Source: Comamonas terrae (GTDB lineage: Bacteria > Pseudomonadota > Gammaproteobacteria > Burkholderiales > Burkholderiaceae_C). Taken from it: a stretch of DNA of 64,000 nucleotides. The translations under genes were made by a program, and so were the position numbers. The DNA lies in NCBI RefSeq assembly GCF_001544075.1, contig NZ_BCNT01000004.1, positions 124,001 through 188,000 of the forward strand, given 5' to 3'. Of the stretch, positions 1-64,000 are shown in pieces (the stretch's first letter is position 1; every line of letters starts with the position of its first letter). The notes beneath the pieces were generated by a model. It ran no database searches, had not been told where the DNA came from, and saw only the letters and a list, made by a program, of their open reading frames with translations.

Positions 1-491
1 GAGAACGCATAGCAGACCGTCGCGGCAAAGCATGCCGCCATGCCGCCCAGCACGGCCGGCGTCAGCTCCAGCGGTCCGGCCTGCGCCAGCACGGCGACGC
101 CGCCCATGCCCAGCACCACGCCGGCTATCCGCGCCGCCGTGATGCCTTCCCCGAATACCAGCGCGCCCACGATGACGGCCATGAGCGGCGTGGTGGCGTT
201 GAAGATGGCGCTATAGCCCGAAGGCAGCACCTGCGCCGCCAGCGCATACATGAGGAAGGGGATGCCCGAATTGATCACTCCCAGCAGCAGCAAAGGCCAC
301 AGGTAGCGTCCCCAGCGCGGCCGGTAGCCCATGCAGCCCAGCGCCACCGCCAGCCCCAGCGAGGAAAACAGCCCGCGTCCCACGGCCGCCGGAACGGCTC
401 CCAGGTGCGGCACGGCCACACGCATGAACAAAAAGCTGCCGCCCCACAGGGCGGCCAGGGAGATCAGTCGGAGGAGGCTGGCAATGGACAT
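1..491 (-). CDS. EamA/DMT-family transporter, partial
   Basis: The gene begins at an ATG at 491 and runs off the left edge, so only about 163 N-terminal residues are present. The translation is a chain of hydrophobic segments. It opens with a short basic-hydrophobic stretch and an LWGGSFLFMRVA motif near residues 15-26, typical of the first helix of EamA (drug/metabolite transporter) proteins. Later it has NATTPLMAVIVGALVFGEG, the usual end-of-repeat signature of these inner-membrane exporters. Substrate cannot be inferred. No strong Shine-Dalgarno precedes the start, so the start is likely rather than certain. Confidence 0.8.
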   Translation of the reverse strand, partial: MSIASLLRLISLAALWGGSFLFMRVAVPHLGAVPAAVGRGLFSSLGLAVALGCMGYRPRWGRYLWPLLLLGVINSGIPFLMYALAAQVLPSGYSAIFNATTPLMAVIVGALVFGEGITAARIAGVVLGMGGVAVLAQAGPLELTPAVLGGMAACFAATVCYAF

Positions 492-550
492 TGCAGCGAT
501 TGTGCCCGGGCGTCGGCGCCGGCCGCAATCAAAACTGCAGCATCAGGCCG

Positions 551-1108
551 TCATGAGGCATGGGCCAGCACTTCGTCGAGCGTGGCCGGCGCGCCGGCGG
601 GCACGGGCGCCGTAGGCGCTGGCGCGTGGTAGATGCTGGCATCGGCATGGATCAGGCCGAGGTCGAAGCGCTGGCCGGCCAGGTAGTCGCCCACGGACTG
701 CAGCACGATGGGGCTGCGGTGCAGATGGGCACTGGCCTGGAGCTCCTCCAACGTCAGCCAGACGCTGCGCACCACGCCGTCGTCGAGCTTGCGGCCGGCC
801 TCGTGCGCGCCCAGCTCGCCCGTGAAGGCAAAGCGCATATAGGTGATGTCCGAACCCGTGCGCGTGCGCACGAAGCGGTTCATGTAGATGCCCACCAGCG
901 CCGTGGGCTTGAAGTGGTAGGCGGTTTCCTCCATCACCTCGCGCACGCAGGCCTCGATCGGCGTCTCGGCCGGGTCCAGGTGGCCTGCCGGCATGTTCAG
1001 GCGCAGCCCATCCGCCGTGTTCTCTTCCACCAACAAAAACCGGCCATCACGTTCGATGATGGCCGAGACGGTCACATTGGGTTTCCAGCGATTGGGCATG
1101 GCCGGCAT
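551..1108 (-). CDS. NUDIX hydrolase (NudJ-like)
   Basis: A 185-residue protein with a complete Nudix box at residues 42-64: Gly42, Glu48, then REVMEET at 56-62, fitting GX5EX7REUXEEXGU with Ala in place of the final Gly. The N-terminal RWKPNVTVSAIIER strand and the overall length match the NudJ-type phosphatase group that hydrolyses nucleoside or thiamine-precursor pyrophosphates. The last 30 residues are Ala/Pro-rich and probably disordered. A second ATG at 1099 is an alternative start. The exact substrate is not predictable from the sequence. Confidence 0.85.
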   Translation of the reverse strand: MPAMPNRWKPNVTVSAIIERDGRFLLVEENTADGLRLNMPAGHLDPAETPIEACVREVMEETAYHFKPTALVGIYMNRFVRTRTGSDITYMRFAFTGELGAHEAGRKLDDGVVRSVWLTLEELQASAHLHRSPIVLQSVGDYLAGQRFDLGLIHADASIYHAPAPTAPVPAGAPATLDEVLAHAS

Positions 1109-1134
1109 TATCCCTATCTCGTTCGGACGCTCCG

Positions 1135-1668
1135 TCAGACTTGTCCTACCATGTAGACGGCATCGTCCCCATAAGAGGCCAGGTGTTGCTGCTGCGCAGC
1201 ATCGGCCACGGCCGCCACCGCATAGCCCTGGCGCTCCCAGTAAGGTTGCGAGCCTTGCACCGAGACCAGTGCCGTATGGCGTATGCCGCGTTGCCGGGCC
1301 AGGGACCGGGCAGCCTGAAGCAAAGCACCGGCCACGCCCTGGCCCGCCACCGCCGGAGAAACCGCCATATCGTGCAAATAAAGCACGTTGGCATCTTCAT
1401 AACTGGAAAAGCCACCATGAAGCGGAGTGATGACGCCGGGCAGTGACCAATAGGCGGCCAGGTAGGCGACCACGGCGTCCGCCTGCACGGCCGCCCAGGA
1501 ACAATGGACCGGCGATTGCAGCCGCTGCACGAAGACCTGGCGCGGCTCGCCGAAATCCGCGCCATAGCACTGCGCCTGGATACGCAGCACGGCATCCACA
1601 TCCCCGAGCCGCAAAGGCCGCAGTTGAAAACCCGAAATCGGCAGGCCTTGCGGCCGGCTTGGCAACAT
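1135..1668 (-). CDS. GNAT-family N-acetyltransferase
   Basis: A 177-residue protein with the GNAT fold signature. YLHDMAVSPAVAGQGVAGALL (about residues 97-117) is strand beta-4 plus the acetyl-CoA pyrophosphate-binding loop, and QPYWERQGYAV is the usual C-terminal motif. The ATG at 1668 is preferred because GGAGAAAG lies just upstream. A longer reading starting at GTG 1713 would put the N-terminus inside a dispersed intergenic repeat. The acceptor substrate is unknown. The gene is on the same strand as the NUDIX gene with a 26-bp gap and may be co-transcribed with it. Confidence 0.85.
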   Translation of the reverse strand: MLPSRPQGLPISGFQLRPLRLGDVDAVLRIQAQCYGADFGEPRQVFVQRLQSPVHCSWAAVQADAVVAYLAAYWSLPGVITPLHGGFSSYEDANVLYLHDMAVSPAVAGQGVAGALLQAARSLARQRGIRHTALVSVQGSQPYWERQGYAVAAVADAAQQQHLASYGDDAVYMVGQV

Positions 1669-1683
1669 TGCTTTCTCCGCAAT

Positions 1684-1735
1684 CAATTCAATAGCTGCTT
1701 GCGCTTGATGCACAAGCGCTCAAGGCCATTTTCTT
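1684..1735. repeat. Short dispersed intergenic repeat (copy A)
   Basis: This gap contains ATAGCTGCTTGCGCTTG followed by CACAAGCGCT, an imperfect inverted pair (GCGCTTG/CAAGCGC). Related copies lie near 9412, 32024, 39835, 59545 and 63900 in this window. I recall such elements as abundant between genes in Comamonadaceae genomes; the function is unknown. Confidence 0.5.
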
Positions 1736-1788
1736 CGGAAACGCATAAAACCTGCAGCCATGCCCTTTCCGGCTGCGGCGACTATTGC

Positions 1789-1808
1789 AATGGTAATGAT
1801 TCTCAATT
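1789..1808. promoter_or_regulatory. Fur-box-like operator
   Basis: Read on the minus strand, the site AATTGAGAATCATTACCATT is close to the classic Fur box (GATAATGATAATCATTATC and its AATGAGAATCATT half). It lies 54 bp before the start of the small DUF2061 gene, a plausible operator distance. Iron-dependent repression is inferred. Confidence 0.6.
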
Positions 1809-1861
1809 GGATGTTTCGACATCCTGTCCCTACCATGGAGTCATCGCATCAGGAGAACACC

Positions 1862-2113
1862 ATGAGCCGAATGCTTCAGACATTGCGCAAGCACCAGACC
1901 ACGCTGGCCAAGACCGGCAGCTACTACTGCATCCACATCACCGTTGCGGCCTGCGTGGCGTATGCGGTCACCGGCAATCTGTGGGCATCGCTGACCTTGA
2001 GCCTGCTGGAGCCCACCGTCCAGGCCGTGGCCTTCTTCTTCCACGAAAAGGCCTGGGAGCGCAGCCTGCGCAAGCGTGCGGGCCGCCAGGCCGCGGCGGT
2101 CGGCATGGCCTGA
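1862..2113 (+). CDS. DUF2061-type small membrane protein
   Basis: An 83-residue protein that starts MSRMLQTLRKHQ, with two hydrophobic helices at about residues 19-40 and 42-60 joined by a short polar turn (AVTGNLWAS). It ends in a basic tail. The SLLEPTVQAVAFFFHEKAWER stretch, with the HE-x-x-W-E motif, matches the DUF2061 family of inner-membrane proteins of unknown function. The ATG at 1862 is supported by AGGAG eight bases upstream. An in-frame ATG at 1760 would read through the Fur-like box and is unlikely. The position behind that box suggests induction under iron limitation. Confidence 0.8.
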   Translation: MSRMLQTLRKHQTTLAKTGSYYCIHITVAACVAYAVTGNLWASLTLSLLEPTVQAVAFFFHEKAWERSLRKRAGRQAAAVGMA

Positions 2114-2126
2114 GCAGGAGAGCCCC

Positions 2127-2216
2127 ATGCCCACGCCCGACAACATTCCGTCCACCCGGGACTTCGGCTCCTGGCTTGTGCAAACCCTGGCGGCGCTGGC
2201 TGCCCAGGGAACATGA
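2127..2216 (+). CDS. Possible 29-residue microprotein
   Basis: An open frame of 29 codons (MPTPDNIPSTRDFGSWLVQT, then LAALAAQGT) starts 13 bp after the DUF2061 stop, with AGGAG six bases before its ATG. The C-terminal half is amphipathic/hydrophobic. Its spacing and ribosome-binding site suggest a second cistron of the Fur-box operon. I do not recognise the sequence, and so short a frame can arise by chance. Confidence 0.35.
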   Translation: MPTPDNIPSTRDFGSWLVQTLAALAAQGT

Positions 2217-2537
2217 AAGCATGTAGAAATTCTGTGGATAAGCCTGTTTGCTTCCTCTTCGCAAGCCTGGGCACAAGCCGTTGCAAACCTGGAAATCCTG
2301 CAGCGCCAAGAGATATTGCTGCAGGCATCTCCCAGCAAGCCAAGGCCCGAGATTGACAGTCTGCAGGCGCAGATCGCCCAAAAACAAGGCAGCCCTGCAT
2401 TTCGCGCCCTCTTCCGTCCAAAGCGGCCGGCCGGCAAGCCATGGGTTTGCGGCTATTTCCCAAATGCAGGCCGGGGCCAACAATGCCTGTTCACGCCCCC
2501 TCGGGGACGATCTTTCCCGGATCTGCCAGGAGCTTTC
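2217..2537. other. Intergenic region upstream of the aminotransferase
   Basis: No convincing gene is seen here. One perfect DnaA box, TGTGGATAA, lies at 2233-2241, isolated from any other. AGGAG at 2529-2533 is the ribosome-binding site of the following aminotransferase. Confidence 0.6.
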
Positions 2538-3908
2538 ATGCACATTGCCGATAACCGCGATATCCGCACCCAAGCCGTTGCCGCCGATCGCCAGCCGGAC
2601 GCCCGGTGGCTGGACGCCCACTGGATGCCGTTCACCGGCAACCGCAATTTCAAGGCCAGGCCGCGCATGATCACCGGCGCCCAGGGCGCCTATTACACCG
2701 ACGCGGACGGCCGCAGGATCTTCGACGGCCTCTCGGGCCTGTGGTGCACGGGCCTGGGCCACGGCCGGCGCGAAATCGCCGAGGCCATCGGCAAGGCAGC
2801 CCAGCAGCTGGACTATGCCCCGGCCTTCCAGTTCGGCCATCCGGCCTCGTTCGCGCTGGCCAACAGGATCAAAAGCCTGATGCCCGAAGGGCTGTCGCAT
2901 GTGTTCTTCACGGGCTCGGGCTCGGAGGCGGCGGACACCTCGCTCAAGATGGCGCGCGCCTACTGGCGCACCAAGGGCCTGGGCACGAAGACGCGGCTGA
3001 TCGGCCGCGAGAAAGGCTATCACGGCGTGAACTTCGGCGGCATCTCCGTGGGCGGCATGGGCGGCAACCGCAAGATGTTCGGCCAGGGCGTGGAGGCCGA
3101 CCACCTGCCCCATACGCAGCCGCCCATGGGCTCGTTCTGCCGGGGCATGCCCCAGGCGGACGGCCGCGCGCTGGCCGACCGGCTGCTGGACATCATCGCC
3201 CTGCATGACGCGAGCAACATCGCCGCCGTCATCGTCGAACCCATGTCGGGCTCGGGCGGCGTGGTGATCCCGCCGGCAGGCTATCTGCAGCGCCTGCGCG
3301 AGATTTGCACCCAGCACGACATCCTGCTGATCTTCGACGAGGTCATCACGGGGTTCGGCCGCCTGGGCGCCATGACGGCTGCCGAGGCCTTCGGCGTGGC
3401 GCCCGACATCATGAACATCGCCAAGCAGGTGACCAACGGCGCCCAGCCGCTGGGCGCCTGCGTGGTGCGTGGCGAGATCTACGACAGCTTCATGGCGGCA
3501 GGCGGCCCCGAATACATGCTGGAGTTCGCCCACGGCTATACCTACTCGGCCCACCCCGTGGCCTGCGCTGCGGGCATTGCGGCGCTCGACCTGCTCGAGA
3601 AGGAAGACGGCCCGGGCCGCGTGCAGGCGCTGGCGCCGTTCTTCGAGCAGGCCGTGCACAGCCTCCGGGGCGCGCGCCATGTGCTGGACATCCGCAATAT
3701 CGGCCTGGCCGCAGGCTTGACCATCGCATCCGTGCCGGGCGAGCCCGCCAGGCGTCCCTACGAGATCGCCATGAAATGCTGGGACATGGGCTTTTATGTG
3801 CGTTACGGCGGCGACACCATCCAGCTGGCACCACCGTTCATCAGCGAGAAGGCCGAGATCGAGCGCCTGGTCGGCGCACTGGGCGATGCGCTGCATGCCA
3901 CGGATTGA
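2538..3908 (+). CDS. Omega-amino acid--pyruvate aminotransferase (class III)
   Basis: A 456-residue PLP enzyme of class III. It closely follows the beta-alanine/omega-amino-acid:pyruvate transaminase group (BauA type): LDAHWMPFTGNR at about 25-36, FTGSGSEAADTSLKMARAYW near 124-143, FDEVITGFGR with Asp267 contacting the PLP ring nitrogen, and NIAKQVTNGAQPLG with Lys296 as the Schiff-base lysine. It would transfer amino groups from beta-alanine, or from related omega-amines, to pyruvate in the cytoplasm. The ATG at 2538 has AGGAG four bases upstream. No regulator or dehydrogenase partner lies next to it, so the substrate is open. Confidence 0.9.
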   Translation: MHIADNRDIRTQAVAADRQPDARWLDAHWMPFTGNRNFKARPRMITGAQGAYYTDADGRRIFDGLSGLWCTGLGHGRREIAEAIGKAAQQLDYAPAFQFGHPASFALANRIKSLMPEGLSHVFFTGSGSEAADTSLKMARAYWRTKGLGTKTRLIGREKGYHGVNFGGISVGGMGGNRKMFGQGVEADHLPHTQPPMGSFCRGMPQADGRALADRLLDIIALHDASNIAAVIVEPMSGSGGVVIPPAGYLQRLREICTQHDILLIFDEVITGFGRLGAMTAAEAFGVAPDIMNIAKQVTNGAQPLGACVVRGEIYDSFMAAGGPEYMLEFAHGYTYSAHPVACAAGIAALDLLEKEDGPGRVQALAPFFEQAVHSLRGARHVLDIRNIGLAAGLTIASVPGEPARRPYEIAMKCWDMGFYVRYGGDTIQLAPPFISEKAEIERLVGALGDALHATD

Positions 3909-3980
3909 GGCGGACTGGCACCTCGCCCGATGCATTGCACATCGTTTTCCATAGCTGCCGGCGCTGGCTGGGCGGACGCC

Positions 3981-4004
3981 AAAGCCGTTTTTGATGACGG
4001 CTTT
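3981..4004 (+). terminator. Weak hairpin after the aminotransferase
   Basis: AAAGCCGT and ACGGCTTT form an 8-bp stem with an 8-base loop, about 70 bp after the stop codon. The U tract is very short, so termination is uncertain. Confidence 0.35.
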
Positions 4005-4096
4005 CCCGCCGCGACCCGCAGCCTTGCGGCGGCCAACGCCAGGCTGCTCTCCGGGGCAGGTCATAAAATTGTAAAAAATTTGACACAAAACCCGGA

Positions 4097-5611
4097 ATGC
4101 ACTTTGGCCGACGCGCGCACCTTGGATATTTTCTGGTCTGGGTGCTGCTCTTTTCCCCGCCGTTTCTCATCCACCCCAGCCTGAAGGAGGCCGGCTATAC
4201 GCTGCTGTCGGCCTTCGTGTTCTTCCCCCTGGCCATGAAGCGGACCTGGCTGGGTGCGGCCTGCGCCGTGCTCCTGCCCGTGGGCGCGGCCAACATGCTG
4301 CACGCCAGCTTTCTGCACAGCCTGATCGACGAGTTCACGCTGGCCACGCTGCTGCGCACGGAAGCGCAGGAGACGCAGGAGTTCTTCGAGAACCTGGATG
4401 CCGCCCAGATCCTGCAATGCCTGGCCTGGCTGGCGGCCGCGCTGGCCGCCGCCGCCTACCTCTGGCGCCATTGCCTGGGACTGCGCTGGACGATGACGCG
4501 CAAGGCGCAGGCCGCCTGGGCGCTTCCCGCCGTGCTGTGGCTGGGCCTGGGCTTGACCGGCATGGTCCAGCATTACAACGCCTATGCCTATGCCCACAAG
4601 CTGCGCCATTTCTATCCCATGCAGATGGGCGTGGCCGCGCTGCGCTTTGGCGAGCTGTCGCAGTCCGTCTTCTACACACCGAAGCTGCCTTCGCCGGCAA
4701 CGGGCAAGCCCATGGCCCACACGCTGGTGGTGGTCATCGGCGAGAGCGCCAGCAGCCACCGCTGGTCCCTGCTCGGCTACACGAAGGAAGACACCAACAG
4801 CGCACTGCGCTCCGTACCCCATCTGGGCGTGCATGCGCTCCTGGCCAACGGACAGACCACGGCCAAGGCCCTGCCTTTCATCCTCACCGGCCAGTCCGCA
4901 GCCACCAGCCTGCAGACGCTGGCGCCCTCCTTCGTGGACCTGGCCCGGCATGCAGGCTTCAAGACTTTTGTCTTCTCCAATTCGCGCTTCTTCGAAAAGT
5001 CCGAAGACCTGTATACGCAGATGCTGCGCCGCTCGGCCGACGTGTACCAGAAGGTGGGCAACGGCGCCTATGACGAAGTGCTCACGGCCCCGCTCGCCCG
5101 GGCGCTGGCGGACCCCGCCGAGTACAAGCTCATCGTGCTGCACACCTATGGCAGCCATCCGGATGTGCACAAGCGCTACCCCAAGGCCCGCTACCGGGGC
5201 GAGGACCCGTACGACGCCTCGATACGCTATACATCGGATCTGCTGGCGCAGTGGATAGCCATGCTCGACGGCGCCTCGCGCCTGCCCGGCCTGCTGTTCT
5301 ACGTGTCGGACCATGGGCTCAGCACGCCGCCCTGCGTGGAAGGTTTCCACCACAGCGTGACCCGCAGCACCTACGAGGTGCCCATGCTTTCCTGGGCCAA
5401 CGCAGCTTTCCGCGCGCAGCATCCGGGCTGGCTCGAGCCCGGCTACCAGGGCCAGGTGCGCCACAGCACCACCTTGCTGCCCTTTCTGGTCGCACAGCTG
5501 CAAGGCTATGAGCCGTCCCGGGCCCTGCCGCAATGGCAGGACAGCCGGCTGCTGCAGGTCAACGGCCGGCCCTACGAGCAGCTGTTCCGCCAGGATGCAT
5601 GCACACCCTGA
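4097..5611 (+). CDS. Phosphoethanolamine transferase family (EptA/CptA-like sulfatase fold)
   Basis: A 504-residue inner-membrane protein with about five N-terminal transmembrane segments in residues 8-165, then a periplasmic sulfatase-like domain. Key motifs are VVVIGESASSHRWSLLGY (metal-binding Glu), TTAKALPFILTG (candidate Thr nucleophile) and YVSDHGLS (Asp-His metal ligands). Enzymes of this family move phosphoethanolamine from phosphatidylethanolamine to lipid A, core sugars or other envelope glycans. Which acceptor is used here cannot be told. There is no clear Shine-Dalgarno at the ATG. The upstream 30 bases are AT-rich (TTGACA at 4079-4084). The gene stands alone on the plus strand. 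Confidence 0.82.
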   Translation: MHFGRRAHLGYFLVWVLLFSPPFLIHPSLKEAGYTLLSAFVFFPLAMKRTWLGAACAVLLPVGAANMLHASFLHSLIDEFTLATLLRTEAQETQEFFENLDAAQILQCLAWLAAALAAAAYLWRHCLGLRWTMTRKAQAAWALPAVLWLGLGLTGMVQHYNAYAYAHKLRHFYPMQMGVAALRFGELSQSVFYTPKLPSPATGKPMAHTLVVVIGESASSHRWSLLGYTKEDTNSALRSVPHLGVHALLANGQTTAKALPFILTGQSAATSLQTLAPSFVDLARHAGFKTFVFSNSRFFEKSEDLYTQMLRRSADVYQKVGNGAYDEVLTAPLARALADPAEYKLIVLHTYGSHPDVHKRYPKARYRGEDPYDASIRYTSDLLAQWIAMLDGASRLPGLLFYVSDHGLSTPPCVEGFHHSVTRSTYEVPMLSWANAAFRAQHPGWLEPGYQGQVRHSTTLLPFLVAQLQGYEPSRALPQWQDSRLLQVNGRPYEQLFRQDACTP

Positions 5612-5826
5612 GGCCATCTGCACGGCGCCCCGGCATCACTCTTGCCCCTGAGTCACAGCTGTTTGACCCGGCGCACGAGCTTGCCATGCCTCTTTTTTTG
5701 ATAGCGCTCGGCCTACAATGGCCGATTCGATACCTATCATCCGCGCGCGCCTGAGGCGCTGGGGCCTGGTTGCTGCCATGCAAGACCCCGCTGCGGATGG
5801 CCTACTTTGCGAGCTGGAGACCGCTG

Positions 5827-8136
5827 ATGTCCGACACCAAGGCAACCACTTTGACCGATAAACGCGAACTGCTACGCCAGTCGGCCCTCGAATACCACCA
5901 GTTCCCCAAGCCCGGCAAGGTCGCCATCGCGGCCACCAAGCCCATGGGCAACCAGCACGACCTGGCCCTGGCCTACTCCCCCGGCGTGGCCGCGCCCTGC
6001 GAGGAAATCGTCAAGGACCCCGCAGCGGCCTTCAAGTACACCAGCCGCGGCAACCTCGTGGCCGTGATCTCCAACGGCACGGCGGTGCTGGGCCTGGGCG
6101 ACATCGGCGCGCTGGCCTCCAAGCCGGTGATGGAAGGCAAGGGCGTGCTGTTCAAGAAGTTCGCCGGCGTCGACGTGTTCGACATCGAGATCAACGAGAA
6201 GGACCCGCAGAAGCTGGTCGACGTGATTGCCGCGCTGGAGCCCACCTTCGGCGCCATCAACCTCGAGGACATCAAGGCTCCCGAGTGCTTCTTCGTGGAG
6301 CGCGAGCTGCGCAAGCGCATGAACATTCCCGTGTTCCACGACGACCAGCACGGCACGGCCATCACCGTGGCGGCCGCCATGGTCAATGCGCTGAAGGTCG
6401 CCGGCAAGAAGATCGAGGAGATCAAGCTGGTCGCCTCGGGCGCCGGCGCCGCGGCCCTGGCCTGCCTGAACCTGCTGCTGGAAATCGGCCTCAGGCGCGA
6501 GAACGTGTTCGTGACCGACATCGCCGGCGTGGTCTACGAAGGCCGCACCGAGCTGATGGACCCCGACAAGGCGCTGTTCGCCCAGAAGACCGAGCTGCGC
6601 ACGCTGGGCCAGGTGATCGAGGACGCCGACGCCTTCCTGGGCCTGTCCGCCGGCAATGTGCTCAAGCAGGACATGGTCCGGAAGATGGCGGCCAAGCCCA
6701 TCATCTTCGCCCTGGCCAACCCCAACCCCGAAATCACGCCCGAAGACGTGAAGGCCGTGCGCGACGATGCCATCATCGCCACGGGCCGCACGGACTACCC
6801 GAACCAGGTCAACAACGTCCTGTGCTTCCCCTACATCTTCCGCGGCGCGCTGGACTGCGGTGCCACCACCATCACCACCTCGATGGAAATCGCCTGCGTG
6901 CATGCCATCGCCGCGCTGGCCCAGGCCGAGCAGTCGGAAGAAGTGGCCGCCGCCTATGTGGGCCAGCAGCTGTCCTTCGGCCCCGAATACCTGATTCCCA
7001 AGCCCTTCGATCCGCGCCTGATGCTCATCGTGGCGCCCGCCGTGGCCCAGGCCGCCGCCGAGGCCGGCGTGGCCCAGCGCCCCATCCAGGACATGGATGC
7101 CTACCGCGAGCACCTGAAGACCTTCGTCTACGCCTCGGGCACGATGATGAAGCCCATCGTCATGGCGGCCAAGAAGGCCGCCAAGAAGCGCGTGGCCTAT
7201 GCCGAGGGCGAGGAAGAGCGCATCCTGCGCGCCGTGCAGATCGTGGTGGACGAGCGCATCGCGCGCCCCACGCTGATCGGCCGCCCCGCCGTGATCGCTC
7301 AGCGCGTCGAGAAGTTCGGCCTGCGCCTGAAGGAAGGCGTGGACTACGACGTGGTCAACGTGGAGCATGACGAGCGCTACCGCGACTTCTGGCAGACCTA
7401 CCACCGCATGACCGAGCGCAAGGGCATCACCGAGCCCATCGCCAAGATCGAGATGCGCCGCCGCCTGACGCTGATCGGCTCCATGCTGCTGCACAAGGGC
7501 GAGGTGGATGGCCTGATCACCGGTACCTGGGGCCATACGGCCCACCACCTGCAGTACATCGACCAGGTGATCGGCAAGCGCGCCGGCGTGGCCACCTATG
7601 CGTGCATGAACGGGCTGCTGTTGCCCGATCGCCAGGTCTTCCTCGTGGACACGCATGTGAACTACGACCCCACGGCCGAGCAGCTGGCCGAGATCACCAT
7701 CATGGCCGCCGAGGAAATGATGCGCTTCGGCATCAAGCCCAAGGCCGCGCTGCTGTCGCACAGCAACTTCGGCTCCAGCAACCAGCCCAGCGCCGTCAAG
7801 ATGCGCCAGACGTTGGAGCTGCTGCGCACGCAGGCGCCGTGGCTGGAAGTGGACGGCGAAATGCACGGCGACGTAGCCCTGGACGGCAAGTCCCGCGCCA
7901 AGCTGATGCCCAACAGCACGCTGCTGGGCGACGCCAACCTGCTGGTGCTGCCCAATATCGATGCCGCCAACATCAGCTACAACCTGCTCAAGCAGGCCGC
8001 CGGCGGCGGCATTGCCATCGGCCCCGTGCTGCTGGGCGCCGCCAAGCCCGTACATGTGCTGACCCCCAGCACCACGGTGCGCCGCATCGTCAACATGACG
8101 GCACTGACCGTGGCCGACGCCAACGTGAGCCGCTGA
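5827..8136 (+). CDS. maeB: NADP-dependent malic enzyme, MaeB type
   Basis: A 769-residue two-domain enzyme. The N-terminal malic domain (about 1-430) has the catalytic SPGVAAPC region (51-58), HDDQHGTA at 171-178 and the nucleotide-binding SGAGAAAL near 204-211. The C-terminal third is a phosphotransacetylase-like domain. This is the standard architecture of MaeB, which oxidatively decarboxylates malate to pyruvate with NADP; the PTA domain is regulatory. The ATG at 5827 begins [16 protein letters not shown]. An in-frame start at 5770 would add 19 residues unlike the family. A strong terminator follows, so the gene is probably monocistronic. Confidence 0.95.
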
Positions 8137-8158
8137 CCGGCCGCCAGGCCCTGCCCCC

Positions 8159-8194
8159 AAAGGCCCGCCAGCGCCCGGCGCTGCGGGCCTTTTT
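8159..8194 (+). terminator. Rho-independent terminator of maeB
   Basis: AAAGGCCCG pairs with CGGGCCTTT around an inner CAGCGC/GCGCTG stem, followed by a T run. It lies 22 bp after the maeB stop. Confidence 0.85.
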
Positions 8195-8260
8195 CGCATC
8201 CTGCGCCCCGTCAGCGGCGCTTGCGGGCCACCGGCGGACGATTCCAACTGTCAAGAATCC

Positions 8261-8348
8261 TGTGCAAACTGCACAAAATTTAAGCATACCTTGCAATTTC
8301 AGGGCCTATCCGTCAAACTTACGGGTCGAAATTTCAGGCCTTACCTGA
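8261..8348 (+). promoter_or_regulatory. Repeats and dyads upstream of the RNase gene
   Basis: The leader holds a perfect dyad TGTGCAAACTGCACA (8261-8275). It also holds two near-copies of AATTTCAGGCCTTA (8295-8308 and 8330-8343, 35 bp apart), and a TCAGG/CCTGA dyad at 8334-8348. The density of small symmetric motifs suggests regulator binding or leader structure ahead of a potentially toxic gene. No known operator was matched. Confidence 0.4.
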
Positions 8349-8368
8349 GATTCTGAAAGGTGTAGTGA

Positions 8369-8788
8369 ATGCTCAAGGCCGCCGCCGCCAAGGCGTACCA
8401 GACAGGTTTGGCGCTCTTTCTGGGCGCAGCTTTCGTGTTGGCAGCGCCTGCCGTGCAGGCGCGCGGCACGCCCGAGCCGACGGCGTTCTCCTCGGGTCTG
8501 GAAACCATTGCCCTGTCCGATCTGCCGCGCGAGGGGCGCACCACCTATGCACGCATCCTGCAGGGCGGCCCGTTCAGCAGCGACAAGGACGGTACCGCCT
8601 TCGGCAACCGCGAGCGCATACTGCCGCGCCAGCCGCGCGGCTATTACCGCGAATATACGGTGCGCACGCCCGGCTCCCGCAACCGCGGCGCGCGGCGCAT
8701 CGTCTGCGGCGGCCAGCAGCCGCAGCAACCCGACGCCTGCTACTACACCAGCGACCACTACAGCAGCTTCAAGCAGATCGTCGAATGA
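8369..8788 (+). CDS. Secreted barnase-like guanyl-specific ribonuclease
   Basis: A 139-residue protein with a signal peptide (about 1-31, ending AAPAVQA) and a compact microbial RNase domain of the barnase/RNase Sa family. The motifs GGPFSSDKDGTAFGNRE, YYREYTV, RNRGARRI and SDHYSSF carry the expected catalytic residues Glu95, Arg109/110 and His130. Cys113 and Cys124 could form a disulfide. It should cleave RNA after G outside the cytoplasm. AAGG precedes the ATG. A barstar gene follows 145 bp downstream, so the two probably form an RNase/inhibitor pair. Confidence 0.9.
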   Translation: MLKAAAAKAYQTGLALFLGAAFVLAAPAVQARGTPEPTAFSSGLETIALSDLPREGRTTYARILQGGPFSSDKDGTAFGNRERILPRQPRGYYREYTVRTPGSRNRGARRIVCGGQQPQQPDACYYTSDHYSSFKQIVE

Positions 8789-8933
8789 GCCGCAGCGCCG
8801 CCATTGAAGCCTTGCTCGAAAAAACGCCCCCAGCGCCGTATATGTATGCAGATGCGATTTGCGCCGGCTGCCTACACGTCCATCAGCGCTGCCCGAGCCC
8901 GATTTTTTGATGTTTTTAGAAAGAATCACGGAG

Positions 8934-9359
8934 ATGGACACGCCACTTCGTAAGAACTCCGACACTCCTTTGCGCAATGTTCGCCCGAACATCGTGCAGT
9001 CCATCCGCGCCTATCGCATTCCCGATCTGCAAGCCGCCGCCGAGACCCTGGGTGCGCACTTCCTGTATGCCAACCTGGCCCATGCCCAGACCAAGGCCGA
9101 CATTCTCGAGCTGCTGGCCACGCAGTTCCACCTTCCCGCCCATTTCGGCAAGAACTGGGATGCGCTCTACGACTGCCTGACCGATCCCATCCACAAGGCC
9201 GGCCAGCAGCCGGGCTTCGTCGTGGTGCTGGACCAGATTCCCACCACGCCCAAGTTCGACAAGGAAGTGCGCGAGCAGCTGCTGGATGCCTTCCGCGATG
9301 CGGCCGACTACTGGGCCGAGCGCAAGGTGCCCTTCCGCTGCTTCTATTCCTTTCTCTGA
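8934..9359 (+). CDS. Barstar-family RNase inhibitor
   Basis: A 141-residue protein with the barstar fold signature: FLYANLAHAQTKADILELLA, then HFGKNWDALYDCLTD, then an acidic C-terminal half. In the family this surface blocks the active site of barnase-type RNases. It lacks a signal peptide, so it would act in the cytoplasm, protecting the cell from RNase made by the preceding gene before export. The start is uncertain. ATG 8934 is chosen from the family-like N-terminus; ATG 8910 is in frame. The protein begins with an unusual repeated tract, TPLRKNSDTPLRN. Confidence 0.88.
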   Translation: MDTPLRKNSDTPLRNVRPNIVQSIRAYRIPDLQAAAETLGAHFLYANLAHAQTKADILELLATQFHLPAHFGKNWDALYDCLTDPIHKAGQQPGFVVVLDQIPTTPKFDKEVREQLLDAFRDAADYWAERKVPFRCFYSFL

Positions 9360-9377
9360 ACTATCGCTTCAATAGCA

Positions 9378-9405
9378 ATGCCCGCCTGACAGGCGGGCAT
9401 TTTTC
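9378..9405 (+). terminator. Terminator after the barstar gene
   Basis: ATGCCCGCC and GGCGGGCAT form a perfect 9-bp stem with a 5-base loop, followed by five T residues, 18 bp after the barstar stop. It can serve only the plus strand. Confidence 0.85.
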
Positions 9406-9411
9406 TATTCA

Positions 9412-9450
9412 ACAATATTGAAATGCTTGCCCGGCAAGCGCCAGCAGCTC
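9412..9450. repeat. Short dispersed intergenic repeat (copy D)
   Basis: The gap contains GCTTGCCCGGCAAGCGCCAG followed by CAGCTCC, the GGCGCTTG/CAAGCGCC type of dispersed element also seen near 1700 and 63900. Confidence 0.4.
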
Positions 9451-10218
9451 CTAGTTTTGCGATAGCTGCGCGGCCAGGGCCTCGTATTCGGCCACCGGCA
9501 CTTCCTCGGCCCGGCGCTGCAGGTCGAATTCGCCGGCAAAGCCTTTTTCGTCCAGCCATTTGCCCAGCGTGTTGCGCAGGATCTTGCGGCGCTGGCTGAA
9601 AGCCACCTGCACCATGGCCTCGAGCAACCCCGCATCGAGCTGCACCGGCTGCGCGCGCGGCACCATGCGTACCACGGCGCTGTCCACCTTGGGCGGGGGA
9701 TTGAAGCTCTCCGGCGGCACGAACAGCACGTTCTCCATCGCATAGCGCCACTGCAGCATCACCGACAGGCGGCCGTAGGCGGATGTGCCGGCATCGGCCA
9801 CCATGCGGTCGATCACCTCTTTCTGCAGCATGAAATGCTGGTCCTGCACCACGTCGACCTGCTCCAGCAGGTGGAACAGGATGGGGCTGGAGATGTTGTA
9901 GGGCAGGTTGCCCACCACACGCAGCTTGGGCACGCCCAGGCGTGCCGCGAGGGCGCGGAAGTCCACCTTGAGCACGTCGGACTCCACCACGTCGAGGTCG
10001 GGCCGCAGGCGCAGGCGCAGGGCCAGGTCGCGGTCCAGCTCGATCACGGTCAGCCTGCCCAGGCGCTCGACCAGCGGCTGGGACAAGGCCATGAGGCCGG
10101 GCCCGATCTCCACCATGGGCTGGCCGGGCTGCGGCGCAATGGCCTGAACGATGTTGTCGATGATGGCACCGTCGGTCAGGAAGTTCTGGCCGAAGCGCTT
10201 GCGGGGAATATGTTTCAT
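9451..10218 (-). CDS. rsmA: 16S rRNA dimethyladenosine transferase RsmA
   Basis: A 255-residue SAM-dependent methyltransferase. It begins [14 protein letters not shown], the family N-terminus. It has [13 protein letters not shown] (about 37-49, SAM motif I), an acidic motif II (VIELDRD) and the catalytic NLPYNISSP at 104-112. It dimethylates two adjacent adenosines in helix 45 of 16S rRNA. The gene lies downstream of surA and lptD on the same strand, the conserved lptD-surA-rsmA order. ATG 10218 is chosen because the upstream in-frame extension is low-complexity and overlaps a dispersed repeat. Confidence 0.95.
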
Positions 10219-10250
10219 GGTTTCTGCTGTAGGCCGTCCCTGAATAAAGC

Positions 10251-10353
10251 GGGCTCCCTTGATGGGCCAGGGTTTTGCCGCCGGGCCGCTCCCAAGGCAA
10301 AACGCGGTCCCCTCGGGGGGCAGGGAGCCACACGCAGTGGGCGACCGTGGGGG
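10251..10353. repeat. G/C-rich dispersed intergenic repeat between surA and rsmA
   Basis: This stretch includes CCCCTCGGGGGGCAGGGAG, then CCACACGCAGTGGGCGACCG and a run of G. GGCTCCC near its left end pairs with GGGAGCC near its right. I recall very similar blocks between many Comamonadaceae genes. It fills almost the whole surA-rsmA gap. Confidence 0.5.
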
Positions 10354-10361
10354 CAATATCT

Positions 10362-11771
10362 TTATTGCGGAGGCTCGCGGTATTCGACGTAGGCACGGCC
10401 GCGCAGCTCCTTGAGCCAGGCGTTGTAGTCGGTTTCCGTCTTGCGTTCACGCACGACGTTGCGGACCATCTCGCGCTGCTCGCGCGGTGTCAGCCGGGCC
10501 TCGCGCCGCTCCTCCAGCTTGATCAGGTGCACGCCAAAGCGCGACACCACGGGCTCGCTGATCTCGCCGGGCTGCAGGGCATTGAGCACGCGCTCGAATT
10601 CGGGCACGAACTGGCCCGGCGAGGACCAGCCCAGATCGCCTCCGTCGCGCGCGCTGCCGTCCTGGGAGTACTCGCGTGCCAGCGATTCGAAGGTGGCCTG
10701 GCCGCTGAGCACGCGGCGGCGGTAGTCTTCCAGCCGCTTGGCGGCCTGGGCCTCGGACATGCCGTCACCGATGCGCAGCAGGATGTGGCGCGCATGGTTC
10801 TGCGTGATGAAGGCCGGCATGCCGGACTGGGACTTTTCCAGCACCTTGAGCACGTGAAAGCCCGCCCCCGAGCGCAGCGGCCCGAGAATGGCGCCCGTGG
10901 AGGCCGAGGCCGCCGCCTTGGCAAACAGCTCGGGATAATCGCCCAGCGGCCGCATGCCCATGGCGCCGCCGCCCTGGCCGTTGGGTACGTCGGAATATTC
11001 CCTGACCACGGCCGTGAAGTCCGCATGGGTGCGCGCGGCCTCGGCAGCCTGCTTGGCGCGCGCCTCGCGCTCGGCCACCTGGGCCGGGCCGGCATTCTCC
11101 GGCACGGCGATCAGGATGTGGCCCAGATTCATGGCCATGGACGAGGCCGTATCGCCGGGACGCTTCTGCTCCTTGAGATAACGGTCGATATCGGCATCGG
11201 TGACCTTGACGCGATTGTCCACGTCGCGCTCGCGCACGCGCTGCATGATCATCTGGTTGCGGATCTCGTCGCGCAGCTGTTTCTCGGAAACGCCTTCCTT
11301 CTGCAGGCGGACGAGAAACGCGCTCTTGTCCAGGCTGTTTTGCAGGGCCAGATTGTTCACGGCCTGGTCCACGGCAAAGTCATCGACCTTGATGCCCGAA
11401 TCCCGGGCTTCCTGCAGCTGCACTTTCTCGACAATCAGGCGCTCCAGCACCTGGCTGGCGAGCAGCTCCCGGGGCGGCAGCTGTCCGCCCTGCTCGCCGA
11501 TGTTCTGCAGCACGCGCGCCATGCGGGCCCGCACTTCGTTGTTGGTGATGGGTTCGGAGTCCACCACCGCCACGATGAAGTCGGCCTGGCGTATGCCGGC
11601 CGGCGCCGTTTCCCGGCCCGTGGGACGCGCGGTGGCATCCAGCGCCCGCGATACGGAAGCGTCCCCTTTTTTGGCCTGGCCGGGCGCCTTCAGGCTTTGT
11701 GCATGGGCACCCGCGGCCAGCAGGGCCAGGGCAACCGCTGCCGCACACGATGTCTTGGAGAAAAAACGCAT
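10362..11771 (-). CDS. surA: Periplasmic chaperone / peptidyl-prolyl isomerase SurA
   Basis: A 469-residue protein with a signal peptide (residues 1-24, ending AAGAHA), an N-terminal SurA chaperone domain (about 65-190) and two parvulin (PpiC) domains. One lies around [11 protein letters not shown] and the second around [12 protein letters not shown] and [18 protein letters not shown]. SurA escorts outer-membrane proteins, including LptD, across the periplasm. Its place between lptD and rsmA is conserved. The signal region is followed by a long charged linker before the chaperone domain. Confidence 0.95.
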
Positions 11772-11794
11772 GGAAAACCTTGCTTAGAGCGTTT

Positions 11795-12058
11795 AGAACG
11801 TATTTACGATCTCTACGATGCCGCGTTGGGACGCAATCGGGTTGAGTTCGAAGCGATGGCTCGCAGCTTGCACCGGGGCGCAAGCAAGAGACAGCGCAAA
11901 GAAATCGCCCGATTTCGTCCCAACCCCTTGGGGCCAGTGCCTTTGCGGGCGGTCTGCGGCGTTGCACATCCTCGCCGGGCCACCAGCCCGGCTGCGGTGT
12001 TGCGCCTTGCATTCCATCCCGCACTGGCGCGGCGTCGAGGAGATCGTAAACACGTTCT
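11795..12058. mobile_element. MITE-like element with 31-bp terminal inverted repeats
   Basis: The lptD-surA gap is bounded by inverted repeats. The left is AGAACGTATTTACGATCTC continuing to 11825. The right (12028-12058, reverse complement) is AGAACGTGTTTACGATCTC. By my alignment 27 of 31 bases match. The interior holds a GCCGGGC/GCCCGGC hairpin and no credible gene. The right end abuts the lptD stop codon. TTA is present at both outer edges, but a clean target duplication cannot be assigned. I recall similar blocks in Delftia-type genomes; transposase-driven origin is inferred. Confidence 0.6.
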
Positions 12059-14586
12059 TAGTCGTAATTGGTGAAGCGGCTGGGCGGAGTGACGGCTTCA
12101 CGCAGATATTGGTAGCGGGGCACATTCTGCTTGAGGCTGCGCTCCGGATCGGCGCCGAAGCTCAGGCGCGAGAAGCCCACGAACTCCAGCTGGAACAGCA
12201 GCCGCAGGTTGGACTGGGTGATGGAGCTTTGCAGGCGCTCCAGCACCACGCGGCCGATCCAGCAGCAGCCGTCGTATTCGAAGCCGACCACCGTGTCCAC
12301 CAGCTGCTTGTCCTTGATGCTGTAGTTCAGGCGCCCCACCGCATACCAGCGCCCGCCGCCCTGCCCGCGGCCGGGCCCCAGGTCCTTGCCCTTGTCGCCC
12401 CACAGATCGTTGATAGGCCATTGCCAGCCCACATCGACCAGCTTGCTGGCATCGGTCTGGGCCGTGGTGTCGTACTGCGTACGGTAGCCGATGTTGAAGG
12501 TGCGGTAGTTGCTGGGGCTGTAGCGCGCCGTGGCCGTGGTGCGCACGGTGCGCTTCAAATCCTGGTTGTATTGGGTTGTGCCCTCGAACGACCATTTGTC
12601 GGTCCAGTTCACGGCCGCGCCCAGCAGGATGTCGGAGAAACGGCTGGTGGCCGGCACTTCGCCGGGCAGCAGCACGCGCTGGTCCGAAAAGCGCACGCGC
12701 TGGGCAATGGCCAGCTTGAATTTTTCTGCTCCAGTATCAGGATCAAAGAAGCGCGAAGTCGCACCCAGTGTCAGCAGGTGATTGTCCGCAATGCGGTCCT
12801 GGCCAACATAATCATTTTCGGAAAAGATGCTGGCAAAGTTGAAATCACTGCGTCCCGTGTCGTACAGCGGCAGCATGCTCTGGTCGCGATACGGCGTATA
12901 GGTATAGAAAGCGCGCGGCTCGAAGGTCTGCGTGAGCTTCTTGCCGAACAGCGAGGTATCACGCTCGAAGATCAGGCCGCTGTCGAGGCTGAAGGTCGGC
13001 AGGGTCCGCTGGGCGCTCTTGCTGCCGTTGCTCATGAACTGGTCGGTCTGGTACATGGCCGAATGCAGCATCAGCTTGGGCGTGATGAAGGCGCCCGGCG
13101 ACAGAAAAGGCCGGCTCAGTTGCGCCTGGACATAGCTGCGCTGGCCGTTGTTGCCGATCTGGCCGGCCAGCGGGCGGATCAGTTCGAAGCGTGTGGTGTC
13201 GGCCACCATTGTGAAATCCAGGCCATGGGGCAACTCCAATGGCGTATAGCGGTACTGCAGCTGGGGCACCATGCTGTAGGGCGGCGCAATCGGCGATGCC
13301 GGATCCTGCAGCGTCTGGTAGCGCACCACATTCAGGCTCAGCACGCCATCTCCCTTGGCCCAGCTCAAGTTGGCTGTGCTAGGCAGCAGGCGCTGGCGCA
13401 GCGCTATCGGCGCCCAGCGAAAATCGCGCCAGTAGTTGTCGTCGCTGACACGGTTCAAGTTCAGATTCAGCCCCAGGCCGCCGATGGGCGAGTCGATGGT
13501 TCCGCGATGCTGCCATGAGTAGCCCCAGCGATCCCTGTCGCGCAGGCTGTCGCCGGGCATGTAGTTGGCATAGGCCTCGCCCGAATAGCTGGGCTCCAGA
13601 TAGCGGAACTGAGCCCCCAGGTTCACGCCGCGCCGGGTCATGACCGAGGGAAAAAGGGTCAGGTCACGGTTGGGTGCAATATTCCAGTAATAGGGCTGTG
13701 TATATTCAAAGCCCCCTTGGCTGTCCATGCCCTGAGTGGGAGGCAGAAAGCCGCTCTTGCGCTTGTCCGACAGCGGAAAGCTCATCCTGGGTACAGGCAG
13801 TATGGTCACACCCTTGAACTTGAGCTTGGCGTTCTCGGCCACGCCCACTTCCTCGGCCATGTCCACGTGGATGGTTTCGGCCTGGAGCTGCCATGCCGGC
13901 TGCCAGCTGGCCTCGTCGTCGCGCTGGCAGGTGGTGTAGGTAGCGTGATGGACCACGGCATGGTCGCGGTCCAGGAAATCCACGCGCGAGGATTCGCCAT
14001 GGGCGCTGTTGACCAGGAAACGGTAGCTCGCGTCCTCGAAGCTGCCCTTGAAGGCATCGACTTCCAGATCCAGCTTGCTGCCGTCGAAGACATTGCCGGC
14101 CTTGTTGATATGCACCGAACCCACGGCATTGACCTTGTCGTCGGGCACCGCGTAATCGAGCTTGTCGGCGCGGATCATGGTGTCGCCGCGGCGCAGCTCG
14201 GCCTCGCCATGCACGGAGGCCTTGATATCGGGCTGGCCGCTGAGCGAATCGCCCTTGATATAGATGGGCTGCTGGCTGCGGACTTCGGGCGTATAGGTCT
14301 CCTGCAGCAGCGTGCTGGGTTTGAGCTGCAGGTCCTGTGCCTGGTCACCGGGCGCCGGGGCAGTCACCTCGGGCACGGTCCCCGCAGCTTCGGCCAATTG
14401 CGCATGGGCCTGCATGCCTGCGCCAGCCCAGGCCAGCGCCACTGCCAGGGCCAGCGGCCGGGCAACAGGCTGGACGGCGGAACGCGCCGGTCCCGCCCGG
14501 CGCAAGCGGAGGACGGAGGCTGGCGGAATATCTCGCGTAAAGGGTTGAGCAGGCACGTGATTCAGAGGCGCAGATGCGCGGCACAA
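12058..14586 (-). CDS. lptD: LPS-assembly outer-membrane protein LptD
   Basis: An 842-residue protein with an export signal ending near residue 62, an N-terminal periplasmic OstA-like domain (about 105-250; GDSLSGQPDIKASVHGEAEL) and a large beta-barrel. The adjacent Cys pair in YDGCCWIGRVVLER near the C-terminus and one N-domain Cys (Cys220, TTCQRDD) are those used for inter-domain disulfides. LptD with LptE inserts LPS into the outer leaflet. The start is uncertain: TTG at 14586 is the longest reading, and a GTG ten codons later is possible. The stop codon touches the MITE-like element. Confidence 0.93.
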   Translation of the reverse strand: MCRASAPLNHVPAQPFTRDIPPASVLRLRRAGPARSAVQPVARPLALAVALAWAGAGMQAHAQLAEAAGTVPEVTAPAPGDQAQDLQLKPSTLLQETYTPEVRSQQPIYIKGDSLSGQPDIKASVHGEAELRRGDTMIRADKLDYAVPDDKVNAVGSVHINKAGNVFDGSKLDLEVDAFKGSFEDASYRFLVNSAHGESSRVDFLDRDHAVVHHATYTTCQRDDEASWQPAWQLQAETIHVDMAEEVGVAENAKLKFKGVTILPVPRMSFPLSDKRKSGFLPPTQGMDSQGGFEYTQPYYWNIAPNRDLTLFPSVMTRRGVNLGAQFRYLEPSYSGEAYANYMPGDSLRDRDRWGYSWQHRGTIDSPIGGLGLNLNLNRVSDDNYWRDFRWAPIALRQRLLPSTANLSWAKGDGVLSLNVVRYQTLQDPASPIAPPYSMVPQLQYRYTPLELPHGLDFTMVADTTRFELIRPLAGQIGNNGQRSYVQAQLSRPFLSPGAFITPKLMLHSAMYQTDQFMSNGSKSAQRTLPTFSLDSGLIFERDTSLFGKKLTQTFEPRAFYTYTPYRDQSMLPLYDTGRSDFNFASIFSENDYVGQDRIADNHLLTLGATSRFFDPDTGAEKFKLAIAQRVRFSDQRVLLPGEVPATSRFSDILLGAAVNWTDKWSFEGTTQYNQDLKRTVRTTATARYSPSNYRTFNIGYRTQYDTTAQTDASKLVDVGWQWPINDLWGDKGKDLGPGRGQGGGRWYAVGRLNYSIKDKQLVDTVVGFEYDGCCWIGRVVLERLQSSITQSNLRLLFQLEFVGFSRLSFGADPERSLKQNVPRYQYLREAVTPPSRFTNYD

Positions 14587-14668
14587 GACAGAAACAATGG
14601 GAAAACGCTAAAGCCTAGCACCATCCCTTCCGGGGACGACCGCATCGGTTTGTAAAATCCGATTATCC

Positions 14669-15775
14669 ATGACCGCTCCAATCCCCCCCACCGCCGACGT
14701 CGTCTGGTCCGATGCCGGCCGCCACGCTGCTTTCGACGCCTGGCTCGCCCCGCTGGCTACCAAGCTGCAGCTGCGCCCCGAAACCCTGCGCCCAGCCTCG
14801 GCCGACGCGAGCTTTCGCCGCTATCTGCGCCTGGACGGCGCGGGCGGCAGCAGCTTCATCATCATGGACGCCCCCCCCGACAAGGAGAACTGCGCCCCCT
14901 TCGTTCAGGTGCAGACGCTGATGGCCCGGGCCGGGCTGTGCGTGCCAGCCATCCTGGACTGGGATGCAGCACATGGCTTCATGCTGCTGTCCGACCTGGG
15001 CAGCGCCACGGTCATCGAAGCACTGAATCCCGAAAAGCCCCGGGACGCTGAAGCCTGGTACCGCTCCGCAGTGGAAGTGCTGCTGGACTGGCAGCTGGCT
15101 TCGCGCGAAGGCAACATCGGTGGGCTGCCGGCCTATGACGAGGCGTTGCTGCGCCGCGAGCTGCAGTTGTTTCCCGACTGGTACATTGCCAAGCACCGCA
15201 ACCTGGTGCTGGACGACAAGCAGCAGGCCGTGCTGGCCAAGGCCTTCGACCTGATCGTGGCCCACAACCTGCAGTCGCCCAGCGTCTACGTGCACCGCGA
15301 CTTCATGATGCGCAACCTGATGCAGCCGGTATCCGTGGGCGCACCATTGGGCGTGCTGGACTTCCAGGATGCCGTCTACGGCCCCATCACCTACGACATC
15401 GCCAGCCTGCTGCGCGATGCCTTCATCAGCTGGGAAGAGGACTTCGTCATCGACATCACCGTGCGCTACTGGGAAAAGGCCCGCAAGGCGGGCCTGCTGG
15501 GCGCCAACAGCGCCAGCGGCTGGGGCGACGACTTCGGCGAGTTCTATCGCGGCGTGGAATGGATGGGCCTGCAGCGCCACCTCAAGGTGGCCGGCATCTT
15601 CGCGCGCCTGACGCTGCGCGACGGCAAGCCCAGGTATCTGGCCGACACGCCGCGCTTCATCCACTACATCCGCTCCACCTGCAGCCGCTACCGCGAGCTG
15701 GCACCCATGCTGCGCCTGGTGGACCAGATCGAAGGCATCACGCCCCAGGTCGGGTACGCCTACGGAAGAATGTAG
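14669..15775 (+). CDS. amgK: Aminoglycoside-phosphotransferase-fold sugar kinase, AmgK-like
   Basis: A 368-residue APH-fold kinase, divergent from lptD across an 82-bp gap. Motifs are VYVHRDFMMRNLM (catalytic loop, HxD...N) and GVLDFQDAVYGP (metal-binding DxD-like). The location beside lptD and the N-terminal SADASFRRYLRL motif match AmgK, the anomeric MurNAc/GlcNAc kinase of peptidoglycan recycling. The usual partner murU (MurNAc-1-P uridylyltransferase) does not follow; rsmE does. Function by position and family is likely but not proven. Confidence 0.8.
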   Translation: MTAPIPPTADVVWSDAGRHAAFDAWLAPLATKLQLRPETLRPASADASFRRYLRLDGAGGSSFIIMDAPPDKENCAPFVQVQTLMARAGLCVPAILDWDAAHGFMLLSDLGSATVIEALNPEKPRDAEAWYRSAVEVLLDWQLASREGNIGGLPAYDEALLRRELQLFPDWYIAKHRNLVLDDKQQAVLAKAFDLIVAHNLQSPSVYVHRDFMMRNLMQPVSVGAPLGVLDFQDAVYGPITYDIASLLRDAFISWEEDFVIDITVRYWEKARKAGLLGANSASGWGDDFGEFYRGVEWMGLQRHLKVAGIFARLTLRDGKPRYLADTPRFIHYIRSTCSRYRELAPMLRLVDQIEGITPQVGYAYGRM

Positions 15776-15857
15776 CCCCTGAGCCGCTTTGCGGCTTCCC
15801 CGGAGGGGGACGACGCCTTCGCTGCGAGGCGGCTCTTGCTCGGCGTCCCTGGCTTGG
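15776..15857. repeat. Dispersed intergenic repeat, plus orientation
   Basis: It begins at the base after the amgK stop: CCCCTGAGCCGC, then GGGGACGACGCCTTCG, then GAGGCGGCTCTTGCTCGGCG and a terminal CTGGCTTGG. The same order of blocks recurs inverted at 61585-61682 after copZ. Both copies sit directly on a gene's 3' end. Confidence 0.65.
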
Positions 15858-15887
15858 ACCAGCGCCAGTTTCACCAGACATTTCACT

Positions 15888-16628
15888 ATGCCGCGCTACC
15901 ACTGTCCCATTCCGCTGCACATCGGTGCCGAGCTGGACCTGCCCGCAGGCGCTGCCCGCCATGTGCAGGTGCTGCGCCACCAGCCGGGCGACACCATCAC
16001 CCTGTTCGAAGGCCAGGCGGGCAACGGCTTTGCCGGCGGCGAATTCCAAGCCACCATCACGCGCATGGGCCGCAGCGATGTGGGCGTGCGCATAGCCAGC
16101 CACAGCGCCGTGGAGCGCGAAGCGGCCCGTGCCGTGCATCTGGTCGTGGGCATGCCCGCCAACGAGCGCATGGACTGGCTGGTGGAAAAGGCCACCGAGT
16201 TGGGCGTGGCCAGCATCCAGCCCGTGATGGCGGCGCGCAGCGTGCTCAAGCTCAAGGGCGAGCGCGCGGACAAGAAGATCGAGCGCTGGCAGTCGATTGC
16301 CATCTCCGCCTGCGAGCAATGCGGGCGCAACAGGGTGCCCGTCATCCATGCGCCGCAGTCGCTGGCCGACTGGCTGCGCGGCAAGGACACGCCTGCCGCC
16401 GAAGCACGCCGTCTGGTGCTCTCGCTGCGCGAGGGCAATCTGCCGCTGCGCGCAGCCGCCGGCGATGCCCCGGCAGTCTGGGTGCTCCACGGCCCCGAAG
16501 GTGGCCTCACGGCCCAGGAAGAAGACTGGGCCCTGGAGCAGGGCTGGCAGCCCGCCAGCCTCGGCAGCCGCGTGCTGCGGGCCGAGACGGCCTCGGTCGC
16601 GGCGCTTTCCCTGCTGGCCCTGGAGTAA
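15888..16628 (+). CDS. rsmE: 16S rRNA m3U1498 methyltransferase RsmE
   Basis: A 246-residue SPOUT-class methyltransferase. It starts MPRYHCPIPLHIG, has an N-terminal PUA-like domain (HVQVLRHQPGDTITLFEG), then ATELGVASIQPV and SACEQCGRNRVPV, and ends with the SAM-binding knot HGPEGGLTAQEEDW and VLRAETASVAAL. It methylates U1498 of 16S rRNA. ATG 15888 fits the family N-terminus; a longer frame from 15789 would translate the upstream repeat. The next gene starts 3 bp after the stop, suggesting co-transcription. Confidence 0.93.
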   Translation: MPRYHCPIPLHIGAELDLPAGAARHVQVLRHQPGDTITLFEGQAGNGFAGGEFQATITRMGRSDVGVRIASHSAVEREAARAVHLVVGMPANERMDWLVEKATELGVASIQPVMAARSVLKLKGERADKKIERWQSIAISACEQCGRNRVPVIHAPQSLADWLRGKDTPAAEARRLVLSLREGNLPLRAAAGDAPAVWVLHGPEGGLTAQEEDWALEQGWQPASLGSRVLRAETASVAALSLLALE

Positions 16629-16631
16629 CCC

Positions 16632-17363
16632 ATGAGCAGTTGTCACCTCTCCCTGGCCAAGGCCGAGTTCTATCCGCAAAACTTTCGCGTGCAAGCGCCG
16701 GAGCCTCTGCCCGAGCCGCTGATCACCCCGCGCAAGCGGGGTTGCATCATCGTCAATGCGGCCGCCGAATCCTCTGCGCCGTTGCTGGACCGCGAACCGG
16801 CTCCTGGCGAAGTAGGCGCAGCCCCTGCGGCGGAACGCCTGCTGGTGCCCGCCCAGTTCGGCCTGGTGCCGCACTGGGTCAAATCGGCATCGGACGGCCG
16901 CCTGCGCGCGCTCAAGCTGGTCAATGCCAAGATCGACAACCTGACCACGGGCACGGCGTTCCGCGATGCCTGGCTCAATGGCCAGCGCTGCATCATCCCC
17001 ATGCAATCGTTTCAGGTGGACGATCTGCGCCCCGGCAAGCCCCTGCCCACGCGCATCACCCGCGTGGACAACCAGCCCATGGGTGCGGCCGGCATCTGGG
17101 CGCGCTGGGCCGGTGCGGATGGCGACATCATCGTCAGCTACGCCCTCATCACCATCAACGCCAATGCGCATGCGCTGATGAACCGCTATGGGCAGCCCGG
17201 CAACGACAAGGCCATGCCGGCCATCCTCAATGAAGGTGCTTACGATGCCTGGCTCAACGCCAAAGTTGCCAAGGCCAAGGAGTTTCTACGCCCCTATCCG
17301 GCCGAGAAACTGCGCGCCAATCCTGTGGAAAAAGGCCGCAAGCCGCCGCCACCATTGTTCTGA
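16632..17363 (+). CDS. SRAP-family protein with missing catalytic residues
   Basis: A 243-residue protein that aligns by eye with SOS-response-associated peptidases (YedK/HMCES). FGLVPHWVKSAS, then LVNAKIDNLTTGTAFRDAWL, RCIIPMQSF and AMPAILNEGAYDAWL follow the family order. Active SRAPs need Cys2, an Asn, a Glu after the RC-(L/I)-(V/I)-P strand and a late His. Here the protein begins MSSC, the Glu position reads QVDD, and the late His motif reads NRYGQPGNDKA. Only the Asn is kept. It is therefore probably unable to form the abasic-site DNA crosslink. It is likely co-transcribed with rsmE. Confidence 0.75.
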   Translation: MSSCHLSLAKAEFYPQNFRVQAPEPLPEPLITPRKRGCIIVNAAAESSAPLLDREPAPGEVGAAPAAERLLVPAQFGLVPHWVKSASDGRLRALKLVNAKIDNLTTGTAFRDAWLNGQRCIIPMQSFQVDDLRPGKPLPTRITRVDNQPMGAAGIWARWAGADGDIIVSYALITINANAHALMNRYGQPGNDKAMPAILNEGAYDAWLNAKVAKAKEFLRPYPAEKLRANPVEKGRKPPPPLF

Positions 17364-17385
17364 TGCATTTTGACGGGCTGGCCGC

Positions 17386-18261
17386 TCAAGCCGCCGGCAC
17401 CCGAACATCGAGCCATTGGCCCAGCCGCTCGAACACCGGCGCGGCCAGCGCTTCGGTTTCGTTGAAGATCTCGTGGTAGGCCGCATCAAAGCACTGTGCC
17501 TGCAGCACCGCGGGCGGCGCATGCTCGGCCAGCATGCGGCTGCCCGAAGGATCGACCAGCTTGTCCTGCCCTGCCCAGAGCAGCAGCGTGGGCACGCACC
17601 AGGACCGCGCCTTGCCCAGCACGCGCAGCCCTGCCTGGGCCATGTACCGGGCCAGGCGGGCGCTGATGCGATCATGCCGCAGCGCATCCGCGTCATAGGC
17701 CCGGGCCACGGCCGGATCGTGCGACAGATAGCGCGATTGCACGCCGCTGGGTACCTGCAGATTGGGCAGCAGCCGCGGCAGCGTGGCCAGCAGCAAGTGC
17801 TGGCCGGCGCGCAGCGGCAGTGCCAGCGCCGGCGAGGACAGTACCAGCGCATCGACATGGCGCAGGCCGCTGGCCACGAAATCGGCGGCCACCAGCCCCC
17901 CCATGCTGTGGCCCAGCAGCACCAGGCGCTGGCCGCGCGGCATGCTGCTGCGCAACGCATCGACCATGAAGGCCAGATCGTCGAGCAGGCGCAGCTCGCT
18001 GCTCAGGCCGCCGCGCGGGCCTCCGGAAAGGCCATGCCCGTATTGGTCATAGCCGCGCACTGCAAAGCCCCAGGCGTTGAGCTGCCGGGCCAGCATGTCG
18101 TAGCGGCCGCAATGCTCGCCCAGGCCGTGCACCAGGAGCACGGCGGCACGCGCCTGCCGGTCTTGCGCCAACGGCCAGTCGCGCACACCCAGCGCCGTGC
18201 CGTCGGGCGCCGTCAGCTGGCTGATGAACGCTTCGTTGGCTGTCGTTGGTTCCAGAGTCAC
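17386..18261 (-). CDS. Alpha/beta hydrolase, monoacylglycerol lipase/lysophospholipase type
   Basis: A 291-residue alpha/beta hydrolase. LLVHGLGEHCGRYD supplies the oxyanion-hole HG motif, LLGHSMGGLVAA carries the nucleophile Ser, LLLWAGQDKLVDP the acid Asp, and YHEIFNE the catalytic His. The pattern matches monoacylglycerol lipases / PldB-like lysophospholipases. The start is GTG at 18261, with AAGGAGG ten bases before it; no upstream ATG is better. It converges on the SRAP gene (22-bp gap) and has no signal peptide, so it should be cytosolic or membrane-associated. Confidence 0.87.
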   Translation of the reverse strand: MTLEPTTANEAFISQLTAPDGTALGVRDWPLAQDRQARAAVLLVHGLGEHCGRYDMLARQLNAWGFAVRGYDQYGHGLSGGPRGGLSSELRLLDDLAFMVDALRSSMPRGQRLVLLGHSMGGLVAADFVASGLRHVDALVLSSPALALPLRAGQHLLLATLPRLLPNLQVPSGVQSRYLSHDPAVARAYDADALRHDRISARLARYMAQAGLRVLGKARSWCVPTLLLWAGQDKLVDPSGSRMLAEHAPPAVLQAQCFDAAYHEIFNETEALAAPVFERLGQWLDVRVPAA

Positions 18262-18329
18262 GTTCCGCTCCTCCTTGAGCTCAAGCTCTCGACCACGCCT
18301 GCGGCGGTACCGCGGAAAAACCTGGCTGC

Positions 18330-19823
18330 TCAGCCGGCCACGGCTTCAGACTGCGCGCGCGCCATGGCGGCGATCACCTCGGCCACGCTGGCCGTGAGCT
18401 TCTTGGCATAGGGCACGTGCAGGAATTCATTGGGGCCGTGGGCATTGCTCTTGGGGCCCAGCACGCCGCAGACCATCATCTGCGCCTTGGGAAAGCCCTT
18501 GCTGAGCATGTTCATCAGCGGAATCGTGCCGCCCTGGCCGATATAACCGCAGGACGCGCCGAAGTGGGCGCGGCTCGCGGCATTGAGCGCCTTCTCGAAC
18601 CAGCCGTCCATGCCGGGCGCATTCCAGCCGCTGGCCGCGCCCTCGCCTTCCCAGGTCACGCGGGCCTGGTAGGGGGCATTGTCTTCGAGCAGTGCCTTCA
18701 TCTCCTGCACGCAGGCTGCGGCATCCACCAGGGGCGGCAGGCGCAGGCTGAGCTTGAAGGCCGTGTAGGGGCGCAGCACATTGCCGGCGTTCTGCAGCGA
18801 AGGCAGGCCTTCGGCGCCCGTCACCGACAGCGTGGGCTCCCAGGTGCGGCGGATCAGCGCCTGCACGGGGTCGGTGGTGGTGGGCAGCGCGACGCGGGCC
18901 GACCCGCCGCAGTCGTAGTGCGCCCAGGGAAAGCGTGCATAGGCGTCCTCGCCCAGGATGGCGGCCGTGGCGCGGATCTGCTCCAGGCGCTCGGGCGGCA
19001 CTTCGCAATGGAAGCTTTCGGGCAGCACGCGGCCGCTCTTGCTGTCCTCCAGCCGGTCCAGCACCTGGCGCAGGATGCGGAAGGACGAAGGCACGACCCC
19101 CGAGGCATCGCCCGAGTGCACGCCTTCGCTCAGGATCTGCACCTTGAGCGTGCCGCTGGCCATGCCGCGCAGGCTGGTGGTCAGCCACAGCTGGTCGTAG
19201 TTGCCGGCGCCGCTGTCCAGGCAGATCACCAGGCCCACCTCCCCCAGGCGCGGGCGCAGCATCTCCACATAGGGCAGCAGATCGCCCGAGCCGCTCTCCT
19301 CGCAGGTCTCGATGATGCCCACGATGCGCGGATGCGGCACGTTCTGGCGCTTGAGTTCCTGGATGGCGGCAATGCTGGCATAGACCGCATAGCCGTCGTC
19401 GGCGCCGCCGCGGCCATAGAGCTTGCCGTCCTCGTACTTGGGCGTCCAGGGACCCAGGTCGCTGCGCCAGCCTTCGAATTCGGGCTGTTTGTCCAGATGG
19501 CCGTACATCAGCACCGTAGGGCTGGTGGCGGCCCTGTCGGCCGTGCCGTCCACCTCGAAAAACAGCACCGGCGTGCGGCCCGGCTGGCGCACGATCTCGA
19601 AACGCAGGCCCGGCACCTTCTGGGCCGCCACCCAGTCCGCGGCATTGCGCAGCACGGTGTCGATGAATCCCAGCGCCTCCCAGTCGGGCGCGAACATGGG
19701 CGACTTGGCGGGAATGCGGATGTAGTCGGTGAGCTGGTGCAGGATGTCTTCATCCCACGCACGGCCCACACATTCGAGAGCAAGTGCGGAATCAAGCGCT
19801 GTGGCAGGCAGACGGGCGGTCAT
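18330..19823 (-). CDS. M20-family metallopeptidase (carnosinase-like dipeptidase)
   Basis: A 497-residue M20 peptidase. Zinc-ligand motifs are in order: LMYGHLDKQP (His), RGGADDGY (bridging Asp), ETCEESGSGD (general-base Glu and ligand Glu), ICLDSGAG (Asp) and NAHGPNEFLH (His). A lid/dimerisation domain sits between, around residues 210-350. The length and motif spelling match the CNDP/carnosinase-like group, which cleaves dipeptides or N-terminal residues. It is on the same strand as the hydrolase, 68 bp away; a functional link is not evident. Confidence 0.88.
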   Translation of the reverse strand: MTARLPATALDSALALECVGRAWDEDILHQLTDYIRIPAKSPMFAPDWEALGFIDTVLRNAADWVAAQKVPGLRFEIVRQPGRTPVLFFEVDGTADRAATSPTVLMYGHLDKQPEFEGWRSDLGPWTPKYEDGKLYGRGGADDGYAVYASIAAIQELKRQNVPHPRIVGIIETCEESGSGDLLPYVEMLRPRLGEVGLVICLDSGAGNYDQLWLTTSLRGMASGTLKVQILSEGVHSGDASGVVPSSFRILRQVLDRLEDSKSGRVLPESFHCEVPPERLEQIRATAAILGEDAYARFPWAHYDCGGSARVALPTTTDPVQALIRRTWEPTLSVTGAEGLPSLQNAGNVLRPYTAFKLSLRLPPLVDAAACVQEMKALLEDNAPYQARVTWEGEGAASGWNAPGMDGWFEKALNAASRAHFGASCGYIGQGGTIPLMNMLSKGFPKAQMMVCGVLGPKSNAHGPNEFLHVPYAKKLTASVAEVIAAMARAQSEAVAG

Positions 19824-19915
19824 GGCAAGGCCTCGTGAGGTGGAAATCGATTAAGAGATGCAGCCAAGGATACGCCAGCGCCCAAAGCTCTGGCACAGCC
19901 ATGGTCGGAAGCGGT

Positions 19916-21088
19916 TCAGGTACGGGAGCGGCGCGGCAGGTCCGCGCATACGACGCGGTTGCGCCCGGCGGCCTTGGCCCGGTACAGCGCCTGGTCGGCC
20001 GCCTGGATCAGCCGGTCCCAGTCCTGGATGCTCTCCATCTGCGTACCGCATACGCCTATGCTCACCGTGACAGCGATGGAGCGTCCCTCATGCAGGCAAG
20101 GCGACTGCTCCATGACTTCGCGCAGCGTTTCGGCCAGTGCCGCCGCCCCGTCCAGCGTGGTGTTGGGCAGCAGCAGCATGAACTCCTCGCCGCCATAACG
20201 CCCTATCAGATCCTGGGCGCGCAGCCGTGCGCGCAGCACGGTCGCCACATGGCACAGCACCCGGTCGCCTGCGCGGTGGCCATGGGTGTCATTGACCGCC
20301 TTGAAATGGTCGATATCCAGCATCAGCAGCGCATAGGGCTCGCCGGAGCGCAGGGCGCGTGCCAGGTCGCGGTCCAGCGCCTGGATGAGCGCGCGGCGGT
20401 TGGCGGCACCGGTCAGCTCGTCATGCACGGCGAAATAGCGGTTTTCCGCGTCGGCGCGGTCCTTGGCCATGAGGATGAAGCCCAGCGACGCCAGGATGAC
20501 GACGACAAAGGCCGCCATGAACACAAAGGATTGCATGGGGCTGCTGCGCATCAGCCCGTCCAGCGGAATGGCATGCATGGCGGCCAACAGGCCCCGCAGC
20601 GCGAGCAGCACGAACTGCAGGCTCAGCCCCACGGTGAACAACCAAGCTCCGCGCAACTGTGCCAATGGCTGCGGTCGCCAAAGCACCCATAGCACCATGC
20701 TGATCTGTACAGGTGCCAGAATGCCCGCCACCACGATGCGCGCACGGTAGTCGTCGAGAAACACCATGTACAGCGCCGTCATTGCCACCACCGGTGCCAG
20801 CATGCGCCCCCAGGGCAAAGCCCGGCCCCTGAACCGGCACACAGCGCCCAGCGCCATGGCAAAGGTGCCGGCCAGCAGCAGGTTGGACAGCACGATGCTG
20901 GCCCAGTCGGGCACCCGCCCGCGCATCGCATACAGCACATAGGTCGCAGCGTGCATCACCAGGCCCAATGCCCACAATCCCGTGCCCTCGCTGCGCTGGG
21001 GCCGTGCCGCGGCCAGCGATGCGGCCATGGCAAGCGATGCGGCTGCAATCATCAGCAGCATGGTTGGCACGTCTAGAACAAGCGGCAT
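19916..21088 (-). CDS. Membrane diguanylate cyclase (GGDEF)
   Basis: A 390-residue protein with about six or seven hydrophobic segments in residues 8-210 and a C-terminal GGDEF domain from about 225. It has HDELTGAANRRAL at the start of the domain, LMLDIDHFKAVNDTHGH, and an intact active-site loop GRYGGEEF. RAQD lies five residues before the loop, an inhibitory I-site (RxxD). It should therefore make cyclic-di-GMP with product inhibition. No EAL domain is present. The N-terminal region is not a sensor domain I can name. Confidence 0.9.
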   Translation of the reverse strand: MPLVLDVPTMLLMIAAASLAMAASLAAARPQRSEGTGLWALGLVMHAATYVLYAMRGRVPDWASIVLSNLLLAGTFAMALGAVCRFRGRALPWGRMLAPVVAMTALYMVFLDDYRARIVVAGILAPVQISMVLWVLWRPQPLAQLRGAWLFTVGLSLQFVLLALRGLLAAMHAIPLDGLMRSSPMQSFVFMAAFVVVILASLGFILMAKDRADAENRYFAVHDELTGAANRRALIQALDRDLARALRSGEPYALLMLDIDHFKAVNDTHGHRAGDRVLCHVATVLRARLRAQDLIGRYGGEEFMLLLPNTTLDGAAALAETLREVMEQSPCLHEGRSIAVTVSIGVCGTQMESIQDWDRLIQAADQALYRAKAAGRNRVVCADLPRRSRT

Positions 21089-21264
21089 GGAGCGAAAGCG
21101 GGTGGAGAAGCGCCCTGTGCCGGCGCCCGATGCAGCGCAGTATGCCAGAGCGGCATTTCAGCACGCGTGCACCATTGGCGGGCCCCCTGCCCTGCCAGCG
21201 CCCAGACAATTTCCCCCTAGAATCCTTGGAGGATATGCGCCATCAGCTATTTTTTCGATAGCAA

Positions 21265-21849
21265 TCAGGCATGTTCGAAATGGAACACCGCCGTCGTCGC
21301 CAGCAGATTGGGCAGCGTGCGCACCACCTTGCCGTCCTGCAGGCCGAAGGAGTCGAGGATACGCAGGCGGTTCTTGGTCGCCAGCACTTCGAAGTCCTTG
21401 TAGGTGCCCACGCGGATGTTGGGCGTGTCATACCACTGGTAGGGCAGGCGGCGCGTGACCGGCATGCGCCCGCGCAGCACCGACAGGCGGTTGTTCCAGT
21501 GCGCGAAGTTGGGGAAGGCGACTATGCCGGCGCGGCCTATGCGCGCCGTCTCCTGCAGCATCACCTCGGCATTGCGCAGATGCTGCAGCGTGTCGATCTG
21601 CAGCACCACGTCGAAGCTGTTGTCGCCGAAGATGGCCAGCCCGTCCTCCAGGTTCAGCTGCAGCACGTTCACGCCGCGGCGCGTACAGGCCAGCACATTG
21701 GCGTCGTCCAGTTCCACGCCATAGCCCGTGCAGCCGCGTTCGCGGATCAGGTGGGACAGCAGGGCTCCGTCGCCGCAGCCCAGGTCCAGCACGCGCGAGC
21801 CTTCGGGCACCAGCTTGGCGATTGCTTGCATGGTGGTCAGTTCGCTCAT
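21265..21849 (-). CDS. metW: MetW, methionine biosynthesis partner protein
   Basis: A 194-residue class I methyltransferase-like protein with [15 protein letters not shown] (SAM motif), [13 protein letters not shown], and the typical MetW C-terminus with [21 protein letters not shown]. MetW works with MetX in homoserine acylation. Its ATG overlaps the metX stop in the form ATGA, so the two are translationally coupled. A longer in-frame reading upstream lies inside metX and is not real. Confidence 0.93.
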
Positions 21850-22991
21850 GCGGCCTCCTTGGCGGTGTTCAGTTCCTTGGCAATGCCTTCGAAATAGGAG
21901 CGCATCACGTTCATGTAGCGGGGGTCGTCCAGCAAGAAGGCGTCGTGTCCGTGCGGCGCGTCGATCTCCGCGTAGCTCACGTCGCGGTTGTTCTCCAGCA
22001 GCGACTTGACGATTTCGCGGCTGCGCGCCGGCGCAAAGCGCCAGTCCGTGGTGAAGCTCACCAGCAGGTATTTGGCCCTGGAGACGGCCAGTGCCTGCGT
22101 CAGGTCGCCGCCATGGGCTCGCGCCGGATCGAAGTAGTCGAGCGCGCGCGTGATCAGCAGATAGGTGTTGGCATCGAAATAGCTGCTGAACTTCTCTCCC
22201 TGGTAGCGCAGATAGCTCTCGATCTGGAACTCCACCTCCTGCGTGCTGTACTTGAGGCTTATGCCTTCCCGCAGCTGGCGGCCGAACTTCTGGTTCATCA
22301 CGTCGTCCGACAGATACGTGATGTGGCCGATCATGCGCGCAATGCGCAGGCCTCGCGCCGGCACCACGCCATGCTCGTAGAAATGGCCACCGTGGAAGTC
22401 CGGGTCGGTGACGATGGCGCGGCGCGCCACCTCGTTGAAGGCGATGTTTTCGGCATTGAGGTTGGGCGCGCTGGCCACCACCACCGCATGGCGCATGCGG
22501 TCCGGGTGGCGCAGCGACCACGACAGCGCCTGCATGCCGCCCAGGCTGCCGCCCAGCACGGCCGCCAGCTGGGTGATGCCCAGCCGGTCCAGCAGCCGTG
22601 CCTGGGCATCCACCCAGTCCTCCACCGTCACCACGGGGAAATCGGCGCCATACGGCTTACCCGTAGCCGGGTTGGTGTGCATGGGTCCGGTCGAGCCGAA
22701 ACACGAGCCCAGGTTGTTGATGCCGATGACGAAAAACTTGTTGGTGTCCACGGGCTTGCCCGGGCCGATCATGTTGTCCCACCAGCCCTCGCTCCGGGGC
22801 TGGCCTTCGTAGCTGCCGGCCACATGGTGCGAGGCGTTGAGCGCATGGCAGACCAGGATGGCATTGCTGCGGTCGGCATTGAGCTGGCCGTAGGTCTCGT
22901 AGGCCAGGTCGTAATGGGCGATGGAGCCACCGCCCTGCAGGGGCAGCGCCTCATCGAAATGCATGGACTGGGGTGTGGCGATGAAGGACAT
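21846..22991 (-). CDS. metX: Homoserine O-acyltransferase MetX
   Basis: A 381-residue alpha/beta-hydrolase-fold acyltransferase: nucleophile Ser149 in [22 protein letters not shown], and the C-terminal [11 protein letters not shown] with the catalytic His. It activates homoserine for methionine synthesis by acetyl- or succinyl-transfer; the acyl donor is not settled by the sequence. Start ATG 22991 ([12 protein letters not shown]) is the family-like N-terminus; an ATG at 23006 is in frame. No Shine-Dalgarno is visible before either. The start abuts the U tract of a terminator, itself preceded by a SAM-II aptamer. Confidence 0.93.
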
Positions 22992-22992
22992 G

Positions 22993-23027
22993 AAAAAACC
23001 CGGCATCGCTAAAAACGAGGCCGGGTT
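22993..23027 (-). terminator. Attenuator-type terminator before metX
   Basis: On the minus strand AACCCGGC pairs with GCCGGGTT and is followed directly by TTTT. The U run ends two bases before the metX ATG. It lies downstream of the SAM-II aptamer and is the likely expression platform. Confidence 0.75.
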
Positions 23028-23038
23028 CGCTGGTTTCG

Positions 23039-23090
23039 TCTTTAGCAGGATTTATAAAGCGCCCGCAAGCAGAAGCAAATCGGCGCATTG
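23039..23090 (-). promoter_or_regulatory. SAM-II riboswitch aptamer upstream of metX
   Basis: The minus-strand RNA reads GCGCCGAUUUGCUUCUGC, then UUGCGGGCGC, then UUUAUAAAUCCUGCUAAAG. This follows the SAM-II pattern as I remember it: stem GCGC/GCGC, a conserved GAUUU, UUGC-(A/G)-AGCGC-like segment, AUAAAU and GCUAAA. The 3' part can pair back into the loop as the H-type pseudoknot. It should bind S-adenosylmethionine and shut off metX-metW when SAM is plentiful. Confidence 0.8.
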
Positions 23091-23198
23091 AGGAATACAG
23101 TGTACTTCATCCACCGCGCCCGGCTTGCAGCCGCTGCGGCGAATCAGTCATGCCCGGAAAGCAAAGGCCCGGGCCCTGTGCGGCCGGGCCATTGCCTT

Positions 23199-23768
23199 TC
23201 AGACCTTGGTCAGCAGCGCCGCGATGCCCAGCACCAGGAAGACAAGCGCGCAAACGCGGTGGATGGTCTTGATCGGCAGCTTCTGCGTGATCTTCTCGCC
23301 AAACCATACCACCGGCGCATTGGCCAGCATCATGCCCAGCGTGGTGCCTGCCACCACCCAGTAATATGACAGCGGGAACTTCGCCGCCAGGCCCACGGTG
23401 GCCAGCTGGGTCTTGTCGCCCATCTCGGCCAGGAAAAACAGCACCAGCGTGGTGCCGAACACGCCCCAGCGGCCGCTGCTCCTGCCGGCTTCTTCCTCGT
23501 CGAGTTTGTCGGGAATCAGCATCCAGCCCGCCATCAGAATGAAGGAAATGCCCAGTATCCAGCGCAGCACGTCGGGCCCGAGCACCGTGGTGATCCAGTT
23601 GCCCACGGCACCGGCCAGCGCATGGTTGACCAGCGTGGCTGCAAAAATGCCGGCCACGATGGGCCAGGGCTTGCGGAACTTGGCCGCAAGAACAAGCGAC
23701 AGCAGCTGGGTCTTGTCCCCCATCTCGGCCAGCGCGACGATGGAGGTGGAAATGAGAAAGGCTTCCAT
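23199..23768 (-). CDS. GDT1/TMEM165 (UPF0016) family cation exporter, probably manganese
   Basis: A 189-residue integral membrane protein with two copies of the family signature, ALAEMGDKTQLL near residue 14 and FLAEMGDKTQLA in the second half. Each repeat has three helices. The ExGDK motifs form the cation site. Family members export Mn2+ or Ca2+/Mn2+. The yybP-ykoY-type leader upstream points to Mn2+ here. ATG 23768 (MEAFLISTS) is chosen; a longer frame to 23804 reads into the leader RNA. A GC-rich hairpin without a U tract lies just after the stop. Confidence 0.88.
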   Translation of the reverse strand: MEAFLISTSIVALAEMGDKTQLLSLVLAAKFRKPWPIVAGIFAATLVNHALAGAVGNWITTVLGPDVLRWILGISFILMAGWMLIPDKLDEEEAGRSSGRWGVFGTTLVLFFLAEMGDKTQLATVGLAAKFPLSYYWVVAGTTLGMMLANAPVVWFGEKITQKLPIKTIHRVCALVFLVLGIAALLTKV

Positions 23769-23835
23769 GATGTGGGGCAGACGGCCGGAGATGCCAGAAC
23801 GCATTGACCACGCACCGACTCCGGCCTATCTGCAT

Positions 23836-23986
23836 AGGTTGTCTCGGTACGCGATCAATGGTCTCGGCCAGTCGCGCCGCGGCTTTGCACCACGGGCCGC
23901 ATGCGCCATAGGCCACTGAAGACCCAAGTCTGTTGACGCATGCATCCGGCAGATGGCTGCCGGACGGCCTACTCCCCAAAGACAGT
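23836..23986 (-). promoter_or_regulatory. yybP-ykoY manganese riboswitch
   Basis: The minus-strand leader contains CTTTGGGGAGTAGGCC (23967-23982), then GTCAACAGACTTGGG, and downstream GGCCGAGACC (complement of GGTCTC at 23860-23865). GGGGAGUAG, GUCAACA and GAGACC in this order are conserved blocks of the yybP-ykoY class (E. coli mntP and alx leaders). These RNAs turn on Mn exporters when Mn2+ is high. A long structured stretch separates it from the start codon, so the switch may act on translation. Confidence 0.85.
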
Positions 23987-24267
23987 AGACCGCGATTCTA
24001 GCATCCGGTTTTTGCAAGCGAAAACGAAATTTCCTTATTCCATATTCGGCATTTGAGGGTATCCCCGCATGGAATCGGTGTTGGCATAAACACAAATTTC
24101 CATGTTTTCGCAATATTCCTACAAAACTTCTGTCCCATAATGTTCGAGTCTTTGTTTGGAGGCCATGTTTCCGGGCAAAGGCGAGTGCGTTTGCGTCTCT
24201 AACGTTGTCATCGCTTGTTGACTCCCTAGGGCTCCATCGCGTTTCCAAGTTTTTTCAGGAGTCCTTC

Positions 24268-24630
24268 ATGGGCAACAAGCTTTACGTCGGCAATCTGCCG
24301 TACTCTTTCCGCGACAACGATCTGCAGCAGCAGTTCAGCGAATTCGGCACTGTGAGCAGCGCCAAGGTGATGATGGAGCGCGACACCGGCCGCTCCAAGG
24401 GTTTCGGCTTTGTGGAAATGGGCAGCGATGCCGAAGCCCAGGCCGCCATCCAGGGCCTGCACGGCCAGAACCGCGGCGGCCGTGACCTCGTGGTCAACGA
24501 AGCCCGTCCCATGGAACCCCGTCCTCCCCGCTCCGGCGGCTTCGGCGGTGGCTTCGGCGGCGGCCGCGAAGGCGGTTTCGGTGGTGGCCGCGGCGACGGC
24601 GGTGGCTATGGCCGCCGCAACAGCTACTAA
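24268..24630 (+). CDS. Glycine-rich RRM RNA-binding protein 1
   Basis: A 120-residue protein with one RNA-recognition motif (about 1-80). RNP2 is KLYVGNLPY at 3-11 and RNP1 is SKGFGFVEM at about 43-51. The tail is rich in Gly, Arg and Phe (GGFGGGFGGGREG repeats). Such small RRM proteins bind RNA and are often cold-induced; the role in this organism is not established. AGGAG precedes the ATG. The long AT-rich leader includes CATAAT at about 24137 as a possible -10 element. A paralogue follows 322 bp downstream. Confidence 0.9.
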   Translation: MGNKLYVGNLPYSFRDNDLQQQFSEFGTVSSAKVMMERDTGRSKGFGFVEMGSDAEAQAAIQGLHGQNRGGRDLVVNEARPMEPRPPRSGGFGGGFGGGREGGFGGGRGDGGGYGRRNSY

Positions 24631-24645
24631 GCATCCCATGCTCAC

Positions 24646-24675
24646 AAAAAAAGGAACCTGCGGGTTCCTTTTTTG
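24646..24675 (+). terminator. Terminator of the first RRM gene
   Basis: AAAAAAGGAACC and GGTTCCTTTTTT form a perfect hairpin with a 4-base loop and T run. Confidence 0.9.
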
Positions 24676-24951
24676 TTTCTGGAACTTCTCTGGACAACAA
24701 AAAGCGCCTCTGGACTGCTACCGCAGGCGGCGAACCGGGGCGGCCCCTGTTTTTTGTTGCCAAACGTTATCAATCTTGGTTTTGGAGCATTTATTTTTTG
24801 GTTTTTTGTGCTTCATAATCTTCATTCGGGCATTCCCGCCCGAGTGCGAATAGGGGTTTAGGGTTCTTGCATGGTCTTCCGCTGGGGATTTTCGCTGACA
24901 TCCTGAAGTCGATCGCCAAACTGAAAGTATTGAGGAGCTGAGGAGTTATTA
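24676..24951 (+). promoter_or_regulatory. Leader/promoter region of the second RRM gene
   Basis: This gene-free stretch turns from GC-rich to AT-rich (24750-24820, long T runs) before GGCATTCCCGCCC and the start. Two SD-like motifs (AGGAG at 24934-24938 and 24942-24946) precede the ATG. It is probably a promoter plus long 5' leader; no known motif was matched. Confidence 0.4.
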
Positions 24952-25443
24952 ATGGGCAATAAGCTTTATGTAGGCAACCTTCCCTATGGTGTCCGCGACA
25001 ACGACCTGGAGCAAGTCTTCACCCCATTCGGCGCAGTGACCAGCGCACGCGTCATGATGGAGCGCGACACCGGCCGCTCCAAGGGCTTTGGCTTCGTGGA
25101 AATGGGCAGCGAAGCAGAAGCGCAGGCAGCCATTCAGGGCATGAACGGCCAACCCCTGGGCGGCCGCAGCCTGGTCGTGAATGAAGCGCGCCCCATGGAG
25201 CCCCGTTCGCCCCGTTCGGGCGGTTTCGGTGGCGGCTACCGCAATGAAGGCAGCGGTGGCTATGGGGGCGGCGGCTACGGTGGTGGCCGCGAAGGCGGTG
25301 GGGGCGGCGGCGGCGGTTACGGCGGCCGCGGCGACAACCGTGGCGACGGTGGCTATGGCCGTGGCGATGGCGGCTTCCGCAGCCCCTATGGCTCCGGCCC
25401 GCGCCGTGGCGGCGGCGGTTACGGCAACAACCGCGGCGAATGA
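24952..25443 (+). CDS. Glycine-rich RRM RNA-binding protein 2
   Basis: A 163-residue paralogue of the preceding gene. Its RRM (1-80) is nearly the same (MGNKLYVGNLPYGVRDNDLE, RSKGFGFVEMGSEAEAQAAIQ), but it has a longer tail of GGYGGGG and RGDNRGDGGYGRG repeats, ending in PRRGGGGYGNNRGE. It probably binds RNA. The two genes look like a tandem duplication with separate terminators, so they are expressed independently. The tail length is the main difference. Confidence 0.9.
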   Translation: MGNKLYVGNLPYGVRDNDLEQVFTPFGAVTSARVMMERDTGRSKGFGFVEMGSEAEAQAAIQGMNGQPLGGRSLVVNEARPMEPRSPRSGGFGGGYRNEGSGGYGGGGYGGGREGGGGGGGGYGGRGDNRGDGGYGRGDGGFRSPYGSGPRRGGGGYGNNRGE

Positions 25444-25458
25444 ATCGCGATATTCGAC

Positions 25459-25482
25459 CTTGCAGTCACCGCACTGCAAGGT
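25459..25482. repeat. Perfect 9-bp inverted repeat
   Basis: CCTTGCAGT, then a 6-base loop, then ACTGCAAGG, located 16 bp after the second RRM stop and before the terminator. It may be an RNA-stabilising hairpin at the 3' end of the transcript. Confidence 0.6.
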
Positions 25483-25491
25483 CCTTCGGAT

Positions 25492-25513
25492 AAAGGCACC
25501 GCGGGTGCCTTTA
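25492..25513 (+). terminator. Terminator of the second RRM gene, possibly bidirectional
   Basis: AAAGGCACC and GGTGCCTTT form a 9-bp stem with a 3-base loop, followed by ATT. The opposite strand also has a short T-rich tail and could end the SDR transcript. Confidence 0.75.
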
Positions 25514-25546
25514 TTCATTTCGCTTGCGTCCCGGGCGAATACGGAC

Positions 25547-26347
25547 TCAGGCGCCGCGGGTATTGCGGTGGCGCGGCTTGCGTCCCCGCCCTACTAGCAG
25601 CCAGTCCCATATATGACTAGGCAATATATTCATCACCCGTCCCACTATGGCCATCTGCCACGGAATAATGGCGTAGCGCTTGTTCTTTTCCATGGCCTTC
25701 CATGCTTTATCGGCAAACTGCTCCGGGCTTAATAGAAACGGCATGGAATAGGGATTTTGGCGAGTCAGCGGCGTATCGACATACCCTGGCAACAAAGTAA
25801 TGACCCGCACACCCGAATCGCGCAATTCGCCACGCAGGCTTTCACAGTAGGCAATGGCTGCGGCCTTGCTCGCGCAATAGGCCGCATGGCCGGGCAAACC
25901 GCGGATGCCGGCCACGCTGGCAATGCCGACGAGGCGGCCGCTGCCGCGTGCCGCCATGGGTGCGATGAAGGCCTGGAAGCTCGCGGCCATTCCCATGACA
26001 TTGGTATCCAGCACCTGCCGCATGGCATCCAGGTCTTCGCGCTGCGAGGTGTCCACGCCCCAGCTGATACCGGCATTGGCAATCACGAGATCGGGCAGGC
26101 CCTGGCGCTCCAGGCAGGCGCGAGCAGCAGCACAGGCACTGTCTATGCGCGCCACGTCGGCTTCGTAAATGGCGTAGCGCGCGACATCGAGCTGCATCTG
26201 CTCGGCCCACTGCGCAATGGCCTGGGTGCGCCTGGCCACCAGCGCCAGCGACCAGCCGGCCTGGTAGTAGCGCAGCGCAAGCGCCTGCCCGATGCCGCTG
26301 GAGGCGCCGGTGATGTAGGCCAGAGGTCCCGAGCCTGTCATGTGCAT
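25547..26347 (-). CDS. Short-chain dehydrogenase/reductase
   Basis: A 266-residue classical SDR with TGASSGIGQ near residues 14-22 (NAD(P) binding), a NAGISWG strand, a catalytic Ser in IASVAG, and YCASKAAA with the Tyr-x-x-x-Lys pair. The C-terminal part is hydrophobic and ends in basic residues (GRGRKPRHR), suggesting membrane association. The substrate is unknown. It sits directly downstream of lptC on the same strand, where lptA would be expected. Confidence 0.88.
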   Translation of the reverse strand: MHMTGSGPLAYITGASSGIGQALALRYYQAGWSLALVARRTQAIAQWAEQMQLDVARYAIYEADVARIDSACAAARACLERQGLPDLVIANAGISWGVDTSQREDLDAMRQVLDTNVMGMAASFQAFIAPMAARGSGRLVGIASVAGIRGLPGHAAYCASKAAAIAYCESLRGELRDSGVRVITLLPGYVDTPLTRQNPYSMPFLLSPEQFADKAWKAMEKNKRYAIIPWQMAIVGRVMNILPSHIWDWLLVGRGRKPRHRNTRGA

Positions 26348-26423
26348 ACGCTGCCTGTGCCGGCCGCCGCAGCGGCCTGGATGGAATGGAAGAAGGATTC
26401 GCCCGCGAGCGCCGGACCGGGCT

Positions 26424-27044
26424 CTACTTGGGCTGCGCCGGCTGGATGACGCCCTTGACGCGGCCGTTCAGCTGCATGACCTGGTCCAGATTGTCGTATT
26501 TCATGCCATCGCCGGTGAAGCGATCGCCGCCGCGCGTCAGCACCACCGGCTTGTTGGTGCTGATGCGCTCCTCGTTGGGCCATATCTGCAGAAAGTCGCT
26601 TTCCACCTTCATGGCCGGCGATGCCTTCTTGCCGGCCGTGGCCGCCACCGCCTCGCGCGTGATCACGGCGTTGCCGAACAGCTGCACTTCGGAGCCATCG
26701 GCATTGCTCAGCGCCCGCTTGGCCGTGCCCACGGTCGTACGGCCGTCGGGGGAAACGCTGAACATCTGCGCATCATCGACTTCCAGCGTGTCGGTATCGG
26801 GGTAGTGGCGGCCCACGGTGCCCACCAGCCGGCTCTTGAGCCGGCCCGTGGCATCGAAGCTCTTGATGGAGAAATCCTTCATGAAATAGTCGGGCTCATG
26901 CACCTGCGCCTTCTGCTGGCCCGAGCCCACGGGCGCCGGCGCATTGCGCACCAGCCACCAGGTTCCCAGCGCCAGCAGTGCCATCAGCAGCACGGGCAGA
27001 TAGAGCGTTGCCTTGTCGCCGGTCCGGCGCCACTGGATGTTCAT
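26424..27044 (-). CDS. lptC: LPS export protein LptC
   Basis: A 206-residue protein with one N-terminal transmembrane helix (about 13-32, LYLPVLLMALLALGTWWLV) and a periplasmic beta-jellyroll (EPDYFMKDFSIKSFDATGRL, GNAVITREA, VVLTRGGDRFTGDGM). LptC links the inner-membrane LptBFG transporter to the LptA bridge. Its ATG overlaps the kdsC stop (ATGA). A longer frame from 27104 lies within kdsC and is rejected. The expected lptA and lptB do not follow. Confidence 0.92.
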   Translation of the reverse strand: MNIQWRRTGDKATLYLPVLLMALLALGTWWLVRNAPAPVGSGQQKAQVHEPDYFMKDFSIKSFDATGRLKSRLVGTVGRHYPDTDTLEVDDAQMFSVSPDGRTTVGTAKRALSNADGSEVQLFGNAVITREAVAATAGKKASPAMKVESDFLQIWPNEERISTNKPVVLTRGGDRFTGDGMKYDNLDQVMQLNGRVKGVIQPAQPK

Positions 27045-27601
27045 GATGTGTATTCCGCCAGAAGGCCCGCATAGGCGCCGTGCGCGGCCAGCAGCAGATC
27101 GCACAGCTGGCGCACGGCGCCTTCGCCGCCGGCGCGCGGCGTGACCCAGTCGGCCATGGCCAGGGCCTCGTCATGCGCGTTGGCCGGTGCACAGGCAAAG
27201 GCGCTGCGCCGCAGCACCGGCAGGTCGGGCCAGTCGTCGCCCATGGCTGCGGCCTGGCTCCAGGCCAGCCCCAGCTCGGCGAGGATGGATTCGGCGGCCG
27301 GAACCTTGTCCTCGGTGCCGAAGCGCGCATGCACCACGCCGAGATTGCGCAGGCGCAGGCGCAGGGCCGGCGAATCGCGCCCCGTGACCACGGCCGGCGT
27401 GATGCCGGCTTTTTGCAGCATCTTGAGGCCATGGCCGTCGAGGGTGTGAAAGCGCTTGAGCACCTCGCCCTCGCCCGAAAAATACAGGCCGCCGTCCGTG
27501 AGCACGCCGTCCACGTCGAAGAACACGACGCGCACGTCCTGGGCCTTGAGCAGCAGCCCGGCATCCCACCGCTGGCTGGGAATATGGCGGGGCCGCTCCA
27601 T
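27041..27601 (-). CDS. kdsC: KDO-8-phosphate phosphatase KdsC
   Basis: A 186-residue HAD-superfamily phosphatase with [15 protein letters not shown] (nucleophile Asp in DxDG), [11 protein letters not shown], and a late [10 protein letters not shown] acidic motif. It removes phosphate from KDO-8-P in the LPS inner-core precursor pathway. It overlaps kdsD by one base and lptC by four, making a tight kdsD-kdsC-lptC operon. Confidence 0.94.
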
Positions 27602-28611
27602 CAGATCACCTTGGCGCGCATCAGATCGCGGATATGCACCACGCCCTGCAGATGCTGCTGCGCATCCACGACCAGCACGCTGGTGATGCCGTATTCCTCC
27701 ATCAGGCGCGCCGCCGCCACTGCCAGCATGTCGGCGGCAATGGTGCGCGGGCGCGGATGCATGACATCGGCCGCGCTGCGCGCGCGCAGGTCCACGCCCG
27801 CCTCCACGCAGCGGCGCAGGTCGCCGTCGGTGAAGATGCCCTGCAGCGTGCCTGCAGCATCCACGATGGCGGAACAGCCCAGGCCCTTGGCGCTCATCTC
27901 GCGCATCAGGTCCACGCAGCTGGCTTCGGGCTGCACCCGGGGCAGGTCCTTGCCCGAGCGCATCACGTCGCGCACATGGGTCAGCAGCCTGCGGCCCAGC
28001 GCACCGCCGGGGTGGGAGCGTGCAAAATCCTCGGCGCCAAAGCCGCGGGCGTCGAGCAGGGCCACGGCCAGTGCATCGCCCATGGCCAGCTGCGCCGTCG
28101 TGCTGGCCGTAGGCGCCAGGTTGAGCGGGCAGGCTTCGCGCTCCACGCGGGTGTCGAGCACCCAGTCCGCATGCTTGGCCAGCGTCGACTGCAGGCCGCC
28201 GGTCATGGCCACCAGCGGTATGCCCTGGCGCTTGATGGCCGGCAGAACGCCCGTGAGTTCGTCGGTCTCGCCGCTGTTGGACAGCGCCAGCACCAGATCG
28301 CCTGCGGTCACCATGCCCAGGTCGCCATGGCTGGCCTCCGCGGGGTGCACGAAGAAGGCCGGCGTCCCGGTCGAGGCCAGCGTGGCCGCCACCTTGCGGC
28401 CCACATGGCCGCTTTTGCCCATGCCCATGACCACCACGCGGCCCGACAGTTGCAGAATGCGCTGCACGACTGCGGAGAATGCGCCATCGAGCCGCTGCGA
28501 CATCGCCCTCAGGGCATCGGCCTCGATGTCCAGGGTTTCACACGCCAGGCGCAGGGCGCGCGACCCGTCCAGCACGTCCGGCGGACACGAAATAGCGGCA
28601 TCAGAATTCAT
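27601..28611 (-). CDS. kdsD: Arabinose-5-phosphate isomerase KdsD
   Basis: A 336-residue protein with an N-terminal SIS sugar-isomerase domain ([43 protein letters not shown]) and two C-terminal CBS domains ([36 protein letters not shown]). It converts ribulose-5-P to arabinose-5-P, the first step to KDO. It is first in the kdsD-kdsC-lptC operon and divergent from apt. Confidence 0.95.
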
Positions 28612-28776
28612 TCCCGGATTTTAGCCAGCCGCCCGGCCCGACCCTGCTGCGGACACCGCATTGACCCCAGCCCGGGGCCTGCTCGCATAACCCTCGCGGC
28701 CCATGTGCGCTACGCCAGGCCCTGGCCGCGAACCACTACACTGGCCTTCCTCCCCACCGACCGAACCCGACGCACC

Positions 28777-29334
28777 ATGCATACCTCCATCAGCGTGAAC
28801 GAATACCTGCGCGACCATATCCGCACCGTGCCCGACTGGCCCGCGCCCGGCGTGCAGTTCCGCGACATCACCCCGCTGCTGCAGGATCCCAAGGTCTTTC
28901 GCGTGATGAGCGATGCCTTTGTCCACCGTTACATGGAGCCGCGCCTGCGCCCCGACGTGGTGGCCGGCCTGGACGCGCGCGGCTTCATCCTGGGCGCCGT
29001 GGTGGCGCACGAGCTCAACGTGGGCTTCGTCCCCATCCGCAAGAAGGGCAAGCTGCCGTTCACCACGGTCGAGGAGACCTACGAGCTCGAATACGGCAGC
29101 GCCACCGTGGAGCTGCACACCGATGCCGTCAAGCCCGGCGACCGCGTGCTGCTGATCGACGACCTGATCGCCACCGGCGGCACCATGATGGCCGGCAAGA
29201 AACTATTGGAAAAACTGGGCGCCACCGTGGTGGAGGGCGCGGCCATCGTGGATCTGCCGGAACTCGGCGGCTCCCGGCTGCTGCGCGAAAGCGGCCTGCC
29301 CCTGTTCACGCTGGTGGACTTCGCCGGCCACTAG
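28777..29334 (+). CDS. apt: Adenine phosphoribosyltransferase
   Basis: A 185-residue type I phosphoribosyltransferase with the PRPP-binding loop [32 protein letters not shown], and the catalytic RKKGKLPF loop. It salvages adenine to AMP. The start at 28777 gives [22 protein letters not shown], the usual APT N-terminus with its phosphate-dwelling region. It converges on an uncharacterised gene. Confidence 0.95.
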
Positions 29335-29374
29335 CAGCCCGTGCGCGGACCTGCGCTGGCCGCAGGCGGCCGTT

Positions 29375-30082
29375 TCAGCGCAGCTCGCCGTACTGGGTCA
29401 CGCCCAGCAGGCCCAGATCCGAGCTGGCAAAGTCGGTGTTCTCGTCGGCACCCGGCCCGAGCAGGGGCCGCGTCCGTGCGGCCTGGGCGGCAGCAGGGGA
29501 CGGGGCCGGCGTTTCGCGGCGATCCTGGGCCGCCGCTGCAATGGCCTGCCGGAAGGCATCCATTTCCTGGGCGTCGATGGGCTCGAACGGCCGCGCGCCC
29601 GCGGGATGTGCCTGAGAAGAAATCCTTTGCGGTTCGCGCTGCTGCAGCGGCGCCATGCGAGAGCTGGCCGGCTCGGCCTGGCCCGCGGGACGCAGCTGGT
29701 CGCCCACGCGCCAGTAGACGGCGGAAACGGCCACCTGCAGCCGTGCCCTGGCGAGCTCGGCGATCAGGCCTTCGATGTCCTTGAGGCGGGTGCTCTCGAC
29801 CGCATAGGCCGGCGCCAGATCCACCATGATGACGAAGCGCTGGCCCGCCGCATCCAGCGCCAGCACCTTGAACTTGTAGCCCGCCGACAGAATGCCCACG
29901 CGCACCATGGCATCGCGCACCACGCCGTAGAGCTGCTCGCGGCGCATGGAGCGCTCGCTGCGCCGCTGCGGTGGCGCCTCGGCCTGGAGTTCCGCTTCGC
30001 TGCGCGGCTTGCGGGCGGCCGCATGGGTCTCCGGCCCGCGTTCCCGACGGGGCTTGCGAGAAAACCATTGGAGCAAGGACAT
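29375..30082 (-). CDS. Hypothetical protein with basic N-terminus and mixed central domain
   Basis: A 235-residue protein that I do not recognise. The first 45 residues are highly basic (MSLLQWFSRKPRRERG). Residues about 50-135 look like a folded domain (MRREQLYGVVRDAMVRVGIL, FKVLALDAAGQRFVIMVDL). The last 100 are Pro/Ala/Gln-rich and probably disordered. No signal peptide or transmembrane helix is apparent. The first residues resemble a membrane-surface amphipathic helix. Codon use is like its neighbours, so it is likely a vertically inherited family-specific gene. Confidence 0.75.
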   Translation of the reverse strand: MSLLQWFSRKPRRERGPETHAAARKPRSEAELQAEAPPQRRSERSMRREQLYGVVRDAMVRVGILSAGYKFKVLALDAAGQRFVIMVDLAPAYAVESTRLKDIEGLIAELARARLQVAVSAVYWRVGDQLRPAGQAEPASSRMAPLQQREPQRISSQAHPAGARPFEPIDAQEMDAFRQAIAAAAQDRRETPAPSPAAAQAARTRPLLGPGADENTDFASSDLGLLGVTQYGELR

Positions 30083-30192
30083 AAACGCGCTCTTCCTACG
30101 AAGAATTTTTACAAGCGCACACATTCTGCCCTGAATTCGGCGCCTGGCCGGCGAGTGCGGGGCCTTCACGGCGCGCCGCACTGCCGCGCAGC

Positions 30193-30672
30193 TCAGGTGC
30201 TTGCCACGCGGCGGCGGCTGTCGGCGGCGCGGCGGGCCAGCACCTGGCCGGCCATGGTGACCAGGGCCAGCGCCACGGCGGGCTGGCGGTTGGAGAGTTC
30301 GGAAAAGCGCAGCGCCGTCAGGCACCACAGGCGGCTCGGCGCCGCGGCCTGCACCGTGGAGCGGCGCGGGCGGTGGGCGAAGAACGCGCCCTCGCCGACC
30401 AGCGAGCCCGGCCCCACCAGCGCCAGCCGGATGCGCTCCTTGGCGTCCTGGTAGTGCACGCTCAGCGAGCCGGATTCGACCAGGTAGAGGTTGCGGTCCA
30501 GCGCGCCTTCGGCAAACAGCACCTCGCTGGCGGCCAGATGGACCGGAACCAGATACGGCGCCAGCAACTCCCACTGGGCCGCGCTGGGCAGGTTCTGCGC
30601 GCCGTCGGGCGCCACCGTCGAAGTCATTGCCTGCACCAGTGCCGACAAATCAGCTGGGGTTGAAGTGGACAT
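30193..30672 (-). CDS. Cyclic-nucleotide-binding-domain protein without DNA-binding domain
   Basis: A 159-residue protein containing one CAP-like beta-roll (about 30-130): APYLVPVHLAASEVLFAEGALDRNLYLVESG, then LVGPGSLVGEGAFF and RRSTVQAAAPSRLWCL. The phosphate-binding cassette lacks a clear RAATV match, but GEGAFF followed by RRSTVQA is in the right place. There is no helix-turn-helix, so it is a stand-alone sensor rather than a CRP-type regulator. Start ATG 30672 (MSTSTPADLS) is preferred over a longer frame. Confidence 0.75.
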   Translation of the reverse strand: MSTSTPADLSALVQAMTSTVAPDGAQNLPSAAQWELLAPYLVPVHLAASEVLFAEGALDRNLYLVESGSLSVHYQDAKERIRLALVGPGSLVGEGAFFAHRPRRSTVQAAAPSRLWCLTALRFSELSNRQPAVALALVTMAGQVLARRAADSRRRVAST

Positions 30673-30903
30673 GGGAATCTGGTTCTCGAAACAAACGGAT
30701 CCGCCAATTGCAACGCATTGGCGCCATAGCAGGCGCATGCTAAGCGAGAGCGGCGCCCGCGCCAATCCCGCGGGCCGCATTTGTGCGCCCCGGCTTGCAT
30801 CCGGCGGCCGTTGCGCTCAGAGTCGGGCCACGGGCACGGTGCCAGACAGGGCCGCCCGCCGTCCGTCCTGCCGCCTGCCTCGACTGCCCGCCAGGGCCTT
30901 GCC

Positions 30904-31968
30904 ATGCGCCTTTCCATGAGCCTTTTGCTGCTGTTTGCCACTGTTGTGCTGGCGCTCTGGGGCACCGGCTTGATCTGGTTCCAGGGACCGGGGCGCGCCG
31001 GACGGCGCACGGCGCTGGCGGCCCTGTGGCTGGCATGGCTGGGCGGCTGCGTGCTGTGGGGCTGGAGCCCGCAGCGCATGGCCACGGCCTGGGGCCTGTG
31101 GCTGGCCAGCCTGGCGGCCATGCTGTGCTGGTGGTCCGGCCTGCGGCCCAGCAATGCGCGCGACTGGGCCGACGATGTGGCGCGGCCGCTGCACATGCAG
31201 CCGCTGGGCCCGTGGAGCCGCGGCCGCCAGCGCCTGGCGCTGGAGCGGGTGCGCAACTTCCGCTGGCGCAGCGAGGCGGACTACGACCCGCGCTGGGAGC
31301 GGCGCAGCTACGACCTGGCGCGCCTGGCCAGCGTGGACGTGGCCGCCTCGTACTGGATGGGCCCGGCCATCGCGCACACGCTGGTGAGCTTCGGCTTCGA
31401 CGACGGCGAGCAGCTGGTGTTCTCCATCGAGATCCGCAAGCGGCGCGGCGAACAGTTCAATGCGCTGGCCGGGTTCTTCCGCCGCTACGAGCTGGCGCTG
31501 GTCGCGGCCGACGAGCGCGACATCCTGGCCGTGCGCACCAATGTGCGCGGCGAGCAGGTGCATCTGTACCGCGTGGCCACGCCCCGGGAGGTGATGCGCG
31601 AGCTGTTCGTGGCCTATGCGCGCGAGGCCGAGGCGCTGCGCGGGCAGCCGCGCTTTTACAACACGCTCACCGCCAACTGCACCACCATCGTCTGGCAGCT
31701 GGCGCGGCGCGTGGGTGCCCGGCTGCCGCTGGACTGGCGCCTGCTGGCCTCGGGCTACCTGCCCGAATACCTGCGCGACCTGGGCGTGCTCACGCCGGGC
31801 CATACGCTGGAGCAGCTGCGCGCCGCCGGCGACATCACGGCCCGGGCCAGGGCCTGGGTGGCGCCGCCGCAGGCCGACGACCGGGCGGCAGGCATTGCCT
31901 TCTCGCGCGCCATCCGCGCGGGCATGCCGCCACTGCCTGCGCAGGCGACGGAGAATACTCCCGAATAA
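30904..31968 (+). CDS. DUF4105 membrane protein
   Basis: A 354-residue protein with three N-terminal hydrophobic helices (about 4-85) and an extracytoplasmic DUF4105 domain. The domain carries WRSEADYDPRWERRSYDL, HTLVSFGFDDGEQLVFSIE and FYNTLTANCTTIVWQLARR. The invariant Asn-Cys-Thr suggests a catalytic Cys, as in NlpC/P60-like folds, but the function is unknown. ATG 30904 begins right at the first helix; the longer frame starts in a basic leader and is less likely. Confidence 0.8.
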   Translation: MRLSMSLLLLFATVVLALWGTGLIWFQGPGRAGRRTALAALWLAWLGGCVLWGWSPQRMATAWGLWLASLAAMLCWWSGLRPSNARDWADDVARPLHMQPLGPWSRGRQRLALERVRNFRWRSEADYDPRWERRSYDLARLASVDVAASYWMGPAIAHTLVSFGFDDGEQLVFSIEIRKRRGEQFNALAGFFRRYELALVAADERDILAVRTNVRGEQVHLYRVATPREVMRELFVAYAREAEALRGQPRFYNTLTANCTTIVWQLARRVGARLPLDWRLLASGYLPEYLRDLGVLTPGHTLEQLRAAGDITARARAWVAPPQADDRAAGIAFSRAIRAGMPPLPAQATENTPE

Positions 31969-32062
31969 GGAGCTGCCAGCGCAGGCCGATCCTGCATTTC
32001 AGACAGAAAGCCACCTGAAATCCTGGTATGGCAGGCGCCAGAAGCTCCTGCAACCAGAGCAA

Positions 32063-33508
32063 CTACTTGCCGATGCAGAACGAGCTGAAGATCACACCCA
32101 GCAAATCGTCCGAGCTGAATTCGCCGGTGATGGAGTTGAGCGCCACCTGGGCCAGGCGCAGCTCCTCGGCCAGCAGGTCCAGGTGCGCGGCATGGGCGGC
32201 CAGCTGCTCGTCGGCCATTTCCAGATGGGCGGCCACGGCCTGCAGCGCCTCCACGTGGCGGGCGCGGGCCAGGTACAGGCCTTCGGGCGCGGATTGCCAG
32301 CCGGCCACTTCCAGCAGGCTGCGGCGCAACGCGTCCAGGCCTTCGCCCGTGCGGGCCGACAGCGCCAGCTGCCGCGCATCGCCCTCCTGGGCCGACATGC
32401 AGCGCCGCAGCAGGCCGTCTGCCGCCATGTCGGTCTTGTTCCAGACCGTGATCACCGGCACCTGGGGCGGCAGCTTGCGCTTCAGGGTCCGGGCGATCTC
32501 GGCATCGGCGGCCAGGTAGTCGGCCTGGTCCATGCGCGTGAGATCGTGCAGGAACAGCACGGCATCGGCGCCGGCGATCTCGTCCCAGGCGCGCGCGATG
32601 CCGATGCGCTCGACCTCGTCGTCGCTGTCGCGCAGGCCCGCGGTGTCGATCACATGCAGGGGCACGCCCTCGATCTGTATGGTCTGCTGCACCTTGTCGC
32701 GCGTGGTCCCGGCGATCGGCGTGACGATGGCCAGCTCGGCCCCGGCCAGCGCGTTGAGCAGCGAGCTCTTGCCCGCATTGGGCTGGCCCGCGATCACCAC
32801 CTTGATGCCCTCGCGCAGCAGCGCGCCCTGGTGGGCGCGGGCCAGCACGGCCGACACCTGGGCGCGCAGCCGCTCGAGCTGGCCGAAGGCATCGGCCTTC
32901 TGCAGAAAGTCGATTTCCTCCTCGGGAAAGTCCAGCGTGGCTTCCACCAGCATGCGCAAATGCACCAGCGCCTCGCGCAGCACGCCGATTTCCTGCGAGA
33001 AAGCGCCCGACAGCGAGCGGCTGGCGCTGCGCGCCGCGGCCTCGGTGCTGGCGTCGATCAGGTCGGCAATGGCCTCGGCCTGGGCCAGGTCGATCTTGTC
33101 GTTGAGGAAGGCGCGCTCGGTGAACTCGCCGGGCTGGGCCAGGCGCAGGCCGGGCAGGATGGCATGGCCTGCGGCTTCCGGAGACTCATCCGGCGCCTGC
33201 GCGGCCTCCAGGCAGCGCGCCAGCAGCAGCTGCAGCACCACGGGGCCGCCATGCGCCTGCAGCTCCAGCACGTCCTCGCCCGTATAGCTGTGCGGACCGG
33301 GAAAGTAGAGGGCCAGGCCATGGTCGATGGGCGTGCCCCGGGCATCCCGGAACGGCAGGTACGTCGCCTCGCGCGGCTTCAGGTCCTTGCCGCACAGCGC
33401 GCGCACCAGCGGCGCAATGCCCTTGCCCGAGACCCGCACGATGCCCACGGCGCCGCGCCCGGGCGCGGTGGCGATGGCGGCGATCGGATCGTTGTGGCGG
33501 GGCAGCAT
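32063..33508 (-). CDS. mnmE: tRNA modification GTPase MnmE
   Basis: A 481-residue protein: N-terminal formyl-THF-binding domain ([20 protein letters not shown]), helical domain, and an inserted G domain with [16 protein letters not shown] (P-loop), DTAGLRD and WNKTD. It ends with the catalytic CIGK. With MnmG it makes the cmnm5 modification on wobble uridines. It follows yidC in the conserved rpmH-rnpA-yidD-yidC-mnmE order. Dispersed-repeat sequence (GGCAGGCGCCAGAAGCTCC at about 32030) lies after its stop. Confidence 0.95.
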
Positions 33509-33760
33509 GGCGGGGCGTTCTTTCGGGGCTGGCAGGCCGCCCCAGGAGGTGCGGCCGCGGATCGGGAGTGCAGGTGCGGTATTGGCCGCGATGATAGCCC
33601 GCATGCCGGCGCCGGGCGCCTGTAGGGCATATCGGCGCCGGCCTGGCGCTATGCAAACCAAAGCTGACTGCGCACGCCATCATTGGCTTTCCGGCCAAAA
33701 ATCCCATGAAACAAAGGGCTGTCCCGCGCCGGCTGCTCTCTTTTTTCAAGGTACCCATGA

Positions 33761-33791
33761 AAAAAGCCGCCACCTTCGCAGGTGGCGGCTT
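33761..33791 (-). terminator. Terminator of the yidC operon
   Basis: On the minus strand AAGCCGCCACCT and AGGTGGCGGCTT form a perfect 12-bp stem with a 4-base loop, then TTTT, 20 bp after the yidC stop. The rest of the yidC-mnmE gap (33509-33760) holds no gene that I can see, but probably the mnmE promoter. Confidence 0.88.
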
Positions 33792-33810
33792 CGCGTTTCG
33801 GGCGGCAGGT

Positions 33811-35526
33811 TTACTTGCCTTCGGCAGCCTTGCCGAACTTGGGCAGGTTGAACTGCGGCGGCACGCCCATGCGCTTGTTGATGATCCACTGCTGGGCGAT
33901 GGACAGGATGTTGTTCGTCAGCCAGTACAGCACCAGGCCGGCCGGGAAGAAGAAGAACATCACGCTGAACATCAACGGCATGATCCACATCATCTTGGCC
34001 TGCATCGGATCCGGCGGAGCGGGGTTCAGGGCCGTCTGCAGCAGCGAGGACAGCGTCATCAGCAGCGGCAGGATGAAGAAGGGATCGGGCGAGGACAGGT
34101 CGTGGATCCAGCCGATCCACGGCGCATTGCGGATTTCCACGCTGGACTGCAGCACCCAGTACAGGGCCATGAAGACCGGGATCTGGATCACTATGGGCAG
34201 GCAGCCGCCCATGGGGTTGACCTTCTCCTCGCGGTAGATGCGCATCATCTCCTGCTGCATCTGCTGGGGCTTGTCCTTCAGGCGCTCGCGCATTTCCTGG
34301 ATGCGCGGGTTGATGGCCTTCATCTTGGCCATGGACGCGTAGGCCTTGGCGTTGAGCCAGTAGAAGGCGATCTTGAGCAGCAGCACCAGGGCCACGATGG
34401 ACCAGCCCCAGTTGCCGATGAACTTGTGCAGCTCCGACAGCAGCCAGTACAGCGGCTTGGCCAGGATGGTCAGCCAGCCATAGTCCTTGACCAGCTCCAG
34501 GCCGGGCGACAGCGACTCCAGCATGGGCTCGATCTGCGGGCCGCTGAACAGGCGCGCGCCGATGGTCTTGGTCTGGCCGGGCGCCAGCGTGCCCACGGGC
34601 GTGATCATGCCCACGGCGTAGAGGTTGTCGCCCACCTTGCGCACGAAGTTGTCGCGCTGCGTGCCGTCGGCCAGCAGCCAGGCGCTGGCGAAGTAGTGCT
34701 GCACCATGGCCACATAGCCGTTGGTGGAGGACTTGTCGACCTCGGCCTTGCCGCTGGCGATGTCCTTGAACTCCACCTTGTGGTATTTCTTGGCTTCGGT
34801 GTAAACGGCCGGGCCCGTGAAGGTCGAGTAGAAGCTGGACTCATGCTCGGGCTTGTTGCCGTCGCGCACCAGCTGCAGGTACAGCTGAGGGCTCACGGGC
34901 GCAGTGCCGGTGTTGACCACGTCGTGCTGCACGTCGATGACGTAGGAGCCGCGCTTCAGGGTATAGGTCTTGACCAGCTTCACGCCGCCCAGGTCGGCGG
35001 ACTCGAAGCGCACCTGCACCGAATCCTGGCCGTCCTTGAGCTCGCGCTCGCCGGGCACCACGGTCATGGGTGTCTTGTGCGTGGGGAAGTTGCCGCCGAT
35101 CAGGCCGGTCTGGCCCACGTAGACGCGCCTGGCGTTCTCCTCGAACAGCTCCATGCGCTTGCTCTTGTCGGTGGTGTCGTCGTACTTGAGCAGTTCGGAA
35201 GCCTTCAGCGTGCCGCCTTCGCTGTCGAAGGTCAGGCGCATCACGTCGCTGGCAACGGTCACATCCTGGCGGGGCGTGGCGGGAGCTGCGGCAGGGGCCG
35301 CCGCGGCGGGCGCGCTGCCCGGCACGTCGCCGGCCGACGCCACAGCCGCCTGGGGCACGCTGGCATCCGCGGGCTTGGCGGCATTGCCGGCCGCGGGCGC
35401 GCTGGCCGTCTGGGGCGCGGGGAAGAAGGTGGGCTTGTTGCCATTATGGATTTGCCACTTGTCCCAGAGCAAAACCATGGAAAAGCCAAATATCACCCAC
35501 AGTATGGTGCGGCGAATATCGTTCAT
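33811..35526 (-). CDS. yidC: Membrane protein insertase YidC
   Basis: A 571-residue inner-membrane insertase. It has an N-terminal anchor (MNDIRRTILWVIFGFSMVLL), an Ala/Pro-rich linker, a periplasmic beta domain (about 90-330), and the conserved C-terminal bundle of five helices (GNWGWSIVALVLLLKIAFYWL, GGCLPIVIQIPVFMALYWVL, FPAGLVLYWLTNN). It inserts and folds inner-membrane proteins with or without Sec. It overlaps yidD by four bases. Confidence 0.96.
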   Translation of the reverse strand: MNDIRRTILWVIFGFSMVLLWDKWQIHNGNKPTFFPAPQTASAPAAGNAAKPADASVPQAAVASAGDVPGSAPAAAAPAAAPATPRQDVTVASDVMRLTFDSEGGTLKASELLKYDDTTDKSKRMELFEENARRVYVGQTGLIGGNFPTHKTPMTVVPGERELKDGQDSVQVRFESADLGGVKLVKTYTLKRGSYVIDVQHDVVNTGTAPVSPQLYLQLVRDGNKPEHESSFYSTFTGPAVYTEAKKYHKVEFKDIASGKAEVDKSSTNGYVAMVQHYFASAWLLADGTQRDNFVRKVGDNLYAVGMITPVGTLAPGQTKTIGARLFSGPQIEPMLESLSPGLELVKDYGWLTILAKPLYWLLSELHKFIGNWGWSIVALVLLLKIAFYWLNAKAYASMAKMKAINPRIQEMRERLKDKPQQMQQEMMRIYREEKVNPMGGCLPIVIQIPVFMALYWVLQSSVEIRNAPWIGWIHDLSSPDPFFILPLLMTLSSLLQTALNPAPPDPMQAKMMWIMPLMFSVMFFFFPAGLVLYWLTNNILSIAQQWIINKRMGVPPQFNLPKFGKAAEGK

Positions 35527-35822
35527 GAAGACTTCTTAGGTGAGGAAGATGGGGTGGTGGCGCCAGAGTCCAGGCCTGCATCCAGGAAGGAGAACAGCCT
35601 GGGCTTTTGCTGGGGCACAGGGTCATGCCCTCCGTCGCACCACGGATGGCAGCGCGCCAGCCGGCGCACCGTCAGATAAGAGCCTACCGCAGCGCCGTGT
35701 TGCTCCAGCGCTTGAAGGGAATAGGCCGAGCAGGTCGGCTCGAACCGGCAAGCCGAGCCCAGCCAGGGACTGAGCAGCAGGCGGTAGCCGCGCACCAGGG
35801 CCATGAGCAGACGCTGCATCAT
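35523..35822 (-). CDS. yidD: Membrane protein insertion efficiency factor YidD
   Basis: A 99-residue protein with the family core LLMALVRGYRLLLSPWLGSACRFEPTCSAYSLQALEQHG and RRLARCHPWCDGGHDPVP. The three Cys and the amphipathic N-terminus are typical. Its start overlaps the rnpA stop (ATGATG) and its end overlaps yidC, so rnpA-yidD-yidC are coupled. Confidence 0.93.
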   Translation of the reverse strand: MMQRLLMALVRGYRLLLSPWLGSACRFEPTCSAYSLQALEQHGAAVGSYLTVRRLARCHPWCDGGHDPVPQQKPRLFSFLDAGLDSGATTPSSSPKKSS

Positions 35823-36397
35823 GGCGCTGCGCCCTCCCCAGGCGCTACCAGTTTGCAAGCATCTTGTGCTTTCTGCTCAAGGCTTGGGGCCGGTTCTTGA
35901 ATATTTTCTGGCGCGCCTGCAAGGGCGTCGGCGGCTTGCGCGCTTTCAGCATTCGCGCGCGCGATGCGGCGCACGGCGGCGGAGAACAGCTGCTGCAGCT
36001 CGCTGCGCACGGCCGCCTTGAGCGCGTCCGAAGTGGCGCTGACAAATTGCTTGCGATCGAAGCCCGCGCGCAGCCGCACCACATGCGCGGCGCATTGCAG
36101 CGCGGCCTCGTGCTCGCTGGCCACGGCCTGGATCTGGCGCTTGATCGTGTGGCGCGTGACCGAGCGGCGTGCCCAGCGCTTGGGCACCATGGCGCCCAGC
36201 CAGGCCTGCCGGCGCACCGCGCCAATGCCAAACAGGGCCTGCGGATCCTGAGATCCGGGCCCTGTCATGGGGTGGGCGGCCATGTCGCCGGCATCGGGCA
36301 GCAGCACCATGCGGTGCAGCGCGAAATGCGGCGTGCGGGCAATCGTGCCCGCCGACAGGGTCGCCTGGAATTGCGGACGCGTTTTCAGCCGTTGCAT
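35819..36397 (-). CDS. rnpA: Ribonuclease P protein component RnpA, C-terminally extended
   Basis: A 192-residue protein whose first 140 residues fit RnpA: MQRLKTRPQFQATLSAG, then PKRWARRSVTRHTIKRQIQ in the position of the conserved RNR helix. It assists RNase P RNA in tRNA 5' maturation. Most RnpA proteins are 110-150 residues; here an extra tail (SAQAADALAGAPENIQEP onward) adds about 45 residues of low complexity. The identity rests on the N-terminal motif and on its position after rpmH. Confidence 0.88.
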   Translation of the reverse strand: MQRLKTRPQFQATLSAGTIARTPHFALHRMVLLPDAGDMAAHPMTGPGSQDPQALFGIGAVRRQAWLGAMVPKRWARRSVTRHTIKRQIQAVASEHEAALQCAAHVVRLRAGFDRKQFVSATSDALKAAVRSELQQLFSAAVRRIARANAESAQAADALAGAPENIQEPAPSLEQKAQDACKLVAPGEGAAP

Positions 36398-36461
36398 ACC
36401 GATACCCCTGTGCAGGGGCCGTCAACACAGCGAAGGAGCAGACCGCCGAGCAAATCCGGCC

Positions 36462-36596
36462 TTAGACGGCCAGGCGCTTGCGACCCTTGGCGCGGCGAGC
36501 GTTGATCACGGCGCGGCCACCCTTGGTCTTCATGCGCACCAGGAAACCGTGGGTACGGGCGCGGCGGGTCTTGGAGGGCTGGTAAGTACGTTTCAT
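36462..36596 (-). CDS. rpmH: 50S ribosomal protein L34
   Basis: A 44-residue protein, [20 protein letters not shown] continuing to [11 protein letters not shown], the full-length bL34. AAGGAAC precedes the ATG. It is first of the rpmH-rnpA-yidD-yidC cluster and divergent from dnaA. Confidence 0.97.
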
Positions 36597-37056
36597 GTTG
36601 GTTCCTTGAGAAGGTTCAGTATTTGCACGGCCTGCGACGACACTGTCGATGCCCTTGGCCGCCATACCCCGAAGGTACGGCCGGCGCAAAAGCATCCGGT
36701 TGGCGCAGGCCCTGTCTATTTCGGCCCGGCGCGTCCAGGGCACGATTTGCACGTGCCCAAACAGGCGCCCGACCCATATCACCCTGAACACATTCAGGGA
36801 AACCCGCGATTATCACAGTGTTGGGCCTTTGATGCAATGACCCCAGAACTTGCTAAGAACGGCTGCGCGCCCGCGTCAAGCCCTGTGCATGTGTCGCGGT
36901 TTCTTTACAAACAGGCCGCCTCCGATCCATTAGGATGTGCAGCCTATCCCGCACCGCACCGGGGGACAGCATCCTGATATTTTGTGGATAACTTCCGCAA
37001 AAGCTACAATGGCAGCCCCGTAACTGTTCCTCCTATCCACAACTAGACTTTTGACA
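36597..37056. other. rpmH-dnaA intergenic region (conventional oriC position)
   Basis: A 460-bp gap with one perfect DnaA box TGTGGATAA (36983-36991) and one near box CTATCCACA (37033-37041). It also holds a perfect dyad CCCTGAA/TTCAGGG (36782-36799). Its base content is mixed, with no long AT-rich block. It holds divergent promoters for rpmH and dnaA. Two boxes suit dnaA autoregulation but are few for an origin. Confidence 0.6.
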
Positions 37057-38463
37057 ATGACAGAGGAACCTACCAACGACGCAGGCCAGGCCCTGTGGCA
37101 AGTCTGCGTTGAGCAACTGGGTCAGGAGCTGCCGGAGCAGCAATTCAACACCTGGATCAAGCCGCTGACGGCACAAGTGGCCGAAGACTTCTCCAAGGTC
37201 ACGGTGTATGTGGCCAACCGCTTCAAACTCGACTGGATCCGCGCGCAATATGCGGGCCGCATCTCGGCCATGCTGGAGTCCCTGTACGGCCAGCCCGTGA
37301 CGCTGGAGTTGGCGCTCGCTCACCGAGAAAGCGTTGTCCGCACCTATGTGCGCCCACCCTCGGGCGAGCGCCACGCGCCGCCCGAGACCGTGGCCGTCGC
37401 CGTGCCCACGGTCAGCCCCGAGGAAACGGCCGCGCCGGTCTTCCGCACCCGCCTGAACCCCGCCCTCACCTTCGAGACGCTGGTCGAGGGTACGGCCAAC
37501 CGCATGGCGCGCTCGGCCGCCATGCACGTGGCGGGCTCGCCCGGCCACCTGTACAACCCGCTGTTCATCTACGGCGGCGTGGGCCTGGGCAAGACCCACC
37601 TGGTGCATGCCGTGGGCAACAAGCTGCTGGCCGACAAGCCGGACGCCAAGGTTCTCTACATCCATGCCGAGCAGTTCGTCTCGGATGTGGTCAAGGCCTA
37701 CCAGCGCCGCACCTTCGACGAATTCAAGGAGCGCTACCACTCGCTTGACCTGCTGCTGATCGACGACGTGCAGTTCTTCGCCAACAAGGACCGCACGCAG
37801 GAAGAGTTCTTCAACGCCTTCGAGGCCCTGCTGGCCAAGAAGAGCCATATCGTGATGACCTCGGACACCTACCCCAAGGGCCTGGCAAACATTCACGAAC
37901 GTCTGGTATCCCGCTTCGATTCGGGCCTGACAGTCGCCATCGAGCCGCCAGAACTCGAGATGCGCGTGGCCATCCTGATCAACAAGGCGCGTGCGGAAAA
38001 CGCGGAGATGCCCGAAGAAGTGGCCTTTTTCGTGGCGAAGAACGTGCGTTCCAACGTGCGCGAGCTCGAAGGCGCGCTGCGCAAGATCCTGGCCTACTCG
38101 CGCTTCAACCAGAAGGAAGTTTCCATCCAGCTGGCCCGCGAGGCGCTGCGCGATCTGCTCAGTATCCAGAATCGCCAGATTTCTGTGGAAAACATCCAGA
38201 AGACGGTGGCCGACTACTACAAGATCAAGGTCGCCGACATGTACAGCAAGAAGCGCCCGGCCAGCATTGCCCGGCCGCGCCAGATTGCCATGTACCTGGC
38301 CAAGGAGCTGACGCAAAAGAGCCTGCCCGAGATCGGCGAGCTGTTCGGCGGACGCGACCACACCACGGTGCTGCACGCGGTGCGCAAGATCGCGGGCGAG
38401 CGCCAGCAGCTGACCGAGCTGAACCAGCAGCTGCACGTGCTGGAGCAGACGCTCAAGGGATGA
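37057..38463 (+). CDS. dnaA: Chromosomal replication initiator DnaA
   Basis: A 468-residue initiator: N-terminal domain I ([20 protein letters not shown]), a linker, an AAA+ core with [13 protein letters not shown] (Walker A) and [10 protein letters not shown] (Walker B), and a C-terminal domain IV with [11 protein letters not shown] (box-binding signature). It binds DnaA boxes and melts the origin. ATG 37057 (MTEEPTND) is chosen; a TTG two codons before is in frame. No clear Shine-Dalgarno precedes it. A DnaA-box-like site 16 bp upstream suggests autoregulation. Confidence 0.97.
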
Positions 38464-38652
38464 TGGAAATGGGTCCCGGGCTGCCCAGGAAAGCGCTTTT
38501 CCCCTTGGTGCAGCCCGGTGACGAAAACTCCTCCATGAATACCGCCCGCGCACGGCAAAATGGAGGATTCACGCGGCATGAGGGAGCGTCCGCCCCATCC
38601 GGCGGATGCCGCCGCGGCAAAGCAAATGCGCACTTAAATAACTGAGGTTGAC

Positions 38653-39771
38653 ATGATCGTCCTGAAAGCCACACAAGACAAAGTTCTAGCGGTCCTGCAA
38701 TCGGTGTCCGGCATTGTCGAGCGCCGCCACACCCTGCCCATTCTGGCGAACGTGCTGATCAAGAAGACCGGCAACGCCATGCAGCTGACGACCAGCGACC
38801 TGGAAATCCAGATCCGCACCACGGCCGAACTCGGCGGCGACACCGGCGACTTCACCACCACCGTGGGCGCGCGCAAGCTGATCGACATCCTCAAGACCAT
38901 GCCCGGCGACCAGACCGTGAGCCTGGAGACCCAGCAGTCCAAGATGGTCCTGAAGGGCGGCAAGAGCCGCTTCACGCTGCAGACCCTGCCGGCCGAGGAC
39001 TTCCCGCTGGTGCAGGAATCGGCCGCCTTCGGCCCCGCGTTCAGCGTGCCCCAGAAGGTGCTCAAGGACCTGCTGGGCCAGGTCTCGTTCGCCATGGCCG
39101 TGCAGGACATCCGCTACTACCTCAACGGCATCCTGTTCGTGGCCGAGGGCAAGCAGCTGTCGCTGGTGGCCACCGACGGCCACCGCCTGGCCTGGGCCAG
39201 CGCAACGCTGGACGTGGAAGTGCCCAAGCAGGAAGTGATCCTGCCGCGCAAGACCGTGCTGGAGTTGCAGCGCCTGCTGTCGGATGCCAGCGGCGACAAC
39301 CAGCCCGTGATCGAGATGCAGTTCGCGAACAACCAGGCCAAGTTCACCTTCGGCGGCATGGAGTTCGTGACCAAGCTGGTCGAGGGCAAGTTCCCCGACT
39401 ACAACCGCGTCATCCCGCGCAACCACACCAACAGCGTGACCCTGGGTCGCGCCCCGCTGCTGGCCAGCCTGCAGCGCACGGCCATCATGACCAGCGACAA
39501 ATTCAAGGGCGTGCGCCTGACGGTGGAGCCCGGCACGCTGCGTGTGGCGTCCAACAATGCCGAGCAGGAAGAGGCCATGGACGAGCTCGACATCGACTAC
39601 GGCGGCGACACCATCGAGATCGGCTTCAACGTGACCTACCTGATCGACGTGCTCTCCAACATGAGCCAGGACATGGTGAAGATCGACCTGCAGGACGGCA
39701 ACAGCTCGGCGCTGATCACCATCCCCGAGAACGACAGCTTCAAGTACGTCGTCATGCCCATGCGCATCTGA
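38653..39771 (+). CDS. dnaN: DNA polymerase III sliding clamp, beta subunit
   Basis: A 372-residue clamp beginning MIVLKATQDKVLAVLQSVSG and ending YVVMPMRI, the standard three-fold beta-clamp sequence. It encircles DNA and tethers polymerase III. It lies 189 bp after dnaA with its own leader and precedes gyrB, the conserved order without recF between. Confidence 0.97.
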   Translation: MIVLKATQDKVLAVLQSVSGIVERRHTLPILANVLIKKTGNAMQLTTSDLEIQIRTTAELGGDTGDFTTTVGARKLIDILKTMPGDQTVSLETQQSKMVLKGGKSRFTLQTLPAEDFPLVQESAAFGPAFSVPQKVLKDLLGQVSFAMAVQDIRYYLNGILFVAEGKQLSLVATDGHRLAWASATLDVEVPKQEVILPRKTVLELQRLLSDASGDNQPVIEMQFANNQAKFTFGGMEFVTKLVEGKFPDYNRVIPRNHTNSVTLGRAPLLASLQRTAIMTSDKFKGVRLTVEPGTLRVASNNAEQEEAMDELDIDYGGDTIEIGFNVTYLIDVLSNMSQDMVKIDLQDGNSSALITIPENDSFKYVVMPMRI

Positions 39772-39811
39772 CCGCATCGCACCGCACGGGCAACCGCACG
39801 ACGGACTTCTA

Positions 39812-42508
<2,697 letters not shown>

Positions 42509-42543
42509 GTCTCTGAACAAACGGACATCTGCAAAACCCCACA

Positions 42544-42572
42544 CGGCCACCCACAGGTGGCCGTTTTTTTTT
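42544..42572 (+). terminator. Terminator of gyrB
   Basis: CGGCCACC and GGTGGCCG form a perfect 8-bp stem with a 4-base loop, followed by eight T residues, 36 bp after the stop. Confidence 0.93.
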
Positions 42573-42596
42573 ATTTCTTGGCCTACACCGTACTCC

Positions 42597-42851
42597 ATGC
42601 TTGCCATGGCCCCTGCTATCTCTGACTTCCTGCACAGCCAGCAAGCACTGGCCGACGCCCCACTGGCAGCGGAAGACGAGGCATCCGTTCAGTGGACATG
42701 CCGAGGCCGCAAGCAGATGCATGGGGATGGCAATGGGTGGTGGTTGGCGATGGGGAGCGCGCCCCTGCCGTTCCAGGGCATCGGCCATGCGCGCCGCGAG
42801 GGCAATGCCTACGCCCGGGTGCCGACAAAGTTCGGCCCGCTGCAACGCTGA
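42597..42851 (+). other. Doubtful 84-codon open frame
   Basis: ATG at 42597 opens a frame (MLAMAPAISDFLHSQQALA and so on) ending at 42851, after the gyrB terminator. It has no ribosome-binding site and no recognisable motif. The frame also continues upstream into gyrB in another reading. It could be a remnant or chance frame. Nothing else is seen in 42573-42882. Confidence 0.25.
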
Positions 42852-42882
42852 GCGGACTCCGGGCGAACGATTCGCCGGGCAA

Positions 42883-43500
42883 TCAGCCCAGCTTCCGCAC
42901 CGAAGCCCTGGCTTTCACCCGCTCGAAGTGGGCCGCCACGCGCGGAAACTCGGCGATGTCCACGCCGTCACCCTGGAGCCAGCCGGCGACGGTGTACAGA
43001 TAGCCGTCGGCCACGGTGAACTGCTCGCCCATCACCCAGGTCTTGTCGCCCAGGTAGTGCTGCTCGATCACGGCAAAGCAGTCGCGCATGTTCTGCGGTA
43101 CCTTGGCGCGCATGCCGGCCTGGGCGGCCTCGTCGTCGGCCCAGCGCGAGGCGCGCGGGCGGTGGGCATGGGCGATGTGCACGGTGGATGCCAGATACGC
43201 ATTGAACTCCTGCAGCTGCGCCAACGCGAAGGGATCGTGAAGCGGCGCCAGATTGGCCTGGGGATGGGTCTGCGCCACGTACAGCAGCAGCGCGGGAACC
43301 TCGGTCAGCACGCCGCGCTCTGTGACCAGCGCGGGCACGCGGCCCTTGGGGTTGATGGCCAGGTATTCGGGGCTGCGCTGCTGGTTGTCGGCAAAGCTCA
43401 GCGTCTTGAGCGTGAATTGCGCGCCGGCTTCATGCAGCGCGATGAGCACGGCCTGCGCGCAGGTGCCGGCAGCGTAGTACAGCGTGAGTGGGGTAGCCAA
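42883..43500 (-). CDS. Glutathione S-transferase family protein
   Basis: A 205-residue GST: thioredoxin-like domain (LTLYYAAGTCAQAVLIALHEAG, INPKGRVPALVTERG) and an all-helical C-terminal domain (WVMGEQFTVADGYLYTVAGWL). The YYAAGTCA start resembles beta-class bacterial GSTs, with Cys near residue 12 as a possible catalytic residue. The start is TTG at 43500, with AGGGGA five bases before it. There is no upstream ATG close to the family N-terminus. Confidence 0.88.
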   Translation of the reverse strand: MATPLTLYYAAGTCAQAVLIALHEAGAQFTLKTLSFADNQQRSPEYLAINPKGRVPALVTERGVLTEVPALLLYVAQTHPQANLAPLHDPFALAQLQEFNAYLASTVHIAHAHRPRASRWADDEAAQAGMRAKVPQNMRDCFAVIEQHYLGDKTWVMGEQFTVADGYLYTVAGWLQGDGVDIAEFPRVAAHFERVKARASVRKLG

Positions 43501-43666
43501 GATCCGTCCCCTGTGTTGATCAGCCGCCCAGTGTAGGGCGTGCACCGCTGCGGTGCCCGGCTCCGAATTCCCTGGCCGCGGCCTGCACATGGCGGCCGCG
43601 GCGGGCAGGGGTGGCCGTCTCGTGGCAGCATCGCTTTCTTGTTGATGCGCCGACCCGAAACCCCGA

Positions 43667-44077
43667 ATGAAATCCTCCATCCGCATCGTCGATGTAGACC
43701 GGCTCGAGACCTGGAGCAAATACCGAAGCGGCCTGTGCGACAGCTGCGCGGCCAACTGCTGCACCATGCCGCTGGAAGTGCGGCTGTCGGACCTTGTGCG
43801 CCTGGAGCTGGTCGACCCCTTCGAGGTGGAGAACGTGGACCCCAAGCTGATCGCCCGGCGGCTGCTCAAGGCCCGGCTGATCGACCACTACAACCCCAAG
43901 CACAACATCTTCACCATGGCGCGGCGCGCCAGCGGCGACTGCAATTTCCTGGACGAGAAGACGCGGCGCTGCACGGTGTACGACAAGCGCCCCGAGACCT
44001 GCCGCCTGCACCCGCAGAAAAAGAGCCCCAAGCCGGGTTTCTGCGCCTACGGCGCCAATGCGCTGCAGCGCCGCTGA
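43667..44077 (+). CDS. YkgJ-family cysteine-cluster protein
   Basis: A 136-residue protein with eight cysteines arranged as in the YkgJ (UPF0153) family: CDSCAANCC near the start and CNFLDEKTRRCTVYDKRPETCRLHP later, then GFCAYG. The cluster probably binds Zn or an Fe-S group. The function is unknown. A ferredoxin gene starts 21 bp downstream on the same strand, so the two are likely co-transcribed. Confidence 0.85.
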   Translation: MKSSIRIVDVDRLETWSKYRSGLCDSCAANCCTMPLEVRLSDLVRLELVDPFEVENVDPKLIARRLLKARLIDHYNPKHNIFTMARRASGDCNFLDEKTRRCTVYDKRPETCRLHPQKKSPKPGFCAYGANALQRR

Positions 44078-44098
44078 ACCCAACACGCGCCGCATCCC

Positions 44099-44341
44099 AT
44101 GCACGCCCCGCGCAAGGCCCTGCCCGAAGTCGATACCCAGCGCTGCACCGGCTGCGGCTGGTGCGTGGGCGTCTGCCCACCCCATGTGCTGTCGCTGCAG
44201 GTGCAGGGCACGGACCGCTTCGGCCCCAAGCGCTCAGTGCTGCACGATGCGCCCGGCTGCACGGGCTGCGCGCTGTGCGCGGTGCGCTGCCCCTTCGATG
44301 CCATCCGCATGGTGCGCAGGGATGCGCTGAAAGCGGATTGA
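44099..44341 (+). CDS. 2[4Fe-4S] ferredoxin-type protein
   Basis: An 80-residue protein with two complete CxxCxxCxxxCP motifs: Cys16, 19, 22, 26 and Cys54, 57, 60, 64. These bind two [4Fe-4S] clusters for electron transfer. There is no other domain. It follows the YkgJ-type gene. The partner enzyme is not in the window. Confidence 0.88.
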   Translation: MHAPRKALPEVDTQRCTGCGWCVGVCPPHVLSLQVQGTDRFGPKRSVLHDAPGCTGCALCAVRCPFDAIRMVRRDALKAD

Positions 44342-44351
44342 TCCAGGCGGG

Positions 44352-45749
44352 TCAATCCGCCAGCGCCGGCAGCCAGATGCGGGCCATGAGCCCGGGATGC
44401 AGGTTGTGAAAGCTGAGCCTGCCGCCATGCAGCTGCACGATGGCCAGCACGCTGGCCAGGCCCAGCCCGTAGCCCTGCCGGTCCGAGTCCGCGCGGTAAA
44501 AGCGCGTGGTCATGTGCTCCATGGTCTGCGGGTCCACGCCCTGCCCCTTGTCCTGCACGGTGATCTCCACGCCCCAGGCACCGCCTTCGGCGCCGTGCTC
44601 GTGCGCCATGCCGGCATGCAGCAGCACGTCGCAGCCATGCTCGCTGTGGGGGACGGCGCCGTACTTGATGGCGTTGTCCACCAGGTTCGCCACGGCGCTG
44701 GCGATCAGATCGCCATCGCCCAGGGCCACGGGCTCGCCCTGGGTGTCCAGCTGCATGATGCCGCCGCTGTCTTCCACCAGGGGCTGGTAGAACTCCAGCA
44801 CGTCGATCAGCAGGGCCTTGAGGTCCACCGGCGCGAAGTTCTTGCGGCTGGCGCCGCTTTCCACCTCGGCGATCTGCAGCAGCTTGTCGAACACCACGCC
44901 GAGTTCGGCCACCTCCTGCGCCACGGCGGCCAGCGTGGCCGACTGCTCGGCCACCGGCGCCTGCTGGGCGTTGCGCAGCCGCAGCAGGATGCGCGTGAGC
45001 GGCGTGCGCAGGTTGTGCGCAATGGTGTTGGAGACGTGGCGTATGCCTTCCATCAGCTGCTCGAGGCGGTCGAGCATGGTGTTGATGTCCTTGTTGAGCA
45101 GCGTGAACTCGTCCTCGCGCCCGCTGGTGGGAATGCGCTGGCGCAGGTCGCCGGCGGCCACGCGGGCCATGGTGCTGCGGATGTCGACGGCGCGCTCGTC
45201 CACCACGCGGCGGAACACCAGCGCCCCCACCACGGCCATGGCCAGGGCCGCCAGCGCGGCCAGCAGGCTGGCCTGGCCGAACAGGTCTTCCATGTCGCGC
45301 TGCAGCTGCATGTCGCTGCCCACGGCCAGCAGGTCGCCGTTGGGCAGCTCGGCCACGCCCACGCGGCCGGTCACCACCTTGCCGTTGCGCATGACCTTGA
45401 GCTCGCGCACGCCCATGGTGGTCAGGCGCCGGGTGCGCAGCAGGTCGGCATTGCCGACGATGGGCGTGCCGTCGGAGTGCATCAGGATGATGATTTCCGT
45501 ATCGGTGTCCACGCCGTCGCGCAGCGTCTGGTTGATCTCGTTTTCCAGCGCGGCCGGGCCGTATTTGATCGAGTGCTCCATGAGGCGGCGCAGGTGGATT
45601 TCCGCCTGCTTGTCCAGCCGCGCGCGCACCACGCCCACGGTCTGCACGTAGAACACCGACAGCACGATGCACATGGTCAGCACCATGAGGCCGCCGTAGC
45701 TCAGCGCCAGCCGGAATGCCAGCGAGCTCCAGGGTTTGGCCAGCGCCAT
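44352..45749 (-). CDS. Sensor histidine kinase of the metal-efflux locus
   Basis: A 465-residue membrane kinase with two transmembrane helices (about 20-45 and 165-190), a periplasmic sensor between, a HAMP domain, the phospho-acceptor box SNTIAHNLRTPLTRI and the ATP-binding N box (NLVDNAIKYG), GQGVDP and GYGLGLA. It phosphorylates the adjacent response regulator, whose stop overlaps this start (TGATG). Given the czc genes upstream, it probably senses periplasmic metal; the ligand is inferred. A GTG one codon earlier is an alternative start. Confidence 0.88.
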   Translation of the reverse strand: MALAKPWSSLAFRLALSYGGLMVLTMCIVLSVFYVQTVGVVRARLDKQAEIHLRRLMEHSIKYGPAALENEINQTLRDGVDTDTEIIILMHSDGTPIVGNADLLRTRRLTTMGVRELKVMRNGKVVTGRVGVAELPNGDLLAVGSDMQLQRDMEDLFGQASLLAALAALAMAVVGALVFRRVVDERAVDIRSTMARVAAGDLRQRIPTSGREDEFTLLNKDINTMLDRLEQLMEGIRHVSNTIAHNLRTPLTRILLRLRNAQQAPVAEQSATLAAVAQEVAELGVVFDKLLQIAEVESGASRKNFAPVDLKALLIDVLEFYQPLVEDSGGIMQLDTQGEPVALGDGDLIASAVANLVDNAIKYGAVPHSEHGCDVLLHAGMAHEHGAEGGAWGVEITVQDKGQGVDPQTMEHMTTRFYRADSDRQGYGLGLASVLAIVQLHGGRLSFHNLHPGLMARIWLPALAD

Positions 45750-46453
45750 CACGCCACCTCGGGCAAGTCCTGCGGTCTGTCGGAGAGGCTGTAGCCCACG
45801 CCGCGCACCGTGTGGATCAGCGCCGGCTCGAAGCCCTTGTCCACCTTGCTGCGCAAGCGGCTGATGTGCACGTCGATCACGTTGGTCTGCGGATCGAACC
45901 GGTAGTCCCAGACCGATTCCAGCAGCATGGTGCGCGTGACGATCTGGTGCGCATGCTGCATGAGAAAGGCCAGCAGGCGGAATTCGCGCGGCTGCAGGGT
46001 CAGCGCCACGCCGGCGCGCTCGGCGCTGCGCGTGATCAGGTTGACGCGCAGGTCGGCCACGCGCATCTCGCGCGCCGGCGCCGGGATCTGCGCGCGCCGC
46101 ACCAGGGCTTCGAGGCGGGCCGAGAGTTCGGAGAACGCAAAAGGTTTGGTCAGGTAGTCGTCGCAGCCGGCCTTGAGGCCGCGCACGCGCTCGTCGGTGG
46201 CCGACAGCGCGCTGAGCACCAGCACCGGCGTCTGCTTGCCCATGGAGCGCAGCGTCTGCAGGATCTGCAGCCCGTCGAAGCCGCCGGGCAGCATGCGGTC
46301 CAGGATGATCACGTCCCAGTTCTCGCCCACGGCCTGCGCAATGCCCTGCACGCCATCGGAGCAGACGCTGACATGCGCGCCTTGCTGACGCAGCCCTTCA
46401 GCGATGTAGCGCGCATTGAGCGCGTCGTCTTCGATGATGAGATAGCGGTACAT
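45749..46453 (-). CDS. OmpR-family response regulator of the metal-efflux locus
   Basis: A 234-residue regulator: receiver domain with acidic pocket IIEDD, phospho-acceptor Asp52 in LDRMLPGG and the Lys in LTKPF, then a winged-helix DNA-binding domain (LTLQPREFRLLAFLMQH, NVIDVHISRLRSKVD, HTVRGVGYSL). It should control the czc-type efflux genes upstream on the same strand. A 32-bp dyad lies immediately before its start. Confidence 0.93.
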   Translation of the reverse strand: MYRYLIIEDDALNARYIAEGLRQQGAHVSVCSDGVQGIAQAVGENWDVIILDRMLPGGFDGLQILQTLRSMGKQTPVLVLSALSATDERVRGLKAGCDDYLTKPFAFSELSARLEALVRRAQIPAPAREMRVADLRVNLITRSAERAGVALTLQPREFRLLAFLMQHAHQIVTRTMLLESVWDYRFDPQTNVIDVHISRLRSKVDKGFEPALIHTVRGVGYSLSDRPQDLPEVA

Positions 46454-46456
46454 GCG

Positions 46457-46488
46457 GTGTCTGTCTTTGCCCTGGGAAAGGCAGACAC
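46457..46488. promoter_or_regulatory. Near-perfect 12-bp dyad before the response regulator gene
   Basis: GTGTCTGTCTTT and AAAGGCAGACAC are inverted arms with one mismatch and an 8-base centre (GCCCTGGG). The dyad lies 3-35 bp upstream of the regulator's ATG. It could be a regulator-binding site or a leader hairpin that limits readthrough from czcC. Confidence 0.5.
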
Positions 46489-46572
46489 TATACGGCGCAC
46501 CGGATTGCACTTGCTCTGCAGCCGGTGTTGCGGGAGATGGCGTGGGAACGGCCTCCATCTCCATGCTCCGCA

Positions 46573-47883
46573 TCAGGGCCGGATCTGCGGCAGGTCGCCG
46601 CTGGCCAGGCGCACTTCCCATTCGGCGTCCAGCATGTCCTTGACCAGCTCCAGGTGCTCGAGGCGGTGCTCGGTGATGGAGCCCAGGGCATCGATCAACT
46701 CCAGGATGCTGCCCTTGCCCAGCTGGTAGGCGTCCTGCGCCATCTGGTGCAGCGGCGCGATCTGCGCCAGCCCTTCCTTTTCGTAGTCCTGCACGGCATT
46801 GCGGCGCAGGGCCAGCTGCTGCATGGCGCGCTGCAGCTCGCCCTGGGCGGCCAGCACGGCGGCATCGCGGCGCAGCTCGGCCTGGTCGGCCTCCACCTTG
46901 GCGCGGTCGATATGACCCTGGCGGCGGTCGAACAGCGGGATCTCCACGTTCACGCCGATCTGGTTGTAGCTGCCGTCGAAGCTGTTGCGGATGCGGGCAA
47001 TGCCCACCGTGGGCGTGGGCAGGGCCTCGCGCTGCTCCAGCGCGATCCTGTGCCGCGCCTGGTCCAGTTCGGCCTGGGCCGCGCGCACGCTGGGCAGGCG
47101 CTGCTGCGCCATGTCCCACAGGCGGTCGTAGCGCGGCTGCATGGTTTCGGCCGTGGCCTGCAGGCTGCCCGCCGCACGTGCCGGCCACTGCGGCAGCGCG
47201 GCAATGGCCGAGACCTTGGCCATGGCGTCGACCAGCTCGGCCTGGGCCTTGCTGACCTGCATGGACATCTGGGCCTGCTGCAGGTTCAGGCGCGCGCCAT
47301 CGTAGCGGCTGCGCGTGCCGGCCTCGATCTGGCCCTTGACGATGCGGCCGGCCTTGTTGAGTTCATCCTGAGCGCCCTGCCAGACCTTGAGGCGCTGCTG
47401 GGCGATCAGCAGCTCGTTGAACGCATGGGCGGCATCGCTCAGCGTGGTGGCCGTGGCCACGTCCGCATTGGCGGCCGCGGCGATCTCTCCCCTGCGTGCG
47501 TTTTCGATGCGCATGCCGCGCTGGCCGAAGATGGGCAGCGGCTGCTCTATGCCCCATTCCTTCTCGTCGCGCTTGTGGCTGTAGTGCACCGAGGGATTCG
47601 GAAAAGCCGCGGCCGTGCGGCTGTCGGCCTTGGCCAGGCCGATCTGCAGGCGCTCCGCCGCCAGGTTGGGCTGGTTCTGCACCACCAGGCGCAGGTATTC
47701 CTCCAGCGTCACCGGCTGCACGGGCGCCGCCACGGGCTTGGTAGGCGCAGGCTGCACGGCAGGGGTGGCGGGCGCTGCAGTCTGGGCCTGGGCCCAGGCC
47801 TGTCCGCAACCCAGCGCGGCGGCCAGCGCGGCGGCCAGCACCGGCGCAGCGGCCGGCCGCTTATTCATCTTGCGCGCGTTCAT
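46573..47883 (-). CDS. CzcC-type outer-membrane efflux protein
   Basis: A 436-residue protein with a signal peptide (to about residue 31, CGQAWAQAQ) and two TolC/OEP repeats rich in heptad helices (LDQARHRIALEQREALPTP, AELRRDAAVLAAQGELQRA). It forms the outer-membrane duct of the RND pump encoded upstream. The chosen ATG 47883 has AGGAAG upstream and overlaps the czcA-like stop by 23 bases. An ATG at 47868 is also possible. Confidence 0.88.
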   Translation of the reverse strand: MNARKMNKRPAAAPVLAAALAAALGCGQAWAQAQTAAPATPAVQPAPTKPVAAPVQPVTLEEYLRLVVQNQPNLAAERLQIGLAKADSRTAAAFPNPSVHYSHKRDEKEWGIEQPLPIFGQRGMRIENARRGEIAAAANADVATATTLSDAAHAFNELLIAQQRLKVWQGAQDELNKAGRIVKGQIEAGTRSRYDGARLNLQQAQMSMQVSKAQAELVDAMAKVSAIAALPQWPARAAGSLQATAETMQPRYDRLWDMAQQRLPSVRAAQAELDQARHRIALEQREALPTPTVGIARIRNSFDGSYNQIGVNVEIPLFDRRQGHIDRAKVEADQAELRRDAAVLAAQGELQRAMQQLALRRNAVQDYEKEGLAQIAPLHQMAQDAYQLGKGSILELIDALGSITEHRLEHLELVKDMLDAEWEVRLASGDLPQIRP

Positions 47884-50800
47884 CACGTTCTTCCTGCGTC
47901 AACATATTCTTGGGGCCCATCAGGGCATACAGCACGGGCAGCAGCACCAGGGCCACCAGCGGCAGCACCACCATGCCGCCCACGATCACCGAGGCAAAGG
48001 GCTTTTGCGTCTCGCTGCCCACGCCCGTGGACAGCGCCATGGGCAGCAGGCCCAGCAGCGCCAGCAGCGCCACCAGCAGGATGGAGCGCATGCGCTCGGC
48101 CGTGCCCGCAATCAGGGCCTCCATGAGCGGCATGCCCTGGCGGCGCAGTTCCTCCACCGCCGAGATCACCAGCAGGCCTGCCAGCGCCACCTGGCCCAGC
48201 AGCGCGATGAAGCCGATGGCGGCGCTGATGGACAGCTCGATCTGCGCCAGGTGCAGGGCCGCGATGCCGCCCACCATGGCGAACGGCGCGCATAGCAGGA
48301 TGATGCCGGCGCTGCGCGCCTGCCCCAGCGCGCCGAACAGCAGCGCATAGACGATGAGCAGCGACAGCGGCACCACCACCTTCAGGCGCGCGGCGGCGCG
48401 CTGCTGGTTCTCCCACTCTCCGCCCCAGACGGCCTGGTAGCCCTCGGGCAGCTGCACATTGGCCTTGAAGGTGGCCAGCGTGTCCTTGACCACGGAGCCG
48501 ATGTCGCGCCCTTCCACGTTGAACTTGAGCGCCATGTAGCGCGCATTGCCCTCGCGGAAGATGGAGGAGTTGCCGATCTTGATGCTGACCGTGCCCACGG
48601 AATGCAGGGGGACGGAGCCGCCGTCGGGCAATGGAATGGCGATGTTGCGAATGCGCTCCTCGTCCATGCGGTCCACATAGGGCAGCCGCACGCGCACGGG
48701 CACGGGGAATTCGCCCTCCCACAGCGTGGTGGCCACGTTGCCGGCCAGGGCGACGCCCAGGCTCTTCTGCGCGGTTTCCATGGCGATGCCCTGGCGCGCC
48801 AGGGCCTGGCGGTCGAACTCCACATGCACCTGGGGTGCGGGCGCATCGCGGTACAGGCCGAGGTCGACCACGCCGTCGATCTTGCCGACCAGGCTCACGG
48901 TTTGCTCAAGGATGGCGCGCAGCTTGGGTATCTCGGGGCCGAACACCTTGAGCACCACCTGGCCGCGCGCGCCGGAAGTGGATTCCTCCACGCTGTCGCG
49001 GATGGGCTGGGCGAAGTTGAAGGCCACGCCGGGAATCTCGCTCAGGGTGGCGCGCATCTGCTCGATCAGCGCGGGCTTGTCCAGGCCCTTGCGCCATTCG
49101 CCATGGGGCTTGAGGCGCACCAGCACCTTGGCCAGGTTCAGGGTCTCGTTGTCCGTGCCGGATTCGGGGCGGCCCTGCTCGGTGGTGACCGAGATCACCT
49201 CGGGGAAGACCTTGAGGCGCAAGCGCACGTCGCGCAGCACTTCCTGGCCCTTTTCCAGCGAGATGGAAGCCGGCATCTGCACCAGCACATAGGCATCACC
49301 CTCGTCGAGCTCGGGCAGGAATTCCGTGCCCAGCCACTTGGCGGAAACGCCCGCGACCAGCAGCACGGCGGTGAAGGCCGCGATCACCGCGAAGCGCTTC
49401 CGGCCCGCGCCCAACACGCCGGCGATCCAGTGCTGGTAGCCATGCTCGGCGCGTTCGAAGACCTTGGGCTCCTCCACCATCACATGCTTAGGTTTGAGGA
49501 ACAGCGCACACAGCGCCGGCACCAGGCCCATGGCAAAGACCAGCGCGCCCAGCAGCGCAAAGCTGTAGGTCATGGCCAGCGGACGGAAGATGCGGCCCTC
49601 GATGCTCTGCAGCGAGAACACCGGGATCAGCGCCGCGATCACGATGGCCATGGCGAACAACGTGGGCTTGGCCACGGCCACGGCCGAGTCCACGATGATG
49701 TGGCGCATGTCGTTGGCCGTCTGTGGCCGGCGATGGCGCGCGTTGCGGATGATGTTCTCGGCCAGCACCACGGCGCCGTCCACCATGATGCCGAAGTCGA
49801 TGGCGCCCATGGAGATCAGGTTGGCCGGCATGCCCAGCCAGTGCAGGCCGATGAAGGCCACCAGCAGCGACAGCGGGATCACCGTGGCCACGATCAGCGA
49901 GCCGCGCAGGCTGCGCAGGAACAGCCACAGCAGGCCCACGATCAGGGTGGCGCCGAACAGCAGGTTGTGCTGCACGGTCTTGAGCGTATGGCCCACGAGG
50001 TCGGAGCGGTCATAGTTGGTGACCATCTTCATGCCGTCGGGCAGGCCGCCGCTGTTGAGCTGCTCGACCTTGGCATGGATGTTGTCCAGCACCACGGAGG
50101 GGTTCTCGCCGCGCTTGAGCAGCACGATGCCCTGCACCACGTCGTCATGCTCGTCCATGCCCACCGAGCCCTGGCGCGGCGTGTGCGACTGCACCACGCG
50201 CGCCACGTCGCCGATGGTCACGGGCGCCTTGCCGCGCATGGCCACCACCACTTCCTGCATCTCCTGCGGAGTGCGCAGCAGGCCGATGCCGCGGATGATG
50301 AGCGACTGCTCGCCGCGGCGCATCAGGCCACCGCCCACGTTGCGGTTGGACTTGGCCAGCGCCTCGCTCACATCGTCCAGCGACAGGCCCAGGCGGTAGA
50401 GTTTTTCAGGGTCGACCTCGACATGGAATTCCTTGACGAAGCCGCCGATGCTCACCACGTCGGCCACGCCCTGCACCTGCTTGAGCACGCGCACCACGCG
50501 CCATTCCTGCTCGGTGCGCAGCTGCGCCAGCGTGTGCTTGTCGCTTTGCAGGCGGTAGTAGAAGATCTTGCCTAGCGGCGTGTAGTCGGGCGCCATCTCG
50601 GGCGTAACGCCATCGGGCAGGTCGGCCTGCGGCAGGCGCTGGGCGACCAATGCGCGCGCCGTGAAGCTCTGGGCCTCGTCGTTGAAGACGAGGTTGATCA
50701 TGGACAGGCCGAAATAGCTTTCCGAACGCAGCGAGACCAGCCCCGGCGTGCCGTTGAGCTCGCGCTCCAGCGGCTGGGTGATCTGGCGCTCCACCTCCTC

Positions 50801-50974
50801 GGGCGCCAGGCCCGGCGCCTGGGCAATCACACCCACCTGCACGTTGGTCACGTCAGGATAGGCTTCGATGGCGGTTTGCAGGTACGAATAGATGCCGTAC
50901 AGCGCAATGGCCAGGGTGGCGCAAAGAGCCACCAGGCGCCTGTGCACGACAAACGCAATGAATGAACGCAGCAT
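47861..50974 (-). CDS. CzcA-type heavy-metal efflux RND transporter
   Basis: A 1037-residue HME-RND proton antiporter. The transmembrane motif AIDFGIMVDGAVVLAEN (DFGxxxDG) marks the divalent-cation (Zn/Co/Cd/Ni) group rather than the Cu/Ag (CusA) group. Two large periplasmic loops follow the first and seventh helices. It takes metal from the periplasm or cytoplasm and passes it to the outer-membrane duct. The order czcB-czcA-czcC-regulator-kinase on one strand indicates one operon or two coupled units. Confidence 0.93.
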   Translation of the reverse strand: MLRSFIAFVVHRRLVALCATLAIALYGIYSYLQTAIEAYPDVTNVQVGVIAQAPGLAPEEVERQITQPLERELNGTPGLVSLRSESYFGLSMINLVFNDEAQSFTARALVAQRLPQADLPDGVTPEMAPDYTPLGKIFYYRLQSDKHTLAQLRTEQEWRVVRVLKQVQGVADVVSIGGFVKEFHVEVDPEKLYRLGLSLDDVSEALAKSNRNVGGGLMRRGEQSLIIRGIGLLRTPQEMQEVVVAMRGKAPVTIGDVARVVQSHTPRQGSVGMDEHDDVVQGIVLLKRGENPSVVLDNIHAKVEQLNSGGLPDGMKMVTNYDRSDLVGHTLKTVQHNLLFGATLIVGLLWLFLRSLRGSLIVATVIPLSLLVAFIGLHWLGMPANLISMGAIDFGIMVDGAVVLAENIIRNARHRRPQTANDMRHIIVDSAVAVAKPTLFAMAIVIAALIPVFSLQSIEGRIFRPLAMTYSFALLGALVFAMGLVPALCALFLKPKHVMVEEPKVFERAEHGYQHWIAGVLGAGRKRFAVIAAFTAVLLVAGVSAKWLGTEFLPELDEGDAYVLVQMPASISLEKGQEVLRDVRLRLKVFPEVISVTTEQGRPESGTDNETLNLAKVLVRLKPHGEWRKGLDKPALIEQMRATLSEIPGVAFNFAQPIRDSVEESTSGARGQVVLKVFGPEIPKLRAILEQTVSLVGKIDGVVDLGLYRDAPAPQVHVEFDRQALARQGIAMETAQKSLGVALAGNVATTLWEGEFPVPVRVRLPYVDRMDEERIRNIAIPLPDGGSVPLHSVGTVSIKIGNSSIFREGNARYMALKFNVEGRDIGSVVKDTLATFKANVQLPEGYQAVWGGEWENQQRAAARLKVVVPLSLLIVYALLFGALGQARSAGIILLCAPFAMVGGIAALHLAQIELSISAAIGFIALLGQVALAGLLVISAVEELRRQGMPLMEALIAGTAERMRSILLVALLALLGLLPMALSTGVGSETQKPFASVIVGGMVVLPLVALVLLPVLYALMGPKNMLTQEERDERAQDE

Positions 50975-50995
50975 GGCTATGGACTCCCGCTGCGC

Positions 50996-52150
50996 TTAAA
51001 GCAGCTGGCTGGCAGCACCGTCCAGCAGCAGGCCGCCACGCACCACGATCTTCTCGCCTACCTTGAGGCCCGAGATCACCGGCACCATGCCGCGCGCCGG
51101 GCGGCCCAGGGTCACGGTGCGCGCCTCGAACTGGTTGTTCTCGCGCTGCACGAAGACCACGCTGCGGCTTTCGTCCTTGATCAGCACGGCCGTGACGGGA
51201 ATCAGCATCTCCTGCTGGTTGGACAGCTGCACGCCCACGCGCGCCTGCATGCCGGGGCGCAGAGCCGGATTCTGCTCGGCCAGCTCCACGATCACCGCGG
51301 CACGGCGCGACTCCTTGTCCAGCGTGGCGCCCAGATGGCGCACCGTGCCCTTGAGCGGGCGCGGTAGCTGGGGAATCTCCACCTGCACGGGACTGCCCAG
51401 GCGGATGCCGGGCAGGTCGCTTTCGAACACTTCGGCCACGATGTTCATGGCCTGCGGATCGCCCACCATGAACAGCGCGGTGCTGGGTTCCACCGCATCC
51501 CCCACGACGGCCTTGCGCTCGGCGACGATGCCGGCGCGCGGCGCGCGCAGCACGATGCGGTCGCCCTCGCCCGGGCCCAGCAGCGCCGCCGTGCCCTGGG
51601 CGCGCGAGAGCTCCTGCGAAGTCTCGCGCAGCTTGGCCTGGGCGGCCCGCAGATCCACCTCGACGCCCACGCCCTTGTCCACCATGTTCTGGTGGCGCTG
51701 AGCCTCCACCGCGGCCACGTCATGGGCCGTGCGGGCCGCTGCCACCTCGTAGCGGGCACGCAGGGCATCGGGGCTGACCAGGGTGGCCAGCACATCGCCG
51801 GCCTTGACCATGTCGCCCACATGCGCGCTCACATTGACCACGCGCGCCGACACCGGCACCGATACGGAAGCCACACGGTCCTCCACGAAGGCCACATGCG
51901 CAGGCGCCCAGGCCATCTGCACGCCCTGCGGGTCGGCCACGGGCGCGATCTCCAGCATCTTCAGGGACTCGGGCTTGAGCTGCACCATCCCCTTGGGCAG
52001 CTGGGCCACCGGCTTGCCCGGCTCGCCGGCATCCTTGGCGGCCTTGGAGTCATTGCAGCCGGCCAGCAGAACGGAAACGGCCAGGGCCACGCTGCCCAAC
52101 CACACAGGTATATGCGCAGTCTTGGACAGCACCGCGATTCTTTGCTTCAT
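50996..52150 (-). CDS. CzcB-type periplasmic adaptor, lipoprotein
   Basis: A 384-residue membrane-fusion protein. VALAVSVLLAGCNDS (residues 19-33) contains a lipobox (LAGC), so the mature protein should be lipid-anchored in the inner membrane. It then has the barrel-sandwich/lipoyl (SVPVSARVVNVSAHVGDMVKAG), a helical hairpin and a beta-barrel domain (LRPGMQARVGV). It couples the RND pump to the outer-membrane protein. It is first in the efflux operon; a possible operator lies 195 bp upstream. Confidence 0.9.
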   Translation of the reverse strand: MKQRIAVLSKTAHIPVWLGSVALAVSVLLAGCNDSKAAKDAGEPGKPVAQLPKGMVQLKPESLKMLEIAPVADPQGVQMAWAPAHVAFVEDRVASVSVPVSARVVNVSAHVGDMVKAGDVLATLVSPDALRARYEVAAARTAHDVAAVEAQRHQNMVDKGVGVEVDLRAAQAKLRETSQELSRAQGTAALLGPGEGDRIVLRAPRAGIVAERKAVVGDAVEPSTALFMVGDPQAMNIVAEVFESDLPGIRLGSPVQVEIPQLPRPLKGTVRHLGATLDKESRRAAVIVELAEQNPALRPGMQARVGVQLSNQQEMLIPVTAVLIKDESRSVVFVQRENNQFEARTVTLGRPARGMVPVISGLKVGEKIVVRGGLLLDGAASQLL

Positions 52151-52344
52151 CTTTCACCCTCACACACACGGCTTGCGCAACCCAGGCTCAAGCAAGACGC
52201 TCGCGCTTCGGAACGCCCCTGGGCACATTCCCTGTTTGCGCAAGCCCCAAAACATCCAGGCGGGAGCGAAAAACGGCCTCGCCGTCGACTCCTGCGACGG
52301 GGCCATGCTAGGAAAGAGCCCTGGCTGCAGGGGTGACGCATTGA

Positions 52345-52358
52345 TTACCGTTTGGTAA
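52345..52358. promoter_or_regulatory. TTACC-N4-GGTAA dyad upstream of the efflux operon
   Basis: A perfect 5-bp inverted repeat with a GTTT centre, in the czcB-dinG divergent gap and on the czc side. It may be an operator for the efflux operon's response regulator; this is inferred from position only. Confidence 0.35.
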
Positions 52359-52426
52359 GGATTGCCGGCCAAGCATGTACCGCGGCCGCGCATCCCTTTC
52401 GCTCTGGCGCACGAACGGCAAACATC

Positions 52427-52446
52427 AACTGTATGAAATGACAGTT
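52427..52446. promoter_or_regulatory. LexA-box-like palindrome
   Basis: AACTGTATGAAATGACAGTT keeps CTGT-N8-ACAG and has perfect AACTGT/ACAGTT arms. This fits the betaproteobacterial SOS box. It lies 277 bp before the czcB start and 793 bp before dinG, far from either for direct repression. Confidence 0.5.
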
Positions 52447-52765
52447 GCCTGCCTTCAGCTTCCACTCAATCGTAATTTTTCATACAAAACCGTTCCAGAC
52501 CCGCTTCCTGACCACTTTTGGGACGGTTTGAGCGAGCCTTGCGCTTCATCCAAAAAATTCAATAAAAATCGCATTTTTTCTATTCATAGCAACAGAAGTT
52601 AGCTATAAATAAGATAGCAATCAAAAATTGAAAATATGGCAGCTAGCACATTTCCAGGCATGAATTGGGCTTGTCCCAGGATCAGGGGCACCCATGTCCC
52701 GCCTTCATGCCATATGAGCGCATGCAGAAAAGTGCATATCGGAAAAATGCAAGAAATGACAACCC

Positions 52766-53056
52766 TGTGGATAAATCTGCGGCTTCTTGCTTCATGATCC
52801 ATCCAACCAACTAAAGACACTTATTCACAGGCTTGGGCATCATCTTCACCCAACAAAAAAAATCGGCAACACCAAAATCCAAAGATTCACAAATAAATAA
52901 CAACCACCTGAAGAATCCATCAACAAACATGTGCACAGACTTGCGCACAACATCCAAACACATCAAGGCAGAGCGGATCATGTGGATAAGCACCACAGCA
53001 TGCTGCCCTGGCCATCCACAATTACAATGAACAACTCCTTGGGATCTGGTGGATAA
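52766..53056. other. AT-rich DnaA-box cluster upstream of dinG
   Basis: Three boxes match TTATNCACA exactly: TGTGGATAA at 52766-52774, TTATTCACA at 52821-52829 and TGTGGATAA at 52981-52989. One more at 53048-53056 (GGTGGATAA) differs at one base. The surrounding 52430-53220 is strikingly AT-rich compared with the window. No convincing gene is seen in 52151-53238. It may be part of an origin region, or a DnaA-binding regulatory or titration site. Confidence 0.6.
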
Positions 53057-53238
53057 CATACAGGCAGCCGAACGCTTGCAGACAAGATAGGACGGTACTT
53101 TGTAGCTTGTAAAAAATGTGAACGACCAGTTTTGTAAGCTGTATTTCATAAGAAAAGCAGCTTATTTGATACATATCCCTGTACGAATATTTATAAAACG
53201 CAGTCGCTCAGCGTCCTTGCGTGCCGAAAAACGCTGAA

Positions 53239-55404
53239 ATGCATGAAAAAAAGTGGGCTCAGGATGCCCTGAATTCCTTTGATGCGGTGGTCGGAGCCAT
53301 GCCGGGGTTCCGCAATCGCGAAGGACAGCGAAAAATGGCGGCCCGGGTCGCCCAGACCCTGAGCCAGGCCCAGCTCGGAAAAGTGGATGAAGGCGATCCC
53401 GAACCCCGGCGTTCCATTGCCGTCGTGCAGGCCGGCACCGGCGTGGGCAAATCGCTGGCGTACAGCATTCCGGCCATCAGCATGGCCTTGTCGCGTGGTA
53501 CCCGGGTGCTGATTTCCACGGCCACCGTGGCCCTGCAGGAGCAGCTGGTCAACAAGGATCTGCCCGCCCTGGCCCAGCAGCTCGACCAGCCCTTCAAGTT
53601 CGCCTTGGCCAAGGGCCGGGGCCGCTTCGTCTGCAAGCTCAAGCTGGAGCGCCTGGCCAGCACCGGCGAAGCCCAGGACGAGATGGACGACCTGTTCGGC
53701 GAGGAAGAGGCACAGGCCCGCATGGCCCGCCCCCGCCACGAACTGGAGGCCCGCATCCAGTTCTACAGATCCATGGCCGATGCCCTCGCCACCCAGGCCT
53801 GGAACGGCGACCGCGACATGCTGGAAACGCCGCCCGAAGCCGAGGCCTGGAGTCCCGTGGCCGCGGAATCGGCCTCGTGCACGGGCAAGCACTGCCCGGC
53901 ATTCAGCCAATGCGTCTACTACGAGCGCCGCAAGGACCTTGTGGCCGCCCAGGTCATCGTGGCCAACCACGATCTGCTGCTGTCGTCCCTGGGCTCCAAG
54001 CTGCTGCCGGAGCTGGACAACTGCCTTCTGGTGCTCGATGAAGCCCATCACCTGCCCTCCACGGCCCTGGACCAGTTCGCGGGCGAAATGGACCTGAGCC
54101 GCCTCACCTGGATCGACAAGCTGGCCAGCCGCGCCCTGCGCGTGAACACGGTAGCCGAGGTGGAGGAACTGGCCGACGTGCCCCAACATGCCGGCCAGCT
54201 GCGCCAGCAGCTGCAGGAACTGGCCCGCCTGGTGATGGCGCACTATGGGGACGCCCTGAAGTCCCAGAAGGACAGTTACGGCCCGGCCCGCGTGCGCGTT
54301 CCGCGCGGCGTGCTGCCCGAGGACCTGCTGGAGCCCCTGGGCCTGATCGCCCACCATGCGGACCGCTTCCTGGACGCTCTGCGCGCGGTGTCCAAGGCGC
54401 TGAGAGCCGAAATCAAGGACAAGCCCGAAGAATCCCGCAGGCTTTCCACCATCTATGCACAGGTTGGCGCACTGGCGCCCCGGCTGGAATCCATCTTCGA
54501 CACCACGCAGTTGCTGCTGCAGCAAGCTCCTGAAGATGACGACAGAAAAACCATCCCCAACGCAAAATGGTTCACGTTGGAGACAGATGGCGAGTACATA
54601 GTGGTCAAGGCCCATGCCAGCCCGATACAGCCCGGAGCCACCCTGCGCCAGCATCTGTGGTCGCAGGTGCGCGGTGCGGTGCTGACATCGGCCACACTGA
54701 CCAGCTGTGGACAATTCGACTTCTTCCTGCGCGAGTCCGGCCTGGCCAGCGATGCCTCGGTGACCACGCTGGAGGTCCCCAGCCCCTTCGACTATGCCCG
54801 CCAAGGCACTCTGGTGGCCCGCGAGACGGCCGCAGACCCGCGAGAAGCCGCCCGCTTCACCGAAGAGATGGTCGAGGCTCTATTGACCGATCTGAGCCGC
54901 GTACAGGCGGGTGCGCTGGTCTTGTTTACCTCCAGGGAGCAGATGCGCCAGGCGGTGGATGCCTTGTCCACCGCCATGCGCTCGCAGGTGCTGGTGCAGA
55001 CCGCCCTGCCCCGCCCCACGCTGCTGGCCCGCCACCGCGACGCCGTCGCGCTCGGGGAGCCTTCCATCATCTTTGGCATGCAGTCCTTTGGCGAAGGCCT
55101 GGACCTGCCCGGGGCGCTGTGCGAATCCCTGTTCATCACCAAGCTGCCGTTCGCCCCGCCCGACGATCCCGTGGGCGAAGCACGGGCCGAGTGGCTGCGC
55201 AGCAGCGGCCGCAACCCCTTCAACGAGCTGGTGGTGCCCGCCACTGCCATACGGCTGGCCCAGTGGGTGGGACGCGCCATACGCACGGAGGAAGACCGTG
55301 CCCATGTCTACTGCTATGACCGACGCCTGGTGGCCACCAGCTACGGCCAGCAGCTGATCAAGGGCCTGCCGCCCTTCACCCTTCAGCGCCAGGCCGTGCG
55401 CTAA
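53239..55404 (+). CDS. dinG: DinG-family ATP-dependent DNA helicase
   Basis: A 721-residue superfamily 2 XPD-type helicase: AGTGVGKSLAYS (Walker A), LDEAHHL (DEAH), and late motifs FGMQSFGEGLDLPG and QWVGRAIRTEEDRAH. Four Cys (CKLKLERL, then CTGKHCPAFSQC) should bind a [4Fe-4S] cluster. Such helicases unwind 5'-3', resolving R-loops and damage-related structures. ATG 53239 (MHEKKWAQDAL) is preferred; a GTG at 53221 is in frame. The gene lies between two AT-rich non-coding blocks with DnaA boxes. Confidence 0.92.
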   Translation: MHEKKWAQDALNSFDAVVGAMPGFRNREGQRKMAARVAQTLSQAQLGKVDEGDPEPRRSIAVVQAGTGVGKSLAYSIPAISMALSRGTRVLISTATVALQEQLVNKDLPALAQQLDQPFKFALAKGRGRFVCKLKLERLASTGEAQDEMDDLFGEEEAQARMARPRHELEARIQFYRSMADALATQAWNGDRDMLETPPEAEAWSPVAAESASCTGKHCPAFSQCVYYERRKDLVAAQVIVANHDLLLSSLGSKLLPELDNCLLVLDEAHHLPSTALDQFAGEMDLSRLTWIDKLASRALRVNTVAEVEELADVPQHAGQLRQQLQELARLVMAHYGDALKSQKDSYGPARVRVPRGVLPEDLLEPLGLIAHHADRFLDALRAVSKALRAEIKDKPEESRRLSTIYAQVGALAPRLESIFDTTQLLLQQAPEDDDRKTIPNAKWFTLETDGEYIVVKAHASPIQPGATLRQHLWSQVRGAVLTSATLTSCGQFDFFLRESGLASDASVTTLEVPSPFDYARQGTLVARETAADPREAARFTEEMVEALLTDLSRVQAGALVLFTSREQMRQAVDALSTAMRSQVLVQTALPRPTLLARHRDAVALGEPSIIFGMQSFGEGLDLPGALCESLFITKLPFAPPDDPVGEARAEWLRSSGRNPFNELVVPATAIRLAQWVGRAIRTEEDRAHVYCYDRRLVATSYGQQLIKGLPPFTLQRQAVR

Positions 55405-56732
55405 ACCCCGCCGAACCGGACACAGTGCCACAGTTGGCCACTTCCGGCAGGCCGGGTTGTGGAAAACATTGCCCAACCGGGTCGGCCGGACCGATGGGCT
55501 TTTGTTGCACCGTTTTCGCCTCCGCTGCATGCCCGTGCTCTGCTGAACCGGTTCTGTTTCGGACGGTTCGTTGCCAGAAGACAGTCCGCCGTACTGCTGC
55601 CCGTCCTTGCCGCGGCAGGCGAACATCCGTCCGGCCTGCTTGAGGCCGCTCTCCGTGAATAAAAAAACCAGCAAAAACAGCGGTTTGCTGGATCGATTTC
55701 CTTGCTGCCTCCTCATGCAGAGCCCGGCAGCCGCCCTCGCTTGCCAGGCGTTGAAAATCCATTGAAATTTTTTGAATGATTTTTCCCGGAACTGCGGGAT
55801 GCAGAGGCAGCCGACTGGCCTCCAGGAACAGTCCTGCTTACACACAGGTGTGCAGAACATTCTGTGGATAAATTCCCTTTCAAACGCTTTTCCAGCTGCA
55901 TTTATCCCCAGCTCTGGAAGAGCGAGCCGCGCATCTTACGCCACTTTTCCCTGCAGCGGCGCGTGTATTCCGCTGGAGCCGGATTTTTTCCGCAGTTCAT
56001 GTCGACAAACGCAGCAGAACACCCTCGTGCCGATCCGGAAAAACAAGGAAGACCGAACTTGGCCCCGGTTGTTCTTTGGAAGTTTTATAAAAAAATAGTC
56101 GTAGTAGTAAAGGTCGCTCCAGGCTGTTGATAACTTGAAAAAATATATAAAAATCAAGGAAATTCCTCGAGGATAACGATGTGCATGGACATGCTTTGCC
56201 GCTGTCCTGCTGGAATGAACAAGTCTGGCTGAATGGTTCTTTCTGTGCACAAGTAAAAATTTCTTGCGCACTTGTCCACAGTTTTCCACGACAAGGAATT
56301 TTTATAGGTATCTCCATGAATCCATTGAAAAACAAAAGTTTTTAGCTCACTTTTTTATAGTGAACAAGGATTGAAAAGGTTCTTCTACACCTGCATGGCG
56401 CTGTCTGTGTCCATGCATGCGGGCGTTTTCCAGTGATCTGAAGAACGCTTTTTTTATTCAACGCAGCGGAATGGCTGTGAAAAATGCGTCCTTGGTTGTT
56501 ATTCCTAGACTTAGTTTTTTAATTAGTAGTAATAGTAAGTGATCCACTTAAGTGTTGATAAGTGTTAAAACATATTAAAAATCAATAACTTGTGTTGACG
56601 TTAAACATGTGTCTGAAGGCCTGTTGCCGCTGTCCTCGTTTTGGGTACAACTTGGGGCGGCGGCCACGGCTTGTGGAAAACGTCAAAGATCCATGTTTTT
56701 TATCACCATGTTTTTCCACAGGTGCATGCGGG
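55405..56732. other. Long AT-rich non-coding region, candidate chromosomal origin
   Basis: About 1.3 kb without a credible gene. DnaA-box matches: TGTGGATAA at 55863-55871 (perfect); TGTGGAAAA at 55458-55466 and 56672-56680, TTTTCCACA at 56712-56720 and TGTGAAAAA at 56476-56484 (TTTTNCACA form); TTATCCCCA at 55902-55910 and TTGTCCACA at 56272-56280 (one mismatch each). AT-rich blocks lie at 56080-56160 and 56510-56610. Two TAG/TAA trinucleotide runs resemble DnaA-trios (next entry). Confidence 0.6.
56524..56538 (+). other. DnaA-trio-like run (second at 56096-56110)
   Basis: TAGTAGTAATAGTAA is five consecutive TAG/TAA triplets, the sequence form of the DnaA-trio element that DnaA uses to melt bacterial origins (3'-GAT repeats read 5' to 3' as TAG). 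A second run, TAG-TCG-TAG-TAG-TAA, lies at 56096-56110. Both are inside AT-rich sequence with DnaA boxes 40-160 bp away. Confidence 0.5.
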
Positions 56733-56762
56733 CAAAAAAAAGCCACCCTGTCGCGGGTGGCT
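56733..56762 (-). terminator. Terminator of pagL
   Basis: On the minus strand AGCCACCC and GGGTGGCT form an 8-bp stem, followed by eight T residues, 54 bp after the pagL stop. Confidence 0.85.
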
Positions 56763-56815
56763 GGTATGGAAGTGGCCTGCCTGCCTAGGCCGGCCCGGCG
56801 GCCGAAGTCGGCGGC

Positions 56816-57391
56816 CTAGAAATGGCGCACATAGCGCAGCTGCAGAAAGTTCTCTCCCGGATTGGGTTCCTTGATGCCTGCGTTGGAAAGATGCTCGAGG
56901 CGCAGGCTGACCTCGTTCCTCAGTTGCTCGCCGAACAGATAGCCCACACCGATATGGGTGGCAAAGTTGAAGCGCGTGGAGAATTCCTTGTGGTCGGTGA
57001 TGTAGCGGCGGTTGGTGGCGTAGCTCACGCCTATGCCGGCCTCCGCAAACCAGGGGGACTGGCCCTGGTCGGGGCGCCAGCGCAGCGTGGGCTTGGCGCC
57101 GAGGACCCAGGTCGAGCGGTTGCTGCCTTCGTATCTGGCGGACCAGTGGCTGCCCCAGATGTCCCAGTAGCCGGTGACCAGGCCGCCGCCCAGGCGGTAG
57201 CTCCACTGGCTCCAGGGAATGGTGGCGCCCAGGGTCCAGCTGTCCGTGCCATGCTCCGCCGCGCCGTACTGCAGGTACATGCCGGGATTGTTTTGTGAAC
57301 TACCCGGTATGTTCTGTGCAAAACTGTCTGTGCTGACCAGCATTGCCAGCACGGCAATCGCATATCCCCCGTGAAATTTTCGTTTTTGCAT
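56816..57391 (-). CDS. pagL: Lipid A 3-O-deacylase PagL
   Basis: A 191-residue outer-membrane enzyme with a signal peptide (to about residue 25, STDSFA) and a beta-barrel pattern ending in Phe. RLEHLSNAGIKEPNPGEN (164-181) contains the His167 and Ser169 of the PagL catalytic motif (HxSN), with Glu180 the probable third residue. It would remove the 3-position acyl chain of lipid A. AAGGGG precedes the ATG. No regulator is adjacent. Confidence 0.9.
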   Translation of the reverse strand: MQKRKFHGGYAIAVLAMLVSTDSFAQNIPGSSQNNPGMYLQYGAAEHGTDSWTLGATIPWSQWSYRLGGGLVTGYWDIWGSHWSARYEGSNRSTWVLGAKPTLRWRPDQGQSPWFAEAGIGVSYATNRRYITDHKEFSTRFNFATHIGVGYLFGEQLRNEVSLRLEHLSNAGIKEPNPGENFLQLRYVRHF

Positions 57392-57596
57392 GGTAACTGC
57401 CCCTTAAGTGACGTGAACTTCGCAGTCTGCCCGATGGGTTGGGATGGCGCTGCGGCAACGCCGGTTTCTGGCAAGCTGTGTATATCACTGTAGTAATAAA
57501 TCCTGCTGGAGATGTCGGCAGGGGCAGGGGACCGCAGTCAGCAAAAGCTGAATCCTGGAAGCCCCGGGGAAGAGGCGGGGGCAAGCTGCAGCAGCA

Positions 57597-57630
57597 AAAA
57601 AGCCCCCGGCCTGTGCAGGCCGGGGGCTTT
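57597..57630 (-). terminator. Terminator of the Spy-like gene
   Basis: On the minus strand AAAGCCCCCGGCCTG and CAGGCCGGGGGCTTT form a long, near-perfect stem with T run, 21 bp after the stop. Confidence 0.9.
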
Positions 57631-57650
57631 GGCGTTCAGCGCAGCTGTGC

Positions 57651-58217
57651 TTATTGGGCGGCAGGAGCCGATGCCGGTGCAGCCGGGCGTTCGTGCCCGG
57701 GCTTGCCGCCATGCGGTCCATGGTGCGGGCGGGGGCCATGGTGCATGCGCAGGGTTTCGGCATCGAAGGTCTTTTGCTGCTCGGCCGTCAGCTGGGCATA
57801 GAAGGCCTTGGTGGCTTGCGCGCGGCGATCCATCTCGGCATTGCGGTGTTCGCGCATTTCACGCATCTTGTCGATGCGCTGGGGAGTCGTGAGCTTGGCA
57901 AAGGCTTCGCGGTCCATGCGGGCAGGGCGTTCGCCGGGCTTCATGGCGGCGGCGTAGGTGTTCCAGGCGGATTCCTGGGCCGGGGTCAGCTTCAGGTCGG
58001 CCTTGAGCTTGGCGATGCGCTGCTGCATGTGCTCCATGCGTTCGGCGCGCCTGTCTTCCATATTGCCCTGGCCATGCTTGTGCTGGGGCGCTGCCTGGGC
58101 GGTTGCCGCGGCGGGGGCTGCGGGCGCCGTAGTCTGGGCGAAACTGGGCAGGCTCAGCGAGGCGAGCAGGGCGGAGGCGATGGCTGCGCTGGTGAGCGTC
58201 TTGTGAAAGCGGGTCAT
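57651..58217 (-). CDS. Spy/CpxP-like periplasmic protein
   Basis: A 188-residue protein with a signal peptide (to about residue 27, LPSFAQ), an Ala/Pro linker and a helical domain with two LTxxQ motifs (LKLTPAQESAW at about 75-85 and LTAEQQKTF at about 143-151), the Spy/CpxP hallmark. The C-terminal tail is His/Pro/Gly-rich and could bind metal (HHGPRPHHGPHGG). Spy-like proteins act as periplasmic chaperones or stress sensors; the role here is inferred. Confidence 0.85.
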   Translation of the reverse strand: MTRFHKTLTSAAIASALLASLSLPSFAQTTAPAAPAAATAQAAPQHKHGQGNMEDRRAERMEHMQQRIAKLKADLKLTPAQESAWNTYAAAMKPGERPARMDREAFAKLTTPQRIDKMREMREHRNAEMDRRAQATKAFYAQLTAEQQKTFDAETLRMHHGPRPHHGPHGGKPGHERPAAPASAPAAQ

Positions 58218-58476
58218 GCCGGGTTCCTTTCTTGCGAAGTGGATGAAGGGCCGCTCGGTGTTGCTCCAGTGTGGGCATCCGGCAGCGGATGACTGAAGTG
58301 TGGGGTGCCCATGTTTCTGCGGCGTGTGGTTTTGCAGCCGGTCTGTAAAGTATTACGAACGGGTTCTTTAGTTGCTGCGCACAATGGCCGCTGTGGACGT
58401 TGGGCGCATGCCCGTGTTTTGTGTCCGGTCCGGGGCGCCGAGAGGGCGACCGGCCGATGAGTCGAAAAGGTTTTTG

Positions 58477-59526
58477 ATGTTCAAAAACATGATTGTTTAT
58501 CGCATTGCCGAAGGATGGCAAAGCGATCTGCAGGTGCTGGAGGAGGCGTTGAGCAAGACGCCGTTTGCCGAGTGCGGCGCAACCCAGGAGCGCAGCGCCG
58601 GCTGGGTGCCGCCGCGCGGCGAGCAGCACGGGCCGCTGGCCGAGAGCGTGGCGGGCCAGTGGGTGCTGCGCTTCATGACCGAGGCCAAGATGCTGCCGGC
58701 CAGCGTGCTCAACCGCAAGGTCAACGAGAAGGCCGAGCACATCGAGAAAACCGAAGGCCGCAAGCCCGGCAAGAAGGAAAAGAAGGAACTCAAGGACGAG
58801 GCCAAGCTGGACCTGCTGCCCATGGCCTTCACCAAGCAGGGCAGCATGTGGGTGTGGATCGATCCGCAGGCCCGCACGCTGGTGCTGGACACCGGCAGCC
58901 AGGCGCGTGCCGACGAGGTGGTGAGCCTGCTGGTGGAAGGCCTGCCGGGCTTCGCGCTGGCCCTGGTCGATACCCAGACCAGCCCGCAGGCGGCCATGGC
59001 GCACTGGCTGATGACGCAGGAACCGCCGGCCGGCTTCAGCGTGGACCGCGAGTGCGAACTCAAGGCCGCGGACGAATCCAAGGCCGTGGTGCGCTATGCG
59101 CGCCATCCGCTCGACATCGACGAGGTGCGCCAGCACATCGAGCACGGCAAGCTGCCGACCAAGCTGGCCATGACCTGGGACGACCGCGTGAGCTTTGTGC
59201 TCACCGAGGGCCTGCAGATCAAGAAGATCGCGCTGCTCGACGCGGTGATGGACGGGCAGTCCCGGGACGATGGCGGTTTCGATACCGATGTGGCCATTGC
59301 CACGGGCGAGCTGTCGCGCCTGATTCCGGATCTGATCGAGGCGCTGGGCGGGGAAGGGCGCACGGGCTTGGGCGCTGGTCTGCCTGCCGCCTTGCAGGAC
59401 CGCGCGCAGGCATCTGAAACGCTGCCTGTGCGCCTGGCGCAGGCCGGCAAGGGGACAGGCAGGGTGGCCCTGACCGGGCCCGCTGCAGCGCCTGTGGACA
59501 CGGCGCCCGAGGAAGCGCCGTTCTGA
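58477..59526 (+). CDS. rdgC: Recombination-associated protein RdgC
   Basis: A 349-residue protein beginning MFKNMIVYRIAEGW, with GQWVLRFMTEAKMLPASVLN, SMWVWIDPQARTLVLDTGS and LPTKLAMTWDDRVSFVLTEGL in the family order. RdgC forms a ring dimer that binds DNA and limits RecA. The C-terminal 50 residues (after about 290) are Ala/Gly-rich and longer than in E. coli. It stands alone, not in an operon. Confidence 0.93.
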   Translation: MFKNMIVYRIAEGWQSDLQVLEEALSKTPFAECGATQERSAGWVPPRGEQHGPLAESVAGQWVLRFMTEAKMLPASVLNRKVNEKAEHIEKTEGRKPGKKEKKELKDEAKLDLLPMAFTKQGSMWVWIDPQARTLVLDTGSQARADEVVSLLVEGLPGFALALVDTQTSPQAAMAHWLMTQEPPAGFSVDRECELKAADESKAVVRYARHPLDIDEVRQHIEHGKLPTKLAMTWDDRVSFVLTEGLQIKKIALLDAVMDGQSRDDGGFDTDVAIATGELSRLIPDLIEALGGEGRTGLGAGLPAALQDRAQASETLPVRLAQAGKGTGRVALTGPAAAPVDTAPEEAPF

Positions 59527-59544
59527 GCGGTATTGCGCTATGTA

Positions 59545-59630
59545 AATCGAAGCTATTGACGCTTGCCGGCAAACGATCTGGTGCTTTATGAATACTGAGA
59601 TTGTTTGCTAACAGGCGCCAGCCGCTATCA
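59545..59630. repeat. Short dispersed intergenic repeat (copy C)
   Basis: AAGCTATTGACGCTTGCCGG near the left and CAGGCGCCAGCCGCTATC near the right are half-motifs of the repeat family, here flanking AT-rich sequence between rdgC and the thiolase gene. Confidence 0.4.
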
Positions 59631-59635
59631 AAAAC

Positions 59636-59668
59636 AAAGGCCTGTCCGGCATGAGCCGGCAGGCCTTT
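59636..59668 (-). terminator. Terminator of the thiolase gene
   Basis: AAAGGCCTG plus CCGGC pairs with GCCGG plus CAGGCCTTT. On the minus strand it is followed by GTTTTTG, 25 bp after the thiolase stop. Confidence 0.88.
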
Positions 59669-59693
59669 GCTGATGGAGCGTTCAACCGATCGA

Positions 59694-60881
59694 TCAGACG
59701 CGCTCGAAGATGGCGGCAATGCCCTGGCCGCCGCCGATGCACATGGTCACCAGCGCATAGCGGCCGCCCGTGCGCTGCAGCTCGGCAATGGCCTTGGTGG
59801 TGATGATGGCGCCTGTGGCGCCCACAGGATGGCCCAGCGAGATGCCCGAGCCGTTGGGATTGACCTTGGCCGGATCCAGGCCCAGTTGCTGGATGACGGC
59901 GCAGGCCTGGGCGGCAAAGGCTTCGTTGGCTTCGATGACGTCCATGTCGTCGATCTTCAGGCCGGTGCGCTGCAGCACCTTCTGCGTGGCCGGAACCGGG
60001 CCTATGCCCATGTAGGCCGGCTCCACGCCGGCGTGGGCATAGCCGACCAGGCGCGCCAGCGGCTTGAGGCCCAGCGCGCCCACGCGGTCGCCGGCGGCCA
60101 GCAGCACGGCCGCTGCGCCGTCGTTGATGCCCGAGGCATTGCCGGCCGTCACCGTGCCGCCTTCCTTCCTGAACGCAGGCTTCATGCCGGCCAGGGTTTC
60201 GAGCGTGGTGTTGCCGCGCACATGCTCGTCGGTGTCGAACAGCACCGTGCCCTTGCGCGTGGCGATCTCCACGGGGACGATCTGTTCCTTGAAGCGGCCG
60301 GCCTCGATGGCCGCGGCGGCGCGCTGCTGGCTGATCACGGCCAGCTCATCCTGCATGTCGCGGCTGATCTTGTAGCGTTCGGCCACATTCTCGGCCGTGA
60401 TGCCCATGTGCATCTTCTGCCAGGGGTCGTGCAGTATGCCCAGCATGTAGTCGATGCTCTTGGCGTCGCCCATGCGCGCGCCCCAGCGCGAGGCCTGGTC
60501 GAAGTAGGGGCCGCGGCTCATGGATTCGGAGCCGGCACCGATGGCCACGTCGCAATCGCCCAGGGCGATGGCCTGGGCCGCCGAGACGATGGCCTGCAGG
60601 CCCGAGCCGCACAGGCGGTTGACGTTGAAGGCCGGTGTCTCGATAGGGCAGCCCGCATCGATGGCTGCCACGCGCGAGAGGTAGGCGTCGCGCGTGTCGG
60701 TGGGGATCACATTGCCCATGACCACATGGCCGACGGCGTCGGCGGCGATGCCGGCACGCGCGATGGCGGCCTTGACCACGGTGGTGGCCAGCTGGGTATT
60801 GGGAACGTCCTTGAGGCTGCCGCCGAAGGTGCCGATGGCCGTGCGGGCGGTGCTGACGACGAAGATGTCTCGGGTGCTCAT
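59694..60881 (-). CDS. bktB: Beta-ketothiolase / acetyl-CoA acetyltransferase, BktB-like
   Basis: A 395-residue thiolase with active-site Cys90 in NRLCGSGLQAI, GHPVGATGA (His) and CIGGGQGIAA (second Cys) near the end. Over most of its length it resembles Cupriavidus necator BktB. It condenses or cleaves acyl-CoA units; BktB feeds polyhydroxyalkanoate and accepts longer 3-ketoacyl-CoAs. ATG 60881 (MSTRDIFVVSTARTAIG) is chosen over a longer frame. It is monocistronic between two non-coding gaps. Confidence 0.92.
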   Translation of the reverse strand: MSTRDIFVVSTARTAIGTFGGSLKDVPNTQLATTVVKAAIARAGIAADAVGHVVMGNVIPTDTRDAYLSRVAAIDAGCPIETPAFNVNRLCGSGLQAIVSAAQAIALGDCDVAIGAGSESMSRGPYFDQASRWGARMGDAKSIDYMLGILHDPWQKMHMGITAENVAERYKISRDMQDELAVISQQRAAAAIEAGRFKEQIVPVEIATRKGTVLFDTDEHVRGNTTLETLAGMKPAFRKEGGTVTAGNASGINDGAAAVLLAAGDRVGALGLKPLARLVGYAHAGVEPAYMGIGPVPATQKVLQRTGLKIDDMDVIEANEAFAAQACAVIQQLGLDPAKVNPNGSGISLGHPVGATGAIITTKAIAELQRTGGRYALVTMCIGGGQGIAAIFERV

Positions 60882-61021
60882 GCGCTGTGTCTCCTGAAGA
60901 AGGGCCGTGCGAGGCGGAAAAGTGCGGCCCGGTGCTTTGCCGGGCGTCGTTCCGGGTCCATTGTGCAGCACAGCAATCGTGAGCGGCTGTCACGGCCGAG
61001 CCAGTCCGCCGGCGGGAGCCG

Positions 61022-61037
61022 GGTTTCACGTGAAACC
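61022..61037. promoter_or_regulatory. parS centromere-like site 1
   Basis: GGTTTCACGTGAAACC has the 14-bp core GTTTCACGTGAAAC of the consensus parS (TGTTTCACGTGAAACA). Only the outermost base on each side differs. It lies in the thiolase-cueR gap, outside any gene. ParB binding is expected. Confidence 0.85.
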
Positions 61038-61056
61038 GCCGTGGTCTGCCCGGATG

Positions 61057-61551
61057 TCAGGCGCGCGCGGCGGCGCGCTTGCCGCGTCCGCGCGGGGCGG
61101 GGGCAGGGGGCGCCGCAGCGGGGGCATCCAGCGGCGTATCGGCGCTGGCCAGGTCGTCGAGGATGGGGCATTCCGGCCGGTCGTCGCCATGGCAGCAGTG
61201 GGCCAGGGTCTGCAGCGTGCGCTGCATGGACTGCATGGCGGCAATGCGCTCGGCCAGGGCCGCGATATGGCGCTGGGCGATGGCCTTGACCTGGCTGCTG
61301 GCGCGGCCCTGGTCCTGCCACAGGCCCAGCAGCGTGCCGATTTCTTCCATGGAAAAACCCAGGTCCCGGCCGCGGCGGATGAAGCGCAGCGCATGCACGT
61401 CGGCCTCGGTGTACTGGCGGTAGCCGCTGTCGGTGCGGTGCACGGGCGGCAGCAGCCCCAGCGATTCGTAATGGCGCACCATGCGCGCCGACACGCCCGC
61501 GCGCCGCGCGGCTTCGCCGATGGGGACGGGCCAATGTGAAGAGGTAAGCAT
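61057..61551 (-). CDS. cueR: MerR-family copper-responsive regulator, CueR-like
   Basis: A 164-residue MerR regulator: N-terminal winged helix (IGEAARRAGVSARMVRHYESLGLL), dimerisation helix, and a metal loop with Cys119, Cys120 and Cys128 (CCHGDDRPECPIL). The eight-residue spacing of Cys120-Cys128 is that of CueR's Cu(I)-binding pair. A disordered Ala/Pro tail adds 25 residues. It lies downstream of copZ on the same strand and probably activates the promoter before copZ. Confidence 0.88.
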   Translation of the reverse strand: MLTSSHWPVPIGEAARRAGVSARMVRHYESLGLLPPVHRTDSGYRQYTEADVHALRFIRRGRDLGFSMEEIGTLLGLWQDQGRASSQVKAIAQRHIAALAERIAAMQSMQRTLQTLAHCCHGDDRPECPILDDLASADTPLDAPAAAPPAPAPRGRGKRAAARA

Positions 61552-61584
61552 GGTGGTTTTCCCCGTGTGAATCGTGATGCCGGG

Positions 61585-61682
61585 CCCAAGCCAGAGACGC
61601 CGAGCAAGAGCCGCCCCGCGGTGGGGGCGCCTAGCCGAAGGCGTCGTCCTCTTTGGGCGAAGCCGCGTCGGCGGCTCAGGGC
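61585..61682. repeat. Dispersed intergenic repeat, minus orientation
   Basis: The reverse complement contains CCCTGAGCCGC, then GAGGACGACGCCTTCG, then GGGGCGGCTCTTGCTCGGCG and CTGGCTTGG, the same block order as 15776-15857. The first TGA is the copZ stop itself. Confidence 0.65.
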
Positions 61683-61873
61683 GTAACCTCGTACCCCTCT
61701 TCGGCGATGGCCGTGCTCAGCGCTTCGCGCGGGGCATCGCTTTGCACCTCGACGCGGTGGGCGGACCGGTCGATCTTCACCTGGGCTGCGGCGTCCACGC
61801 CCTGCACCGCCTGGGTCACGGCGCGTTCGCAATGGCCGCAGGTCATGCCCTGGACTTCGAAAACATGTTGCAT
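61676..61873 (-). CDS. copZ: Copper chaperone CopZ
   Basis: A 65-residue heavy-metal-associated domain with the GMTCGHC motif (Cys12, Cys15) and the ferredoxin-like alternation of strands and helices (VQGVDAAAQVKIDRSAHRV). It hands Cu(I) to a P-type ATPase. None is present beside it. A CueR-type promoter lies upstream and cueR downstream. Confidence 0.92.
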   Translation of the reverse strand: MQHVFEVQGMTCGHCERAVTQAVQGVDAAAQVKIDRSAHRVEVQSDAPREALSTAIAEEGYEVTP

Positions 61874-61933
61874 CTGATCACTCCTTGTGGATGGGGCAGG
61901 CCGCGGGATGCGGCTCCATGGCTTGGATGATCA

Positions 61934-61957
61934 ACCCTAACACCATGGCAAGGTCAA
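61934..61957 (-). promoter_or_regulatory. CueR-type promoter/operator of copZ
   Basis: On the minus strand ACCTTGCCATGGTGTTAGGGT carries ACC/GGT symmetric ends and a spaced dyad, as MerR/CueR sites do. TTGACC acts as the -35, and a 19-bp spacer, longer than the standard 17, leads to GATCAT as a possible -10. The long spacer is the usual MerR signature. Confidence 0.6.
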
Positions 61958-62151
61958 GCGCCGGGCAAGCCAATTCCCGGGACGGGGTTGATGCAGGACA
62001 AACAGCCGGGATTTGGCGTTTTCTGCGGCCGGGAGTGTTGGAGATAAGCATTTCCCGTCATGGAAAAGTCGCGGTTTTTTGACAAACTGAAACAATTTGT
62101 GTTTTCTGATGTAAAACGCGCGGTTGGATTCAAAGGATCAGAGGTAGACAG

Positions 62152-63831
62152 ATGAACATGTTGGGAATGATGCGGCGCTTCTCCATACGCACGCGCATGC
62201 TGGGCGCGATTGGCGTGGTGATGGTGCTGCTGGGCTTGTTGGGCAGTGCGGGCATGCTGGGCATGTTCCGCATCCAGAGCATGAGCCAGGAGTTTTTGGA
62301 CAACTCGTACGTCAAGATGGGCTACATGGCCGAACTGCGCACGCAGCTGGGCGCGATACGCGCGCACGAGAAGGACATGATCATCCAGTACGAGCGCGCC
62401 GAGGAAGTGCGCAAGGCCTACAACCAGTGGGCCGAGTCCATGGAGAAGGCCAAGGCGGTGCTGGGCCACTTCACGAGCGACGACAACGCGCAGGACGATG
62501 CGGTGGCCAAGGGCATCATCACGCGCATCGACAACTACCGCAAATCCTTCGAGCATGTGGCGCGCCAGCTGGAGGCCGGCGGCTACGACTCGGCCACCAC
62601 GGCCAACCGCATGAGCGGCAAGGCCCTGGCCGAAGTGGCGGAAGCCGAGAAGCTGATGCAGCAGCTGAACCAGCTGTTGCGCGAGCAGTCCGATGCGCTG
62701 GCCGCCGCCGAGCGCGATGTGGCCGAGCAGACGCGCTGGATGTTCATCGGTGCCGTGGTGCTGACGCTGGTGGTGGTGGTGCCGCTGACGCTGCTGAACA
62801 TGCGCTCGATCTGCACGCCGCTCGTTGAGGCACGCCAGATGGCGCTGACCATCGCCAGCGGCGACCTGTCGCAACAGGTGCAAGTCTCGGGCCGCGACGA
62901 GCTGGCCGAGCTGCAGCACGCGCTGGAGCAGATGCAACAGGGGCTGAGTGCCATGGTCACGCAGGTGCGCGACGCCAGCGGCAATATCGCCACGGCCAGC
63001 CAGGAGATCGCGACCGGCAACCAGGACCTGTCGGCGCGCACCGAGCAGACGGCCAGCAATGTGCAGGAGACGGTGGCTTCGCTGTCCCAGCTCACGGCCA
63101 CGGTGCAGCAGACGGCATCGTCGTCCCAGCTGGCCAACCAGCTGGCTTCCTCGGCCTCGGGCACGGCCAAGCAGGGCGGCCAGATCGTGAACCAGGCAGT
63201 GGTCAGCATGCAGGAGATCTCGGCGTCGAGCCGCAAGATCGGCGACATCATCGGCCTGATCGACTCCATCGCCTTCCAGACCAACATCCTGGCCCTGAAT
63301 GCGGCCGTGGAGGCAGCCCGCGCAGGCGAGCAGGGCCGCGGCTTCGCCGTGGTGGCGGGCGAGGTGCGCAGCCTGGCCCAGCGGTCGGCCCAGGCCGCCA
63401 GCGAGATCAAGGGCCTGATCAACACCAGCGTGCAAGCCGTGGATGTGGGCGTGCGCCAGGTGGAGGACGCGGGCAAGACCATGCAGGCCATTGTGGACAG
63501 CGTGCAGCGCGTGGGCGACATCATCGGCGAGATCACGGCCGCCTCCAGCGAACAGTCGCTGGGCATTGGCCAGGTCAACCAGGCCGTGGGCGACATCGAC
63601 CGCATGACGCAGCAGAATGCCGCGCTGGTGGAGGAGTCGGCTGCCGCGGCCGAGTCCCTGCGCGAGCAGGCGTCGCGGCTGGCGCAGGTGGTCAGCCAGT
63701 TTCGCGTGGCAGGCGGCATGCAGGCGCTGCAGCCCGCGCGCCATCCGGGCCTGGCGCCGGCCCGCAGCGCCGTGCGCACTGCGATTGCCGCGCCTGCAAG
63801 CCAAGAGCCGCAACTGCTGGAAAACGCCTGA
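62152..63831 (+). CDS. Methyl-accepting chemotaxis protein
   Basis: A 559-residue chemoreceptor: two transmembrane helices (about 17-38 and 195-215), a periplasmic four-helix-bundle ligand domain between, a HAMP region, and a long cytoplasmic coiled coil. The tip contains the conserved hairpin [20 protein letters not shown] and [19 protein letters not shown]. It signals through CheW/CheA to flagella. The ligand is unknown. The N-terminal sequence [15 protein letters not shown] is basic, as in Tar/Tsr. There is no C-terminal NWETF-type motif for CheR. Confidence 0.92.
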
Positions 63832-63847
63832 CCGGCCACCGGCCAGC

Positions 63848-63884
63848 AAAAAGCCCGGCAGCGACGATGCTGCCGGGCTTTTTT
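63848..63884 (+). terminator. Terminator of the chemoreceptor gene
   Basis: AAGCCCGGCAGC and GCTGCCGGGCTT form a 12-bp stem with a 6-base loop and T run, 16 bp after the stop. Confidence 0.93.
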
Positions 63885-63889
63885 ATCTT

Positions 63890-63950
63890 GCAGCTACTGA
63901 AAACATAGCTGCTGGCGCTTGCCCCTTCAAGGCTGCAGGCGCCATATGCC
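63890..63950. repeat. Short dispersed intergenic repeat (copy B)
   Basis: ACATAGCTGCTGGCGCTTGC followed by GCAGGCGCCATATGCC: the same GCTGCTxGCGCTTG half-motif as copies A and D, between the terminator and parS site 2. Confidence 0.45.
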
Positions 63951-63951
63951 T

Positions 63952-63967
63952 TGTTTCACGTGAATCA
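63952..63967. promoter_or_regulatory. parS centromere-like site 2
   Basis: TGTTTCACGTGAATCA differs from consensus parS (TGTTTCACGTGAAACA) at one base. It overlaps the stop codon of the partial gene at the right edge and is 2.9 kb from site 1. Confidence 0.8.
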
Positions 63968-64000
63968 TCCGGCCATGGGGTAGTCGGTATAGCCCCTGGC
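63965..64000 (-). CDS. C-terminal end of an Old Yellow Enzyme-type alkene reductase
   Basis: Only 11 codons and the stop are in the window; they read ARGYTDYPMAG. The GYTDYP ending is characteristic of NemA/OYE-family flavin ene-reductases. The rest lies beyond the right edge, so the identification is tentative. Confidence 0.5.
   Translation of the reverse strand, partial: ARGYTDYPMAG

Follow-up and report, generated by a model that had tools for sequence, protein, structure and literature searches.

A candidate replication origin with two tandem unwinding modules, remote from dnaA, in Comamonas terrae

The gene-free gap that follows dinG in Comamonas terrae is, on sequence grounds, very probably the chromosomal replication origin (oriC), displaced by about 17.6 kb from dnaA. 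It had been put forward as a candidate oriC in the initial annotation, and nucleotide skew, DnaA boxes, unwinding modules, conservation, and the positions of parS and parB all support that reading. The 64,000-nucleotide stretch that was analysed (hereafter the window) is C4:124001-188000, C4 being a contig of a 4.7-Mb draft genome in 40 contigs. Positions are those of the window unless a contig or another genome is named; background statistics (boxes, AT content, skew) were computed over 320 kb (C4:1-320000).

Gene order and nucleotide skew around the dinG-pagL gap

As judged from profile and gene calls, dnaA occupies positions 37051-38463 of the plus strand; it is followed on the same strand by dnaN (38653-39771) and gyrB (39872-42508), then by efflux genes of the AcrB and HlyD families on the minus strand, and by dinG (53221-55404, plus strand), the product of which is 85-90% identical to the DinG proteins of Comamonas testosteroni, C. 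suwonensis and Delftia. The block beyond dinG had been described as devoid of genes; this holds, and the true gap (55405-56815) is 83 b longer than first stated. On its right come pagL (56816-57391, minus strand), an LTXXQ-family gene, rdgC, a thiolase gene and a chemoreceptor gene. Four ORFs within or overlapping the gap gave no match in Pfam; one of these four, on the minus strand (55936-56289), had been picked by a crude coding score and was taken as spurious. No Rfam match was found in 52000-58500. In a comparison with the gaps of 10 relatives, about 55850-56750 could be aligned to them, unlike the leftmost 400 b and the final 60 b. The dnaA-dnaN-gyrB group (37051-42508) is directed at the putative origin, i.e. 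head-on to a fork leaving it.

Rough counts had suggested a skew switch near 55-58 kb. Their signs (negative for gyrB and dinG, positive for rdgC and the chemoreceptor gene) agree with the computed profile, and the cumulative GC-skew minimum over C4:1-320000 is at 56036, i.e. in the block and not in the rpmH-dnaA gap, the place where a minimum would have spoken against the block. It is 17.6 kb from the end of dnaA, so that the block is not adjacent to that gene. The keto minimum over the same 320 kb is at 56058. A single change point was best placed at 56.0 kb, dnaA being 18 log-likelihood units worse. Adjacent 1-kb blocks depend on one another, and the uncertainty was gauged by a block bootstrap: the 5th and 95th percentiles of the change point were 44.0 and 63.0 kb and, the skew of this genome being shallow, 4.5% of the draws were at or below 42 kb.

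Codon bias had been named as a possible confounder of the switch. At fourfold sites, for which genes were called by a crude choice of ORFs, the skew read on the plus strand was -0.138 to the left of the block, -0.205 between dnaA and dinG (four genes) and -0.059 on the right for plus-strand genes; the corresponding values for minus-strand genes were 0.071, 0.011 (five genes) and 0.177. Non-coding DNA gave -0.039 to the left of dnaA, -0.059 from dnaA to the block and +0.049 to the right. On either gene strand, as well as in non-coding DNA, the dnaA-to-block interval thus resembles the left replichore, and codon bias is rejected as the source of the switch.

These values bear directly on the most obvious alternative. 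The dnaA gene is the usual origin marker; replication might start in the rpmH-dnaA or the dnaA-dnaN gap, and the block would then be a DnaA-titrating cluster of the kind named datA or DARS. The gap upstream of dnaA does carry two DnaA boxes (at 36983 and 37033, one perfect and one with one mismatch), and in nine genomes of the family the unwinding module described below lies directly behind dnaA. However, the cumulative skew is still falling from dnaA to the block, the interval is left-like by all measures, a search with the module model R1 found no module at dnaA in this genome, parS and parB are both right of the block, and the skew of relatives follows the module. A titration site, moreover, would presumably have no need of DnaA-trios. 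Taken together, these points make a dnaA-side origin highly improbable.

DnaA boxes and the two modules

The inventory of DnaA boxes first reported, i.e. one perfect box, four TTTTNCACA boxes and two TTATCAACA boxes, was recovered in full by motif scanning. The perfect box, TTATCCACA (55863-55871), lies next to TTCTGCACA (55849-55857), both on the minus strand, which also carries a TTTTNCACA box at 55458 and TTTTTCACA, another of the four TTTTNCACA boxes, at 56476-56484. A pair made of TTGTGCACA (minus strand) and TTGTCCACA (plus strand) is found between the modules (56244-56280), and two TTTTCCACA boxes on opposite strands (56672, minus; 56712, plus) lie in the conserved right end (56672-56720). 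The block contains 8 TTNTNCACA boxes, where the 320-kb average would predict 0.12 in 1,328 b, and no 1,328-b window clear of it has more than 3; for one-mismatch boxes the figures are 13 against 0.3 expected, with a maximum of 4 elsewhere in the 320 kb. It is the densest cluster of near-consensus DnaA boxes of the 320 kb. Perfect TTATNCACA boxes do not single it out (one, versus three in a cluster upstream of dinG), and as an origin marker on their own they were rejected. Across the 320 kb, AT content over 500 b is highest in a stretch that begins in the block, at 56083, and AT-rich DNA there adjoins DnaA boxes, as expected of an unwinding element.

The AT-rich blocks had been said to hold two runs of TAG/TAA triplets. 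Both runs exist, and each can now be assigned to one of two homologous modules, arranged in tandem as direct repeats 430 b apart; this organization was recognized from the right part of the block, which gave two matches in most relatives' loci. A module starts with an AT-rich flank, followed by the trios; a 14-nt spacer separates these from the DnaA box, and a further 18 nt lie between the box and the IHF-like site. Module A (56081-56165, plus strand) has the trio run TAG TCG TAG TAG TAA (56096-56110, plus strand), the box TTATCAACA on the minus strand (TGTTGATAA on the plus strand; 56125-56133), 14 nt from the trios, and 18 nt further on the IHF-like site AATCAAGGAAATT (56152-56164, plus strand), in which the WATCAA half is kept and the TTR half fails. 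Module B (56512-56598, plus strand) has the run TAG TAG TAA TAG TAA (56524-56538, plus strand), the sole site of the 320 kb with at least four consecutive TA[AG] triplets, then, with the same two distances, a TTATCAACA box (56553-56561, minus strand) and the IHF-like site AATCAATAACTTG (56580-56592, plus strand). The latter matches in full the IHF consensus WATCAANNNNTTR, which in its strict form occurs five times in the 320 kb, one of them in module B.

These features are kept in order and spacing across the genus, as the proposal that the block is oriC had led one to expect. In an alignment of 33 relatives' copies the box is either TGTTGATAA or TGTGGATAA, save in the B copies of loci L020, L034 and L049, each of which has a one-base variant. 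The 18-nt distance from box to IHF-like site is constant wherever a looser IHF pattern matched; that pattern was unmatched in module A of the window, in several relatives' A copies and in the B copies of L030 and L038.

The anatomy of the modules fits what is known as DnaA spreading from a box onto trios, which, in the part of PMC8287927 available to us, was worked out in Bacillus subtilis and tested in several species. The rule given there for the basal unwinding system (BUS) of B. subtilis and others asks for a DnaA box, a spacer of 0-16 nt and at least three NAN trios, mostly TAG or TAA (PMC8287927). Both modules conform to it, with a 14-nt spacer and, in B, five such triplets; they depart from the systems described in that text in that the arrangement occurs twice, as a direct repeat, and in the second triplet of module A, which is TCG.

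The left half of the Escherichia coli oriC (DUE, DnaA box R1, IHF site) has its elements in the same order, and its box, 18-nt gap and IHF site align without gaps to the module (positions 287-342 of L247, 19.6 bits, 801 b searched), the alignment stopping short of the trios. Order and spacing of the E. coli type are thus found here, save for the imperfect IHF half-site of module A. The differences are that E. coli has one module instead of two in tandem, that its origin neighbours mnmG (gidA) and mioC instead of dinG and pagL, and that five GATC sites are present here. In both species the origin is separate from dnaA (for E. coli, PMC8287927, as far as the portion consulted goes).

From this anatomy we infer the following course of events, including the use of both modules. 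DnaA would bind the outlying boxes and the box of each module, and IHF (or HU) would bend the DNA at the site 18 nt beyond that box. DnaA would spread from the box over the 14-nt spacer onto the plus-strand TAG/TAA trios and there open the AT-rich DNA, upon which DnaB would be loaded. Forks would depart in both directions, and ParB at the right-hand parS group would move the new origin.

The module in relatives and its distance from dnaA

By DNA similarity the block was detected in 20 of 61 genomes, own included, all of them within the genus (37 of the 61), with matches of just 24-32 b in G010, G024 and G034. A sequence-only model of 88 positions, R1, was built from 35 module copies; at least 14 of the 37 genus genomes supplied training copies, and G105, G117, G014 and G123, discussed below, gave it none. 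At E≤0.1 the module was found in all 37 genus genomes. The C. terrae genome has exactly two matches, 56084-56164 in module A (60.7 bits) and 56514-56594 in module B (61.6 bits). Two matches on one strand of one contig, with starts 358-438 b apart, are the rule (35 of 37), the exceptions being G011, which lacks a pair on the same contig, and G032, with a single match. In 30 of the 37, own included, both copies span trios and box, 372-438 b apart. In G007, G008, G014, G018 and G020 only a weak second match was obtained (E 0.003-0.06), which starts at model positions 30-40 and so is without trios.

How many modules open is a matter on which we hold two readings, neither of them firmly. Tentatively, most Comamonas and Delftia would have a twin-core origin, with two complete, co-oriented modules some 370-440 b apart that both open, in a family where the origin has repeatedly parted from dnaA and now lies up to hundreds of kb off, dnaA no longer marking it. 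If so, the twin core could give each fork its own site for helicase loading, or serve as a back-up. It is also conceivable, though we would not count on it, that the block is oriC and that a single module opens (B in C. terrae), the other being a relic or an auxiliary DnaA/IHF platform. In favour of this, the IHF consensus is complete and the TA[AG] run uninterrupted in module B, the upstream copy is far outscored by the downstream one in G010, G029 and G034, and G032 has one match; in the five genomes with a weak second match, it is the downstream copy that matches only from about the box on. Against a single active module stand the 30 genomes with trios and box in both copies, and the fact that the stronger copy varies between clades, no copy being consistently good.

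In wider samples, R1 found the module in 126 of 150 genomes sampled from the family (E≤0.01) and in 38 of 120 sampled from the order, some of the latter belonging to the same genus and family. One genome of another family of the order, G043, has the same tandem pair (C1:5138122-5138595, 391 b apart), far along the contig. Extra matches were seen in G063, G064, G117, G156 and G205, all from other genera, at distances of 3-5 kb (9-20 kb in G064); in G117 the interval between the matches contains pagL and two further genes, one from the Gate family.

The distance between dnaA and the module could be assessed in 26 of the 29 genus genomes, own included, in which dnaA was placed; G007 and G020 were set aside (dnaA and module on different contigs), as was G031 (contig closure uncertain). 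By hand count it ranges from about 16 to 268 kb, and dnaA is directed towards the module in 24 of the 26 (away from it in G022 and G036), so that in these 24 dnaA would be read against the fork if forks leave both ways. Among a set of 37 genomes, which included G043, nine, all from other genera (G062, G072, G104, G124, G140, G167, G193, G201 and G203), have the module within 234 b of the 3' end of dnaA, presumably in the dnaA-dnaN gap. In 21 others the modules listed are, by the contig numbering, at least 13 kb from dnaA on the same contig, a figure to be read with caution as contig closure is uncertain and some matches are near E 1e-4. Module and dnaA are on different contigs in G070 and G128; there was no module match in G164, and no place among the matches listed for G067, G099 and G133. 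The same module is found beside dnaA, with one match each, in other genera of the family, and remote and paired here.

The module is still accompanied by pagL, the LTXXQ gene and rdgC in G014 and by pagL in G117, the remaining neighbours being different; no pagL was among the neighbours scanned in G123 and G105. In this genus a rearrangement may have moved dnaA and other left-hand genes off the origin. Transposase fragments are present in G014 (L273:3514-5415) on the side away from pagL, at 3-5 kb from the module. That the chromosome acquired the block by capture of a plasmid- or phage-type origin seems scarcely credible: we found no evidence for it, no rep gene is present among the neighbours scanned, and the occurrence of the module family-wide, as well as directly behind dnaA in nine genomes, argues for vertical descent.

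In eight genomes the skew minimum could be set against the module. It is within 1 kb of a module in six and within 9 kb in the other two. The stretches analysed include dnaA in C. terrae (window 56036, module at 56084) and in three relatives: G028 (GC-skew minimum 18325, module 18418, keto minimum 17654), G024 (143455, 143508 and 143402, respectively) and G010 (211642, 211691 and 211404). In G014, where the module search had located the module at 555 kb, the GC-skew minimum (555758) falls between the modules at 555416 and 555799, the keto minimum (532242) being 23 kb away; a separate stretch (660-880 kb) had no skew minimum at dnaA (824 kb) or dinG (733 kb). For the other three the stretches were centred on the module, with dnaA outside: G123 (GC-skew minimum 140532, module 139549, keto minimum 140408), G117 (389298, i.e. 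5 kb off the module at 394651, with a keto minimum at 394629) and G105 (1777468, 8 kb off the module at 1785693, with a keto minimum at 1780408). GC-skew minima in other genomes thus track the module rather than dnaA. The genome of G028 is a single contig that begins with dnaA (base 1); its skew in spaced stretches is positive at 0.5-2.5 Mb and negative at 3.0-5.5 Mb, which places the other switch between 2.5 and 3.0 Mb. At G105:C1:1811951, 26 kb away from the module, 10 TTNTNCACA boxes fall within 1.3 kb.

Origins remote from dnaA are already known, in E. coli, in a cyanobacterium (PMC6323995, from the part consulted) and on chromosome 1 of a relative, Cupriavidus metallidurans CH34, where the GC skew switches about 90 kb from dnaA, by three perfect DnaA boxes; the part of that report at our disposal mentions neither trios, nor an IHF site, nor a tandem module (PMC2864759). 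Among the matches listed in our literature search there was no study of a Comamonas or Delftia origin; nor was there a report of a duplicated unwinding core, though on that subject the search was a weak one and returned unrelated text. As far as can be told, what is new is the tandem core, its genus-wide conservation, and the module's value as a marker in most of the genomes sampled from the family.

There are practical consequences. Several assemblies of the genus, those of G002, G004, G019, G023, G028 and G030, start at dnaA; equating the origin with dnaA would put maps, strand assignments and peak-to-trough growth estimates out by 16 to about 270 kb. The 88-position model locates the candidate origin directly, also in drafts and after relocation of dnaA. 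With two cores in a natural origin, one could test directly how many open sites a pair of helicases requires, and a family in which the origin is now beside dnaA, now remote, would be suited to asking why they are usually neighbours.

parS sites and the box cluster upstream of dinG

A whole-genome search for parS (16-mer, at most one mismatch; a reversed control pattern matched once) gave five matches in the 4.7 Mb, all at C4:187952-195091, i.e. 7.4-14.5 kb to the right of module B and none near dnaA. A shorter parS-like palindromic core, GTTTCACGTGAAAC (61023-61036), is the nearest of a group that reaches C4:195.1 kb, and parB lies just beyond, at C4:196055. Such cores were found about 4-24 kb from a module in seven of the eight genomes examined for skew, G105 having none in the stretch analysed. 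The parS sites and parB give independent support for the oriC reading. A second ParB-family match is present on contig C16.

The gap before dinG contains an outlying cluster of DnaA boxes (52766-53056; boxes at 52766, 52821, 52981 and 53048), three perfect and one with one mismatch, and the 500-b stretch that ranks second in AT content over the 320 kb begins beside it, at 52433. It is tied to the origin by co-occurrence only. A bipartite origin, in which this cluster and the block act together via looping as oriC1 and oriC2 do around dnaA in Helicobacter pylori, is a reading we regard as unlikely, if worth stating. In clades with the origin near dinG, all 17 loci, window included, carry one or more TTNTNCACA boxes within 1.1 kb ahead of dinG, against one of 29 loci from other clades (L091, which has three such boxes after dinG too); the count covers 45 of 80 DinG loci plus the window, includes L063 among the 17 although no module was seen in its 14 kb, and takes in 29 loci of which a minority were part of the module search. 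G010 has 9 one-mismatch boxes before dinG, 6 of them TTNTNCACA. Yet the loci are close relatives, and the presence of boxes may simply follow ancestry; the clusters are some 6-7 kb apart in G010 and G029, and the upstream cluster neither contains four TA[AG] triplets in a row nor gives a module match at E≤10.

Loci around dinG also illustrate what a scan for perfect boxes can miss. Perfect TTATNCACA boxes are absent from the 2 kb after dinG in relatives of the C. aquatica, C. kerstersii and C. avium types; in some relatives with the origin near that gene, the scan thus overlooked origins that the module model located further beyond dinG. R1 gave no match in L063 (C. kerstersii, 14 kb), L109 or L112-L115, and placed the module about 3.5-5.7 kb beyond dinG in L060, L061, L062 and L064. 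In G003 (C3:177336-179510), dinG reads through one in-frame TGA, which reflects either a sequencing error or a pseudogene.
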